Position numbers and translations under genes: made by a program | From: Epichloe hybrida | Lineage: Eukaryota; Ascomycota; Sordariomycetes; Hypocreales; Clavicipitaceae | Assembly: GCA_019022495.1 (NCBI GenBank) | Contig: JAFEKR010000015.1 | Coordinates: 1,054,001 to 1,118,000, forward strand | DNA: 64,000 nt | Direction of reading: 5' to 3' | In this document: positions 1-64,000 of the stretch, in pieces | How positions within the stretch are numbered: position 1 is the first letter of the stretch | Layout of the letters: each line of letters opens with the position of its first letter | The notes under the pieces: generated by a model | Seen by the model: only the letters and a program-made list of their open reading frames with translations | Databases searched by the model: none | What the model was told of the DNA's origin: nothing

Positions 1-17
1 ACTTAATATTTACTATA

Positions 18-284
18 TGTTAGGAGCACGGAGGCCAAGGGGCCATGGACGGGACAGTTATATGTTAGAGCCCTCGGATAAGCCTTAGGTTCTATAGATG
101 ACTAAGTAGCTATAAGATAGCCACGTGCATATAGTAAGGCATTTAAACAAGGACTGCCTATAAGAGATATAGGAGGTTAGAGTTTAAGACCTTAATATAC
201 CTACCCCTAAGTAGTAGCTCTCTAGCTATAACTAAGAACCTTAGCCTTTACTTTATTTATATCTCCTTAAATATAGTTATAATA
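18..284 (+). repeat. 5' LTR of gypsy element
   Basis: 267 bp, starting TGTTAGGAGCACGG and ending, after mutation, in TTATAATA. It aligns without gaps to 7921-8187, with transition differences of the C-to-T / G-to-A kind. The first ~130 bp still hold many CpA/TpG steps; the inner half is RIP-mutated. Confidence 0.9.
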
Positions 285-3200
285 AGTTAAACTCTTAAAC
301 CCTTTAGGGAAAATAGACTATTAGCTAGATTTAAATGCAAAGGAGCTATAGAATATTTACCTAAAACACACCTACACTACCTAGTAAGAAAGCCCTAACT
401 CTGTAGTGCCTAGGTAGTAACTAAAATACCCTAACTATAGAATATAAGAGGGTATAGTAAACGCTACCTAACTAATATAGTAACACTAAATCTAGTAATA
501 ATAATAATCTAGACAAGCTATAGAGGTAATATAAGGTTATATAAGCTAAGCTATAAAATACCTATATAAGAAAGGAGATCTTAGATATAGAAGTATAGCT
601 TAAGGAAATAAAAGCGGACTTATAATTTGCTAGTTTAGGTAAAGAACTTATAATTACCCCTTAGATAAACATATAGAGAATTCCTCTATTCCTAGATTTC
701 CTACCTAACACTAAGTTTGTAGTAAACACATACCTATAAAGCTTTATTAAGATATAGTATAAGGTACTTATATATAAAGGTAACACTTATAAGAATTTAT
801 AAGTATACCTAGTAGATTTAAATATACTATTTAAGCTAGACCTAAGAACCTTTTAGGATAACAAAACAAAGGTAATATATACTAGTAGCTGCTTAGCTAA
901 TAATGCAAAGCAATAGTAAATATGTTATGTAATAGTAAATAGGTTAGTTAACTACTTAGCTTATACCTAGGATAGATTTATATCCTAGCTAAACACTAGA
1001 GTAATAGATAAAGATATATAGTGCTTAGAAGCCACTAGAATACTACTAAATCTTAGGTAAAAAAGTAATTAGTCTTTTTAATCTTTCCTAAGACTTTAAA
1101 TAAAGGTAGAAGCAAAATTACCTAACAAATTTCCTATATGCTTAAGAATAGTAATTTTTCTAAATAGCTTAAATAATACTATAAGGAAGCATATAGTTAG
1201 CTAAGAGTTCCTAATATCTTAGAGTTACCTATAGGGTTAAGGAAAAAAGGCTAAAGTTATAATAATATTTATATTAAGTAATTATAATAAAAACTATAAT
1301 AAGGAGGGTAAGAGTAATAAGAGATAATACTCTAGCTTCCTTGTAAATAACTTATAGTAAAGCTTATAGTAACCTAGCATAGGCTAGAGACTATTTAAGT
1401 GCTATAAATATAGTAGCCCTAGATATAGTTTAAATAGATATAATATAGTAAACTACTTAATCTATAAAAGCAATAAGCATACTACTAAGAAGTATAAGAA
1501 TAGTAGTAATAAAACCTTAGACCTAAATAAGATTCTAATTAGTTTAGCTTAGGCCTAGGATAATAGTCTTACTATAAAAAAACCTATAGATAAGAGAATA
1601 AGAATATAGGTGCCCTTATAGTAAGATAACTACTAGTTAGCAGTGCTAGCGCTATTTAATATAGGCGCGGAATATTTGATAATCTACCCTAAATTATTAT
1701 TAAAATAGGATTAGAAGAATATAGAAAAAACGGAGATAATACTAGAAAGCGTAAGTAAGGATAAGATCCCACACTAGGGAATCCTACATAGACTAGTTAA
1801 GGTAAAAGATAGTATAGGCTATATAAAGGTTTGCTAAGTTAGCTGCTATGTTACTAATATAAGAGAGGGAATGCTCCTAGGGATAGACTAGACCCTAGAA
1901 TATAAACCTATAGTAATAGACTAGAAGCAGGGTTTCTAGAGGTTTCTAATAACCTAGGATTATATTACTTTTGCTACAAGCAAGTAATAGCTTCGCAAGG
2001 TAGTAAAGCAGTCTTTTATTACGCTATTACTAGCGTTGCTAAAGATTAAGGTAGTTAACCTAGAGGTAATAAAAGAAGATACTAATAAAAATTTACTAAT
2101 AGGTAATGTAATAAGTAATAATCTAAGTTATAGCGTAGTTATAGTAATAGTAGTAAAATATGCTTACGTGTTAAAGAAGAAAAAACTAAGAAGTATAATA
2201 GCACTCTAGGCAGTGTTTTACAAAGAATTAGTAGTGCTTACATAAGAGATAGATAGTAACACACCCCTATAGCAAATTCTAGAAGAGTACGCGGAATTCA
2301 TAGATATGTTTTTAAAGGAGCTAGCTAGCAAGCTCCTAGAATTAAGTAGTTATACTTATATAATTAAATTAGAAAAGGGAAAATAACCACCCTAGGGACC
2401 TATATATAACCTAGCTAAAAAAGAGCTAGAAGTGCTTAGGGAGTACCTAGTAAGTGCGTAGGAGAAAGGGTAGATTAGAAGATTAATAAGCCTAGTAGGA
2501 GCCCTAATTTTATTTATTCTGAAAAAATCAGGGAAATTAAGGCTTTATGTGAATTACAGGGGCCTTAATAGGATTACTATTAAAAATAAGGCCCCTTTGC
2601 TACTAATCTCTGAAATCCTTAATTAATTAGTAGGTGCAAAGATTTTTATATTACTAGATCTTTAAGAGGCATATTACTAGCTATATATTTGCAAGGGCAA
2701 TAAGTAGAAGATAGCATTCCGTTACTACTATGGGCACTTTAAATATCTTATAATGCCATTTAGGTTAGTAAATGCGCCAGCCACTTTTTAGGAATATATT
2801 AATAATACTCTTGAGGGGCTTATAGATAAATTCTATATTATTTACCTTAATAACACCCTAATATATAGTAGTAACCCTACAAGATACATAGAGTATATTA
2901 AAAGAGTGCTAGGGTAACTTTAGGACGCTAACCTCTATATTAACCTTAAAAAGTGCTAATTTTTAGTTATAAAGGTAAAGTTCCTAGGTTTTATTATATC
3001 TAAGAAGGGCGTTAAGATAGAACCGTTATGGGTTAAAGCTATTATAACCTAGCTAATACCTAGTAGCGTGTTTAATATTTAATTACTCCTTAGGTTTATA
3101 GGGTTTTACTAATGCTTTATAAAATAGTATAGTAGGGTAGTAGTCCTGCTAATAAACTATCTAAAGGGTATTTAACTAGTAGAGTTTAAGCTAAAGCCTA

Positions 3201-5020
3201 GTAAACTTATAGTATTTAGAGAACTCTAAAAGAAGTTCTAGGAGGCACTAATCTTAGTGCACTTTAACCTACTTTATTTACTAAGAGTAGAGACAGACAT
3301 ATCTAGTTACGTGATTAGAGCTATACTTATAATATTAGTGCTAGGTAGCTAGTACCTAGTGGCGTATTTTTTGAGGAAGTTAACTAATATTAAACTTCGC
3401 TACTTAACCCTAGACACTAAGTTATTAGCAATCTAAGAGGTGTTTTAAGCCTAGAGATATTACCTTGCGTATTTAACTTATTAGATTACAGTTATTATAA
3501 ACTATCTAAATCATAAGTACCTAGCTATAAAGCTAAAGCTATCTAGTAGGTAGGTAATAGCGTTAGACAAGCTCTATCTATTTAATTTCAGGATTAAATA
3601 TTATATAGGTAAGCTAAACCCTACTAATACCTTATTAAGAAGAGCAGATTATATTAGCAAGGAGCGTAGGGCAAAGGCTATGTCCTTATAGCTACCTAAC
3701 TTCTTAGCTAAGTTTTTAAATACTAAGTAGTAAGGGCGCTATATATATAATAGTGTAGTCACGGGCCCTAAGGTTACGTTACTTAGCGTAGTTAATAGTT
3801 TATTATAAGAACACTATAAGGGCTATTTAAGCCTCTAGGGTTTTAAGAAGATATAACTTTATTATATTATTAAGGAACCTAATAGTCCTATAAAGCCCGT
3901 AAGTAATACGCTAACTAGGTTTACTTATTATAAGTAGTAAGGTTATACCTTATCTATATTTTCTAATATTTCCGTAAGTCTAGCAAGCCTATGGGTTAGG
4001 AGTCTAGCTAGGTTAGTAGTTAGTAAGTAACGTAAGCGCCCCCTTGAAATACTACTTAGCTATAATTTATCTATAAGTCTAAAAGCACACTATAAGCTAG
4101 TCACTTATAGTAGTATTATAGTAAGAATATAAGTAGTCTAGCAAACCTCTTCTAAGTTTACACGTAATACGTGTCCTATGTACATAGAATTAAAGACTCT
4201 AATTTAAGTTATATTATTTTAAGTATAGTAAGGTAATAACTTTACTATAGGTTATAGGAAGCTACTTAAGAGTAGTAACCTTAAAGCATTATAGATATAG
4301 TCTATTAAGCCCTCTAAGCTATTAATGTTTTAAAATAGAGTTTTTGTTCTAGTAAGTATAAGAAAGGAAATTTTGCTACTTACCTATAATAACCTAGTAG
4401 TAAGCTACTAGGGAGTTAGTAAGACCCTCTATTAGATTGTAAGTTAGTATTACTAGCTAATAATAAAGAAAGACACTAAGTTATATATGCGAACTTACGT
4501 AAGCTATTAGACTTCAAAGCTAAGGCACTATAAACCTTATGGCAAGCTAGCTACGCTACTAGTGCCTAATTAGCCTTTTTAAGAATTATTAATAGATTTT
4601 GTCACAGGGCTACCACCTATAAAAGACGCAAATCAGACCTATAATACAATCTTAGTCATTATGAACTGTTTCATAAAATACAGTATTTATATCCCTATTT
4701 TAATGCAAATAACTAGTAATAGGTTAGCTACTATATTCCTAGAGTATATTTTTAGGGATTATAGCGCCCTAGAAAGTATTATTATAGACTATGGTTTGAC
4801 TTTCACTAGTAGGTTTTGGATGACCTTTTGCTATCTTATTATAACTAAGTAGTAACTAAGCACTGCGTTTTACTTGTAAATAGATAGTTAGATAGAACGT
4901 TTAAACTAAGTTTTAGAGCATTATTTAAGAGCCTTCACTTGCTTTAATTAGACTAATTAGGCTAATAATCTTTTAATAGCATAGTTTGCGTATAACATAA
5001 GCATCTATTTAACTTATAAC

Positions 5021-5101
5021 TGTTGAAATCAAAAGAGTGGACCGATCTGACTGAACCTAGGATTACAAAGCCTTATATATTTTTAACAATATATTTTAAC
5101 A
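5021..5101 (-). repeat. TRIM LTR, left copy
   Basis: 81 bp, identical to 5292-5372, with TGTT..AACA ends. Confidence 0.9.
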
Positions 5102-5185
5102 CTCCCCCTGGAATTGTATATCCAGGTGCCCTATTAGAGGTTAGGCTTATACTAGCAATTGAATTTCTTGTTATTATTTTTTCGG

Positions 5186-5287
5186 CAGGGTTCAAACCCA
5201 TAACCTTGCCTCGCAGAGCAGTGCTCCACTATGGTGGGCGGGCTAATACGCTACAGTGAGCCACAACCACTGCGCCACTGGGCTCAT
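5186..5287 (-). other. tRNA-like / SINE-like sequence with Pol III A and B boxes inside the TRIM
   Basis: On the minus strand TGGCGCAGTGG (5267-5277) matches the internal Pol III A-box consensus TRGCNNAGYNGG. GGGTTTGAACCC (5188-5199) matches the T-arm/B-box consensus GGTTCRANTCC with a perfect T-stem-like inverted repeat. They are 67 bp apart, longer than in an intronless tRNA. I could not fold a full cloverleaf with a matching acceptor stem. It is best read as a tRNA-derived module or pseudo-tRNA, not a functional tRNA gene. Confidence 0.6.
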
Positions 5288-5291
5288 AACC

Positions 5292-5372
5292 TGTTGAAAT
5301 CAAAAGAGTGGACCGATCTGACTGAACCTAGGATTACAAAGCCTTATATATTTTTAACAATATATTTTAACA
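5292..5372 (-). repeat. TRIM LTR, right copy
   Basis: 81 bp, identical to 5021-5101. It is followed at once by the target duplication ATAAC (5373-5377). Confidence 0.9.
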
Positions 5373-6060
5373 ATAACTACACCCTAGCTAAGGCGCTATA
5401 AGGCTATAACCCTAGGGGACTATAGTAAGTAGTTATAAATATCCCTATGGTAAATAACTAGGTAAAGACTTGTGCTACCACGCTAAGAGATAAATATATA
5501 GTAATTAAGCAGCTTCTAAGTAACTTATAGGCCTAGTATATAAAACACTATAATAAGAAGCGGACCCTAATAAAGTTTAAAGTAAGTAACTATGTTTTAT
5601 TATTTATAAAGAATATTAACTTATAGTAACCTAGTAGGAAGCTAAGTATAAAGTACCTAGGCCCTTATAAAATTAAAAAGGTAATTAGGACTTATAGTTT
5701 AGTGTACTAACTAAAGCTACTACCTAGTATATAACTATATAATATTTTTAATATTACTAATCTTAAACTGTTTATAGGGGATTTAACTAACATAGAAGAT
5801 ACGTCCTTATTACAAGAGAATATCACGGATAATAAGCAGGAGTTTAAAGTTAAAAGAATTATATTATATTATTATAATAGGAGATGTTAGAAATACCTAG
5901 TTAAATAGAAGGGCTATAATACTTTAGAGAACTCTTAGGTAAAGAAAAGAGATTTTATTATAATAAATATTATTAAGGATTATAAGTAGTAACTAAGTAG
6001 CTAGTTTGCGGATATAGAGTTATATTTAGTAGAGTTTAGATAGCAGCAGTAATATACAAA

Positions 6061-7909
6061 AAAAAATCCAGATAAATTCTTAGAAACCTAACTCATAGCT
6101 ACTTCACACTAATTATTCTATTAACACATCGCTTACCTAGCCCCTAGTATTCTTACCTATACTAATAGGGGCGGAGGATTTATCCTTATTATTAGAGAAA
6201 TCCCCCTCCTTATATATATATGTATAAAGCTTGCTAGGGAGGTCTAGTAGCCTAATATAAGTAGGAAGCGCAAATATATTAGTAGTAAGCTACTAGTGAG
6301 TTAGTAAAGCTATAAACTAGAGCGTAGAAATATATATAGATAGAAGGTTTTATATAATAAAACATAAGCTATTAGAAATATTAATCTAGACTTCTAGATT
6401 AATAGTATTATTAAGTAGTAACATAGTAACTTATTTATTAGCATTAGCCTTACGTGTAACTTTTACTATAAGTTACGCCTACCTTACCTAACCACGCTTA
6501 TTAGTATTTTTAGTAGTTAGGAGTGTATTATAAAGTTTACGTTTTATATATATTAAATACTAGTAGTATGTTAGTAGTAACTAAGTTATAGAAATAAGAG
6601 ATATATATATTATTAAGAAAGTATAGATTATCTTTAGGATTACTATAAGTATTAATATACTTAAAGAGCGTATAGTATAACTAGGTAAACTAAGCAAGAC
6701 ACTAGTAGTGTGTTAGTATATGTATTAGTAGTAAGAAAAGGAGGATAAACCCTAGTATAGTCCTTATTATTACGTGTATAATAGGCGTATTTTATTAAGT
6801 TATTTATATAAGTTAGAAGTAATATATAATAAGATAGTAGTAAAGTTATACTTAGAGAATTAGTATATTAGGTTAGGATAGATTTGCCCTTAATAATATA
6901 TTATAGCTTCGCGCTATTACTATCTTTAGGTATAATAGCCTATATTATAACTTACTATATATAGTAAATATAAGGAATTTTTATTTTACTAGTACTACTA
7001 GCTATAAGTTAGCAAGGTAGGCACTAGGGGGTAGAGATATTATACTTATATTAAGATTTTTAAAGCTATATACTTCTTACTAGGAGACTTTAAAGGAGAT
7101 ATTAAGGAATTCTTCTTACTAGAGGGAGGTAATAGTAGTAAAGTAGTAGCTTATATTAAAGATATTATTAACTACTAGTAAGTTAGTAGTAATATACTAT
7201 AAGAAACTTATAAGTAAAAGATAAGTAACTAACCTTTTAGTGTTTAAGAGGATTTAGGCGTTTTAGATAAGGGTAGATATAAATAATAAAGTAATGCTAT
7301 AGGATATTAGTAATTACTATAAGAGAAGCTATAAAGCTACTAGCTTATAGGTAGGGGTAACTTATAATACTAAGGGAGAATATAGAGGGAAGAAAAGTAT
7401 GTAAAAGTAAGGGAAAGTAAGCCTCTTTTATATTAGCCCTAGACCCCTAAGTAATCTACGCGCTATATATAGCTAATCTAGGAATTATAATATTTATAGT
7501 TATAGCTACCACTAGTAGATACGCACGCTAGCTATAAACTCCTAGCAAGATTAATATAACATCCCTAATATTAGATAAGAAGTTATTTATTTTAAATAGC
7601 GCGCATCACCCTGTCTATTTAACCTAATTATAAAATTTAATATAAGTAGCCTATTCACTTAGTGCTAATAACTTACTAGATAGAGGTATACATATTAGAG
7701 GTAATAAAGCAGTAAGTGTATAGCTAGTTATAACCTAGAGGTTATAAGAAGGATTACCTAGGACCTTATAATATCTATCTTATTATTTAAAGTGAATATA
7801 ATACCACGCACTAATAGTATAGCTAGTAATATAGGTATTACTATAGGTTATGCGTAGTATACACACACTAGCTAAGCAGCTCTTTTTAATTAAGGATAAT
7901 TATATATTA
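6061..7909. other. Unexplained 3' segment of the gypsy element
   Basis: About 1.85 kb of RIP-mutated AT-rich DNA lies between the chromodomain end and the polypurine tract. Fragments such as LLGDFKGDIKEFFLL near 7060-7120 hint at former coding sequence, but I recognise no domain. It could be an extra ORF, captured host sequence or a nested, decayed element. Confidence 0.5.
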
Positions 7910-7920
7910 GGGGGGTAGTA

Positions 7921-8187
7921 TATTAGGAGTATAGAGGCTAAGGGGCTATGGATAGGATAGTTATATATTAGAGCCCTTAGATAAGCCTTAGGTTCTGTAA
8001 ATAACTAAGTAGCTATAAGATAGCTATGTATATGTAGTAAGGTATTTAGATAAGGACTGCCTATAAGAGATATAGGAGGTTAGAGTTTAAGACCTTTATA
8101 CACCCACCCCTAAGTAGTAGCTCTCTAGCTACAACCAAGAACCTTAGCCTTCACTCCGTTTATATCTCCCCGAACATAGTCGTGACA
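7921..8187 (+). repeat. 3' LTR of gypsy element
   Basis: 267-bp partner of 18-284. The inner part is RIP-mutated, while the last ~100 bp (8087-8187, ending GTCGTGACA) keeps CpA/TpG. It is followed by target duplication CTATA at 8188-8192. Confidence 0.9.
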
Positions 8188-8269
8188 CTATAATACTATA
8201 GTACTAGTTAACTATAGTAAAGTATTCTATTTAGCTTATTCCCTTACTCATAGAAATCTCTCTTATACG

Positions 8270-8720
8270 CTTATTAAGCGCACGTTAAAGCTTAGCTAGC
8301 TTAATATCTTTAGTCTAATAAGCCCCTCCTACTAGGGATAATTTCTATTTAAAGCAAATAAAGAATAAAGCAAATACCTCCCCTAACCCTTACTTTATTT
8401 AGTTAAGTTCTATAAGAGCTATTTCCTATTTATAAGGGTTTATATAAAGCGTTTCTAGGTAGCTTAAGAAGGCCTTAGGGTTATAGTTCTTAATATAACC
8501 TATCTTAAAGAATAATATAATATAGGCTTAAACCTTAGGTAATAGGTTCTAGTAGATAAACACTTACTAGTCTTTGCTAGAGCTAATAAAGTCCTTATCT
8601 ATATTTAGCTTATATTTTATTAGGAACTTCTAGGTAGCGAATATAGCCTTATTACTATTATATAGGTTACTTATAGGGATTAGCTTCTTACGAATCTATG
8701 ATATAAGGAATAGTAGTACT
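8270..8720 (-). pseudogene. gag relic of a second LTR retrotransposon
   Basis: Minus-strand translation through stops gives AYIILFFKIGYIKNYNPKAF, then INPYK-stop-EIALIELN-stop-IK-stop-G, then VGGAYQT-like and ALNKRIREIS-like stretches. This matches the capsid core of fungal gypsy gag proteins (the D-x-x-x-q-x-x-A-x-x-x-L-x-x-L-x-Q-G pattern), with each Gln of the core turned into a stop by RIP. No matching LTRs were found here, so it is a truncated relic. Confidence 0.6.
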
Positions 8721-9731
8721 AGCCCCTAAGGGGGGATATAATCTAAGTTAAATATATTAGGGTCTGCTAGAGCGTTTAGTAGGAAGGTTTGTTAAGTCAC
8801 TAATTCTAGGTTTATGTTTATGTATTATTATAGGCTCTTAATTACCCTTAACTACTACTATAGCATTAGTTAAAGTATCTTAAACTAGGCATTAGAGGTA
8901 TCTAGTAGTAATGTGGCCTTAGATAAGGGGGTGTGAGTCCTATAACTAAATTCATTATAAGGTTAAAGCGTATTTATTAGGTCTATTATTATTAGTTTAT
9001 CTTTTTAGTAGCCTTTCTTTTAGGACTAAAGGAAGTCTCTTAATTATTCTAGACTAGCCCCTAGGTAATTATAATAGGGCGTTAATATAGTATTAAGAGA
9101 CTTAAGGAAGAGAAAGGAAAGGAGAAGAAGCTATCCCTAGTAGTGCCCCTTATACCCCCTTAGCTCCTTACGTAAGCCCCCCTTTCCTTACCTTACCTAT
9201 TCCTACTTGCCCCTACCCTTCCTACTGTACAGAAAATGCTTGGGCAAAGCCTAAGCCCTTACACTTACCTCTAAATTATATGGTATAGTTTAAGGTATAG
9301 ATATTACCTATATAATTTCTATAACTTTATACTAGATTATAAATTAATTAAAGATACCTTAAATTCCTATAATTATTTATACTTACTCCTTTTTATTATA
9401 TACATACCTTATAAAGCTAGGAATAATAAAAGACAAAAGACTAATAATTAATATTATAGCTCTTTATTAATTATATAAAAGGTATAAGATCTATAAGGTA
9501 AGGTAGATTAATAGTAATAATAATCTAGCAAATATAATAATACAGGTATTACTAAATTTATCCCTTTCCTCTCTAATTAATTTAAATTAATTAATAATTT
9601 ATATAAAGGGCTAGGTAAAAAGACTTATAATATTAAGGGATAGGAGCCTAAATAGGGACTAATAGATTAATTTAATTAACTAATGCTATAATAGCTAATT
9701 AGAGTAGTAAATTCTTATTAAGGGATTTACT
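8721..9731. other. RIP-mutated AT-rich relic DNA, no gene seen
   Basis: Continuously CpA/TpG-poor sequence with short unmutated patches (for example around 9225-9260). I see no protein family and no terminal repeats. Confidence 0.6.
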
Positions 9732-10399
9732 TATATATACTTTCCTTTAATTTAATTTTTATTATGTTTTTAGGCTCCTTTAGCTATAAAAAAAAAGACT
9801 ACTAGTATTAAATCCTTTAGATCTTTATTAGGTTAATTATAGCTAAATGCTAGACTAAATTATAGGTTTAGCGTAATATATATAATATAATTAGCTATAT
9901 TAATTTGTTACCTCTTTTTCTACCTTACTTATAGGTTTTACTTACTTTTCCTAGTATTTAAACCTTCCCTCTCTTCTCTCTCTTTCCTAGCTAGCTAACT
10001 ATTATTAACTTTAATATTACGGAATTATCTTATGACCTGCGCAGGCACCTTAGTGTAACTAATATATATATACTTTCCTTTAATTTAATTTTTATTACGT
10101 TTTTAGGCTTCTTAAGCTATAAATAAAAAGAGACTACTAGTATTAAATTCTTTAAATTTTTATTAGCTTAATTATAGCTAAAGGCTAGACTAAACTATAA
10201 ATCTAGTGTAATATATATAATATAATTAGCTATATTGATTTACTACCCCCTTTTTTGCCTTACTTATAGGTTTTACTTACTTTTCCTAGTATTTAAACCT
10301 TCTCTCTTTTCTCTCTTTTTCCTAGCTAGCTAACTATTATTAACTTTAATATTACGGAATCATCTTATAACCTGCGCAGGCACCTTAGTGTAACTAACA
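9732..10399. repeat. Head-to-tail duplication, two ~334-bp units
   Basis: Units 9732-10064 and 10065-10399 share almost all sequence, including the start TATATATACTTTCC and the end CCTGCGCAGGCACC followed by TTAGTGTAACTAA. Differences are mostly transitions plus 1-2-bp indels. The second unit ends AACA (10396-10399), as an LTR would on its outer side. Two solo LTRs fused head to tail are possible but not proven. Confidence 0.65.
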
Positions 10400-10931
10400 A
10401 CTACTTTAAGAAACTAATTTATAAAACCTAGATTTATAAGAAAAATAAAGAGAGTTAGTTTAAACATAGAAAGTAAATAATTAGAATAATACTATAAAAC
10501 CTAGATAAAGCTTTAAAGTAAGAAATCTTATATAAGAAAAGATAAATAAAAAGAATAAGTTAAAAGGGAAGTTTTATAAGACTTAGGGAAAGCTATTAAA
10601 GGTTATTAAAAAGGTATTTTTAGTAATATATAAGATTAAACTATTAGAAGGTAAGATACTAAGAAAAATCTACCTAGATAACTTAAAACTATATATCTTA
10701 TAATTAGAGAAACTTTAACTATTAAGGTTAAACACTTAGGATCTAGCTAAATAGGGAACTAAAAATCATATTAATTTAGAAAAGGATAAAGTATTATAAT
10801 AGAAAAAAAAATTAAAGGTATTAGGGTTAATACTAGTAGAATACCCCCTTAGCCTATTAAGTAGGGAAATAGCTTATATAATTAAGGAGAAATCAGAGTA
10901 GTAGTAATTATAAGGCAAACGTAGCTAGAGT
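10400..10931. other. RIP-mutated DNA, possible pol 3'-end relic
   Basis: AT-rich sequence ends abruptly near 10,930. A plus-strand stretch around 10,640-10,700 reads KLLEGKILRKIYLDNLKLY-like, resembling the C-terminal end of a retroelement integrase, but this is weak. No intact gene. Confidence 0.35.
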
Positions 10932-11035
10932 AGATAACAATTAACTATCATCATTACCTTAATCATTTTGGTACGACTTCAGCGCGAGTTCCCCAGCGGC
11001 GGATCTGCGGGTCGCAAGCAGCTGTGTGCGGACTC

Positions 11036-11331
11036 GTGCCACGTCCCACTTTTCAGGTCATTGATATTCTTATGCTCGCATTACTAAAGGACCAAGATAG
11101 TGCTTATTAGCAAAACGGCGTTAATAAAGAAATTACGCTATGTTGAATAGCAGAACTGCATATATACAGTGTTAAAGCTTTCAAAATCAATATAAAAGCC
11201 TGTTTAGAATAGGCCCTGCAATCGTGCCACGCCCCACTTTTTTGGGTATCGTAACATCATAATCGCAATCCACATATTTCTTAAAGTGGCCGTTTTGCTA
11301 ATGTGGCCATTAAAAAGTGGGACATGGCGTG
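11036..11331. repeat. MITE-like element with nested inverted repeats
   Basis: An ~18-bp terminal motif GTGCCACGTCCCACTTTT (11036-11053) recurs inverted at 11312-11331 (AAAAAGTGGGACATGGCGTG) and again directly at 11223-11243. An inner inverted pair TTAGCAAAACGGC (11107-11119) and GCCGTTTTGCTAA (11289-11301) lies inside. There is no coding capacity. The pattern fits a non-autonomous DNA transposon, or one copy with an internal end duplication; no clear TA duplication was identified. It lies in the promoter region of the gene starting at 11527. Confidence 0.5.
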
Positions 11332-11526
11332 AGTACTGATAACTGGCAACAATTTCTCCAATTTCTCTCAAGATTAGAATTATCGTCCCACGTCCCCTCC
11401 GAGTAGCACTTTGATGATAGAAAGAGCACGATACTTGACCATATCCGCTGTTGCCGCAGTGCCCCCCCCACCCGAATCGGCGTCACCACTCCGACGAACG
11501 GCCCGTACACTATACACGTTGTCACA

Positions 11527-12687
11527 ATGCGGTCAAGTCTTTGGAGCGCGGCGTTCCTCGCCGCTTCCCTCGCCAGTGCAAAAGAGGAGCCGTCGTCGAC
11601 TACACGTGTCCCGGAATGTACGGCAACGGCATCATCAGGCACCGGGGGCTTCTTCGACCTGCGACCTGTCGTGGCGCATCCTCAACACAAAGGCAAGCAG
11701 CACAACACGGGCGTAACGAAAGATTATCACTCGAGGGGCTACGATTATGGCAAGAACTTCACGCTCAACATCTGCGGAGCGGTTGTCGATCCGGTGGCCG
11801 ATGTGAGGGGAGTGCCCCAGAGCTCATGGGGCAATGTGAGCGCTTACTACACGTCGCATGGAAGCATATACTCCATAGGGTTTGTTTGGCGCTCTGCTAG
11901 CTATTTTCTCGTGCGGTGCCTGGGTACTGACGTTCTTACAAGCTCCGAGTCAATGGATTTGGTTAGTCGTGGTCGCAAGCTGGTCTTGCAATATACGGGC
12001 GGGTCGCCTTGCGGATCGACGAAATCGAGTAAAAGCAGGCGGGATGCTTCCTCTCACCCTCCCAGGTATAGCCGGGGAAGCAAGGAATCGACCTCGACGG
12101 GCCGGCCTCACATGGTGGAATCGCTCGCGAAGGACGACGATGACAAGGAAACAGCTACGAAACGGAAATCCACGACCATCTCCTTTCTCTGCGACCGAGA
12201 CCCTAGCAACGCTCAGGCCGCGTTCTCTTTTGTTGGCGTGTCGCCAGATGAGTGTTCCTATTTCTTCGAGGCTCGTTCAGTCCATGCCTGTGCTGGAGCC
12301 GAGCCTCACAAGCCCGGCAGTGTTGGGCCAGGAAGTGTGTTTGGCATCATCCTGTTGATCGCCATCTTGGTGTACGCTCTGGGTGGTGTATTCTACAACC
12401 GAACCGTTACAAATGCTCGCGGTTGGCGGCAACTGCCAAACTACAGTTTGTGGGCTGGTATCTGGAACTTCTTCAGCGTATGTGTAATGCAAACCGAAAA
12501 TGACAGCTCACAGAACGCGACACTCATTAACGATTGACAGGACATGTTCATCATGCTGTTTTCCTCGTGCGCAAGATGCCTCCCTGGACGAAGAGGCTAT
12601 AGCCACTTGAACACGAGTCCAAGACATAGAAATTCTGAAGCGGAAAATCGCCTTATTGACCAGCTTGACGAGGAATGGGACGATTGA
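11527..12687 (+). CDS. Mannose-6-phosphate-receptor-homology (MRH) type I membrane protein, Mrl1-like
   Basis: Read as three exons: 11527-11879, 11943-12477 and 12541-12687 (344 aa). Intron 1 (63 bp, GTTTGT..AAG) is a multiple of three, so the unspliced frame stays open; removing it restores a YSIGSESMDL-like junction. Intron 2 (63 bp, GTATGT..GACAG) replaces a spurious tail. There is a signal peptide (about residues 1-18) and a lumenal MRH domain with six cysteines (31, 83, 141, 201, 222, 234). One membrane span lies at about 250-269. The short cytoplasmic tail ends in the acidic motif DEEWDD. Such proteins act as sorting receptors between Golgi and endosome/vacuole. Family membership (fungal Mrl1/CI-MPR-like) is confident; ligand binding is not shown. 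Confidence 0.85.
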
Positions 12688-15223
12688 GAAAGAGTAAAAG
12701 TTGATTCGAAATATTTCCATTCTTGGAGGTCAAAAATGCTTTGTATCGGCCAATTTTGTGCTGGGATGTAAACTTTCTTCTTTGTGTGTATACGTATTCT
12801 ACGATAGCATTTCCGGCGTGTCGGCGTTGGAGGGTACGAAATTGACGAACTGAACGGTTCAAGACAAAGTCTGTTGATTTCACTGCAGCGATCGTCCATG
12901 TTCGACGGAAACGATGATGTTCGACGGAAAATGTCAGCCTGCGTCCCGCAAAAGAGTTATTGTCTTTTTGTGAAGGGGCTGAGCTGTGAATCTGCCACGC
13001 TCTGCCACATGCTTCTTGCTGCTACCATTCACCCATCGCGCGATGATACCAAACAGCTAGCCTGCATGCTACCTACCTAGTCATGCAACCCAAAAAACCG
13101 GGAATTGTGGCGCATCAGCACCGATGCCGTCTGACAAGTGACGCGAAGGATCGCCGACTGCCCCGACCGCTTGACAGCATGCAGGCGTCCCTTGGCCCAT
13201 CCATCAACTTCTGCTTCCAAAAGAGCACCCACGTCTAGCCTGCGTCCCAAAACAGACGCACCGGCTCCCGAAAGGCCATGGCTTCCCTTCCTGTATGCCA
13301 ACTATATTCCCAGCCCAGTATGGCTTGCATATTCTCCAGCGGGCTTCGGCAAGCCGTTGGAGGAGGAGCACAGTTCGCTTCTTGGCTGGGGCTGCCCGTA
13401 CTTTCCCTCGGAACTTGTACGTCATCTCCAACTTGGACAGTCTGGGTTTTTTCCCCTTGTAGTGTCTTGCATGTTCTCACTGTTGGTTTCTGGGGCTTGT
13501 GGCACGTGGTGTGACCGGCAGATCCGGGCTCTTCTGCAGTGGTGGTGCCTTCTGGAAGCTTTGTCGCGGGATGCAGCTCTTCTTCCTCTTCTTCTTCTTG
13601 GCCTTCTCTGGATAAGAGCGTTTGTCGTATGCGTTTTGCTGCGGGACGGCCAAACAGAGAATGTGGACCGAGTTTTCTGGAAATTGGCGGTCTGCCCTTG
13701 CCTGGAAAGAAAATTCTGCAACCAGCTTGGCTTGTGCGAGCTCCTTTGGGTGATTTCCTGTTGCGTGCTGACGCATTCCCGACCGCTTCGGGTATACGAA
13801 ACGTGCATGTGGCCCTGCACGTGTATGGTCGATGATCGGTAGACGACCCGAAAGACTTTTGCTGTAGGTGAATTGGTGAATTATGCTGGGAATTTATTCC
13901 ATGTCATGCACGACATTGGGTTGTTGTGGAACCAGAAAGCCGGGCTGGATGCTTGGGGTCCATGCTGTCTGTCTGTCTGCCTGTCTGTGCATGTAGTTGT
14001 ACAGAAAGCTTGCTTTCCGTGAGGCAGTCTACTTGTCCTTTCATCAGTCCTTTTTTTGCGTTTTTTCTGATAGCAAGTGAGCCCGATCGATGATGAAGGA
14101 AGAGGCGATGGATGAGAAGCGTTTTGCGAGTACACGCCTGCGGTGGGATGCAGGCACACGGGATCAGGGTTCAGCAACATACGGCCGATATGGTCTACAA
14201 CACGGTGTCGATAGTGTTCCATGGCATCGAGTCCTCTTTGAAGAACCTGCAAACAAGGCAATCCTGAGAAGTGCAACTCGAGCCAAAAGAAAGACCACTC
14301 CGTGCTCAAGCACAACCCCCTGCATGCCGGTTCGATACCAGAACCTGAGCCCAATTCAACGTTCAACAGGGATGGCAACTACCGACACGCATGTGAGGGA
14401 CACTCTTGGCGAATGTGGTATTTTCTGAAAGCGTTCAAGAAGAACAGTTTTCGAAACATGGCTGCCTCACAAGCGAATATACCGGCCCAGGAGTCAGGAC
14501 CAACTATCAATTTGCCAGAGCAGAGGTTTGTTTATTGAATTAGAAAGGGGCTGGAACAGAAACGGACAAAAAACGTCTTGTTCCAGGAGATGGTTAAAAT
14601 ACCAAGGCCCTCCTGGACACATTACGGTAAAGCATTCTTGGTGCTCGGAACAATTGATGAGGTGATTGTGCCTCGTCAACTCAGATCCCGCTCACTTTGG
14701 CAAAACGCCCCTGCGCTGCCGCTTCTAGTCACTGTCGAGCCGACCACGCTATTCTTGACGGCCCGCTGGCAGTCTTCTCCAGCTGGCAGAGCCCGAGCTG
14801 TGAGAGAAGTTCTTTTGGTATTTTGGAATTATAAATATTGCATCTTGTTTCCTTCCCCCTGTCCCCATCCCACACCCCCTCACTATTATCCCACCTTTGG
14901 CTATCATTTGTTATTGGTCTCTTTCATCATTATCAACACTACCTCTTAATGCAATTCCTCCTTTCAGGCAAGAGACAAAGGGTAAACTCGGCTTTGCTTT
15001 TCGCTTCGTGTGATTCAAACCGAACATCGACCGCTTGCCTCGGAGATCTTGTCGTTCAATTTGAAAAGCAAGACTTCTCACGTATCTTCACACAAATTTG
15101 GCTTGCTGCACGCTTCTCAAGGGAACAAAAAGAAAAAAAAAGGAAAAGGAACAAAGTTCAACATCCGAAACGGCATATCCTCATCCTTCATCATCATACT
15201 GAAGCCGCCGTCGTCTATCAGCC
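12688..15223. other. 2.5-kb intergenic region
   Basis: Overlapping stop-poor frames occur here (longest 13138-13842 plus) but none resembles a protein family, and they overlap in conflicting frames. From about 14,825 the sequence becomes promoter-like: a TATAAATA motif near 14,830, then a CT-rich stretch at 14,850-14,950 before the ATG at 15,224. It may hold a long 5' leader of the downstream regulator. Confidence 0.5.
14830..14837 (+). promoter_or_regulatory. TATA-like box upstream of the SANT-domain gene
   Basis: TATAAATA followed by a pyrimidine-rich tract typical of fungal core promoters. It lies ~390 bp upstream of the ATG, so a long leader or 5'-UTR intron would be needed. Confidence 0.3.
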
Positions 15224-16439
15224 ATGATGCGTAATCCCTTTCTGCCTTACCAGGCTGTGGATGGAAACGCACAACTTCCGATCCAGGATTCTCAACGGTT
15301 CTCGGTCACCATGGGCTTACCAATGGTACGTGTTGTTCCTGCACATGGGTAAACTAAAACTAATGTGCGGAAAAAGACCAACTTCAACTCGGCGTACCCG
15401 GCGTTGCCACCTACCGACATCAACTCAAGTCTCTCGACTTTGTACCATCCCGACTTGGCAACGGCGACATCACCCGACTTCACAGAGACGCCACATCCTC
15501 CTGTGCGAAGCAGAAACAGTACTGGTCTTGATTCAACGTTGTGCTTGGACGATTGCTATAACATGAGGCCCTGGAATCCGAATTACTGCCCGGCATTTGA
15601 CAGTCTCAGCTTATTCGATGCTGCCTTCATGGCATCGCCCGTTCCGCAGGATGGGCATTGGGAGTCCCAATCAGCAAAATGCCACTCGGAAAGCCACCTG
15701 GGAGAATGGTCAGGTTACCTACCGAATCATCCCTTCGACAACATCTACGAGTGGCAGCTCAACGGCCACGGCGTAGCTCTATCCCCACCAACCACCACGT
15801 CGTCTCAGCCCAACACACCCTTCGACATGGCTGCTGAACCTTTCGCGTCCCCAGTCCCCTCCCTTACGTCCCCATTGCCATATCAGGTGCCGGCATGCCA
15901 TGATCTTCACACCAAGGGTGACTTCACCACCACCAAGTTCGATGGCAAGTCGCCACGCGCCGGCCGCAGGCAGAATACAAGAAAGCCCACTCCGCGTCAG
16001 CGCCCTTCAGTCGAAGTCGAACTCAGGACATACCAAGACATAATTCTGTTGGAGTCCCGCAAGGAAGGCAAGTCGTACAAGCGGATTCTCCAAGAAAACA
16101 ATTTCCAAGTCAAAGAATCGACTCTCCGCGGCCGACACAGGGCCCTCACGAAGCATAGCTCCCAGCGCCCCCGCAAGCCACAATGGACGCAGAAAGACGT
16201 AAGTGGGTGGTCGTTGTCGTGAGTCATGACAGGTTTTTACTGACTTGGGGAAACCCGTCGTCTTGCCGCAGATTGATCTACTCAAAGAGGCAGTTCGCCT
16301 CCACACTAGCAAAGGAGCGCGACCAAAGGTGTCGTGGAAGGGGGTCTCGGAGTACATCCGCGATGAGGGGGGGTCCCACGCATTCGCGTATACCACCTGT
16401 CGCAAAAAGTGGTGCGAGGTCACCGGACACAAGTTCTAG
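15224..16439 (+). CDS. SANT/Myb-like DNA-binding domain protein, putative transcription factor
   Basis: Read as exons 15224-15325, 15377-16198 and 16272-16439 (363 aa). The introns are 51 bp (GTACGT..AAAAAG) and 73 bp (GTAAGT..CCGCAG), both in phase 0. The first 200 residues are Pro/Ser/Thr-rich and probably disordered. A basic stretch around 200-220 (GRRQNTRKPTPRQR) leads into a helical segment with RTYQDIILLESRKEGKSY and STLRGRHRALTK. Next comes a Trp-rich SANT-like module split by intron 2: PQWTQKD joined to IDLLKEAV, then VSWKGVSEYI and CRKKWCEV. The tryptophan spacing (W..W..W) is Myb-like. It is likely nuclear; targets are unknown. The start is chosen because it gives the only in-frame ATG leading into intron 1; the next ATG is one codon downstream. 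Confidence 0.7.
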
Positions 16440-16601
16440 ACGCCTTGACTAGTAAATATAGATTTAGGAAATTTTCTTACCTGGAAAAAAAAAAAAAAAA
16501 AAAACTGCATGAGCTCTTTCTCCTGGTGCCAGCCAGCCACCCACCCAGGTGGCATCGATCGTATCGGTAGTCAAACATGGCAGTGACAACATTTGCCCTT
16601 T

Positions 16602-17763
16602 CTATGATGCACCATGTTCGATCCCCTCGCGCCGCAGCCCAATCCTCTTCAGCACATCCACCAGCGCACCAGACTTGTTCCTCAACGCATCCCACTCCTC
16701 CTCGTTCTTCACCAACGCCGTGCCAGCCAGCAACGTCCCGTTCAAGGCCAGCGTCCCAACTTCCCGACCATCCTCACCGTATACGGGTCCACCTTGCGCA
16801 AGTCTCGGACAGACGACCAGCCTGTTCCTGGTCAAGGCCATGTTGTAGCTGATGAGCGCAGGCCCATCCGCCGGGGCATCATCATCATCATCATCATCAT
16901 CCTCCTCCTCCACCGCCGACCACCCGTTCCCACTGCGCCCGCGCCCCATAACTGCCCGGCATGCCTCGCGGTACAAACGAAGATAGATGCCGTGCAGTTC
17001 GGACGCCGGCATCCCCAGCCGAACGGCTTCCGAAAAGACCACAAACGGCGCCTCGTCGAGCCCTGGTCCATCCGCCAGCACGCCCCATCCCGACCGGGGC
17101 TCAAGACCGTCTCTCATCCCGTCCACAGGAAGTAGCTGGACATGCCTGTGCGGCTGGCTCGCGCCAGAATGCTCGCCGCAGTTGAAGAAGGCGAAGAGCA
17201 GCGAAATCCCCCCGTCGTCGTCGTTGCCGCGCCCGCCCGCCCGCTCGTACGCCTCGATGCAGGCCAGCGTCGACTCCAGATCCGACTCGCCCAGAACGTG
17301 AGCCTGCTCCTTGAAGGCCCTCGTCGCGAGGATGAAGTGCCCGGGCACGACGGCGAACTTGTTGAGCACGAGGTAGTGGGACGGGCCAAGGTCCGTTACG
17401 AACAGGGATGGCGCCGGGTGTGCAAACGGATCAACGGGGTTCTGGCGGCGCGATGCGTCGTCGTCGTCGGGCGGCGGCGGCGGCGGTCCCTTGGGCTTGT
17501 CGGCCAGGGATGGTGCGAAGCGCAGTTGAAACTACATGTGTCCTGTGAATACGAATTGTTTAAACAGGATTTTATTGTGAATAAAATGGATACTTCTACC
17601 CCCCCTGACGTGGTTGGACAAGACGAACTGGGACGGACCCGACGGATAGCAGGGTGACCTGGGTCGGGAAGTAATGTAGCTCTCCAGCTGCGCGGGCTTT
17701 GGCAAACGCCGTCTTGACGAGCTCGGGAAGATTGGCGGGGGGGGTCATTGCCCGCGCTGCCAT
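16602..17763 (-). CDS. Ap4A phosphorylase / ATP adenylyltransferase (Apa1/Apa2 family)
   Basis: Read as two exons on the minus strand: 17763-17629 (45 codons) and 17531-16602, separated by a 97-bp intron (GTTCGT..TGTAG). The join gives a PTQVTLLSVGSVP then FQLRFAPSLA-like segment, as in the family (354 aa). The catalytic HIT-like motif is at residues ~169-177 (SGASQPHRHVQ, H173-x-H175-x-Q177), preceded by the conserved LNKFAVVPGHFILAT block at ~101-115. The enzyme cleaves diadenosine tetraphosphate with phosphate to ADP and ATP. An acidic insert (EEE plus eight Asp, ~253-263) encoded by a trinucleotide run is a local expansion. A Pro-rich/Asp-rich insert also lies near residues 59-72. Confidence 0.88.
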
Positions 17764-18213
17764 GGCTACAGGAGATGTTGTAGACGGGGGCCTGGACGCA
17801 CAACCCGATTCAATGTGATGGGCGTGAGGTGGATTAGATGAGGATGAGGGTGAGGGTTGGAGGATTTAGTAAGTTTGGTTGTGCAGAACAGAACCCCCCC
17901 CCCCTTTTTCCCCCGCCGCAGAAGCTGATTGTGGGTGAGGTTACCAACAAAACTTGGTGGGGCCGGCGTGACATCGAGGAGCTTTGAAGAAATTCACTGC
18001 GACGACGCACTTGAACACCTCAAGCATGAACAACCTCGCGTGCAGTGAGTCGCTTGAAGCACGTTTGAGTTTCAATTCATCCGTCAAAGTTTATCTAACG
18101 CCCCCACCTCGGTCGTGTATCGCAAGACTTGTGCAGTGTGTTATGCTCATTGCTACATAGAATCCAGATTCCAAGACAGAACGCCATTCCGCAGCCACAC
18201 GCGAATCGAGCTT
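17764..18213. other. Intergenic, upstream of the Apa2-like gene
   Basis: 450 bp between the start of the Ap4A phosphorylase gene and the 3' end of the Scs3/FIT gene. It includes a C-run at ~17,896-17,905 and no recognisable gene. Confidence 0.6.
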
Positions 18214-19284
18214 CTAAATCCCGGGTAGCCCGATAATACCCCTGACGACAGGGACGAATCGAGGCAGGATATACACCAAGTAGATGCCGACGAGTGCCGT
18301 CAGCAGCCCGGTGAGCTATCACATCCCGTTAGCGCCAGCCGCATCGGGCTCGTTCATTTTTTCAAGGACAATATGGGAAGATACCTTTTCAAACCACGTG
18401 TGGAAGTAAATGGCCGTCATCAACAGCATCCACGCATTGAGTGCCGCGATCGCCACAGCAGTCTTGCCACCGACGCCCAGCGAGCACTGACCCTGTCCCT
18501 GGCCGGCATCCATCTCAGCGACGACGTTGGCACTCTTCAGTGCTCCGTCGGGCATCACGACACATCTCTCTTCGGTAGATCTACTTGCCCAACGGCTCAC
18601 AGACCATCCAACCTCTTGCAGCAGAAAAGAAGTGCCCAGCACGAGCAAGAACACATGTCCCGAGATGTCGTGACCACCGCTCCACTTGCCACCAACTGCC
18701 TTGCAAGCCACAGCGGTGAAGACGTCCCCGATGCCAGGCTCGCCCGGCTTGACCTCTTGCTGTGCCAAGTCGCATTTTCCGCCGGTCCATTGAAACCCAC
18801 GATCAATCAGGGGGGGGCCGAAGAACCACTGCGTGACGAGGAACCACCATCCCGTCACGGCGACCCAACGAAGAATCGCCCGAAACCGTCTTGGGGTAAT
18901 GTCCAGACCGCCCGCGCCGCCGCTAGGATGCGTCAGAAGAAAGAAATAGAACCCGAGAGTGGTCCATCCCCAGCCGCGCTTGACAAACACGACATTGAAT
19001 ACGTTGGACTTGCGGGCAAAATAGCTGGGTGCGAGATTGGGGTCCTGCGAGTGTGATTGCGTCGTCGAGTCGTAGTACGCGGAACGCGTCTGCGGCGAGA
19101 CGACGGAGAAGACGGCCCCGAAGATGAGGAGAAGCGGGAATATGGCAACGATGAGGCTTTCGATCGGGGTGGGGAGGAATGGCGAGTTGCGAGGCGGCGA
19201 GGAGGTCGCTGGTCGCGTGGGCTCATGTGCCATGTTGTCCACGTCTTTGGCGCCGAGGTTGGCGCTGCGGCGGGTCGTCCCCAT
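18214..19284 (-). CDS. SCS3: Scs3/FIT2-family ER membrane protein (fat storage-inducing transmembrane)
   Basis: Exons 19284-18385 and 18315-18214 are joined over a 69-bp intron (GTATCT..GATAG), giving 333 aa. Splicing produces HTWFEK-LTGLLTALVG, the expected continuation of the family, whereas the unspliced frame ends in an unrelated tail. About six hydrophobic segments are seen (about 43-63, 107-117, 138-155, 207-223, 274-294 and 303-320). The two conserved histidine motifs are SGHVFLL (H210) and YFHTWFEK (H295), proposed catalytic residues of FIT proteins. Family role: acyl-CoA diphosphatase activity in the ER, needed for lipid-droplet budding and phospholipid homeostasis. The start ATG follows a short G-rich leader on the minus strand. 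Confidence 0.85.
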
Positions 19285-20781
19285 GGGGAGCGAGGGGGAG
19301 AAGGGGTGAGATGAACAGGATTGAGGGATAGTCTGAAGTCAGGAGTCGGCGTCAGCTCATTGCATATGACGGAGCTGTGAGGAAGTTTGAGCGGTGCGGA
19401 ATGTGGGCAACCAAATGTGGTGAAGAAGCGTGGCGGGATGTTGGTGACGTCGTTTTGGCTGCTCTCGACTTCTCTTGAGCTCGCTGAAAAAGCGGGGCGT
19501 AACCAGCGTTCGGCCCCGGCCCACGCGTCACATGTTATCGGCGTGGGCTCCTCCCAGCGGCGGCGGTGTCATCTAGAAGCTTCCCGCACTCGAGGGACTC
19601 CCTCTTATGTTAATGCTGCTTGTCGAAGACCATGTGAAAAGTCTTGGACGGATGGCGACACCGGACCATGAGGGCCATGGGGTTCGCCACGATGGAATCT
19701 TGCGAGGCAGCAGGCCGCAGCACGTACTAACTGTACGCTTCCCTTTGAGCTCCCCATGAAGCGATACATGAACCATCCATGACGACGATGATTGCTGACC
19801 GGCCAACAGGTGGTCCGGATCACCAACCGACAGCTTCATAGGGGCACTGAGATGGGCACTCACGATTTGGCGGCAAGAGCACGCACGGAAGACAAGGGCA
19901 AACATGGTCACGGCATGCATTCGTACTGCACATCGTACAATGGAACGAGATGTTACGAGATGAGCCGAGTCGGAGCGTTATTATGCCAGCCACATTGCAG
20001 GCTTTTGTCAGAGTCTCAAGGACCGCCTTGCTTTCGTTTTCTTCCTTGTTTGTTTTCAGATTCACCTTTTCCTACGCTGTGTTTGGACAGAATCGCTCTG
20101 AACAGAAACAGCGCTGAGCTGAGAACGCAGGCAGGGAGAACCGAAACATGCCGCAAGACAACGTCGCACACGCAAGTCTCGCCCGAGACCCCTAAACAAA
20201 AGTGCTGCAAGTCATTGCCCTTGTCTCCCGGCAATCTCAACAATCCCTCCGCCTTCCCGAGTCAAATCCCCCTGCTTCCACCACGATGGCACTGAACCAC
20301 GAAAAAAAGACTCACTAAAATGGATGGCGTTTCCGTTTCACAAGACAAAACGGCGTTCCGATCCGATTGGAGCACGGCATATTGTCCCACCTATCCCCTG
20401 GCATCAATCAGACTTGCGAGCAGCGAGCCGTTGAGACCTGTCTGTCGGGTTCCTTTTGGGATGCAGGCCGCCGGGGCGCCGCAAAAGGAATCACTGCATG
20501 ACTTGTAAGTCGTCGTACTGCACTACACTGGATTCTTTTTTTTGAGCACGGGCGGTAATAGGTCAGGGAATCATGCAATGGAGGCGGTCTACTCGTGGGG
20601 AGCATCCCATTTGCGAAAGAGAAAACAATAACGTGATGTGCTGGTCTTCAATCTTATCACTGAGAATATTTTTATTAAGAAATCAGCACAAATTAAATAA
20701 CAATTGGCCACCAAGTTTTGGTATGGCCCTGGTCATGAATTATGTACATGAAAACGTCAAGGTTCTCCGTCCACGGGCCGC
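19285..20781. other. Intergenic region
   Basis: 1.5 kb between the 5' end of the Scs3/FIT gene and the 3' end of the hydrolase gene. Frames such as 19792-20295 plus are open but have no family features. The 3' UTR of the hydrolase gene probably occupies the right end. Confidence 0.5.
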
Positions 20782-22141
20782 TCAGATGTTGGCATTGAGG
20801 AAGTCGGTGATGGCCTTGTAAGTGTAGGGGGCAGAGTAGCCGTAGTTCAACCCGTGGCCGGCCTCGGGCACGACGGTGGCGTTGAAGACCTTTGCCTTGC
20901 TGAAGCTGCCCTTTGATATCTCAATCAGGTTGGGGGCGGAGCCGTTGATGGCCATGGTGTTCATGCAGTTTCCGCCGCAGAAGGGGACATCGCGGTCTAC
21001 AAGGACAAGTTAGTTGGAACTGGCGAGGAACGAATCTGATGAACCCCCCCCCGGGATTATCCAATAGACTCGGGAACAAGAAGAGTGTTTTACTCACCGC
21101 CAGTGATGATCATGACGGGGCCGGCAAACTCGCTCGTGGCAGGACCAGATCCGACGGTCAGCAATTCCCCGACTGTGGCAGGTTGGCCGGTGGCAGTGGC
21201 GACCTCGAGGAGCTTGGGGTCGAAGTCGCCGGGGCCGAAGAAGTCGATGTGCACGCCGATGCTGGACTTGGGAGCGACGTACCCGACGTCGTAACTGTCG
21301 GCGAGCGACTCGATGTCCTTGACGGGGGCGAAGTTTGCGCCGAGGGCAAAGTAGGCCATGAACTGGGGCACCTGGCTGAAGCCGGTGAGGACGATGCCGT
21401 CCGTCACGTCGGGGTACATGGCCGAGAGGCCAAAGGTCATGGCGGACCCGAACGAGTGGCCGAGGTGGACCGTCTTGTCGTGCTTGTGAGGCACGCCGCA
21501 GAGGAGTCCGGCGCGGGCGCGGTCGGTGAGGGCCTTGAGGGCGGCGATTTCGAGGAAGATCTGGATCTCGTTGACGGGCTCGCCGTGCGAGGAGTTGCCG
21601 AGGCCGAGGCGGTCCCACGACAGCGTCGAGTAGCCGGCGCCGACGGCGCGCGCCACGTAGCTGTAGTTGTAGTTGTTGTAGGACAGGTCCCAGTAGCTGC
21701 GGTCGAATCCGATCCCGTGAGTGAGGATCTGGAGCGCGTGGCCGGGACCGGCGTCGGGCTCACAGTATGTGGCTGCGAGCTGGTAGTTTCCCGAAACCGT
21801 CTTGTACTGTATGTTGGTCCCATCGAGAACAAGTTGCGTGTCAGCTCTCTTGACTGTTTTCTCGTTGTACAAACTTTTTTCTTCTTCATTTCTAATCTCG
21901 GGAACCAGGGGAAAAAAAAAGGAGGGAGGCCTGTGCTTACGCCTTTGAGGTATTGTGCCGTCGCATTGTTTCCAGGCCGGCTCATGCCCAAGGACAAGTC
22001 GGTGACTTCGATCTCGGTAGCGGGCGCTTTCAGGTCAAAGACGCCGTTTCGGGCGCTGAGAGACACGGGAACTGTGAGGTTTCTACATTGCATTGCTGTT
22101 GCCACTGCGGCATAGCCAAATAGAAGCGCCGATGTGAACAT
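20782..22141 (-). CDS. Secreted alpha/beta hydrolase (serine hydrolase)
   Basis: Three exons: 22141-21941, 21806-21098 and 20996-20782 (374 aa). Introns are 134 bp (GTAAGC..ATACAG) and 101 bp (GTGAGT..TTGTAG). Joins give QYLKG-YKTVSGNY and MIITG-DRDVPFCGGNC, both matching the pattern of fungal secreted AB-hydrolase proteins. A signal peptide covers about residues 1-16. A Gly-rich oxyanion segment HGIGFDRSYWD sits at 97-107. The nucleophile elbow is GHSFGS (S185), the acid is probably D304 (ITGD), and the catalytic histidine is H351 (PEAGHGLN). It is likely extracellular; the substrate is unknown (esterase or lipase-like). No gene partner is evident. Confidence 0.85.
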
Positions 22142-24472
22142 GGTGATGTTGTGTAGTTGTTGCGTAAGGAACGGAGGGGGCAATCGAGAATAGAGATGGG
22201 AGGGGAAAAGGCAATAAAATAAGTGGCCGGCATGGTCTTCTTTTTAAATCCAGGTTCCTGCACCATTTCCTCGGGAAACTTCAGTCCCGTCCTGGTGGGT
22301 TGTCCAGATGCCTCACATTGTTACCTGCATCGTCGGTTTCCTACCATGATGTCTTCGAAATGAGACCCCCCCACAATTCTCATGGTGAAGAGCTGAGGAC
22401 GATAAATTCTCTGCGATTAGCTCTGCGTACTAAACTAGTTTCAACCGCGCCAAACTAGACACATTCTCCATCACCAAGCCATCATCAAGGCCATCACCAA
22501 AGCCAACGAACAGCGTGCCAACTAGGTTTCCCTCGTTCTTCATTCTTGTTCCTCGGAGCCCCTTGACATCATACGAGGTTGTTGACAGCCGTGCCTTCAA
22601 CAACAACAAGATGGCATAGGAGAGGGGGTGTTTACACTGATACGCAAGGGAGATGGTATAATTTATCCAACCTACGCCTTGTGACGAGAGTGAAAAAATA
22701 TTGACCAGGAGCGCCAATTGGCTCATGCGGTCGGGCGGCTTGTTTGCGGGCGTCGCCCATCGGCTCGGCCGGTAGATCGGCTGAAAAAAGCAGCCGCTGG
22801 GCGAATATGGTACGACGAGGTGGAGAGAACGCCACTTGCTCACGAGCTCGGCACCGGGGATGCTCCGTTCGAGCTCAAACAATAGAGAAAGCATGGACAC
22901 GGGACAAGACACGGATCCTGCGCTGGCTCAGGCAGGGGTGAGATGTAAGATTGCTCTGCGCGGGACTTTCAGCCACTAATTGGCCCATGAGGGAAATTTC
23001 AACAAGGGTCATGCCAGCATTGTCTCAGTCGCTTGAATTGCGCTTTTGGCGAGAAAAAAAAAAAAAAAAGCAAGCGTGCATTGCGTAGCCGAATCGTCAT
23101 TCTTCCGGCAATGGCTTGAAGAAAAAAAACCGGGCTAGCTCTAGCTCCCACACTAAGGCGATTCCAAATATCCGTAGCTCTGTGCCGGCTTGAGTACTAA
23201 CACATCATGGTCTTGCCGTCTTGCGTCCGTGAAGATGATGTGCTCATTAGCAGAAAGAAACGTTGCGCGCCGACGTAATGCAACGGGCATGCTATGATGA
23301 TGCCCGATGATGCCTCACTTTTTCAGTTCCATGAAAAGTGGTTCGGCTAGGTTCCTAGCACCGGCATCCTCTTTTGCGTCACTTTTTTTTTCATTTCTCC
23401 CGAGCGTTCGTCGTCATGGTTGATGGAAATACAGAGTTGCGACTAAATGAATCACTGTACTCCACGAGGAGCAGCGACCGGACTAGCAAAACCGTCTCGT
23501 GTCCATGAGGTCATGGAGACACGTCGTTTGGCATGTTGATGATCCAGAGGATCAGGCAGGCAGATGCAGACAGCATCGAAGTGATCCAAGATTGACTTTG
23601 AAAGAGAAAAAGGAAAATAGGCCTCATCAGGGCCATCTGGTAGGTGCAGATTTCATGGGCCGTTGCGATCCGATGAGGCTGACGACGGAAATTACGTACC
23701 ATGAACGAACTAGATGGAGGGGTGCTCTTACTTAGCTGCATTTGGACAAAGTCGCGAAAGGGACATTGGCATTTTGTCTCCATCTTCATAGCATCCTTTT
23801 CGTATGCAAGCGTTTATTTTTATTTTTGCCTACCTTGTTCTTTTCTCACCCGCGACGTTGCTGCTGTGATCGGCCTTTTGCTATCACCCACTGGGCGGGC
23901 GGTTTAGTGGCTCTGCAAGATGTACAGGCAGATCTCGGCTGATTGAGAATCTTTTCTCCGTTTTCTCCGTTATACCTCGATTGGATGAATGACTTCACAT
24001 GTCACGAGGCTCCCGAAGCATTGCTGCGAGACAGCAACGCGCCTTGCGCCTTGCGCCTGCGCTGACCAGGCCGGGGTTGGAGCCTGGCGTCGTCAAAAAT
24101 GGAAGACGTCAATTTCGAAGCTCATCGTTTCCCCACTTTCATCTGCCTCGGGCTGGGTTGGCAGTCATCCTTTCGTCCTGGCCCTGGCACTGCGACGGCA
24201 AGTCACTGCGGACGCCCGCAATTTACAGATGGGCTTCGATCAAGACGCCATCATCAATTGTCGGAGGAAAAATCATCGATAAGCCGAAGACCCCTGGATG
24301 ATATCCCAGCGACGTGGTGCGACAGGCAGGCCTCGCTTCGATTTGCTCTCGGGAGAGATTTGTCGCACGCTCATAGGGCTCGAGGCTAAAATCTCTGATA
24401 TCAACCGATTGGCGACTGTGCCTCAGTAGCTTGATAGTTAGTACGGAGTAGCCACTCCGTACAAGTGACGAT
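22142..24472. other. 2.3-kb intergenic region
   Basis: Contains homopolymer A/T runs (for example around 23,050) and scattered short frames. The open frame 22430-22912 minus has no recognisable features. No RNA gene or repeat identified. Confidence 0.5.
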
Positions 24473-25603
24473 ATGCAATTTCCGTCACCTTCGGCGTCGT
24501 TGTCGCCACCACGCTTCCAGGTCGCTAGCGGTGCGGAGCAATGGGCGGATTTGATACGAACCGTCTCACGGCCGGTCCTAGTACATCTCAATGCGGATAC
24601 AACATGGCTCCTTCAATTGCCGTATCCACCAAATGCGAATGTGCCCCCGGGCCGTTCGCGATTTAACATCCTCATCGACCCATGGCTGCAGGGACCTCAG
24701 TCCGACGTCCATTCGCTATTCAGCACGCAGTGGCACGTTGTCGCCCCCCGTGTTGCAACGATCAACAGCCTGAATCAAGTCCTTCGAGACATTGAAAGCA
24801 GTCCCACTGGCGCTACAGTCAACGGCCACGGTAAACTGCCAGGGACAGACTCATCTCCGCCGTACCGACCGCAAACGGTGTCGGAACCTTCAACGCATGA
24901 CTCGTCCGTGTCTATGATCGACGCGGTAATCATTTCCCACCAGTTCACTGACCATTGTCATCAAAACACGCTGCTTGAGCTTCCCGTCTCAACACCCGTG
25001 TATGCTTCAGACGTCGCGGCTGACCTGGTACGAAGCTGGAACCATTTCGATCAAGTCATCACCACACCCGCCCTAGGCGCGGGCGTCGAATGGTCAAGGT
25101 TGACTGTCGGTCCATTGCCAGACTGGCTCGCCATTGGTCGGGTCATCACACCCGGAAATGCGCTGTATTATCATGCAGCTTCACTCATCGCATTCAATCT
25201 TGGCCGAGGTGATGGGGGCGAAGCCATCATCTATTCCCCCCTCGGTATTGAGAGCAAAGATTTGGCAGGCATCGAATCGTCAGGCCTCAAGACCCTAGCT
25301 CTTCTGCACGGCCTCGACGACGTGCGTATCTGGATGACGAAGCAGCTCAACCTTGGCGCGTTGAACGGTATCAAAGCCGCCAAGGTCTGCAAAGCCAAGT
25401 TCTGGGTAGCGACTCATGATGAAGTGAAAAAGGGGGGCGGATTCATCGCTCCTCTATTACAACGAACTAGGTACTCCTTCAAAGAGGCTGTGAAGCATGA
25501 GGAAGAGCTGCTCAAACAATCAGCAAGTGAAGCTTCGCCATCCTATCAGTTTTTGGAACTCGCATCGGGGGACGGTGCTGTGCTGCTTATCTTGGCTTTC
25601 TGA
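24473..25603 (+). CDS. Metallo-beta-lactamase-fold protein
   Basis: Uninterrupted 376-codon frame. After an N-terminal strand pair (VLVHLNADTTWLLQLP), the segment FNILIDPWLQG (64-74) is the typical first metal-side strand and Asp of MBL-fold proteins. SHQFTDHCHQ (155-164) is a variant of the HxHxDH metal motif in which the first His pair is HQFTDH. Later strands VYASDVAADLV and EAIIYSPLGIES follow the fold. It belongs to a fungal group of MBL-like proteins without assigned substrate, so hydrolase activity is inferred. The ATG at 24473 follows ~40 bp after a stop-rich leader; no intron signals interrupt the frame. Confidence 0.75.
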   Translation: MQFPSPSASLSPPRFQVASGAEQWADLIRTVSRPVLVHLNADTTWLLQLPYPPNANVPPGRSRFNILIDPWLQGPQSDVHSLFSTQWHVVAPRVATINSLNQVLRDIESSPTGATVNGHGKLPGTDSSPPYRPQTVSEPSTHDSSVSMIDAVIISHQFTDHCHQNTLLELPVSTPVYASDVAADLVRSWNHFDQVITTPALGAGVEWSRLTVGPLPDWLAIGRVITPGNALYYHAASLIAFNLGRGDGGEAIIYSPLGIESKDLAGIESSGLKTLALLHGLDDVRIWMTKQLNLGALNGIKAAKVCKAKFWVATHDEVKKGGGFIAPLLQRTRYSFKEAVKHEEELLKQSASEASPSYQFLELASGDGAVLLILAF

Positions 25604-26753
25604 CGGACTTTTGAGATGTCGTCGACTTTTTTCTGGTAGTCGGCTATACTGAGCATGGTGGCTGGCCGGTGGTCAGGTGGTGAAGTGGAAAAGTTTGGAC
25701 TGAGGTTCGTGAGGATGTGAGGGGAGGGGATGGTGACCAAGTCGGCTGTTGTGCTGAGTCATCGCGGCCAAAATTCTTGTGTTTTCAGCAAGAAGGCGAG
25801 TTTTCTTTCGCTCTAACGGGGTTTTTATCGTTGCCTTTCTTCAAGAGATACCACTTTTCGTTGACAGTCCCGCGCTCTTCTTGGCAAGGTCATCCTTTTT
25901 GTACATGCTGCAGATGCCCGGAGAAATGGCGGGCTGGCCTGGTGCGCGTGAACAAAGAACGGATATCAGTTTATCCGACGTCATGCAATTCACCCTCTCG
26001 CAAACTATTTTCGAAACACCTGGAATGATGCCTCCGTTTCTCAAGCCACGACTTCGCGCTTCTCGAATAGCGACATTGCAGTACAATCGCGTCATTCAAT
26101 GAGAGTGTTCCATGATGCGAAGGCGGAATTCATCACGTTGAATACAAGGGGGTCTCTCGAAACGCAAAAATTCGACATACCTATTGGCAACCCACTTCAG
26201 GTTTATATCATATTCTACAAAAATTTGGTCTTGCTATGGAATCTGCTGTTACTAAATAGACTGGCACATGTCTTACTTTGGATCCCAGAAATATTCCACT
26301 AATATTCTACCATGACATCCTGCATTTTGCGCATGGTGCGTGAACCTATTCTGCATCACTGGCCACGCTAACAAGACCTTTCTTAAGCTATGGTGTCACA
26401 TCCAAGGATCATCGTGCAACAAGACCTTCCACGACAGAACCCAACGAACATAAGCCCTGCAACTCTCTGGCTAAGGGAGCGTCGCACTCTATGGCCTTGG
26501 ATGGCACAGCCGACCGTGGGTTCTATGCCCGAAGTAGCTTCCAAGTACACAACCTAAGTGGATAACAGACAATTTCCATGAATCCGGACGAGAGAGCCAC
26601 GAAAGACTAAAGGGAGCAATCGAACTCTTGCGAGATATGTAGCCCGCAGACTGGACATATCTGTGAATCCATACTAGAAACAAAAGAAACCCGAGGACTG
26701 CGTGTGATATAGTCGGCCAAATGCCAGCTACTACCGAATAAAAAGACCCTTCA
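25604..26753. other. Intergenic region between MBL-fold and Fic genes
   Basis: Two convergent genes flank 1.15 kb. It has short frames only and nothing recognisable. Confidence 0.5.
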
Positions 26754-27200
26754 CTACTCGTCCGCATCCTTGATCTCTTTGCTAACATCTCCTAGTGGGT
26801 GAGCGACAGTAGAGTAGTAATTCCCAAGGTCTTCTGACGTCCACCGGCCTGCGGCGACTAGAACATGCGCATTTGCAAGGTTTTCATTGAATTCTGCGCC
26901 ATTGCTAGCCATTGGCTTTTCCTGTAGCTGGTACCCGTTCATCTTTAAGAACATGTCTGCGCAGAAAAGGCCGGTTCGTTTATTGCCATCTTGGTATGGG
27001 TGGTTGAGAATTACTTTCTGTGCGAGGATCCCGGCTAACTGAAATAAGTCGGTTTGACCGTAGTATTTGTTATTGATTGGTGAGTCAACGGCGGAGTCTA
27101 GCATAGTTGGCTGGGTCGGTAATGATTTGGCAATATGCAGCGTGTATAACCTTTTGACTTGAGCAGCTGTGAGAAAACGGTAGCAGGGATTCGCAGCCAT
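26754..27200 (-). CDS. Fic/Doc-family protein (Doc-like, single domain)
   Basis: 148 aa, intron-free. N-terminal FLTAAQVKRLYTLHI (9-23) matches the first helix of Doc (death-on-curing) proteins. The catalytic loop is HPYQDGNKRTG (67-77), that is HPxxDGNKR. The Lys after GN is the Doc-type variant; adenylylating Fic enzymes have G-N-G-R. In bacteria Doc phosphorylates EF-Tu and pairs with an antitoxin. Here there is no adjacent antitoxin-like ORF, and an inhibitory (S/T)xxxE(G/N) helix was not found. Doc-like genes occur sporadically in filamentous fungi, and a bacterial origin is inferred. Cellular role unknown. Confidence 0.85.
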   Translation of the reverse strand: MAANPCYRFLTAAQVKRLYTLHIAKSLPTQPTMLDSAVDSPINNKYYGQTDLFQLAGILAQKVILNHPYQDGNKRTGLFCADMFLKMNGYQLQEKPMASNGAEFNENLANAHVLVAAGRWTSEDLGNYYSTVAHPLGDVSKEIKDADE

Positions 27201-28680
27201 GTTGTAAGGATGGAGCCAACAAAAAGTTGACGGTCGGATACAGATGGTGGTCTGAGAGGGGGTATCGGCCTTTTTATAGACGGCGGGACGAGAACGCTTG
27301 CGTGGTACAGGGGTTCGGCGGTTGGGCGATTAGGGTGGGAAGCCAAGGCATATCTTTATACACCAGGTGCCTTCCGATGTTGCAGATTCCCAAGCTACAA
27401 TTGACCCAAGCATCTGCATTGCGTCCAAATATTGTACCTACTCGACGAAATGTTCGGCTCAGAGAAACCCTGGACAGTCATCACACGCAGTGAGTGAGAA
27501 ACATCGGACGCAGCGTACCTAGGTACCGGGTGTAAGTTCGCACGCAACTGCAAGAGATTCCACCAACATGCAGCTGGTGCGTGTCTTCGGGGTAGAGGTT
27601 CAGAAATTCATCCGAGGTATATTGACCGGCAATCATCTGGTATCTTTCGGCGCACAAGAGGTACTTATACCTATGGCCTTAGCTGAATGCGCCGGGCCTC
27701 AGCAAAAATACTGCGCTGTCGCCACAGGCCACTGCGTCCTGCGAGATAAGAATTAAGATGCTCAAAAGAACGCCCGATACTATAAAACAGATACTGCATG
27801 CGTGAACAATTGACGATTCGAAGTCCTGAGCGGGGGAAATGTGCACAATGCTGGGGAGGAAGGACGTTGCTGTTGCCCGTTGAGCCAGAGAAGCCAGAGA
27901 AGCCAGACCGGCAGCCGCAAAAGATACCTGGAAAACCGTCCTAGCTGTTAAGGGCTTATCTTGTCTCTTCAATCAAAGTCGCATGATAGAGAAACTTCAA
28001 TAGATGGCATGCTTCAAAGAAACTGGAAAAACAGGAGCCATCGCTGGACATCCCATAAAAAATATGTCTGCCCGCACTTAGAGCTCCCGAAGCAGACGCC
28101 CTCATATTGTTAGCACGGGAGGCTAAGTGTGCCAGAGTGCTAATCATCGGGTGATTGAGAAGGAGAATAATTAATCTTATATACCTTGATCTTGATCGTG
28201 TTCTCGTCCTGGCAGGTGGGGAGGTGGTCTCTGTGTACAGCGTCACGTCTGCTCTTTCCTTGGATGATGGCACCAGGCGGCATCACCAGCCGCGCACGCT
28301 CGCATTGCACGTGACAAGAGATCCCTTGACAAGACGGGCTCATACGAAAGGGCAGTGCGGTGCAGCTTGATACGACGGGAGGGTAGAAGTTGCGCAATAT
28401 GGGTTGGGACCGAACCTTGACACTGTTCTCCTCTTCGTGAACTAATGAGCTAGAAGACGGCTTTGATCAGTACGCTTCACCCCTTTCAAAGATTTGTGAG
28501 TCCCAATTCCGTTCTATCATGAACTGGATGACGCGAGCCGGCGTCGGCCTCTGAAGGCGTCACATAGATTGAGTTTACTAAAACAGCCTCATAGGCGGGC
28601 GAAAGGCTTCCTTAGCTTCTTCATACGCTCATGAATTTAAGTTTAATCACTGCTTCGCACATTTCCACGTGACCGATACG
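27201..28680. other. Intergenic region with an unresolved minus-strand candidate
   Basis: Minus-strand frames at 27,956-28,156 (ATG-started, containing SASGALSAGRHIFYGM) and 27,679-27,972 (Ala-rich, with a hydrophobic segment) could be exons of a small spliced gene. I could not find a convincing join and recognise no family. The rest shows nothing specific. Confidence 0.3.
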
Positions 28681-28683
28681 GGC

Positions 28684-28690
28684 TATAAAA
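28684..28690 (+). promoter_or_regulatory. TATA box of the snoRNA transcription unit
   Basis: TATAAAA, followed by a CT-rich tract (28,705-28,728), lies ~80 bp upstream of the first snoRNA. This fits a Pol II promoter for a non-coding host transcript. Confidence 0.45.
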
Positions 28691-28762
28691 GCGGCAAAAT
28701 CCCCCTTCCTTTCCTTTTTTTTTTCTCATTCACTACACGCCTTGCTCGTGCCAGCAGTGTAA

Positions 28763-28840
28763 GAACGATGATGAAGCATTTTTGAATTGCTCGCTTTTGA
28801 CCTTGAGGAAGTCAAAAAATGCCGCATATGCTCTGAGTTT
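28763..28840 (+). ncRNA. Box C/D snoRNA, copy 1
   Basis: Box C ATGATGA (28768-28774) and box D CTGA (28833-28836) are enclosed by the short terminal stem GAAC/GTTT. Length is ~78 nt, typical of C/D snoRNAs. An in-line GTAAGA just upstream could be a 5' splice site of a host intron. The segment AAGCATTTTTGAATTGCTCG next to box C is identical to copy 2, whereas the region before box D has diverged, suggesting partly different guide elements. Target not assigned. Confidence 0.65.
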
Positions 28841-28890
28841 AATCATTTTCATTCCCTTCTATTCTTTTTTTTCCCGTGCCAGAATAATGG

Positions 28891-28966
28891 GAACGATGAT
28901 GAAGCATTTTTGAATTGCTCGCCTTTGATCCAAGGTGGTCAAAAATGCAGCATAGGCTCTGAGTTC
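28891..28966 (+). ncRNA. Box C/D snoRNA, copy 2
   Basis: Box C ATGATGA (28896-28902), box D CTGA (28959-28962), and perfect terminal stem GAAC (28891-28894) with GTTC (28963-28966). It is 51 bp downstream of copy 1, in the same orientation, and shares the box-C-proximal half. It forms a tandem pair, probably processed from one transcript. Confidence 0.68.
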
Positions 28967-30183
28967 AATCAATCTCATCCCCCTTTCGTCTCTCTGCATA
29001 TCACTGGTACACCAAGTGGTGATGGCTGATGGATGGCAAGGCAGCGTGGTCTGTCGCATATTGTTTCCAGTTTCGATCATACGCTCATACATGTCTTATC
29101 TCTCGAAACTTAAAAGACAAGCGAAAACTCTTGTTTGGTTGCCTCTTTCACCTCCATTTCTTTTGTTTTTGTGGCTGCCTATGTGGTTCCCTTCGCACCT
29201 GATACGTGGGTGCAGAAATGACTGAATGTGTTATATAGAATGCGTGAGATCAGTGAGCAACTTAGCACAGTGGATTGATTCAAATGAGGTTCCGTTGATC
29301 ATTGTTTCTCCCTGCTTCTAAAAATCCCCTTGTGTCTGCTAACTCCCCTGTTTTCTGCTCTCTTGATGCCAACCCTTAAAGCCAGGGGATAGCGGGCCCC
29401 AACTTCGCTAAGTACTAAAAATATTTTCAAACATCCTTTGATTAAGCTTAAATTAAACCTTTATAAAGCTTACTATATTACACTACGTGTTCGCTAAATA
29501 GCCACCAAACCTTAAGAAAAGTCTATGGCCAGTCTAATACCCACTGATTAATTGACTCGATAACTCGCTAACTCCATAATCCCCTGGCTCCCTGACTGAA
29601 TCGCGCTGCTAATAGAGTGAGTTGATAATGTTGGTTGAAGGAATCTTGAAAAGTTAGTCAATGTTCACTTGGCTAGGCATAGTCAGCATCTATTTTGTAG
29701 AAACAAACCATAGCAATAAAAAAAACCTAAAAACATGAACTAATTGAAGGAAAATGCTAAGATCCTCTCCTAAGGAGGCAAAATCTTGATTTTAAGGTTT
29801 GACAGTGCTCAATGGCGTTTTCCACAACAATGTACTTTGCTGACTAACCTTTGTCTTGGTGACAAGCATAGAGCAAAGTTTGCTTGAATAAAATTTTATG
29901 TTATATCTAAAAGAGCATCTTCGCTAGAGAAAGCAAGAACCCTTCTCATTCTTCTCTCGATCCGCCTTTATCGCACAATCACATTTAAAAAAAATCAATA
30001 CCTGCACCACTCACGCAAACAATCTCAGTGGTCTTCCTTGCATTCCATAAGGGCCATCTCCCCCCTTGTCAACGAAACTGACCACGACAAGTCTCAACGA
30101 TTCAAAAAACGGCCTAAGAAAAATTGACTTGGCAAATACTTTGTTCACAACAGCACTAGCCAGACATCTTGTATCTCAAAATC
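28967..30183. other. Intergenic region with an AT-rich relic patch
   Basis: Around 29,400-29,900 the composition becomes AT-rich and mildly CpA-poor, suggesting an old repeat fragment. No terminal repeats or proteins seen. Confidence 0.4.
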
Positions 30184-30534
30184 ATGGGTGTCACTTGTTT
30201 TCTTGGAGGGGTTGCCTACTCAGTCGCCGCCTTCAAAATCTTGGAAAAATACGTCCCGTCAATGCCAGAAGCTCCTGCATCGTTCGGTTCTTTGGCAACA
30301 TTTGGTTACTACGCCTCTCATCCTGGCACTTGGTTGGCGTATTGCGTCCTAATGGGATGCGATATTACGAAATGGGCGTTAATTTGCATTGAGGACCGGA
30401 GATGGACAGAGTATGACTTGCGGCGCCTCCTTGTATTTTCTCCTATCTTGTGGTTATATGCAATTGGCTACCCGAATTGGAAGAGGTTTTTCTGCGGGTT
30501 TTGTACCGAACTACTATGCCGCGGCCTTGAGTGA
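30184..30534 (+). CDS. Hypothetical small membrane protein
   Basis: 116-codon ATG-started frame. A hydrophobic N-terminus (MGVTCFLGGVAYSVAAF) and three further hydrophobic stretches, with many Trp/Tyr/Cys, suggest a small membrane protein of two to four segments. I recognise no family. A 3' intron could extend it, because a second frame stays open to 30,652. The 5' flank has a CT-rich leader. Real expression is uncertain. Confidence 0.4.
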   Translation: MGVTCFLGGVAYSVAAFKILEKYVPSMPEAPASFGSLATFGYYASHPGTWLAYCVLMGCDITKWALICIEDRRWTEYDLRRLLVFSPILWLYAIGYPNWKRFFCGFCTELLCRGLE

Positions 30535-31063
30535 TATGCACCATTCCGCCAATATCTCTTTCGGCGTTTTCCATCCACAGGTCGATCAGAGCTGGCGCTG
30601 TGAGCAAGCAGGAGCTTGCGACAAAGTTTTAATCATTGGCTCGTCTACGTAGCTTGGGCAGGTTCCTGCCTCGGTAGTGGCCCGTGTGGAATGATGCAGG
30701 CGATATCAAAGTATGGGAAGAAGAGAAGGTGATGATTTGCTATCTAGAAAATCTAACAGAGGGAAAAAGGAATCTCATCACAAGCTTTGAATCTATTAAC
30801 AGAGTAATTCAAGGTCTTCAAACGAAGCCTTCGATGAATTGCGAGAACAAGCAAGATGCGTGAATCTGCATTAACAAACGAAGAAAGGATGAAGAGGGTA
30901 GTGCCTCAGATTTAAGGCCACGATGTGGGGCTGCGTCCACCCGCGTTCGCTTGTCAAGATGGAAAGTGCGCAGAGCAGGAAGGTATGGAAGGAAGGCGAC
31001 TCATATTTATGCTCTCTTCAGACTCTTCTCGCAATCTTAATCCTTTTCCCTCCTTCACTCGTG
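30535..31063. other. Intergenic region
   Basis: No gene, RNA or repeat recognised. Confidence 0.5.
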
Positions 31064-31142
31064 TTGAGCATATATGCTCATTTGACCGCAGCTACATTAG
31101 GCCGTTTGACCTAGCTGCGATCAAATGAGCATATATGCTCAA
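31064..31142. repeat. 79-bp inverted repeat with 31-bp arms
   Basis: Arms 31064-31094 and 31112-31142 are reverse complements with one mismatch and a 17-bp loop. Each arm contains its own 16-bp palindrome TGAGCATATATGCTCA. It could be a tiny MITE, a cruciform-forming site or a regulatory hairpin; no target duplication or gene link was identified. Confidence 0.75.
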
Positions 31143-31506
31143 TAAAATCGCCTCCAATTTTTTTGGCAACTTTACTCCTGTTTTTTTTTTACCGCCGTTT
31201 TTTTTTTCCTTTAAGAAAAAAAACCAGGTGTAAGGCCTCATAACTTCCGTCTTTTCTAACGCTCTGCTGACATTAGGGGAATAGACTCTGGCAATCAGTT
31301 GGGAGTACGTCCTGACCAACTGGCGGGCAGGCCATTGTTAGGTGGTCTGCGTTTGGGGCGGCGATTTGGGCGTTCACGCCGGAGCAGCGACAGACCGTGA
31401 AAACGGCTCTGAAGCTTGCAATGGATCACGAGCCGTTTTGCTTAACGCAGCCATTCACAATGGCCCTGACAGTTGGGATGACGGAACGGAAACCACGACA
31501 AACCCC

Positions 31507-32250
31507 GGTACCCTCGCCTTGGTCCAGCCGGGGACCACGACAGCTCCGACACCCTCGCCTTGGTCCAGTGGAGGACCCCCCCCTCAAGCAATGTATGGTC
31601 CTTCCTGGACCGGGCCCGGTACCCTCGCCTTGGTCCAGCCGGGGACCACGACCGCTCCGGCACCCTCGCCTTGGTCCAGTCAAGGACCCCCTCAAGCAAT
31701 GTATGGTTCTTCCTGGACCGGGCCAGGTACCCTCGCCTTGGTCCAGCCGAGGACCCCCCCTCAAGCAATGTATGGTCGGCCCGGCACCCTCGCCTTGGTC
31801 CAGCCGAGGACCCCCCTCAAGCAATGTATGGTCCTTCCTGGACCGGGCCCGGTACCCTCGCCTTGGTCCAGCCGGGGACCACGACCGCTCCGGCACCCTC
31901 GCCTTGGTCCAGTCAAGGACCCCCTCAAGCAATGTATGGTTCTTCCTGGACCGGGCCAGGTACCCTCGCCTTGGTCCAGCCGAGGACCCCCCCTCAAGCA
32001 ATGTATGGTCCTTCCTGGGCCGGGCCCGGTACCCTCGCCTTGGTCCAGCCGAGGACCCCCCTCAAGCAATGTATGGTCGGCCCGGTACCCTCGCCTTGGT
32101 CCAGTCGAGGACCCCCCTCGAGCAATGTATGGTCCTTCCTGGGCCGGGCCCGGTACCCTCGCCTTGGTCCAGCCGAGGACGCCCCCTCAAGCAATGTATG
32201 GTCCTGTCGAGGAACCCCCTCGAGCAATCTATGGTCCTTCCTGGTCCAGT
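31507..32250. repeat. GC-rich minisatellite with variable-length units
   Basis: About ten units begin GGTACCCTCGCCTTGGTCCA and end near CAATGTATGGTC with or without CTTCCTGG..GGGCC. Unit lengths are about 41, 56-57 and 67-69 bp, combined in a higher-order order in which a ~108-bp block recurs. C-run length (5 to 8) differs between units. All three plus frames and parts of the minus strand are stop-free for long stretches (328, 290 and 261 codons on plus), giving Gly/Pro/Trp-rich repeats. Neither of the two longest plus frames starts with ATG at its upstream end, so coding is unproven. Confidence 0.8.
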
Positions 32251-33568
32251 CGATCACTCTCCGACATAAGAAGTACAAAGGAATCCTTCTCGCAATCTAC
32301 GTATGGGGCTTCCTGGTACAATCCATAACTTCCCGATGTAAGTAATTTATGGAGCCCCTCTCGCAATCGATCTGGTCTTCTTAGTCTTGACGACTATATC
32401 GCAAGGATACCGACGAGCTATATAATAGACCTTTTCGTGGTCTAGTCGACGGCCTCTTGGTATTTCAAGTACTGATAGGACCGAGGCCTCTCGCAATCCA
32501 TCTGCTTGGCTTAGCTTTGCCGACGATCGCACCACACGGAGACCGACCAGCTGCTCACAACTGATCCCCCTGTCTTGGTCTTCTTAACAATCGTACCACA
32601 AGGGTATCACCCGGTTGTTCATAACTGACCCTTGTCTTGGTCTTTCTCATGATTGCACCACAAGGACACCACGCAGTTAGTATGCAATCCCGATGGTCAT
32701 CGCCTATCGACTTTGTAGGCATGCACTTTTGCGGCCACCATCTGGCGGCAACGAGTGATGGATGCAGGCTGACAAGCAGCTAGGCCACTGCGCTCTGCCA
32801 TACTAGGCGCTACCATACTACATTGTGATATTATCGCCTCAACGATCCTGACCCTCGTTCCAAGCGCACGAATAACAGTCAGACTATCCATGCTCCTATA
32901 GGAAATCTTCGGTATCCGGGGTTCAACCACGAAATGAGACATCAGTCTCCAGGCAGTGTGAGTGCTACGCTCCACATTGCAACCACATGTCCGGGGTAAA
33001 GCTGCTCGGCCATGACTCATGAGCGTCCTTTACTCTGACCCCCGCGGCAATACTACATACCTCGCCCGTGCCTTCTTAATTTAAGCTTGACGGAGCTTCG
33101 GAGCGATGATGCGCCCGCTGGGCAAGTTGGTCTTCGGAATGCGGAGTCGATCAAGTGCACGCCGTGCTGTTCGGCAGTTAAAAAAATTATGCATAAAAGA
33201 AATCTACCAAAAAATCATAAAAATGGAAATACTAGTGGCCGTGTGGCCTTGGATCTCTGTTCATGTTCTCTGTCTTTGAAGTGCTCTCTCTTCCCGAATG
33301 GAGTGAGGTCAATCTGGCTGGTTCTTTAGTCTCAATGGTATAGGCATTTCTGAAGCAAAAAAAAAAAAAAGTAGTTTCAGAAACAACAGCTATATACGAA
33401 GTAAATGGATGGTTGATGCGAGCAAGATGGTACAGTAGAATCAGAGAATATGTATGTACTTCAACTGCTGGGCGCTCAGCAGAGGAGGAATTGAAGCGAG
33501 TCAAGTGACCAGCTCCGTTGTCCTCGACCGTGACGTAAGCCCAGGCCCAACTCCCTTTCTCAATTGCT
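32251..33568. other. Decayed repeat tail and intergenic region
   Basis: From 32,250 to ~32,690 the minisatellite fades into diverged units that still carry TCTCGCAATC and CTTGGTC-like words. After that there is ordinary intergenic sequence with an A-run at ~33,357-33,371. No gene recognised. Confidence 0.5.
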
Positions 33569-34588
33569 TCAGCATCCGACTTGTGTCAGCAAAGCAAGCT
33601 TCCATGCCGCATTGTTGTAGTCGCCGTGTCCTCCAGGGCTCACTCCTTGATACAGATATTCTATTCCGCAGGGTTCGATTTGCATGGTCTGGTCAACGTT
33701 TTTGCGAACAGCCTCTCCATGACTAAACGAATTGGTCCATGGGGCTCCGGAGAACTTGACATTGGCATGGCCAGCGAAGGGGTTCTGTTCAGTACTGGCC
33801 AATGGCTTCCAGTGGCTCGCCAGGCTGTCGGAGATCCATGATCTGAAGTAGCGAAATCCGTCGAGGCTGCCAGCGGCCTCGACGATGAGGAGGTAAGAAC
33901 CGCCGACATTGTAAACGTTGGAAGCTTCGAAAAGCGCATACTTGGAGTCCTTCAAGGCAACGACAGGCTCGCTCATGCCACGGGGGAAGTCGGCAATAGA
34001 CGTCTGGGCGCGGTACAAGCAACCGTTGTCGCCGGTGGAAAACAAATGACAGTTGACCTCGTCACATATGACCCACATGTCTACCCAATCGCCACCGTTA
34101 AGGGTTTTCTTGATGGTGGACGGCACGGTGTGGTAAAAGTGCTGGGGGCGCGTCCATCCGGAAGGGTCGCTGATGTCGTGGTTGGTAGAGTATGCCGCAA
34201 GGCCATCGTGAAAGACCAAGTACCAGACCTTCTGAGACTCCTGAGACTCCATTAAGAAGACCTGTGGAGCGGCACGATAACCCACGCCCATGCCATCGAG
34301 ATAATGGAGGGTGGCCTGTTGTGCCTCCGCCCAGTCGGTGAAGCTCAGGTACACCAGGCTGGCGCCGCTGTCCTGGACGGTGCTGGCGAAGACGTGGTAT
34401 TTCCCATTGTAATGGACCACGGAGGGATCCTTGATGCCCTTGATGCCGCGGCCGTCATTTTTTGCACTGATGAGCGGGTCGGTCGATGTCCAGGAGAACT
34501 TGGTGGGGATGTTGGCTTTGGACACGTCAGATGAGGAGATTGCGCTGGCGGCGGCCGCGACGGCCCAGGCCAGAGGTAGGAACTTCAT
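33569..34588 (-). CDS. GH62 alpha-L-arabinofuranosidase, secreted
   Basis: 339 aa from the ATG at 34588. An in-frame upstream extension lacks signal-peptide character, while this start begins with MKFLPLAWAVAAAASA. Conserved GH62 blocks are seen in order: FSWTSTDPLISAKNDGRGI (31-49), KDPSVVHYNGKYHVFAST (53-70), GYRAAPQVF (103-111), WVDMWVICD (168-176) and LFEASNVY (219-226). Expected catalytic residues are D54 (general base), D170 (pKa modulator) and E221 (general acid). The family removes arabinose side chains from arabinoxylan and arabinan in plant cell walls. No carbohydrate-binding module is present. The gene ends beside a copia insertion that lies upstream (start side), ~260 bp from the ATG. 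Confidence 0.92.
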   Translation of the reverse strand: MKFLPLAWAVAAAASAISSSDVSKANIPTKFSWTSTDPLISAKNDGRGIKGIKDPSVVHYNGKYHVFASTVQDSGASLVYLSFTDWAEAQQATLHYLDGMGVGYRAAPQVFLMESQESQKVWYLVFHDGLAAYSTNHDISDPSGWTRPQHFYHTVPSTIKKTLNGGDWVDMWVICDEVNCHLFSTGDNGCLYRAQTSIADFPRGMSEPVVALKDSKYALFEASNVYNVGGSYLLIVEAAGSLDGFRYFRSWISDSLASHWKPLASTEQNPFAGHANVKFSGAPWTNSFSHGEAVRKNVDQTMQIEPCGIEYLYQGVSPGGHGDYNNAAWKLALLTQVGC

Positions 34589-34698
34589 GGGGGTCCGGGG
34601 GTGAGGCGAGGCGCAAGTGTTTGAAGTCCCCCTTTTTGGTGTGCCTTCTGGGGAGAGGAAGAATTGGGAAACCTGTCGCAATTAGGCGGGAAAGCTGG

Positions 34699-34742
34699 GC
34701 TTATATGTTATGAAGAAGTGGCTTATATGTTATAAGAAGTCG
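34699..34742 (-). promoter_or_regulatory. Duplicated TATA-like repeat upstream of the GH62 gene
   Basis: Two ~22-bp direct repeats of GCTTATATGTTAT plus GAAGT-like sequence lie 110-155 bp upstream of the ATG. On the minus strand each gives ACATATAAG, a plausible TATA element. Confidence 0.35.
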
Positions 34743-34851
34743 CCTGGAAGACGATTGGTCGAATGGATTCCTTCTGGCTCGATTAGGCAGAACAAGAAAG
34801 CCGGGTGTGGATACGTCGGTTTCACGCCGTGGATTTAGCCTGCTGAAACAA

Positions 34852-35084
34852 TGTTAGACCGAGCAGCTAGGATCAGAAATGAAGGTATGGATTGAGTTGC
34901 CCGACCCTGTAAGAGGGCGCGGACTACGGTTTAAATAACTAAGTACCTATACTATAGGGTATATAATCTACCTATATAAACTATACTATGCACCTACTAA
35001 AGGTCCGGAAAAGTAACTAGTTAGGTAGGTCCTAGTGTCTAAGTTACCTATATGTAGTTAAGCGCTTACAGTGGGATTCTAACA
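34852..35084 (-). repeat. Left LTR of first copia element
   Basis: 233 bp. The outer ~80 bp keep CpA/TpG and the inner part is mutated, the mirror image of the right LTR. Confidence 0.9.
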
Positions 35085-38000
35085 TATCCCCCTAGGAGGC
35101 CTGTAATTAAGGCATTCTGTGATAATTCAATTAAATTAACTTTGCAATGATTTAATTATTATTAATTATAGTAGGGTCTTCCAGTAATTCCTGCTCTTTT
35201 AGGTTAGTACTAAGCATTTAATCTAGTAACTGTATAAGCCCTAGTGCCTATCTAAAATCTATAAATGCTTTTCCTATTAGTAGCTTTATGAGGCTATTAG
35301 TAATTATCTCTTTTGTTACCTTCTAGGTAATATTAAAGGTTCCCTTTGTGACCTCTTAATGAAGCTAGTGATAATAGATATTAACGTGGCGTAAACGCGT
35401 TATAAGCTTAATAAATTCTTCCTTAAGAAGATAAATTATTTGCATATTGTCGCATTTAATCTTAAGGGTATTATCTCTAAGATATAATCTAACTTCCTAA
35501 TATAATTATTTAAAGGCAATTAGCTCTTTGCTATAATGTAATAGCGCTAGGAGCTTTGCTTCTGTAGAAGAGATTATTATAGTCTCTTATCTTCCTGCTT
35601 TAAAAAGCATAGGACCTCTAAAGAGCTTTATAACATAGCCTTATGAGCTTCTTCTTATAACTAGATTATTAGTAAAGGAAGTATTACTATATACTTTAAG
35701 TTTAGGGTTATTACTATTAAATTTAATTAAGAGATCTCCTTACGCGTAACTATACTCCAGAGCCTTTTCTATAGCTTCTATATGCTAAGGTCCTAGGTAT
35801 TAAAGGTGCTGTAATAGTTATAATACTACGAAGGCAATGTCTAGCCGTGTAATAATTATAGGATATAGTAAAGTACTAACTAGGGATTAATATCTCTTTA
35901 AATCCTTTAGATTAACATTACCTTTAAAAGGATTAAGTAGAATAGCAGTTATTAGTGCTATTAGCTTCCATTCTAGGACTTTAATGTTAAATTTAATCGC
36001 AGCTTTATTCTAATAGGACTTCTAATTAAGCTACAATTATTGATTTTCGCGATCTCTAATGATTTCAACTCCTAAGAACTATTACAATTCGCTAAGGTCC
36101 TTAATGTTATACCTCTTAAATAGTCTCTCTTTAAATTCCTTATAAAAAGCTAACTTTCCCTTTGCAAATAAGGCTATAAGGTTATTAACATAGAAGAAAA
36201 TAATTAATCTATCCTTAATAAACATATAAATATCTTTAAAGATCTATATAAATCCTTTACTTACTAACTATTTAATTAATTTCTTTATCTAAAGAAGGGG
36301 AGCTTTACGTAGCCTGTAGATAGCGCTTAAGAGCTTTAAGTAAGCTTATTCATCCCTATAACCTAGCGGTATCTTGTAATATACCTCTTTATCTAGCTTT
36401 AAGTTTAGGAAAGCTATAATAAAATTATACTAATAAGCTTTAAGGTTAAAGTAGCATAGAATTGCTATAAGGAGCCTGAATATAATACTTACTAATATAG
36501 CAGCTCTTGTAGAGAGGTTTCCTTTTGCTTGCTAATTCCTAAGCACACATAATTAAGCCTTATGCCTCACAAGGTAGCCTAATTAATTTAATTTATAGGC
36601 AAATACCTAAGTAAGTCCTAAGATCTTAATATATAAAGGGACTTCTAATCTACTAACTTTAATAGTAACCTTATTATTAATAACTTTATTATACTCTTTG
36701 TCTCTCACTTTAATAAATACCTTTTCTTTAGGGTACCTAGCTAAATAATTATAATAAGCAGGAGGTAAAGGAAGTCTTAATATATAAGGCTTTTCTTTAC
36801 TCTTAGCTCCTAGGGTAAAGGTAGTAGTAAAAGCTTTAAGGAGGTTATCTTTATTAATATTAGGAATATCTAGATCTTTGTCTTCGTAATCCATTTCGGA
36901 AGGATTTAACAGACTATCAATATTTATTAGTTTATAATCCGAAAAATCTGGTTAATAGCTAGGTGAATTCGGAGGAGTTAGGAGAGTCAATTCCTAAGTT
37001 TCTTTTCCTTTTTCTTTATTGTTTAGTTAATTGCGATTATGTTAACCTTCTTACTAATAGATTAGAGGGAGGGAGTCTTGTGCTTGTGAGTACCCTATAT
37101 CTTAAGGATGTCCTATATCTATATTATTAAACTCAAAGTCTTCTATAAGCTCTTAAAGGAGGTGTTTTTTAGGCTCTTTTTCCTTAATTAAAAGGTCCTT
37201 TTCTTAAGCGTAGAAGATTAACTTATCAAAGGTAACATAGCTTAATAAGAACTAACAATTCCTTTGCATTATTAGTACCTAAATTAGATATTAGGTGGAA
37301 GAGATATGACTAGCTAGATAACTGATGTGAGCTCTTTATGATAGCTTTAGACCTATCTTCCTAAGCCTATCCTATGTTATTACGAAAGCTTTATAACTGA
37401 AAGCTTAAAGATAATTTAATAAAGCTTTCGGTTTCTCTAGTAGATGATTTTATTAAAGCTTGTTCTCTTGTAGCTATTTGTTTAAAGCTTAATGTAGTAA
37501 AAGCTAATCTAGAGACTTTCTAGGCATGTAATTAAGGATGTAAATAGCTACTTCCGTAGCTATAGGCTAAAGATTCTCTGGAAAGCCTGCTTAAGTTATT
37601 AGAGTTATTATAACTCTTATTATTACCCCCCTAGACTACTTAGCATGCCTATTTTAATGCGAATAAGCTAGACTAGACTTTCTAATAATAATGCCTTTAT
37701 TAGTAACTTCTACCTCTTGCTTCTTAGTCTAGAAGGTAGTTTCCCTATTAGTAATAATAACTATAATATGGATTCTAAAGGCTCTTATGTAGCGCGCTTC
37801 TAATTAATCAAAGCAAGACGCGATTTTAGTCTTTATTAGAATTATGAAGATATGGCAGAGGCCTATTACTTTACAAGTAAAGAGAGTAATATAATAATCC
37901 TTATTATAGCCCTGCAATTAAGTAAAGAGGTTATAGGTTATAACCTAAAGAGGTCCTAAGGGTAGGGAATCTATCTATAGAACTCGTAATATCTGCCTCT

Positions 38001-40044
38001 ATGCCTTAGCTATATAACAAATTTTGCATTTACCCTTACTACGCTCTTTTATTAGTACGTTAACCTTTTAAAGCACTTAATCCATTATATCTTTACCTAG
38101 ATAAGCTATTCTTACGTGCCAAAGGTTTACTTTTGTGGCTATTAGGGGTTTTAGGTCACGAGAGTCCCTTCTAATAGCAAAAGCCTTATTAAGGCTATCC
38201 CCTTTAATACATAGTTAAGTACTAATAGTTATAGTTAAAAAGATCTTATAATTACCCCTTACTAGGTCTATAATAATCCCTATAAGATTATCTTACCTTA
38301 TACCTTTTATTATAAGTAACTAAAGTAATATAAGGTTCGCAAAGAAGGTTAGTTAATACTGCGCGTTTAACAACGTAAGGGTGTGGCTATCTATTAATTT
38401 AATCCAGGCTATGCTAACGCCGTAAGCCTTAGTAACTCTATACCTAGCTTAGATACTTAGTTAATTACCGTAATCTAGGTTAATAAACTAGCGTTCATCA
38501 TTAAAGATATATACTAAAGTACTGCTATTAAGTATTACTTGTAAGCGCCCTTAGGCATAAAAAGCCTCTAAAGATAGCTCTGTAGTAACAAAGGCAGTAT
38601 CGCCCTCTAGCTTGCTTTCCTTTGCTTCCTTTATGTTATGCTCCTTAAGCCACGTGTTATAGGCCTTTTTAATATCTTTAGATTGTTAATTTATTACTTC
38701 TTTTGCCTTTTTTAATTAATCTTCCTTAATAGTCTAATTCTTAGGCAGGTAAAGTATTTAATAGTTCTTCTAAGAGTCCTTTATCTTCTTAGCCTTATAC
38801 TTATTATAATAAATATAAAGTAGCTTTTTATCTCCCTTATTAAGATCTTCTTTAGTCTAACTATTAAGAGTTAGCTTTACTCTAAAAGATTCTCTGGATT
38901 TACTTTAAGACCTTCCCTAGGCTTTAATTAGGTATCTAATCCTTGTAATTATAGAGTAGAAATTAAGGGTTTTACCCTTAATCTTAGTAGTAAAGATTAG
39001 TAAATTAATTTAAGCCGAAATTAAAGGGAATCGGGTGCCAATAGCATCATTAATCATCTTAATTAGAGAGTTGCCTTTCGTAATTAAGTAATTTGCTTGA
39101 AAACATCGCTTATAGCTAATTAATACGTTAGTAAGCCATTTATTAATATTAACCTTTACTAGGCTACACTTAATAACTTTGTTAAAGTTAACCTTAGCGT
39201 GATGCCTAATTGTTCTATTTAAGGGCATTATATTCCTTATAAGCTCTCTAAGCTTCTTATAAAGCAAGATATACTATAGGATCATTTACTTATACTTATT
39301 TCTAAGCGTTGTAATAAACTAATTATAGTATTCTCTTATAGTCTTTAATAGACTCTAATACTAACTGTTAAACACTTAATATTATCCATTAAGAACTATA
39401 CACTAAGCGCTATCTTTAGTATTATCTAGTTATTAAGGGTATTTAAAGTATCCCTCTTTAGTTAAGTTAATAATAGGAGTAATGCTTATAGGAGGAGAGC
39501 TTTCTTAAGGTTACTACTAATCGCTTGTGACTCTAGATATTAACGTTCTTAAGCGTGTTTAAGGCCCTTTGGTCTGGTTTTCTAGTAAAGTGGTTAAAGC
39601 TATAATTACTACTTTTCTTGTTACTAGAGTCCCTTTTCCTATTAGGATTAGCGGCTTAGGTAAGCAGTTAAGAGTTATTATTAAATTAGGATTAATAAAG
39701 ACCCAAATCCTATCTTTAATAGCTCTTGCCTTTATTATCTTAAACCACAGGTCCTAATAGTAGGGTTCCTATAGCTTAACTACTAGCTCATAGCCTTAAG
39801 CAGTGTTAGTTTCCTTAGACATCTCGATAATATCCTGTGTTATTACAATTTGTTAAACTTCAACCCACGCAGATCTTCCTTGCTACTAGGGGTCGCCTAA
39901 TCACAATATTAATGATTGTAATTAAACCCTATCCTCTTACTAGGATATACCAAATTTAACGATTAATTAATTGGAAATAACTTAATAAAGGTATTAATTA
40001 GAAAGAAAGGTCTTTGTATTATAAACACCAAGCAATTACTACTA
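35085..40044 (-). pseudogene. RIP-degraded copia gag-pol
   Basis: Minus-strand translation through stops shows a zinc/integrase-type segment near 38,070-37,850 (KGKCKICYIAKA followed by ITYNLFTQLQGYNKDYY). Reverse transcriptase shows the copia catalytic box degraded to FFYVNNLI at ~36,177-36,215. Open remnants at 36,607-36,894 and 39,010-39,267 have no stops by chance. I could not place gag confidently. The order integrase then RT identifies Ty1/copia. Closely related to the interior of the second copia element (54,076-59,071). Confidence 0.75.
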
Positions 40045-40277
40045 TATTAGACTAAGCAGCTAGGATTAGAAATAAAGGTATAGATTAAGTTACCTAACCC
40101 TATAAGAGAGCGCGGACTACGGTTTAAATAACTAAGTACCTATACTATAGGGTATATAATCTGCCTATATAAACTATACTATGCACCTACTGAAGGTCCG
40201 GAAAAGTAACTAGTTAGGTGGGTCCTAGTGTCCAAGTTGCCTGCATGCGGTTAAGCGCTTGCGGCGGGATTCCAACA
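40045..40277 (-). repeat. Right LTR of first copia element
   Basis: 233 bp. The outer ~80 bp (ending GATTCCAACA) are unmutated and the inner part is RIP-mutated. Confidence 0.9.
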
Positions 40278-40282
40278 AACAA

Positions 40283-40860
40283 CTTCAGCGCGCACCCCGT
40301 CATTGTGGCCGTAGTCCGCCGGGACGGCCCACCCACACTGTTTAGTGTGGCTTGTTGTTCGTGATCTATCTTTAGAGTTCACGTACGTCCGTGAAATGCC
40401 TACAGCAAGTGCGTGTTCTGCGTCTTTTTAATATGTCGATTTTGTCAAAGAAAATGCGGGTGCCATTGCGCGGAGTGAGAACCATGCAGGTGATGGCTTG
40501 CCTGCTCTCTGAAAGGGATTAGCTGATGTTCGCATTTGCGTGTGCCGATGAAGGAGGTTCAGTGGCTCCACAACATGCCAAACATGGGACGACTTGTACA
40601 TTCGGGCTAAAACCTGGAAATGTTGATTTCTGATGACTAGCGCCGCACTAGCGTATCATGAGAGCATTGTGCCTCATTGGTCGTGGCCAATGGCATCTAA
40701 TTTACAAGATCCTTATGGCTGCCCGAATTTATCGGCATCATAGGCGCAGGGAAAGCGTCGGTATCCGCCCGGGCTAATTATTATCCGGTTCCGTTTTCAC
40801 TGATAACATCAACGTCAAGTGCGTAAAAGGGCTTTTTTAGTCAATTTACTATGATATAAA
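40283..40860. other. Unique spacer between two mobile-element blocks
   Basis: About 580 bp of GC-balanced, non-RIP sequence. No gene recognised. Confidence 0.6.
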
Positions 40861-40903
40861 TTTATACATAACTATCCCTCTCTAGGGGCGTATGCTTTTC
40901 CCT

Positions 40904-41138
40904 CTGCCAAGACGTCACTTAGCAGATATCTAAGGAGAAGTAACGTCTTGGCAGATAATACCTTTTCTCTCCTTTCCTCCTCCTAAAATAATAGCTCTGC
41001 CAAGACGTCACTTGGCAGATATCTAAGGAGAAGTAACGTCTTGGCAGATAATAACACCATTTCTCTTCTCCTTCCAAAATAACAGCTTTACTAAGACATC
41101 ACTTAGCAGATATCTAAGGAGAAGTAACGTCTTAGTAG
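40904..41138. repeat. Three tandem 51-bp hairpin repeats (period ~92 bp)
   Basis: Units 40904-40954, 40997-41047 and 41088-41138 each begin CTGCCAAGACGT and end ACGTCTTGGCAG, a 12-bp inverted repeat with a central AGATATCT palindrome. The third unit shows RIP-type changes (CTGCC to TTACT). They lie ~350 bp beyond the end of the Helitron helicase, on its 3' side. Confidence 0.85.
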
Positions 41139-41489
41139 ATAATAATACCTTTCCCCCTCTTATAATCTTGAATTAATTTATGTTAAATTAATGTAAATAG
41201 GAGATTTAATAACTAGGACTAGGCTATAAGATTCTTTTATTTAAGGAGCAGGAGGGGTCTAAGCTAGGTTAATATGCAGAGGTAGCTTAACTACCTTATT
41301 ATTATTAACAATAAAGCTAATGAAGCTCTTATTATCTAAACTTATTAAAATTTCTATATCTAATAAGATATATTGGCTTTGTCTAGCTATTACGTGGCAT
41401 AAATTGTTTCTACCTCTTGTCACTGCGTATTAAGAGCCCTTAGGCTAGTATCTAGGTTAGTCTAGGAAGTAAGAGTGCTAAGATTAAAG

Positions 41490-44400
41490 GGAGTATTAAA
41501 CATAATACCCTTAAGCATCTTTACTCTCAAGATAGCGATATACATGAGGCCTATTATAAACTCCTTTGCGGAGATATTAGCTACTACCTTATTAAGAGTG
41601 ATGCCCTATAACTTATGCATAGTAATACTATATGTAATTGTAAATAGGAATTAATACTAGCCATATAGGTTACTACCCTTAATAAACTTATGGTATGCTT
41701 AGAAAATAGGAATAATAGTAGCCTTATTAGGCTCTGTAAAGTAAGGCAGTCCTACGTACTTATCTATTCGCATAAATATAATATTAGGAGCCTATTAGTA
41801 AGGATTAGTGATATCTTAATCCTAGCAAATATCTTCCATAATCCCTATAGCGCTGTTAATAAGGCCTATAGGCATCTAGATATTCTCCGTTAGCATAACC
41901 CTTGCTCTAATATAAACTAGTAAAGTGTAATAAAGGTTTCCTGCTATTTAAGAATTAGCATTATGCCTAAATTCGCTAATATGTGTTACGTGGACCTGAA
42001 TAATTAGTAATATAAGCCTTTCTATGTAGTTATAGTTATATTCTTAGACTTGCTATCTTATGTAGTAAATACAGACTGTATTTACAAAGGAATTAACCTC
42101 TAGAGGTAAGAGCTATAATTGAATTTAGGAATAAAGAAGCTTCTAATAGTTAATAGATAGCTAAGCTAAATAAAGGCCCTAGAGAGCTTCACGGAACGGT
42201 GCCTGTGTATTGCCTTGTTAGCGGATAACTTACTAAAGCATAATAGTCTTATTAAAGGCCTAATAGGTATTACACCTAGCTAGATCTATGTTATTCATAA
42301 GTCTATTATTACTATAAAGAGGCTTCTTAAAGACTAGTAGAAGCTAGTAGAAGTTACTAAAGAGAATTACGCTATAGCCACTAAAGTAGTTCTCTAAATT
42401 AGAAAAGATCTAACAAAGTTATTAGTTAATAGAGTAGAGCGTCTTTAGCCTAATCATAGACTTCTTATTAATAATAATATATTTAACCCTTCATAGGGTA
42501 CCTTATAAATTAGAAAGCTTGTTAGTTAAAAGCTTAGGTAAGGTTGTAATCTGCCTTAAGACTAGAAGATACAGTAGCAAATATAATGTTGTTCTATTAA
42601 TACTATTAGTAGCGATTCTAGTAGGGGCAGCTCGTATAATATATCCTAGGGCGTGGTGTTCTAGTGCTATGGAAATAGCGTAAATAATAAATGATTTCCC
42701 TGTGCCTCCCTAGCTATTAACCTGGAGAAGAAGTGATTTAGGTGTTTGCTTATTTAGATTAAGAGTATCCTTAAGGTGGTAAATATATATATTAAAGATA
42801 AGGCGCTGCTCTGGATTAAGACTAGTGATATTCTAGTTGCTTATGGGATCCTAAGAAGTAATAGTAATAGTAAAAGACTCCTTAAGGCTATTCTAATACT
42901 CTCTCTTCTATATAAGAAGATTAGGATAGGTTCTAATATGATTTTACTAATCATAGGCTAAATCACGATTGCGGTTCCTAAGTAATTTAACCTTATTAGT
43001 GTTGAGCTTAATATGTGAAATCTAGTGAGCTATTTCCTGCTAAGCCTCTGGCTAGACCTCGTTCTCCTACTAAGGGTCTTCCTTAAACTTATCTTCTATT
43101 ACGGGAGGTAGCTTACTGTAGTAATTGTAATAGTAAGCGCTAGCGTGGACTCTTTAATAATATATAAATGCCTTATGAAATGTAGTAAAACTCTCCTTCT
43201 TTACTATCTTTAGCTAGTTATAGTTAGTATAGGGATAGCTTAGTATAAGCTTTACTTTATAGAAGTCCTTAAAGCTTTTATTATTAGGATTAGTCTTATA
43301 TTATAGGAAGTAATTCAGAACTTAGTTAAGCGTGTTAAGGAACTCTTACTAATGCTTAGGCTTCTTAGAGAAGTTAATCTAGGTTAGGAACTAAAAATAA
43401 TAAAGATCCTATAGGCTTGTAGGGTAATTTAGGTACTTCTAGTAAGAATTCGAAGTCTGTTAGACCTAATCTTTACCCTTAGTAGGTAGATAATCCGCCT
43501 GCTAATGCTTGTTAGGTAGGTGGTAATTAACACTGCGAATAACACGTAATCCTTCTTAAAGGTTAAGGTTAAGCAATAGGTGGAGGACCTCTTGCGTAGA
43601 CTAGTCTCTTTTAGTAATAAGTTTATTTATAAACTTAGCGACAAATCTAATAAGCCTATAACTTACGTTAACCCTAGGTAGAATCTCCTTAGCTATGTCC
43701 TAGAAGGTCTTTAACTACTATTTGGCCTTGCTATAATATTTTAATATATAGGAGATAACAGTATATATGCCTATATAGGGCGTAAAGTTAATATTAGTAA
43801 GCTATAAGGCTATAACTATAGGGCTAAAGTTGTTTAGAAAGGCATTATTCTAAGCCCTATTAAATATAAAATACTACGGGTTAAAGTTCCTTGTAATAAT
43901 TAGCTCTTTATAATATACTTGTGGAAAGTGAAATTAGTAGTGTGTCTCCTTTATTAATCTCCTATTAGGTAGTTGCTTATAACGCTAATAGTATGCTTCC
44001 GTGCACTTATGGCATTGAACGCGATTAATTACATTAACTAAATTACTAAACTTAGGATCTACAATAGGTGAGATTAAAGGGTTATTGCCCTAACGCTACT
44101 AATTTACTAAGTTAGGGCAAGTATTATAGGTAGTAATATACTACCCCTAGTACTTAGTAAAGACCTTCTGTAGTTCTGTGGTTATAAGGCTAGTGTCCGG
44201 GGTATCTTTAATCTAAAAGAGGCAATAAGCATGAGGGCTACCTTAGGACTACTACTTATATTAGTACTAATATTCCTTAATACTAAATTTAGGCTAAAGA
44301 ACTTACTTAAAGAATAACTAGAAGCGTATCTTAAAGTATTATACTAAGATATATAAGTTCTTGTGAAGGTTCCTACTTATAATCCTAGCCTTAACTTAGT

Positions 44401-46300
44401 TATTCCCTAACTGCTATTTATTGTAATTTGGTATAAACCTCTAAAGGTCTTGCTAGTGTAAATTAGTAGCTAAAAGGGTAATAAATATGCCTAGGTAGCT
44501 AAGAGCATAAACATATGCCTTAAGCTAGTTCTTATGGCCTCCCTAGTACGCTTGTGTGCCTTGTAGGCTCCCTAAGAATCTTACTATAGAGTTAAGTAGT
44601 GCCTTAGCTTTAGTAGTATCTAAGTTAAAAGCTAGTTAAAGCTAGTTAATATTAATAGCCTAATGGTGATATTCTCTCTTGATAAAGTAGGCGCTTTACT
44701 TATTCACCTACTAATATATAAGCGTATTAAATATAATATAGCGAAATTAAGGATGCTAAGTAAAGCGGCTATTATTATACTTTATTAGGTAATTAATATA
44801 GTTAGAGTAGCTTATAGTGTGTTTATAAGGCTTAATAAACTTAGCTTCTTTGTTTAGAAAGAGACCTAGAAATGCTTCTAAGAGTAATAGCTAAGACTAA
44901 TTAAACTTGTTTAAAGGCGTGCTATAAATATTAGGCATATTAAGGTATATCTGAGGTTTAACTTGCTAGAGGGGAATCTGCTCTAGCGGCACCTAAGGCC
45001 TATTAGAACCTTAAAGCTAATAATAGAGTTGTGTGAGCTCCTATTACTAAGCGATGAAATTAGGAACCGTAGCTCCGTTAAAGTGTGTATTAATCTAGTT
45101 ATTATCTTTATTAAGGTAGGTCTCTTTAATATTAACGGCGTTAGTTGCCTCTACTGCAAGCTAGTCTATAATATCTTTATTACTAGGTAACTAGAGTAGA
45201 TTATTCTTATTTATGTTAATGTGGCGATACCTAGGATGATTTAAACGGAGATATATAAGCTAGGCCTGGATAATAGGCTGCCGCACTCTGAATTAGTTAC
45301 GGAACTAATGTATTATGTGTGGCTGATTTGTCTGATTTGTAGGTTAAAGGATAATAATATTAAGATCCTTAGGTAAAAGCGGTAGCTAGTTATAGACTTA
45401 ACTAATGTTCTTTATAAAGTTAACTACATAGCCCTTGTATTTGTACTGCTAACTATAATAGGTAATAACTGTGACGTAAATGTGAACCTTAGTAATGAGC
45501 ATCTCTTTAGTCTGTGTAAGCTTAGGTAAATAGCCTAGAACTGACCTAGGATTAAGCTTGTTTTCTTTGGACTAAAAAAAGGGCTAACTAGCGCGGCGTT
45601 GATTACAAGATGCGCGGCCCTGGGGGACTGCGTTGTGATAGTTGTAAGAGCGGCAGATTCTATTCCTAACCTTAAGACCGAACTATCTTATCTTGTAACG
45701 AGTGTAATACTCTATGGTATTTAATGCTAGGCTTGCTACCTAGTAGCTAATTAAGCTATGGTTGCGCTTAGTTAGGCATAACTAGTCTAGATCTCCTTAA
45801 AAGACTAGATTAGGTAAGACGGGCAGATCCTAAGAAGCAGACTTGCTGAGGTTTAAAGGCAGACGTGGCTACACTAATAAACACTAAGAAAGTAACATAT
45901 TTAGATTAGAATCCCCTGCTAAGGACTAAGAAGGTGTGAAATCATCTATTATGTCATGATTATACTATTCACAATATCCATATTCTACTCTATTAGGAGT
46001 AATGAAGCTCTAGCGGGCAAATACGTAATAATATAATAGGTATTATTTCTATTCCGTGCCTAGGATAGGATTATTATTATTATCTAGGTTGCCTACCACG
46101 TTAATTTAGCTGCCAAAGAGTTCCTAAACTCCTAGCTAACGCGGAGAGGCTACCTAGTGTAGAATAGTAGCTAATAAAGGGGTAGGGTTAGGTTCTTCCC
46201 TAGCTTGTTGTATAACTTAATACTCTTGTTAGATTATAGCTTACTCTAGTTTAGTATAAATATGTGGTGTTAAGAGTAAGTTAATATACTTGTAGAGAAT
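41490..46300 (-). pseudogene. Helitron relic: HUH Rep plus Pif1-type helicase, RIP-degraded
   Basis: Minus strand, through stops. The Rep region gives KEY..YKW-like then GSPHAYCLF-stop-IKDTP at ~44,300-44,200, and QCHKCTEAYY plus FHFPQ at ~44,030-43,930; both match Helitron Rep. The helicase has P-loop GGTGKSFIIYAI at ~42,720-42,680, APTRIATNSINRTT at ~42,630-42,590, DEKSMI at ~42,480, PFREALEGLYLA near 42,200, RVMLTENI-stop-MPIGLIN at ~41,900-41,850 and ITMHKL-stop-GITLNKVVA at ~41,640-41,580. These are successive Pif1 motifs. The N-terminal limit and the 5'-TC end are not located. Confidence 0.8.
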
Positions 46301-48455
46301 GCGCCTTAGCTTTATCTAGTGTATCTTAAGAAGCCTATCTATAGCAAAGAAACCTTATTAATTTATGTGTTATTTATTATAAGAAATTAGCTATAATCTC
46401 TTATAAGCCTATGGCTTATTACTATTAGGGTAATAGTGTAGGAAGTTACTAAGTTTGTTACTGCTTAGGGGATTATACTTTAGTAATTAGGCGCTTGCTA
46501 CTACTATGTACTATAGCTATTATAGAACGCAAGAATTATATAAGAGCTTAAGACTATAGTTATATTAGCATTAGGGTAATATTAGAGTGCTAAGTAGTAG
46601 TAGTAGCACATACTAGTGTGTTTTATTAATTACGGCACGCTAGGTATTTTTATGTTAACTTATCCCTATTCTTTAAGCTAATAAATTTATTAATAGGTTT
46701 GTCCTATTTATAACGCTAATATATACGCGTTTCAGAGGCGTTATTAGGGATATCTATAATATTAGCTAGGTTCTTGCGGCCTAGATCACGAGGAGAATTA
46801 GGTAGTGGTATAGGAGGAGTAAGAGAAGCTATCTTATTATAATAATTTACTGCGTTATGCGTAGCTTAGAGAAAGTAAGATAATGATTAGATAATAATGG
46901 GTATAGCTTTATTATTATAGATAGGGATATAGAAAAGAAAAGTAGAGAAGAGTTAAGAAGGAAATTCAGGTTAGTATAAGAGAAAAAAGTAAGAGGTAAG
47001 AGGTAATATATAGTAAGGAAGGAGCGCTTAAATAGGGGAAAGTGGGACTATTGCACGCAATGCTATAAATTACGTCATAAAGCTGCTAGAAAAACGCGTA
47101 AATAAATCATTATATTAGCAAATCCTACGCTTATTACCTTACTTTATAAATTAATAGGATTATGCGGTATGTATACGTGCTTACGCGTCTGCGTGCGTGG
47201 TTGCATTAACTTTATGATATCAAATAGTGGGTGGATTTGCGTGGCATTTTTATGCCTTACTCCTGTCTTAGTATATAGATCTAAAGATAGGTATATAGTC
47301 TATAATTATAATACTACTTATAACCTAATATTTACTTAGAACATCACGTTTAGTGTAGTTAGTAGTAAGGCTAGTACTATTAATTATATTAAACACTACA
47401 TAGACTAGCCCTATATAGTAAACTACCCTTGTAGATTAATAGTTGTTATAGGCTGCTTCCTTACCTAATTTAAAAGAAGAAAGAACTACCTCTATAGTGT
47501 TATACTTACTACTATAAAACTAAATACCGTAGATGCCGTAAATACTATAGAATAACTATAGATAACCGTAAAATATAGTAATAAATATCCGAGCCTAACG
47601 CTGAACCTGATATAATATAATATAATATAAAGCAAGCGAATAGGGCAAGAGTAGTAGACTGTGGTAGATAGTAGCTTAATTATGCTATACTAAATTATAA
47701 GTAACTTAGTATTCTCTTTCTAACCTTACTAATATATAACTATAGATACTTAGGGACCTAGGGTAATGTAATACTTTAACTCCTAATGATTCGCTATGGG
47801 CACTAACTCTAGGTTATTAGATAGGTGCCTAAGGCGATTTCTTTTAAGAAGCGTTTAGTCCTAACCTACTACTATATAGAGTTACCTAGTAAGGGTAATA
47901 CTTTTTTAGTGTTAATTTTAGTGTTAAAATTAAGTGTAGGGGCGTGCTATAAATTATATTTATGTAATATAGTAACACTTTACTTTATAATGTTGTAATA
48001 GTAAAAAACAACTAAATTAAAAGGTTATATATTTAAATTATATTTGTGGTTTTTTTTTTTATAATTATAAAGTAAGTAATATACCGCGAGTCTTTATAAG
48101 ATATTGTGATATTATGAGTTTAAGTCTTTTATAACTATAATTTAACTATAATACCACTACTACTACTACGTATCTGTGATTGCGAATTAATTACTAATAC
48201 TTTGCATTATTAAATTTATTTATCTTTAAAGGTGTGATATTTTGTATTCCCTCTAGGGGCCCTCTAGGGGCCCTGCTAGGGGCTACCTATAGTAAGCTAT
48301 CACCTATAGTAAGCCTCCTTCTCCTCCCCCTCCCTATAAAAAGCGTTAGGTGGTTAGGAGAGGTAAAAAAAAATTTCTTAACTAGTTACTAAAGAGTATT
48401 TCGCGTCTAACTAATTAGAAGAGATATCTCTATAGGATAACCTTATTTTAATAAA
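46301..48455. other. RIP-mutated DNA beside the Helitron, no gene seen
   Basis: Mostly CpA/TpG-poor. A less mutated patch lies at ~47,040-47,280. At 48,249-48,282 three near-identical CCCTCTAGGGG-type units sit in tandem. The block ends sharply near 48,455. Confidence 0.55.
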
Positions 48456-48533
48456 GGGAAAGCGGGAAGCTTCGCTCTACCCTCTTGCCTTCGCCTTGCA
48501 TGACGCAAATCTTAGGCAAAGCTCCGCTTTCCC
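48456..48533. repeat. Short inverted-repeat element at the RIP border
   Basis: GGGAAAGCGG (48456-48465) is inverted at 48524-48533 (CCGCTTTCCC), with pairing extending over AGCTT with one gap. It spans 78 bp. Possible MITE remnant; no target duplication seen. Confidence 0.35.
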
Positions 48534-49213
48534 TGATGAGAAACATGACAATTGCGAGCAATACGCAGCCAGTACAGCAATTAACACACGAGTAATAGTA
48601 GCCGCAGTGATAGATGGACCCATATAGGAACAAGCTTCAACTGACCTTGTAGTATAAATAGATTTCAAAATACTTCCCTGACTATTCTGGCTAATTGTGA
48701 ACTATCTGACTACTCGACTACTTGAAATGAAAGTAACTTGCATTGATTTTCTTCAGCAGGATACGAGGCACCCAAAGGTCATCAGCTTGCAACACGACCC
48801 TCTGACGAACCGTCCGGCCCAAGGCAAGGCTTGAACTCGGTTCGCGCAAGTCATTGTCCCAATTGTTTCTACTCGACATGACATGACATGCCGAGCCATG
48901 ATCGGACCATTCCAACTTACGCAAGATGAGACAGGACGTTGCGTGCGTTGACCGGGGGAGAAGAGCGACATGAATCAACGGCATTGCCATATTTCCCCGT
49001 CATACCGCCTAATGAAGACGATGTGAAACTCGGCAATTCGACAGAATCACCTACGCGTCACGGGCATTCATTCACTCGTCTTCGGGAGCTGGCAAACCGG
49101 AGCAAGCCAAGAGGCGAACACGGCCAGTGATGGCAGGCATGCTTCCAAGGCAGAGCCCGATTTTTCTCCTTTGGCTGCTTTCATGTCAATCATCACCTCA
49201 GTCTTTGCACGCC
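48534..49213. other. Intergenic region
   Basis: GC-balanced sequence left of the Ldh2-type gene's 3' end. Short frames only. Confidence 0.5.
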
Positions 49214-50332
49214 TTATTTGCCGGACGAAACCGCTTCTGCAGGCCAGACGCCCACGCCAAGCGGCCTCACCGACACCCTCTGCGCTTCCGCATTCAGCGC
49301 CTCAATCTCGGCTTGCACCAGTGGGATTCCCGTCTTGGCTCTCTCTCGCTCGGTGAGCTGCTCCATCTCCCCGGGGAAATAGATCCTGTCCACGCCCTCT
49401 GCCTTTTCCGCCCCGACGACCCTCTCATACAAATACCTCATTCGATCTCTGAACTCCTCCAGATCCATGAACAGGTCGGGTCTGACGGCGACCAAGAAGT
49501 GGCCCACGTCTGCCGGGCTGGAGGGGTCATACGGCCCAGTGACATGTCCCGCGAAGGCAGACCCGGAGAGGACGCCCGAGAAGACGTCCATCATGACGGA
49601 CAATGCCGAGCCCTTTGGTCCGCCCACGGGCAGCATGACGCCTCCCAGAGCAGCCTCCGGGTCGTCGGTAGGGCGGCCCTGGGCGTCGAGAGCCCAGCCC
49701 AAGGGGATCCTGTCGCCTCGCCGCCTGGCCTTGTAAATCTTGCCCCGGGCCGCGACGGACGGGGCCATGTCGAGGATGAAGTCGGGCGTGGTGGCGCCGG
49801 CTCCCCCCCCGGGCGCGCCGCAGGCAATGGGGGACGCGCCCATCAGCCTTTCCCTGCCTCCGTGCGGCGGGAGCGCGGGGCTGGAGTTTGTCAAGACGAG
49901 GCTCATCATGTTGGCGTCGAGGGCCTGCTGGACCACCCACGCCGACATGCCGAAGTGGTTCGAGCGCCTCACGCTGGCCATGCCGATGCCGTACGTCTTG
50001 GCGGACTCGATGGCCGCAGCCATGGCTGCCCGCGCGGCCACGAAGCCGAAGCCGTTGCGGCCGTCGACGTGGGCGACTACCGGGGTGACCTGGGTGATCT
50101 CGGGCTGCGCAGAGGGGTCCAGCACGCCCTGTCTGATCCTCTCCATGTACGAGGGGATTCTGTTGATGCCGTGCGTGTCGACGCCTCGGAGATCAGCGGC
50201 GACCAGGCATTTTGCGATAATGCCCGCGTTGCCTGTCGGGACACCGTTTCCCTCGAGGATGTCGGCGGCCAGTCGCTCGGCTTCGCGGGGCGAGACATTT
50301 ATGCGCAGCTGCTCGGGAGCCTCTGGTGACAT
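49214..50332 (-). CDS. Malate/L-lactate dehydrogenase-family (Ldh2) oxidoreductase
   Basis: Intron-free, 372 aa. The N-terminal helix block leads to DLRGVDTHGINRIPSY (47-62), the signature of the Ldh2 fold with H54. VDGRNGFGF (89-97), SNHFGMSAWVV (124-134) and the GAPGGGAG loop follow, and the C-terminal region has RIYFPGEME. The family is NAD(P)-dependent and reduces 2-oxo acids or cyclic imines (malate, lactate, ureidoglycolate, piperideine-2-carboxylate). The exact substrate cannot be read from sequence. No peroxisomal or secretory signal is seen. It lies tail-to-head with a hotdog thioesterase gene ~420 bp away in the same direction; a functional link is not evident. Confidence 0.88.
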   Translation of the reverse strand: MSPEAPEQLRINVSPREAERLAADILEGNGVPTGNAGIIAKCLVAADLRGVDTHGINRIPSYMERIRQGVLDPSAQPEITQVTPVVAHVDGRNGFGFVAARAAMAAAIESAKTYGIGMASVRRSNHFGMSAWVVQQALDANMMSLVLTNSSPALPPHGGRERLMGASPIACGAPGGGAGATTPDFILDMAPSVAARGKIYKARRRGDRIPLGWALDAQGRPTDDPEAALGGVMLPVGGPKGSALSVMMDVFSGVLSGSAFAGHVTGPYDPSSPADVGHFLVAVRPDLFMDLEEFRDRMRYLYERVVGAEKAEGVDRIYFPGEMEQLTERERAKTGIPLVQAEIEALNAEAQRVSVRPLGVGVWPAEAVSSGK

Positions 50333-50756
50333 GATGATGAAACAGACTTGAGACGGGAGATGAAGAAGTCGGCAATTTGAATTTTTTTTTTTTTAAACCG
50401 CTCAACGGCTTTCTTGGTGAAGAAAGGTGCATGGTGGAAATTGGCAACGGACCGGACCTTCTCCGCTCGGGCTAGGAAGTGGTTGAGGGGGTGGAGAAGC
50501 CTTTTTGCCGTCAGCAATTCCACACGGCGCCGTAATAATTTCCGTCAATTTACAACCTAAATGTAAGTAAATATCAAAAATTATAATATCATCTTCTTTT
50601 TTTCCCCAACCTCAGCCAAGGCCCTTTCCAGCTGTCAAGATAACTGTGTGCCAGCCATCACAAGCAGCCGGAGCCAGCGGCAGAGCAAGGCAAACGATTT
50701 CCCCCCTACGGACTCGATTGAGACTTGTGCGACAAGTTCCCGACAAGTCGTCGCCG
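50333..50756. other. Intergenic: promoter of Ldh2-type gene
   Basis: 424 bp, with a T-run at ~50,382-50,394 and a second short T-run near 50,600. Nothing else identified. Confidence 0.5.
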
Positions 50757-51314
50757 TTAAACAGTACATGCCAAATCGGGCACGAACCCCCCGGATGCGG
50801 CCGGCCCAGTCCCCCTCACAAACTTGGTGTGCTGCGCCAAGGTGACGGGCTTCTCCGTCCCGTCCCGAGCCAACTTGTTGATGCGGACCGTCACGAATGC
50901 CAGGTTGCCGCCCACCCTCTCGGCCGTGCCGTGGACGGCAACCGTGTCGTCGGCCTGCGCGGCTGACAAGAAGCTCAAGTGCATGTCGACTGAGGCGCCG
51001 GTGCTCTCGCGCAGGTCGTGCGAGCAGATGGCCAGCCCCGTGACGAAGTCGACCATTGTCGCGCTGACGGCCCCGTGGAGCCCCCCTTTGCTGTTGAGGT
51101 GCGTCGCCGCGAGCTTGAGGCGGAGCGTGACGGTGCCGGGGGTGACGTCTGCGAGTTTGATGTCGGCGAGGATGAGGCCGTAGACGGGTGATCTGGCGAG
51201 GAGGGTGCGCATGAGAGATTGGACTTTTGTGGTCCTCGCTTCGGTGGCGGAGTCGTCGGTGAGCGAGGATGAGGATGAGGGCTTTGCTGGGTCCAGAGTC
51301 ATTGTTTTGTGCAT
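50757..51314 (-). CDS. Hotdog-fold acyl-CoA thioesterase (PaaI/ACOT13-like)
   Basis: 185 aa, intron-free. The core hotdog segment LNSKGGLHGAVSATMVDFVTG (73-93) carries the conserved H-G after a Gly pair and the catalytic-type Asp (VD). Strands with ASVDMHLSFLSAA and LAFVTVRIN follow. Length and layout match ACOT13/PaaI-type single-domain thioesterases, which act as homotetramers hydrolysing acyl-CoA. Two start codons are possible (51314 and 51302); the upstream one is given. The N-terminal ~30 residues are Ser-rich and not conserved. Confidence 0.85.
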   Translation of the reverse strand: MHKTMTLDPAKPSSSSSLTDDSATEARTTKVQSLMRTLLARSPVYGLILADIKLADVTPGTVTLRLKLAATHLNSKGGLHGAVSATMVDFVTGLAICSHDLRESTGASVDMHLSFLSAAQADDTVAVHGTAERVGGNLAFVTVRINKLARDGTEKPVTLAQHTKFVRGTGPAASGGFVPDLACTV

Positions 51315-51911
51315 GTGTGAAGAATGTGCGTCGGGGATGGTGTGAATCGGGAAAGCGTTTATTAAAAACGCATCTTTATTTCTTTTTTTTTTTTTTTAAA
51401 AAAAGAAGGGAAGAAAAAAGGAAAGAAAAATAAGCCCGTCTTTGGGATCCACAGCCAAAGTCCAAGTTCGGAAAGTGGCCCTTCCCATCCGTTGGTGCCA
51501 AGGCGGGCCATCGGAACGGGATTTGGTTACAGCCACGAGAACCAGTAGAGTTTCCGGCACGACTCGTTGGCAGACAGCATTCAAAGCCTTATGAGTTGTC
51601 CTAGGACTGAGTTTGATATATTGTTGGCGAATCTGCATGACTTTACTAAGCTCCTTTTCAGGCAGATGCTGTCTATTTTCCCAATCCATTGACGAACCAC
51701 AAACTCCGGACGCCGATATTCCCCCGTCCAAGACGTTCTCGTGGCGCGATTCCCTTTACAAGGCCAGTACAGCAAACTCTGGCATTCTCTGAATTTGTGA
51801 CTGAAGCCTCTGAAGCCCCACGTGGCACTTGGGCTAAGATAAAACCAAAAAGCCTCGAACTGATTATTGGTACATCTGCTTGAGCACTGCTTGCTTGGGC
51901 ATGCAGCGGCT
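51315..51911. other. Intergenic region
   Basis: Contains adjacent T- and A-runs (51,382-51,425). The open minus-strand frames here are poor and overlapping. No gene recognised. Confidence 0.5.
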
Positions 51912-53495
51912 TCAATCGAACAAAGTAGCTATTTCCAAAAGTAGCCGATAAAGGTATATGGACATGTCAATCTCTCGCAGGACTTGTCGTGACCACGTAG
52001 ATGCAGCTTGTGCAATCTCCGCCGAAAAGCGTCTCCCTCTTGGATCATTGACCAGAAAAGTGATGAGTGCGGGTAACTCCTCCATAGTCATACTCACCGG
52101 AATATAATGAGCCCACGGGACAAGCCGCTCATCATGCCATTCTTGAAACCAGGTTTGCTTCAAGACCACTGCCTGTCGGGAGAGGAGGCGATAAAATCTC
52201 GTGCTCATGCTGTTTCCATCAATATCGTAGAGGAATTGATGGTCGGATGCTGTATCTTCGGGCTCGGCATCTGAAGGCCCCAGCACTCGTTCCATGTCCT
52301 TGCAAGACTCTGCGTCACACTGAATGTAGTTGCCGACATGAACGTCAAAAGCGTCCCTCAGTACTCTTGTTCGCTGCTCATTGACGTCGTCCGTCTTCAA
52401 TCCGAAAAACCGACCCGTGTCGAGTACATTGGCTGTGTTTTGGAGCGACTGGACAAATGCGACGAAACGCTCCCTGTGTCCGTGTTTCCATGTAAACCGG
52501 GAAGCTTCACCTCCTGTGGTCGATCCTCGCCAATACACCATGGGTTTCTTCTCGGAAAATGCCACGGAATCTTCTTGCAGAAGAGGATGCGCGGCGTAAC
52601 AAGGGCATGGGATCAGAATATCTCGAAAGGCCGTCATGCGACCAAAGCTCAGAATTGGGACCAGCGACTGAGTGTAGGAGAAAGTGCTGGGCGAGCTTAT
52701 GAGAGCATGAAGGTCCGCGGGATGCGGGTACTGGCAGACGTCTTTGTGTTCGCCTTGGGAGCTATCTACCTGCGGAGTAACCTGGGCGCACGACTCCAAT
52801 ATCAAATCCTCAATCGACTCCCCCGGGCGATCCGTAAACTCCGCCACTGCTGGCGGCGCAGAGGTACTCAGGATTCTCGGTTCATCGATGCCGTTCAGGT
52901 AGAAGAGGCTGTCGGGCAGTGCATGAAGAAATGGCTCGACTAATTTCTTCCACTCTGCGTCGTACAAATATGCATTGGACATGGCCATAGTTCCGTTTCG
53001 AATCGTGACGCGAGATGTGCGAGGACAATGTTTGGACTGGCTTTGAAGCAGCGAGAAGGCTTGTCGAGCTTCTGGTGTACGGTATGGCTCGAGATCTCGG
53101 TCGATCTGGTCGAAGTCATCGATGATTTTGGATCCGTGACTCAGCGCGAAGTTCACCCAGTCCTCGAAGCCCTCGGGAGGGTTTCTGTGGTACCGTCGTT
53201 TATACTCGACAACTGCTTCTGCTGCACTTGTTGACTGGACCCTGCCATACGATCGTGCCTTTTCCTGTGCGGATAGTATTTGACAGATGAATCCGGTCGG
53301 GGTAATATCATTCAAGGCTTTTGGCGAACAAGCTTTCAGAGAAGCATGATCGTGATTAGTCGTGGGTTTGAAATTGGAATACGACCGAAATGACGCATAG
53401 CCCAGGGTGACTGTGAAGAGGAAGATGGCAAAAGTGACGACAGGCTTCAGACTCCGCACGAAGAGCGCGGGGTTAAATTGATGGAGGGATACCAT
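51912..53495 (-). CDS. CAP10-like glycosyltransferase family 90 (GT90) protein, type II membrane
   Basis: 527 aa, no intron. A short N-terminal cytosolic part, one membrane anchor at about 17-36 (VVTFAIFLFTVTLGYASF), then a lumenal domain. GT90/CAP10 features are in the C-terminal half: MVYWRGSTTGGEASRF (~319-334), HRERFVAF, then YDIDGNSMSTRFYRLLSRQAVVLKQTWFQEWHDERLVPWAHYIPV, the nucleotide-sugar-binding and C-terminal core. Relatives are xylosyl/glucosyltransferases such as Cryptococcus Cap10 and animal Rumi. Location in the Golgi and a role in cell-wall or surface glycan decoration are inferred. The gene's start lies ~360 bp from a copia insertion. Confidence 0.88.
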   Translation of the reverse strand: MVSLHQFNPALFVRSLKPVVTFAIFLFTVTLGYASFRSYSNFKPTTNHDHASLKACSPKALNDITPTGFICQILSAQEKARSYGRVQSTSAAEAVVEYKRRYHRNPPEGFEDWVNFALSHGSKIIDDFDQIDRDLEPYRTPEARQAFSLLQSQSKHCPRTSRVTIRNGTMAMSNAYLYDAEWKKLVEPFLHALPDSLFYLNGIDEPRILSTSAPPAVAEFTDRPGESIEDLILESCAQVTPQVDSSQGEHKDVCQYPHPADLHALISSPSTFSYTQSLVPILSFGRMTAFRDILIPCPCYAAHPLLQEDSVAFSEKKPMVYWRGSTTGGEASRFTWKHGHRERFVAFVQSLQNTANVLDTGRFFGLKTDDVNEQRTRVLRDAFDVHVGNYIQCDAESCKDMERVLGPSDAEPEDTASDHQFLYDIDGNSMSTRFYRLLSRQAVVLKQTWFQEWHDERLVPWAHYIPVSMTMEELPALITFLVNDPRGRRFSAEIAQAASTWSRQVLREIDMSIYLYRLLLEIATLFD

Positions 53496-53855
53496 GCTGC
53501 CGAGAGAAGATAAAAAGCTATTTCATGACGTCCGTTTGTGCAAGGAAAGGAAACACTTGCACGCCCAGATCACTCTGAGCTGGCTTTCAAGAAATTGCAA
53601 TGCGTCCCCCCCTGCATTATTTTGCAAATCTATCCCCCAGTTGTTCGTTCATCTCTAACAGCTAGAGTTCGCTGTAAGGATCACTACATAGAGAGATAAG
53701 AAGGGTGTAGGTTCATGTGTAAATTAGCCTAATTAGCCTATAATCAAGGCCCCATGTACATGTAAAGAACACGCCAACTGACATGGTTGGGAGCCCAACT
53801 CATCCGGTGTTATCGGGACTTGTACGGATTATGTAAATGAGCTGTGATGTATAAG
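53496..53855. other. Promoter side of GT90 gene up to copia insertion
   Basis: 360 bp of unmutated DNA, no RIP leakage from the neighbouring element. The target duplication ATAAG is at 53851-53855. Confidence 0.6.
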
Positions 53856-54075
53856 TGTCAGGTAGGGGTGTAGATAGATGATGAAAAGTGTTCCCTTCGA
53901 TCAATCAGAGGTGCAGACGGCAGCCGACTTTTGTACCTAAAGGGTACATAGTGCGCTATAGTAATAACTAGTCTACGGAGGTACTTCTAATACATTCGTC
54001 TCCACTGATATCTTATCCTAGTTAATGCGTGCCCCTTGCCTACATATCTAATACTTTAGGGAGCTTTTCCTAACA
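53856..54075 (-). repeat. Left LTR of second copia element
   Basis: 220 bp. Outer ~95 bp unmutated, inner part RIP-mutated. Confidence 0.9.
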
Positions 54076-57000
54076 TACCCCCTATAGCTAAGATAACTAT
54101 TAAAGCTAATAATCTAAGGTATAGGAAGAGATTATAAATAATCTCTAGTGTTATAATTAGGTAGGAATCTCCCTTATACTAATTCTATAGTAGAAGTCCT
54201 TATATATTTAACCTAATAAAGGCTTTATAAAGCTATATATAGGCATCTTAGAGGTCTTTATTTAATTTACCTTAATATTACCTATTACATACTATTCTTA
54301 AATCTATATCTAATTTATATTAAGGTGCTTAAGGCTAGTTTAAAGCCTTCCTTCTATATATTTAGTAATCTAGATTATTTACTTATTATTATACTAGATA
54401 ATTAAGAGCGGCGGAACGCGTCTATTAATATTATAAAGCAGCTTACTAAGAGAAATACGCTCTTTTACACTATAATTCAGGGTAAAGAGCTTTACTTCTA
54501 TACTTAAAGTTATTATATAATATTACCTTTCAGACTTCTACTTTAGATGGAAGTTCATTAAGTTTATTATATTAATTATAGCACTATATATAATAAAAAC
54601 ATAGCCTTACGTTAACTTCTAAGTCTTAGGATCATTACTAAGTAAAGCATTTATACTAGAAAACAACATATTAAAGCTATCCGCGCCTAAATATTATAAA
54701 TAGAACTTCTTTATGTTCTAAGTATATAATAGAGCACCCTATGCTAGCTTAATATGCTTTACTAACGGATTTATTATAAAAGAGGCTAGCTTTAAAGCTA
54801 TAAATACTATATTAGGTCTTCTAATAATATAAAGGTACACTAAAGAGCCTATAATTACTTTGTAGTAGCTAATTTCTTTGTCTAAAGCTTTGTTATTATT
54901 TAGGTAAATTATAGCTATTAGGAGAGGAGCTATAATTAAGCTTTTTAACTTATTATTAATAATATTAGGAATAAACTTCTAAGCGATCTTTTAAATATAC
55001 GATTCTTGTGATAACTATATCTCTTTAGTTTCGTGATTTCTAATGATTTTAATACCTAGGAACTATTTTAATTTACCTTAGTCCTTAATGTCTAGGCTGT
55101 TTATTAATTACTTATATAATTCTTTGAATTCTACTTTAAATCTATTAGGGTATAGCATTATAATATTATCTACGTAAAAAAACAGGATAAAATCATCCTT
55201 TGTGAAGATATATAGGTTCTCTTTCCCTTAGATAAAGCTAAGCTCTAAAAGAAATCTTATTAAATAAAGAAACTAATATTAAGGAGCTTCCTATAGCCTA
55301 TATAAAGCTTTAATTATCTTCTAGAGATAACCTTTTGTGTTTATACTCTCTAGGGGCTTATAGAAGATAGGTTCTTTAAGTTCTACATGTAGGAAGGCAT
55401 TTTAAATATTATATTATTAAGTATTAAGATTATTAGCATAGTAAACCATAAGTAGTATTTATAGAGATTAAGAGGTAAGCATTATAGTGTAGTTATTAAG
55501 CTTATTCTTTAGTTATTAATTACCTTATACTACTATTTAAGCCTTAAACTCTATAACTATACCTTTTTTATTAGTTTTATATTTAAAAACCTAGCTAAGG
55601 TTAATAATTTCCTTATACTTATTAGGATTAATTAGTTCCTTAGGTATATCCTCCTAGTAGTTTAAGGATAGAAGCTTTAAAAGCTCCTTTATAATTACTT
55701 CCTTCTAGTAGTTATAATATAGTAATGCTATTACCTAGTAATAATAGGTAAATTCTAAAGGTATATCTTTAATCTATAAATTATACTAAGTTCCTTAGAG
55801 TACTATAGAGAAAGCAGAAGAAAACTATACTTACCTAGCTTTCCTTAAATCCTTTTATTAATATTTTCTAGTTATAATATTATTTAGATTAATACTATTA
55901 TTATAGGGACCGTGATTCTCTATAGTCTTACTACTCTTAGTAGTAATTTCGCTAGTCTCTATAGTAGTCTTTGCGTATTTAGCTATTATATTACTTATAA
56001 ATTTATTAATCTTATAAAATAGCGTATTATTACCTTATACCTAAAGCTCTATATTCTCTATAGTAACTAGTGCCTTATAAGAAAAGTTAGGAGAGGTTAG
56101 AAGAGCACTAATATAGCTGCTTTCTTACCCTAATATATAAGGTAGTATTTCTACTTTAAACTAATTATTTTCTTACTTTATAACTAAGGGCTAAAAGTTA
56201 TAATTCTCCTCTTCTAGGTCTATTCCTATAAGGTCTTAACTAATTTCTTTATTAAGGTCTTTAGCTTTAAGCTCTTTAAGTAGTGTAATTATTAATATCT
56301 TCTCTTTCTAGGCTAATTTAATCTCTTCTTCTAGTTTAAAGAATAAAGCCTTATTAAACTATACACACACTAATATAATAACCTTATAATTATAAAGGGT
56401 TAGAACCTAGATAATATACTAAGATTTACCCTTATAACCTATAAGGTATCTAATATAAGCTTTCTGCTCTAACTAAGGGATTAAGTTATTTAATTTAATA
56501 TGCTCTAGGGCTTTTATTATTATAGGAAACGCTTTATATCTATAAGCTTAAAGGTATAAAATTAAGGGCTTTTAGGTCTCTAATATCTGCGAATAGGTAA
56601 GGATGGTTTTCCTAGCTTAATTTCACTAAAGTTTATATAGTATAATCTATTTCCTATAATACTTAAAAGGCATTTAATTTAATAGATAAACCGCTATGTT
56701 AAATATCTTATTATTAAGTTCTAATAGGAATCTAGCCTCTAGACTTAATATATAGGCCTTTTACTTAACTATACCCCTAGATCTCTTTACCTTGCTATTC
56801 TAACTAGGTATTAAGGGAGCTGAATTATAGACTATAATGCCCGCGAGGGCTATCTTATCCTTTATATTCTCTATAAAGAGGGCCTTTTTAATATTACTAT
56901 ATAAAAATCATAGCTAAACCCTAAATTAAGTGCTTAGAAATGCTACTATTATATAGAAGCTATTATAAATCCTATCCTTTAATTTAAATAAGTAGAAGAA

Positions 57001-59071
57001 TTATATTAAGGTTATAAGGCATATAAAAACACACTAATACCTATTACTATTCTAATAAGAAGAGTTATAGTACTCTAGATTAACTAAAAGCCTATAACCT
57101 AGTCCTTAAGGAAGTTCTTTAGGTATAACCTATAATCTCTAGCGCTTAGCTTTACTTATAGCATAGATCTTATACTCTATAAGCTTAGGTCCTGTTAATT
57201 TAATACCTAAAGTTATATTTATAAGCTTTATAAAAGCCTTTTTACCTAGATAACTACTTCTATAATGCTAGAGATCTACATCTCCTCTTATAAGTAGCCT
57301 AGGAGCTTTGCTTAATATAGCGTTAGCCTCTTTTAGGTCTTCTAATAGCCTTAAAAGCATATAAAGCTTATTAATATTATATACCCTAGCTATAGGCTAA
57401 TTTTCTTTGTAGAGAAATCCCTTCTTTTAATTCCAGAAGATACCTACCTTTATTATAATTATTACTAATACTAGATTAATATGAAATTTAGGAATAAATA
57501 AAGCTATCTCTAATATAATAGTTCTCGCTCTTTACAATATAGGATTTATAATAGATATACTTATAGGCCCTTAACCTAAAGCTATATAGATTATACTACT
57601 AGCCTTAACCTCTATTACTATATCCTTATTAAATTTAGATTATTTAAACCATTAGATATTATTAAAGATATAAATATTTACTCTAGAGTTATAGAGGACT
57701 ATGTTTCTTCTTAATTCTAAGTTATTCCTAGTATTTAATAAATTCACGCTTTCCTTTAATAATTCCACGCGCTTAAAGTATATAAATAATAATATATTAG
57801 CTAACTTTTTGCCTAGAGTAATAGCTACTAAGTTATTTATAGGGTTTTATAAAGGTATAATAATCTTATTACCCTTCTTCTTTAGCTTCTAATTTATAGC
57901 CTTTAATTTCTCCTATAGGTTAGCCTTAAGATACTTCTTAATATTCTCTTTAGAGTTCTTTCTAACTTCCTAGTTCTTTAGAGTAGCTTCTAGCTTATAG
58001 AGAGCCTTAAATAAATTATAGGATTCCTACTACTTTAAGGCATCCTTTATATTATAATTTATATATCTAGGGCACTTAGGCTTCTCTAGCTTTATTAAAT
58101 TATTTAATCTATTACTTATAAGAGCATTAGTAGTCTTTAGTTCCTTTAATAGGGCCTTATAGTCTCTTTTAAACTTAGTAATAGCTTTAATTAAGCTTAT
58201 TTTCGTCCCTTTATTAAGCAGGTTATTTTACTTCTTCTAAAATAACTTATATTTACTTTAAAAAGGCATAATAAACTTATATAGTATTATCTCTTTAGTC
58301 TATTAGGTCCCTAGGTCTAGATAATTTCTCTAAAGTACTTTAATTATTATAGCTTACTTATACTAATTATAGGTACCTTTAGCTTATAAATAATTATTTA
58401 AATAGTTCTCTATAAGGATTAGTATCTTTTTTATATTTAGCTTATACTACTTATAAAGAAGTAAGAGTATTCTTTAAATATAATATTAGATAGACTCCTT
58501 CTTCTTAACCTTAGTATTAAAGTTAAGGGAATCTTAAATATTCTTTAAAAGGGTCTTATAAATATATTCCCTAATCTTTAGTATTTACTTAGCTAGATTA
58601 TAATACTTTATAAGCTTAAATTAAAGCTCCTTATATTTAAAATTAAAGTAATCCTTTATATCTTTATATACTAGCTTCTAATCCTTAAGAGCATTAGGGT
58701 TATTCTCTATAATCTCTAGTCTCTAATCCCTCTATAGGTATATAAGTATTATAGGTTCTTTAAGTAATTTAACCTTATTTAGGTTAATATACTCCTAGAC
58801 CCTATAGGATTCTATATAATTCTTAATCTATATAAACTACTTAATCTAGTCTTTCTCTAATAATAACACTATATTTAGAGTTTCTTTAGATATATTAAAG
58901 GGGAATATACTATATAAGGGAAGCGTAGGATATGTTAATTAACTATTAATTAATATAATAAGGGCGTTTATCTTGTAATATTAGTAAGCATTAATTTAAT
59001 TAATTTAACAGAGCTTAATAACCTTAAAGATAATAATAAATTTAGTAATAGAAATTACCTAGGCTTATAAC
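54076..59071 (-). pseudogene. RIP-degraded copia pol of the second element
   Basis: The RT catalytic box survives as FFYVDNII (~55,165-55,195, minus). The region 55,020-55,130 resembles 36,050-36,130 of the first copia element, so the two are related families with different LTRs. No long open frame. Gag was not placed. Confidence 0.7.
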
Positions 59072-59291
59072 TATTAGGTAGGGGTGTAGATAGATAATAA
59101 AAAGTATTCCCTTTGATTAATCAGAGGTATAGACAGCAGCTGACTTTTATACCTAAAGGGTATATAGTGCGCTATAGTAATAACTAGTCTACAGAGGTAC
59201 TTCTAATACATTCGTCTCCACCGATGTCTCATCCTAGTCAATGCGCGCCCCTCGCCCACACATCCAATGCTTCAGGGAGCTCTTCCTGACA
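59072..59291 (-). repeat. Right LTR of second copia element
   Basis: 220 bp. Outer ~95 bp (59,197-59,291) unmutated, inner part mutated. Confidence 0.9.
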
Positions 59292-59592
59292 ATAAGATAC
59301 ATCACTTATTAGATATCTTAGATGAGCAACGCGTCCCTACGCGGTCACTGACCTTGGGACAGGGGGCTTTTCACAGTGCCAAGTACAGTTCGTAAGAAAT
59401 GCCCAATGGGTTACACCGACGTCAGTTTAGGCGCTTCCCCCTTGACAAGCGACATATGTAATAATAATAATAAACCGTTGGACTTAGTACATAGTCGAGT
59501 GGGGCTCTGGCCTCCAACTTTTGTTAATGCTAGTACATACTCCGTAATCAACGACGAACGGCGGGGTATGTTCTCATGATAACAGCCTCGCC
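59292..59592. other. Spacer and promoter of the NiCoT gene
   Basis: 301 bp between the copia LTR and the transporter ATG. It contains an AATAATAATA run (59,460-59,472). No RIP signature. Confidence 0.55.
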
Positions 59593-61004
59593 ATGGCCAG
59601 CTCATCCCCAGGCGTCCAGGACGTCCGCCGGCCCATGATGAGATTCGCCCTCACCGGCCTCGCCGGCGTCCCCACCAACTCCCTCGCCATCGTAACCCTC
59701 CTCGTCGCCGTCAACCTCATCGTGTGGGCCGCCGTCGCCATCGTCCTCCGCTTCCACCCGGCGCTCATCTCGGCCGCCGCCCTGTCGTACAGCCTCGGTC
59801 TGCGCCATGCCCTCGACGCAGATCACATCTCGGCCATTGATCTCATGACCAGACGCCTCGTCAGCTTGGGCCAACGACCTGCCACCGTGGGCACCTTCTT
59901 CTCCTTGGGCCACTCGACCATTGTCATTGTTACGTGCGTGGTTGTGGCGGCCACGAGCGGTGCTTTGCGCGACCGATTCGACGGTGAGTTTTTTTTCCCG
60001 TCCAAGGACTTGAATAAACATTATACATGCGAAACGGTTTTCACTAATAACCCCCCCCCCCAGGATTCACCCGCGTAGGCAACATCATCGGCACCGCCGT
60101 CAGCGCAACCGTCCTCCTCATCCTATGCGTCGCCAACGCCTGGATTCTTTACACCCTCGTCAAGCAACTCCAAGCAGAACTTTCCCGCCGCCGCCACGGC
60201 CACGGAGAAACAGAAACTCACTTCACCGACGTCCCCAACACGCGTCACCTCAGGGCCGAAGGCGGCGGCGGCGGCGTCATGACCTGCATCTTCGACTTCC
60301 TTCTCAAGGCAGTTGACCGGCCGTGGAAAGTGTATCCCCTCGGCGTCGTCTTCGGCCTCGGCTTCGACACTTCTTCCGAGGTCGCTATTCTGGGCATCTC
60401 TAGTCTGCAGGCTCTTCGGGGCACGAGCATCTGGTTGATTCTCATCTTTCCGGTCCTGTTTACGTGTGAGTCGCTCCTTTCACCGCTTCGATTTTCTCTC
60501 TCTCTCCTTCCCGTCGTCTCCTTTTCGATTCGATGACAATACTCGGGGTCGGGCTGATTTGAAACAGCGGGCATGTGTCTAATCGATACCCTTGATGGTG
60601 CGTCCATGCTCGCGTTGTACACGTCCACGGCCTTCTCGAGAGATACCGTTGCACTGCTGTACTATCGGATTGTGCTCAGTGGAATCACCGTCGTCGTGTC
60701 CGCGTTCATCGGTGTCGTCCAGGTGCTGTCGCTGGTCCAGAACGTTGCTGGGCCCCAAGGCCCCGTGTGGGATGGAGTCTCTGCCATTGGCCATCATTTT
60801 GACATCCTTGGTGGTAGCATATGCGGCGTCTTCCTCCTAGTGGGAATCGTTGCCGTCATCTTATACCGACCCTGGAGAAGACGAATGGACCGCCGGAACC
60901 ACGGCTTGGCCACGGCCGAGGAGGAGAGCATACATGATTTCGAGGATCCTGCCTCGCCGTGTGGCCAGCCAGAGGTACCACAGCCTTCTGCCATCACAAA
61001 ATAG
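59593..61004 (+). CDS. NiCoT-family nickel/cobalt transporter
   Basis: Exons 59593-59983, 60064-60465 and 60568-61004 (409 aa). Introns are 80 bp (GTGAGT..CCCAG) and 102 bp (GTGAGT..AACAG). Joins give RFDGFTRVGN and LFTSGMCLIDTLDG. The NiCoT signature RHALDADHISAID (71-83, H-x4-D-H) is in the second membrane helix. LGHSTIV (105-111), LGFDTSSEVAIL (229-240) and the SGMCLIDTLDG motif follow, so all four family motifs are present. About eight hydrophobic segments. It imports Ni2+ and/or Co2+ across the plasma membrane; nickel for urease is the usual fungal need, which is inference here. The loop at 172-205 is Gly/His-rich. Confidence 0.92.
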
Positions 61005-61447
61005 CGTCGTCCGCTGGTACCATAGCACACATACGCGATACCAACGGACCTAGTTCTCCAAGAAGGGAAGAAATCCACGCTTTGTATAGCAATGCTACAG
61101 GCTCGGCTATATGCTGTGAATAAAAAATCACCACCCTACTTTATGCAGGCATCTTCACGCTTTAGGCTCCTGCCACGTTCTGCTCCCGCCACCTGCTCCA
61201 CCTCGGACACCTTGAACAGTTTACAAAATGCATGCCTTGTACAGGAAGCACATCGCCTCTGCAGTATGCCCTGCGCCTCCACTCTCTCCGACGGTTGCTG
61301 TATGCGAAGCGTTTTGCAGACCTCGTGCATATTTTCATCCTGCCTGACTGAGTCGACTTCCAGGAGATCCTCGCAACAATGGCACAGCCATACTCCAGGG
61401 ACTTTGAGAACCTCTCTTTTCCAGGGTCGAGTCCATTCCGACTTGCA
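61005..61447. other. Convergent 3' intergenic region
   Basis: 443 bp between converging transporter and zinc-finger genes. Only short frames. Confidence 0.5.
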
Positions 61448-62710
61448 CTAGGCCGGGATATCACCTGCGCTGAACGGGCTAGTGTCCCTGCTGTTGAAGC
61501 TGACGCTGGACTCGTCATTATCATCAATCGACGGCCTTCTTACCACAGCCGGCTTGACAGGCGCAGCTTTTCCCAAGGTGACGTTGGCTGTGTCCGAGAT
61601 GATTGAGTCAATCGATGGAAGGTGGCGTCTCTCATGAGATAGACCTGCCGTGGGGCTGAAACGCCTTGGCCGGCGCCGGGGCAGCTGCGGTTCGTTTCCG
61701 TCCTTTACAAACCCAACGAGGCCAGTGCTGAGATACTCGTTGTATTGACCGTAAACATCGCCGTCTTCATAGTCTTCATCGTCGTCGCCGTCTTCATAGT
61801 CGTCATCGTCGTCGTCGTCGTCGTCATCTTTCTCTTCCTGGGCGTGATCCACAGCCTTGTCTTGTGGAGGGTTTGGAGGACAGACAGACAATCCAGCTCG
61901 AGAGCGTGGTACTGATGGGCCCAAAGAAGGCTCGTGATGTTCGCTCGGTTTTGCAGAGAACAGTGAAGGCTCACTTGATGACTTTGGAGGTGTCGTGGGC
62001 TCCCCAGAAACACCGCCATTCGCTAGCAAAACAGCCGTTCTCCATCCCTCGCCCAAGCTCTCATTCTGTGCAGGGTTGTTAAGGGTTGGAGGACTGAAAT
62101 ATTCGGCTGGCGATACTCCTCCAGTCAAGCGCATCAAATCCTCGTCAGCATCAGCTGGGTCAAAACCGGGGCTGGTCACTCTGGGGACATCCGGACGTGG
62201 ACCAGTGTGAGATGCTCCAATATGATGATCCAAATCCATCTGTCTGGGAAATACCTCGTCACACCAAGGGCATTTGACTTGCAAAGACAGTTGATGACGA
62301 GCTTGAATAGTTGCCACGTCAGTCGTGTTTTCCGATGACTCGTCTATGGATTCTAATCGAGTGTGCCGGTAAATAATCGTAGAGCCAAATGATGACACGT
62401 TTCTGGATTCTAATTGAGCGCGCCGGCGAAGAGTCTTAGAGCCTAAGAAGCTTCGCTCGGCCCGACGCCGTTTAGTCCGCTCGCTGATGAGAGCCACTGA
62501 AGAAACTCTGAGTACTGTTGGACCGCCTGCTGAAAGGTTTACACTAGAGTCCATAGCTCCCAATGTCCTCATCTCATCGGGCGACAGCTCCTGATCATCA
62601 TTGTCAGCATTAACGTGCTCCAGGAACCGGCTCGTAGAATGCCCTCCGGAGCCTTGCTCTTGTTCCTGCTGATCATTGTTTGATAACCGCCGACGCGTTG
62701 CCTTGAGCAA
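61448..62710 (-). CDS. C2H2 zinc-finger protein with acidic region, hypothetical
   Basis: A 420-codon frame. The first codon of the open stretch is not ATG (TTG at 62710) and an in-frame stop lies just upstream. The true start is therefore either an upstream exon, possibly with an ATG near 62,739, or ATG 62572 (374 aa). One zinc finger is seen: CPWCDEVFPRQMDLDHHIGASH-type, C147-x2-C150-x12-H163-x4-H168 in frame numbering. A basic segment RTKRRRAERS (~79-88) may act as a nuclear signal. A long Asp/Glu/Tyr run (about residues 288-314) is encoded by an ATC-type trinucleotide repeat. It may be a nuclear regulator; the target is unknown. Confidence 0.65.
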   Translation of the reverse strand: MLKATRRRLSNNDQQEQEQGSGGHSTSRFLEHVNADNDDQELSPDEMRTLGAMDSSVNLSAGGPTVLRVSSVALISERTKRRRAERSFLGSKTLRRRAQLESRNVSSFGSTIIYRHTRLESIDESSENTTDVATIQARHQLSLQVKCPWCDEVFPRQMDLDHHIGASHTGPRPDVPRVTSPGFDPADADEDLMRLTGGVSPAEYFSPPTLNNPAQNESLGEGWRTAVLLANGGVSGEPTTPPKSSSEPSLFSAKPSEHHEPSLGPSVPRSRAGLSVCPPNPPQDKAVDHAQEEKDDDDDDDDDDYEDGDDDEDYEDGDVYGQYNEYLSTGLVGFVKDGNEPQLPRRRPRRFSPTAGLSHERRHLPSIDSIISDTANVTLGKAAPVKPAVVRRPSIDDNDESSVSFNSRDTSPFSAGDIPA

Positions 62711-63103
62711 AGGCTTTATCTCCTAGGGCAACCCAAATGGCATCGTTGCGTGAAGGCGGGTGGTAGGTAGGTTGTGGAGATTGGGAGGTGGTGAGTCGCT
62801 TAAAACGAGTGTCACAAATAATGGTGGTTTAAATGTGTAGAGGACCAGAATGCTATCAAGAAGGTGTGGGAGAGAAAGTGGCAAATCTAATGATCCATTG
62901 GAGTCTTTGTGTAACTAGTCAATGAACCGAAACTTGGTTTAACAAACGACAGCCCAAAGAGGAAGTCTGGTGGTTCCAGGGAAGGCATCATTGTACGGGC
63001 TACCAGGAAGGAAAGAGCTGGGCTGTACTCCGTACTCCGTACGGATCATACTGCGTGGCATGTGACGGCTCATTTGATGGCTGGATGGTGGCTGGATGCT
63101 GGG

Positions 63104-63180
63104 TGATGACTGATGACTGATGACTGATGACTGATGACTGATGACTGATGACTGATGACTGATGGCTGATGGCTGATGGA
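63104..63180. repeat. (TGATGAC)n microsatellite
   Basis: Eight perfect 7-bp units (63104-63159) followed by three degenerate ones (TGATGGC/TGATGGA). The 7-bp period spans three frames. Confidence 0.9.
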
Positions 63181-63472
63181 TGACATGCGAAGATCGGAGG
63201 TGCCTTATCGCGCCTGGCCTTATCGCAGAACCCCATTGCGCCGTATTAACGCAGGCCGGTAAGTTGAAACCCATCAAGCTTCGACGCTTGCATCAACAAT
63301 TTGCATCAGCGCCATCCCGGCTGCCTGCCTGCCTTGCCTCACTTCGCCTTTCCATCTGCCTCAACCGCGTCTCCCTCCACCCATCCCAATACTGTCCGGC
63401 GTTCAAAATCAATCACCATGTAGCATCATCTCTTCTCCATCGTATTTCTTGTATACATCCATCACCCATCGA

Positions 63473-63500
63473 ACTATATAAATATATATATTTATTTATT
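63473..63500 (+). promoter_or_regulatory. TATA-like region of ATG17
   Basis: CTATATAAATATATATATTT lies ~65-90 bp upstream of the ATG at 63564. Confidence 0.4.
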
Positions 63501-63563
63501 CACAGCCCATCTCGAACTGCAGCGAACCGAACCGAATCCCTGATCGAGTACTCGATTGCAATC

Positions 63564-64000
63564 ATGGCGGCCTCGCCAGCCGCTTCCTCTCGTCGCAGCG
63601 CAGGCTCCTCGTCTGGCTCGCTGAAGCGCTCAGATGATTATCAACAAAAACCACCGTTCATTCCCATAGATACGCTTGTCAATCATTTGCTTGTTGCCAA
63701 GCGTTCCCTGTCATCCATGAATCACGTCCTGCGAGCGAACGAACTTGCGACCTCGGCCCGCCAATCTCACCAAGAGACGCTGCTGCTAGCTGCCCAGACG
63801 ACTTTTGTCCGCAACTCGATGCTCGATCAAGTCACTATTCTCATGCGTGTGTGGAAAAGTCTACAACCCACCTACGAATGGGGAAAACGGGACTTCAAGA
63901 AACTCGTCAAGGCCATGGATGAGGTAGATGCGGACTTGACTGGCACCATACACATGCTGCGAGACACCCAAGTGCAAAGCGTTCTACAGCCCAACGACAG
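63564..64000 (+). CDS. ATG17: Atg17 autophagy scaffold, N-terminal part (runs off window)
   Basis: 145 codons plus two bases, ending at the window edge; intact so far. After a Ser-rich leader, [51 protein letters not shown] and [19 protein letters not shown] match the N-terminal helices of fungal Atg17. Atg17 is the coiled-coil dimeric scaffold of the Atg1 kinase complex (with Atg13, Atg29 and Atg31) at the phagophore assembly site. The missing C-terminal part should be a long coiled coil. Start: ATG at 63564, preceded by a CGATTGCAATC context. Confidence 0.85.

What the first reader, a model, noticed from the sequence alone, without database searches (positions are those of the whole stretch)
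5021..5372. Miniature LTR element whose interior looks like a tRNA-derived Pol III unit
A complete 352-bp TRIM has identical 81-bp LTRs, target duplication ATAAC, polypurine tract and primer-site-like sequence. Its interior has an A box TGGCGCAGTGG and a B box GGGTTTGAACCC with T-stem symmetry, 67 bp apart. SINE-like tRNA sequence inside an LTR-type mobile unit is unusual. Possible readings: a tRNA-templated or tRNA-captured miniature retroelement, or Pol III transcription driving a Pol II-type retroelement.
Basis: partly seen in the sequence, partly recalled or inferred. Interest (0 to 1): 0.8.

Follow-up and report, generated by a model that had tools for sequence, protein, structure and literature searches.

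The report
Mini-retrotransposon carrying a tRNA-derived piece
In a grass-endophyte-like fungus, a tiny "copy-and-paste" element that appears to borrow its enzymes from a larger relative has swallowed a tRNA-derived segment in its middle, and its many copies preserve traces of how such hybrids are assembled.

Summary
At 5021-5372 lies a complete 352-bp TRIM: identical 81-bp LTRs, TSD ATAAC, PPT, PBS, and an interior with tRNA-type A and B boxes. Sense is the minus strand. It is a family: 117 tRNA-like and 122 PBS+A-box sites (<=2 mismatches) in the 80-Mb genome. In 58 aligned interiors the tRNA-like part sits at the same place and is followed by a variable poly(A) tract. Outside that insert the element is Copia: LTR, PBS and the last 68 bp match a 4.8-kb Copia copy lacking the insert. 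So the family is a Copia deletion derivative that captured a poly(A)-tailed, tRNA-derived (SINE-like) segment. I think it is transcribed from its LTR, primed by the initiator-tRNA anticodon half, and mobilised by Copia. An active Pol III promoter is not supported: it would start RNA at the LTR/PBS border, the boxes show no excess conservation, and four copies carry T5 between them. Closest known kind is Helenus (tRNA-like sequence inside the LTRs; basidiomycetes, animals, one plant). Here it is internal, in an ascomycete close to Epichloe. Copies with a Copia-b LTR on the left and the short LTR on the right suggest strand transfer between co-packaged cDNAs.

The parts
5016..5020 (.). target site duplication ATAAC (left in + coordinates)
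   Evidence: matched by script as GTTAT in sense
5021..5101 (-). 3' LTR (LTR-a, 81 bp)
   Evidence: 100% identical to the other LTR; 98.8% to the 3' LTR of the Copia copy C74:424636-424716
5102..5109 (-). polypurine tract AGGGGGAG
   Evidence: present in 57 of 58 aligned interiors, the 58th cut by the match end
5102..5169 (-). 68-bp Copia-derived 3' internal end (INT 123-190)
   Evidence: 98.5% identical to C74:424568-424635 next to that Copia's 3' LTR
5177..5182 (-). poly(A) tract at the 3' end of the captured segment (6 A here; 5-22 in 58 copies)
5183..5277 (-). captured tRNA-derived segment (tRNA-like from position 8/A box to just past the T arm), about 95 nt
   Evidence: absent from Copia C74 and present in 58 aligned interiors; no tRNA fold, z-score 0.30
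5188..5199 (-). B box (G)GGTTTGAACCC; family majority GGTTCGAACCC (exact in 50 of 58)
5267..5277 (-). A box TGGCGCAGTGG (exact in 48 of 58)
5278..5291 (-). primer-binding site GGTTATGAGCCCAG, shared with Copia; complementary to an initiator-Met tRNA anticodon arm (tRNA sequence recalled)
   Evidence: 14 of 14 nt identical in L092 (C74), L091, L093, L094; two initiator-like places match a 28-place pattern with 1 mismatch
5292..5372 (-). 5' LTR (LTR-a, 81 bp)
5344..5350 (-). TATATAA motif in the 5' LTR, candidate Pol II promoter
   Evidence: LTR position 23; function inferred
5373..5377 (.). target site duplication ATAAC (right)

Best explanation
It is a TRIM: a non-autonomous, Copia-derived LTR retrotransposon whose coding interior was lost and in which a reverse-transcribed, poly(A)-tailed, 5'-truncated tRNA-derived RNA (SINE-like) now lies between PBS and PPT. 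Most likely steps: (1) Pol II transcribes it from the TATA-bearing LTR that it shares with Copia (inferred); (2) Copia Gag packages the RNA together with Copia RNA (inferred; supported by hybrid copies); (3) the anticodon half of initiator tRNA-Met primes minus-strand synthesis at the PBS (inferred from the PBS); (4) the PPT primes the plus strand (inferred) and Copia integrase inserts the cDNA with a 5-bp TSD (TSDs shown, enzyme inferred). The captured segment probably entered by template switching during reverse transcription: at its 3' end from Copia RNA onto a poly(A) tail, at its 5' end back to Copia at the PBS (inferred from the junctions). The tRNA boxes are then a fossil of the donor, not the working promoter. 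The confidence given is for the core (Copia-derived TRIM with a captured tRNA-derived segment, LTR-driven); rival 2 below differs only in the route of capture and is not exclusive of that core.
For: Shared Copia parts: LTR 97.5% (79 nt) and 98.8% (81 nt), PBS 14/14, last 68 internal bp 98.5% with C74:419918-424716, which has LTR-a at both ends, TSD GTATT (read) and no tRNA-like part; it holds weak gag_pre-integrs and rve matches, then RVT_2 (4 of the 7 pieces searched gave no family), and an almost full RVT_2 domain with 6 stops, 151.7 bits. TSDs: 18 of 19 single copies with full-length LTR matches have an exact 5-bp TSD by script; in the 19th the LTR match stops two bases short. Insert: 58 interiors show PBS | TGGCGCAGTGG ... 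GGTTCGAACCCTGCCG | (A)5-22 | CAACTAAAGAAATTC (majority reading), and Copia C74 reads GCAGACAACTAAAGAAATTC at that 3' point. A second junction with the same tRNA-like start exists: C80:1360259 joins Copia body (1323 bp at 95.5% to C74) to TGGCGCAGTGG where C74 has AAGCGCAG, a 6-bp microhomology (one place in the genome at <=3 mismatches). Trans-mobilisation: six held loci have a Copia-b LTR (801 bp) directly before PBS+interior and the 81-bp LTR after it; four show the same 5-bp TSD around the hybrid (ATTAC, GTTAT, ATCCT, GAACC, read).
Against: No free SINE of this type was identified, so the donor is not shown. The 5' junction lacks an acceptor stem, so the tRNA origin rests on A/B boxes and their spacing (79 bp start to start; 43-74 in 17 of the 19 tRNA genes, the other two mis-anchored at 30). 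C74 itself is decayed and no intact partner was read; five listed RVT_2 matches without a stop exist elsewhere but were not linked to this family. 11 further single copies matched only a shortened LTR on one or both sides, and the script found a 5-bp TSD in 2 of them, a 4-bp one in 1 and none in 8. The 58 interiors come from held loci that were the best matches of three searches, which favours similar copies.
Confidence: 0.78

Rival explanations
1. Working internal Pol III promoter: the A/B boxes recruit TFIIIC/Pol III, making the element a TRIM transcribed by Pol III like Cassandra and (proposed) Helenus.
For: A box exact in 48 of 58 and B box exact in 50 of 58 interiors; box scores within the range of real tRNA genes; the second junction (C80:1360259) starts at the same base, as expected if a 5'-truncated RNA with that end is a recurrent template.
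Against: Boxes lie downstream of the LTR, so RNA would lack the 5' R region needed for first strand transfer; LTR with TATA motif is shared with Copia; boxes not unusually conserved; T5 between boxes in 4 of 58 copies, 3 with TSDs (that T5 weakens Pol III is recalled, and fungal Pol III may need longer runs); in the window copy no TTTT in the interior and one T4 in the LTR.
Confidence: 0.12
2. Ordinary nested insertion (another route of capture, same core): a tRNA-derived SINE retroposed into a Copia interior by target-primed reverse transcription, and later deletions removed the Copia sequence upstream of it.
For: Poly(A) tract of variable length directly 3' of the tRNA-like part; two different upstream deletions ending at the same base fit one old insertion.
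Against: No SINE-type TSD is visible at the junctions read; two deletions ending at exactly the same base would be a coincidence; no free SINE copies identified.
Confidence: 0.3
3. Chance resemblance: the A/B boxes are coincidental in a non-tRNA sequence.
For: ARAGORN and Rfam do not call a tRNA; fold is not tRNA-like.
Against: No hit as good in 3.84 Mb simulated, next best in the window about 10 bits lower; a poly(A) tract follows.
Confidence: 0.04

Closest known systems
Helenus (TRIMp3), Kojima 2024, PMC10886601 (abstract, introduction, results, discussion, legends and tables read; methods and supplements not)
   Same: TRIM of a few hundred bp with tRNA-like A/B boxes; fungal members have 5-bp TSDs, mostly an initiator-Met anticodon-loop PBS, and a Copia partner; tandem arrays are reported for the zebrafish family LTR-11_DR.
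   Different: [quoted passage not shown] here it is in the interior and the LTR has no such boxes (regular-expression test). Helenus in fungi is listed from Pucciniales and a few Agaricomycetes; this host looks like an ascomycete. The paper found no LTR similarity in its Helenus/Copia pair (LTR-1_PTrit and Copia-9_PGr); here the LTR is 97.5-98.8% identical to a Copia copy's LTRs.
Cassandra (TRIM with 5S rRNA promoter in the LTR; as described in PMC10886601)
   Same: TRIM with a small-RNA-gene sequence; tandem arrays (PMC4717578, passage).
   Different: 5S not tRNA; in the LTR, where a Pol III start still leaves repeated RNA ends.
SMART and tandemly arrayed plant TRIMs (Gao 2016, PMC4717578, passages; Wukong, PMC4528315, passages)
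   Same: Tiny size, multi-LTR arrays, 5-bp TSD (Wukong).
   Different: No tRNA-derived insert is described in the passages seen (0 occurrences of tRNA in the held main text of PMC4717578).
tRNA-derived SINEs (recalled; also introduced in PMC10886601)
   Same: A/B boxes followed by a poly(A) tract.
   Different: Here the unit has LTRs, PBS, PPT and 5-bp TSD; no free copy identified.

Membership tests
TRIM | Direct LTRs flanking a short internal domain, total under about 1 kb | tested here: met
   352 bp, 81-bp identical LTRs
TRIM | PBS after the 5' LTR and PPT before the 3' LTR | tested here: met
   PBS 14/14 shared with Copia, PPT AGGGGGAG; activity not tested
TRIM | No coding capacity, multiple dispersed copies with TSD | tested here: met
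   190-bp interior; 18 of 19 single copies with full LTR matches have a TSD by script
Helenus | tRNA-like sequence inside the LTRs | tested here: not met
   No A/B-box match in the 81-bp LTR; boxes are at 5188-5199 and 5267-5277, inside the interior
Helenus | 5-bp TSD and Copia partner (fungal members) | tested here: met
Helenus | Initiator-Met anticodon-loop PBS (dominant fungal type) | tested here: inconclusive
TRIMp3 | Functional RNA polymerase III promoter | not testable with these tools
   No RNA data; geometry, T5 copies and lack of excess conservation speak against
tRNA-SINE | A and B boxes | tested here: met
tRNA-SINE | Mobilised by target-primed reverse transcription with free dispersed copies | tested here: inconclusive
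   Of 100 listed tRNA-like places (of 117), 87 have a PBS listed 57-70 bp upstream; 13 have none within the listed 100 of 122 PBS places
Ty1/Copia | Integrase before RVT_2 reverse transcriptase in the partner | tested here: met
   gag_pre-integrs (E 2.3e-4) and rve (E 0.0059), both below the Pfam cut-off, in L114; RVT_2 (1.4e-13) downstream in L043; RVT_2 at C74:423778-424539, 151.7 bits

The most novel reading that the evidence does not exclude
The internal A/B boxes are live: Pol III makes RNAs that start near the LTR/PBS border and run into the 3' LTR, Copia packages them, and because they lack a usable 5' end the reverse transcriptase must jump to a Copia RNA. The element would then be a recombination engine that keeps regenerating Copia/TRIM hybrids (a PBS junction and a pol junction starting at the same tRNA base, mixed LTRs, arrays of unlike units), a retroelement life cycle that uses Pol II and Pol III RNAs of the same unit.
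Probability: 0.12. Interest if true: 0.8.

Novelty: new variant of a known kind. Interest (0 to 1): 0.5.

Why it matters
If right, it extends small-RNA-bearing TRIMs to the Ascomycota and to a new position (internal), where a Pol III promoter should not be able to support the LTR replication cycle; this makes the proposed promoter role of tRNA-like sequences in TRIMs testable. The family also seems to keep DNA fossils of co-packaging: mixed-LTR copies with clean TSDs, and arrays of unlike units inside one TSD, that point to the Copia family that shared particles with the TRIM without needing LTR similarity.

Tried and rejected
tRNA gene or functional tRNA: rejected. Primer-tRNA copied into the element: rejected, orientation after the PBS is tRNA sense. 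Arrays as simple tandem duplications of one copy: rejected, units in one array differ as much (mean 5.7%, 18 pairs in 9 arrays) as units of different loci (5.4%, 1635 pairs). Selection on A/B boxes: tested, no excess conservation. RNA fold of the insert: no signal, z 0.30. Hybrids as a TRIM-b family with the Copia-b LTR at both ends: the TRIM 3' end joined to LTR-b was not found (0 places at <=3 mismatches; this pattern had no positive control) while the 5' junction gives 33 places at <=2 mismatches, among them all 6 held hybrids (the 56 further places at 3 mismatches include ordinary LTR-a copies such as the window's own and were not counted). Not excluded is a form that uses Copia-b's own 3' end, whose PPT differs. 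First merging of loci assumed flipped orientation and gave conflicts, redone. Literature searches for prior art; only PMC10886601 was close among the listings; the library holds open-licence papers only, and Repbase was not searched.

Full report
Observation. On the minus strand it reads 5' LTR (5372-5292), PBS (5291-5278), A box (5277-5267), B box (5199-5188), poly(A) (5182-5177), Copia-derived end with PPT (5169-5102), 3' LTR (5101-5021). The LTRs are identical and the TSD is ATAAC. The A+B pair scores 30.8 bits with matrices from 19 tRNA genes of this genome; the next best pair in the window is 21.1 and none in 3.84 Mb of simulated sequence reaches it. ARAGORN and Rfam call no tRNA there.

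Host. An ORF at 51912-53495 is 89% identical over its length to an Epichloe bromicola protein; a database protein without a name is 100% identical. The assembly has 79.9 Mb in 156 contigs. AT-rich blocks have high TpA/ApT and low (CpA+TpG)/(ApC+GpT), the pattern of RIP (recalled), and the TRIM lies in such a block. I take the host to be a clavicipitaceous ascomycete; species not determined, and this rests on one protein.

Copies. Whole-element search: 56 matches with 40 of 127 candidates scored. The tRNA-like middle matches 117 places with up to 2 mismatches and PBS plus A box 122 places. In 51 merged regions the script found 19 single LTR-interior-LTR copies with full LTR matches, 18 with an exact 5-bp TSD; 11 single copies with a shortened LTR match, of which 2 have a 5-bp and 1 a 4-bp TSD; and 10 chains with two or more interiors, 7 of them with one 5-bp TSD around the whole array. 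An eighth array (C35:659719) shows GAACC when its Copia-b LTR is included (read). An LTR-only search listed 40 places; the 30 with DNA are 23 distinct places, 20 with the tRNA-like interior. Held loci were best matches of the searches, so similarity among them is partly by choice.

Interior. In 58 interiors (55 distinct) the order is PBS, A box (exact in 48), spacer, B box GGTTCGAACCC (exact in 50; the window copy has a T for C), TGCCG, 5-22 A, then CAACTAAAGAAATTC in the majority and on to the PPT. Substitution rates are 1.3% (PBS), 1.7% (A), 1.3% (B), 4.6% (between), 2.2% (Copia end), mostly C-to-T/G-to-A. But A and B boxes together are not unusual: 906 of 2701 pairs of 11-bp stretches in the insert vary as little or less with C-to-T/G-to-A set aside, 854 of 2701 with all changes. 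Four interiors carry TTTTT between the boxes; three of these sit at insertions with TSDs (C67:807708, C70:151061; C57:905750).

Copia relation. Copy C74:419918-424716 has LTR-a at both ends, TSD GTATT (read), the same 14-bp PBS and the same last 68 internal bp, but Copia sequence between. Its pieces give weak gag_pre-integrs and rve matches (below Pfam's cut-off), then RVT_2 (4 of 7 pieces gave nothing); the genome search gives RVT_2 at C74:423778-424539 with 151.7 bits and 6 stops. This is the Ty1/Copia order in a decayed copy. It reads GCAGACAACTAAAG where the TRIM majority reads (A)nCAACTAAAG. Some Copia stretches read GGTTATGAGCCCGGTTCTATC after the LTR, so the TRIM leaves Copia at about the first base of the A box. 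One other place, C80:1360259, leaves Copia after 1323 aligned bp (95.5% to C74) and enters the insert at the same base, TGGCGCAG for Copia's AAGCGCAG; a genome-wide pattern finds this junction once.

Mixed LTRs. Six held loci have an 801-bp LTR (LTR-b, as before the same PBS in L091 and L093) directly before the PBS and LTR-a after the interior. Four have the same 5 bp on both sides (ATTAC, GTTAT, ATCCT, GAACC). C97 is preceded by a PPT-like stretch and C80:778008 runs on into Copia, so they look like parts of longer arrays. Nearest neighbours of the six interiors are ordinary copies of several subtypes, C57 and C97 sharing theirs, so the exchange probably happened more than once, at or near the PBS. 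Genome-wide the LTR-b|PBS|A-box junction occurs at 33 places with up to 2 mismatches and TRIM-end|LTR-b at none with up to 3 (no positive control). Canonical reverse transcription makes both LTRs alike; a mixed pair of this polarity is what intermolecular transfer of Copia-b plus-strand strong-stop DNA onto TRIM minus-strand DNA through the shared PBS would give. This is inference; gene conversion after insertion is a rival.

Arrays. Units in one array differ as much as units of different loci (5.7% over 18 pairs against 5.4% over 1635), so arrays join different cDNAs, before integration or by recombination with a resident copy. Arrays are known in plant TRIMs (PMC4717578 and PMC4528315, passages) and in Helenus LTR-11_DR (PMC10886601, section read).

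Comparison. [quoted passage not shown] that feature was tested and is not met, so I do not file this as Helenus, though it looks like a fungal Helenus in PBS type, TSD length and Copia relation. The author finds no priming role for the tRNA-like part and expects a Pol III promoter to make long shared LTR stretches unlikely; here the LTR is shared with Copia, which fits Pol II transcription. I found no report of the internal arrangement in the searches listed under Tried and rejected.

Verdict. A real, multi-copy, Copia-derived TRIM with a captured tRNA-derived poly(A)-tailed segment: a new variant of a known kind. The Pol III idea stays open but is the less likely one.

Noticed in passing
window 16-277 and 7919-8180: 262-bp direct repeats, 86% identical, 7.9 kb apart in RIP-like AT-rich DNA: possibly the LTRs of an old element inside which the TRIM is nested.
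   Followed up: no
window 34848-35084 / 40041-40277 and 53850-54075 / 59066-59291: Two further repeat pairs about 5.2 kb apart (89% and 88%), possibly LTR pairs of decayed retrotransposons.
   Followed up: no
window 31522-32345: Nested tandem repeats (spacings 56-125 bp) inside long overlapping ORFs.
   Followed up: no
window 40879-41153: Three 91-bp imperfect repeats with a recurring motif like CTGCCAAGACGTCACTT.
   Followed up: no
window 1-64000: Alternation of AT-rich RIP-like and GC-rich 4-kb blocks: TpA/ApT 1.2-1.9 in eight, 0.5-0.7 in seven, 1.06 in 32001-36000.
   Followed up: partly
L084 and L085 (C69 and C8); L088 and L089 (C85 and C77): Pairs of TRIM loci with the same 8-bp flanks on different contigs: segmental duplicates or haplotigs; L084 and L085 both also hold a tRNA-Pro-like call with an intron.
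   Followed up: no
C1:3128403 region (L052): Copia-b LTR fused directly to the tRNA-like part at AGCCCGG, PBS start lost, then LTR-a and Copia sequence: looks like a secondary deletion in an array.
   Followed up: partly
C74:419918-419998 (L092) against C74:424636-424716 (L043): The two LTRs of this Copia copy end differently (TTTGAATA against TTTCAACA) although the TSD is intact.
   Followed up: no
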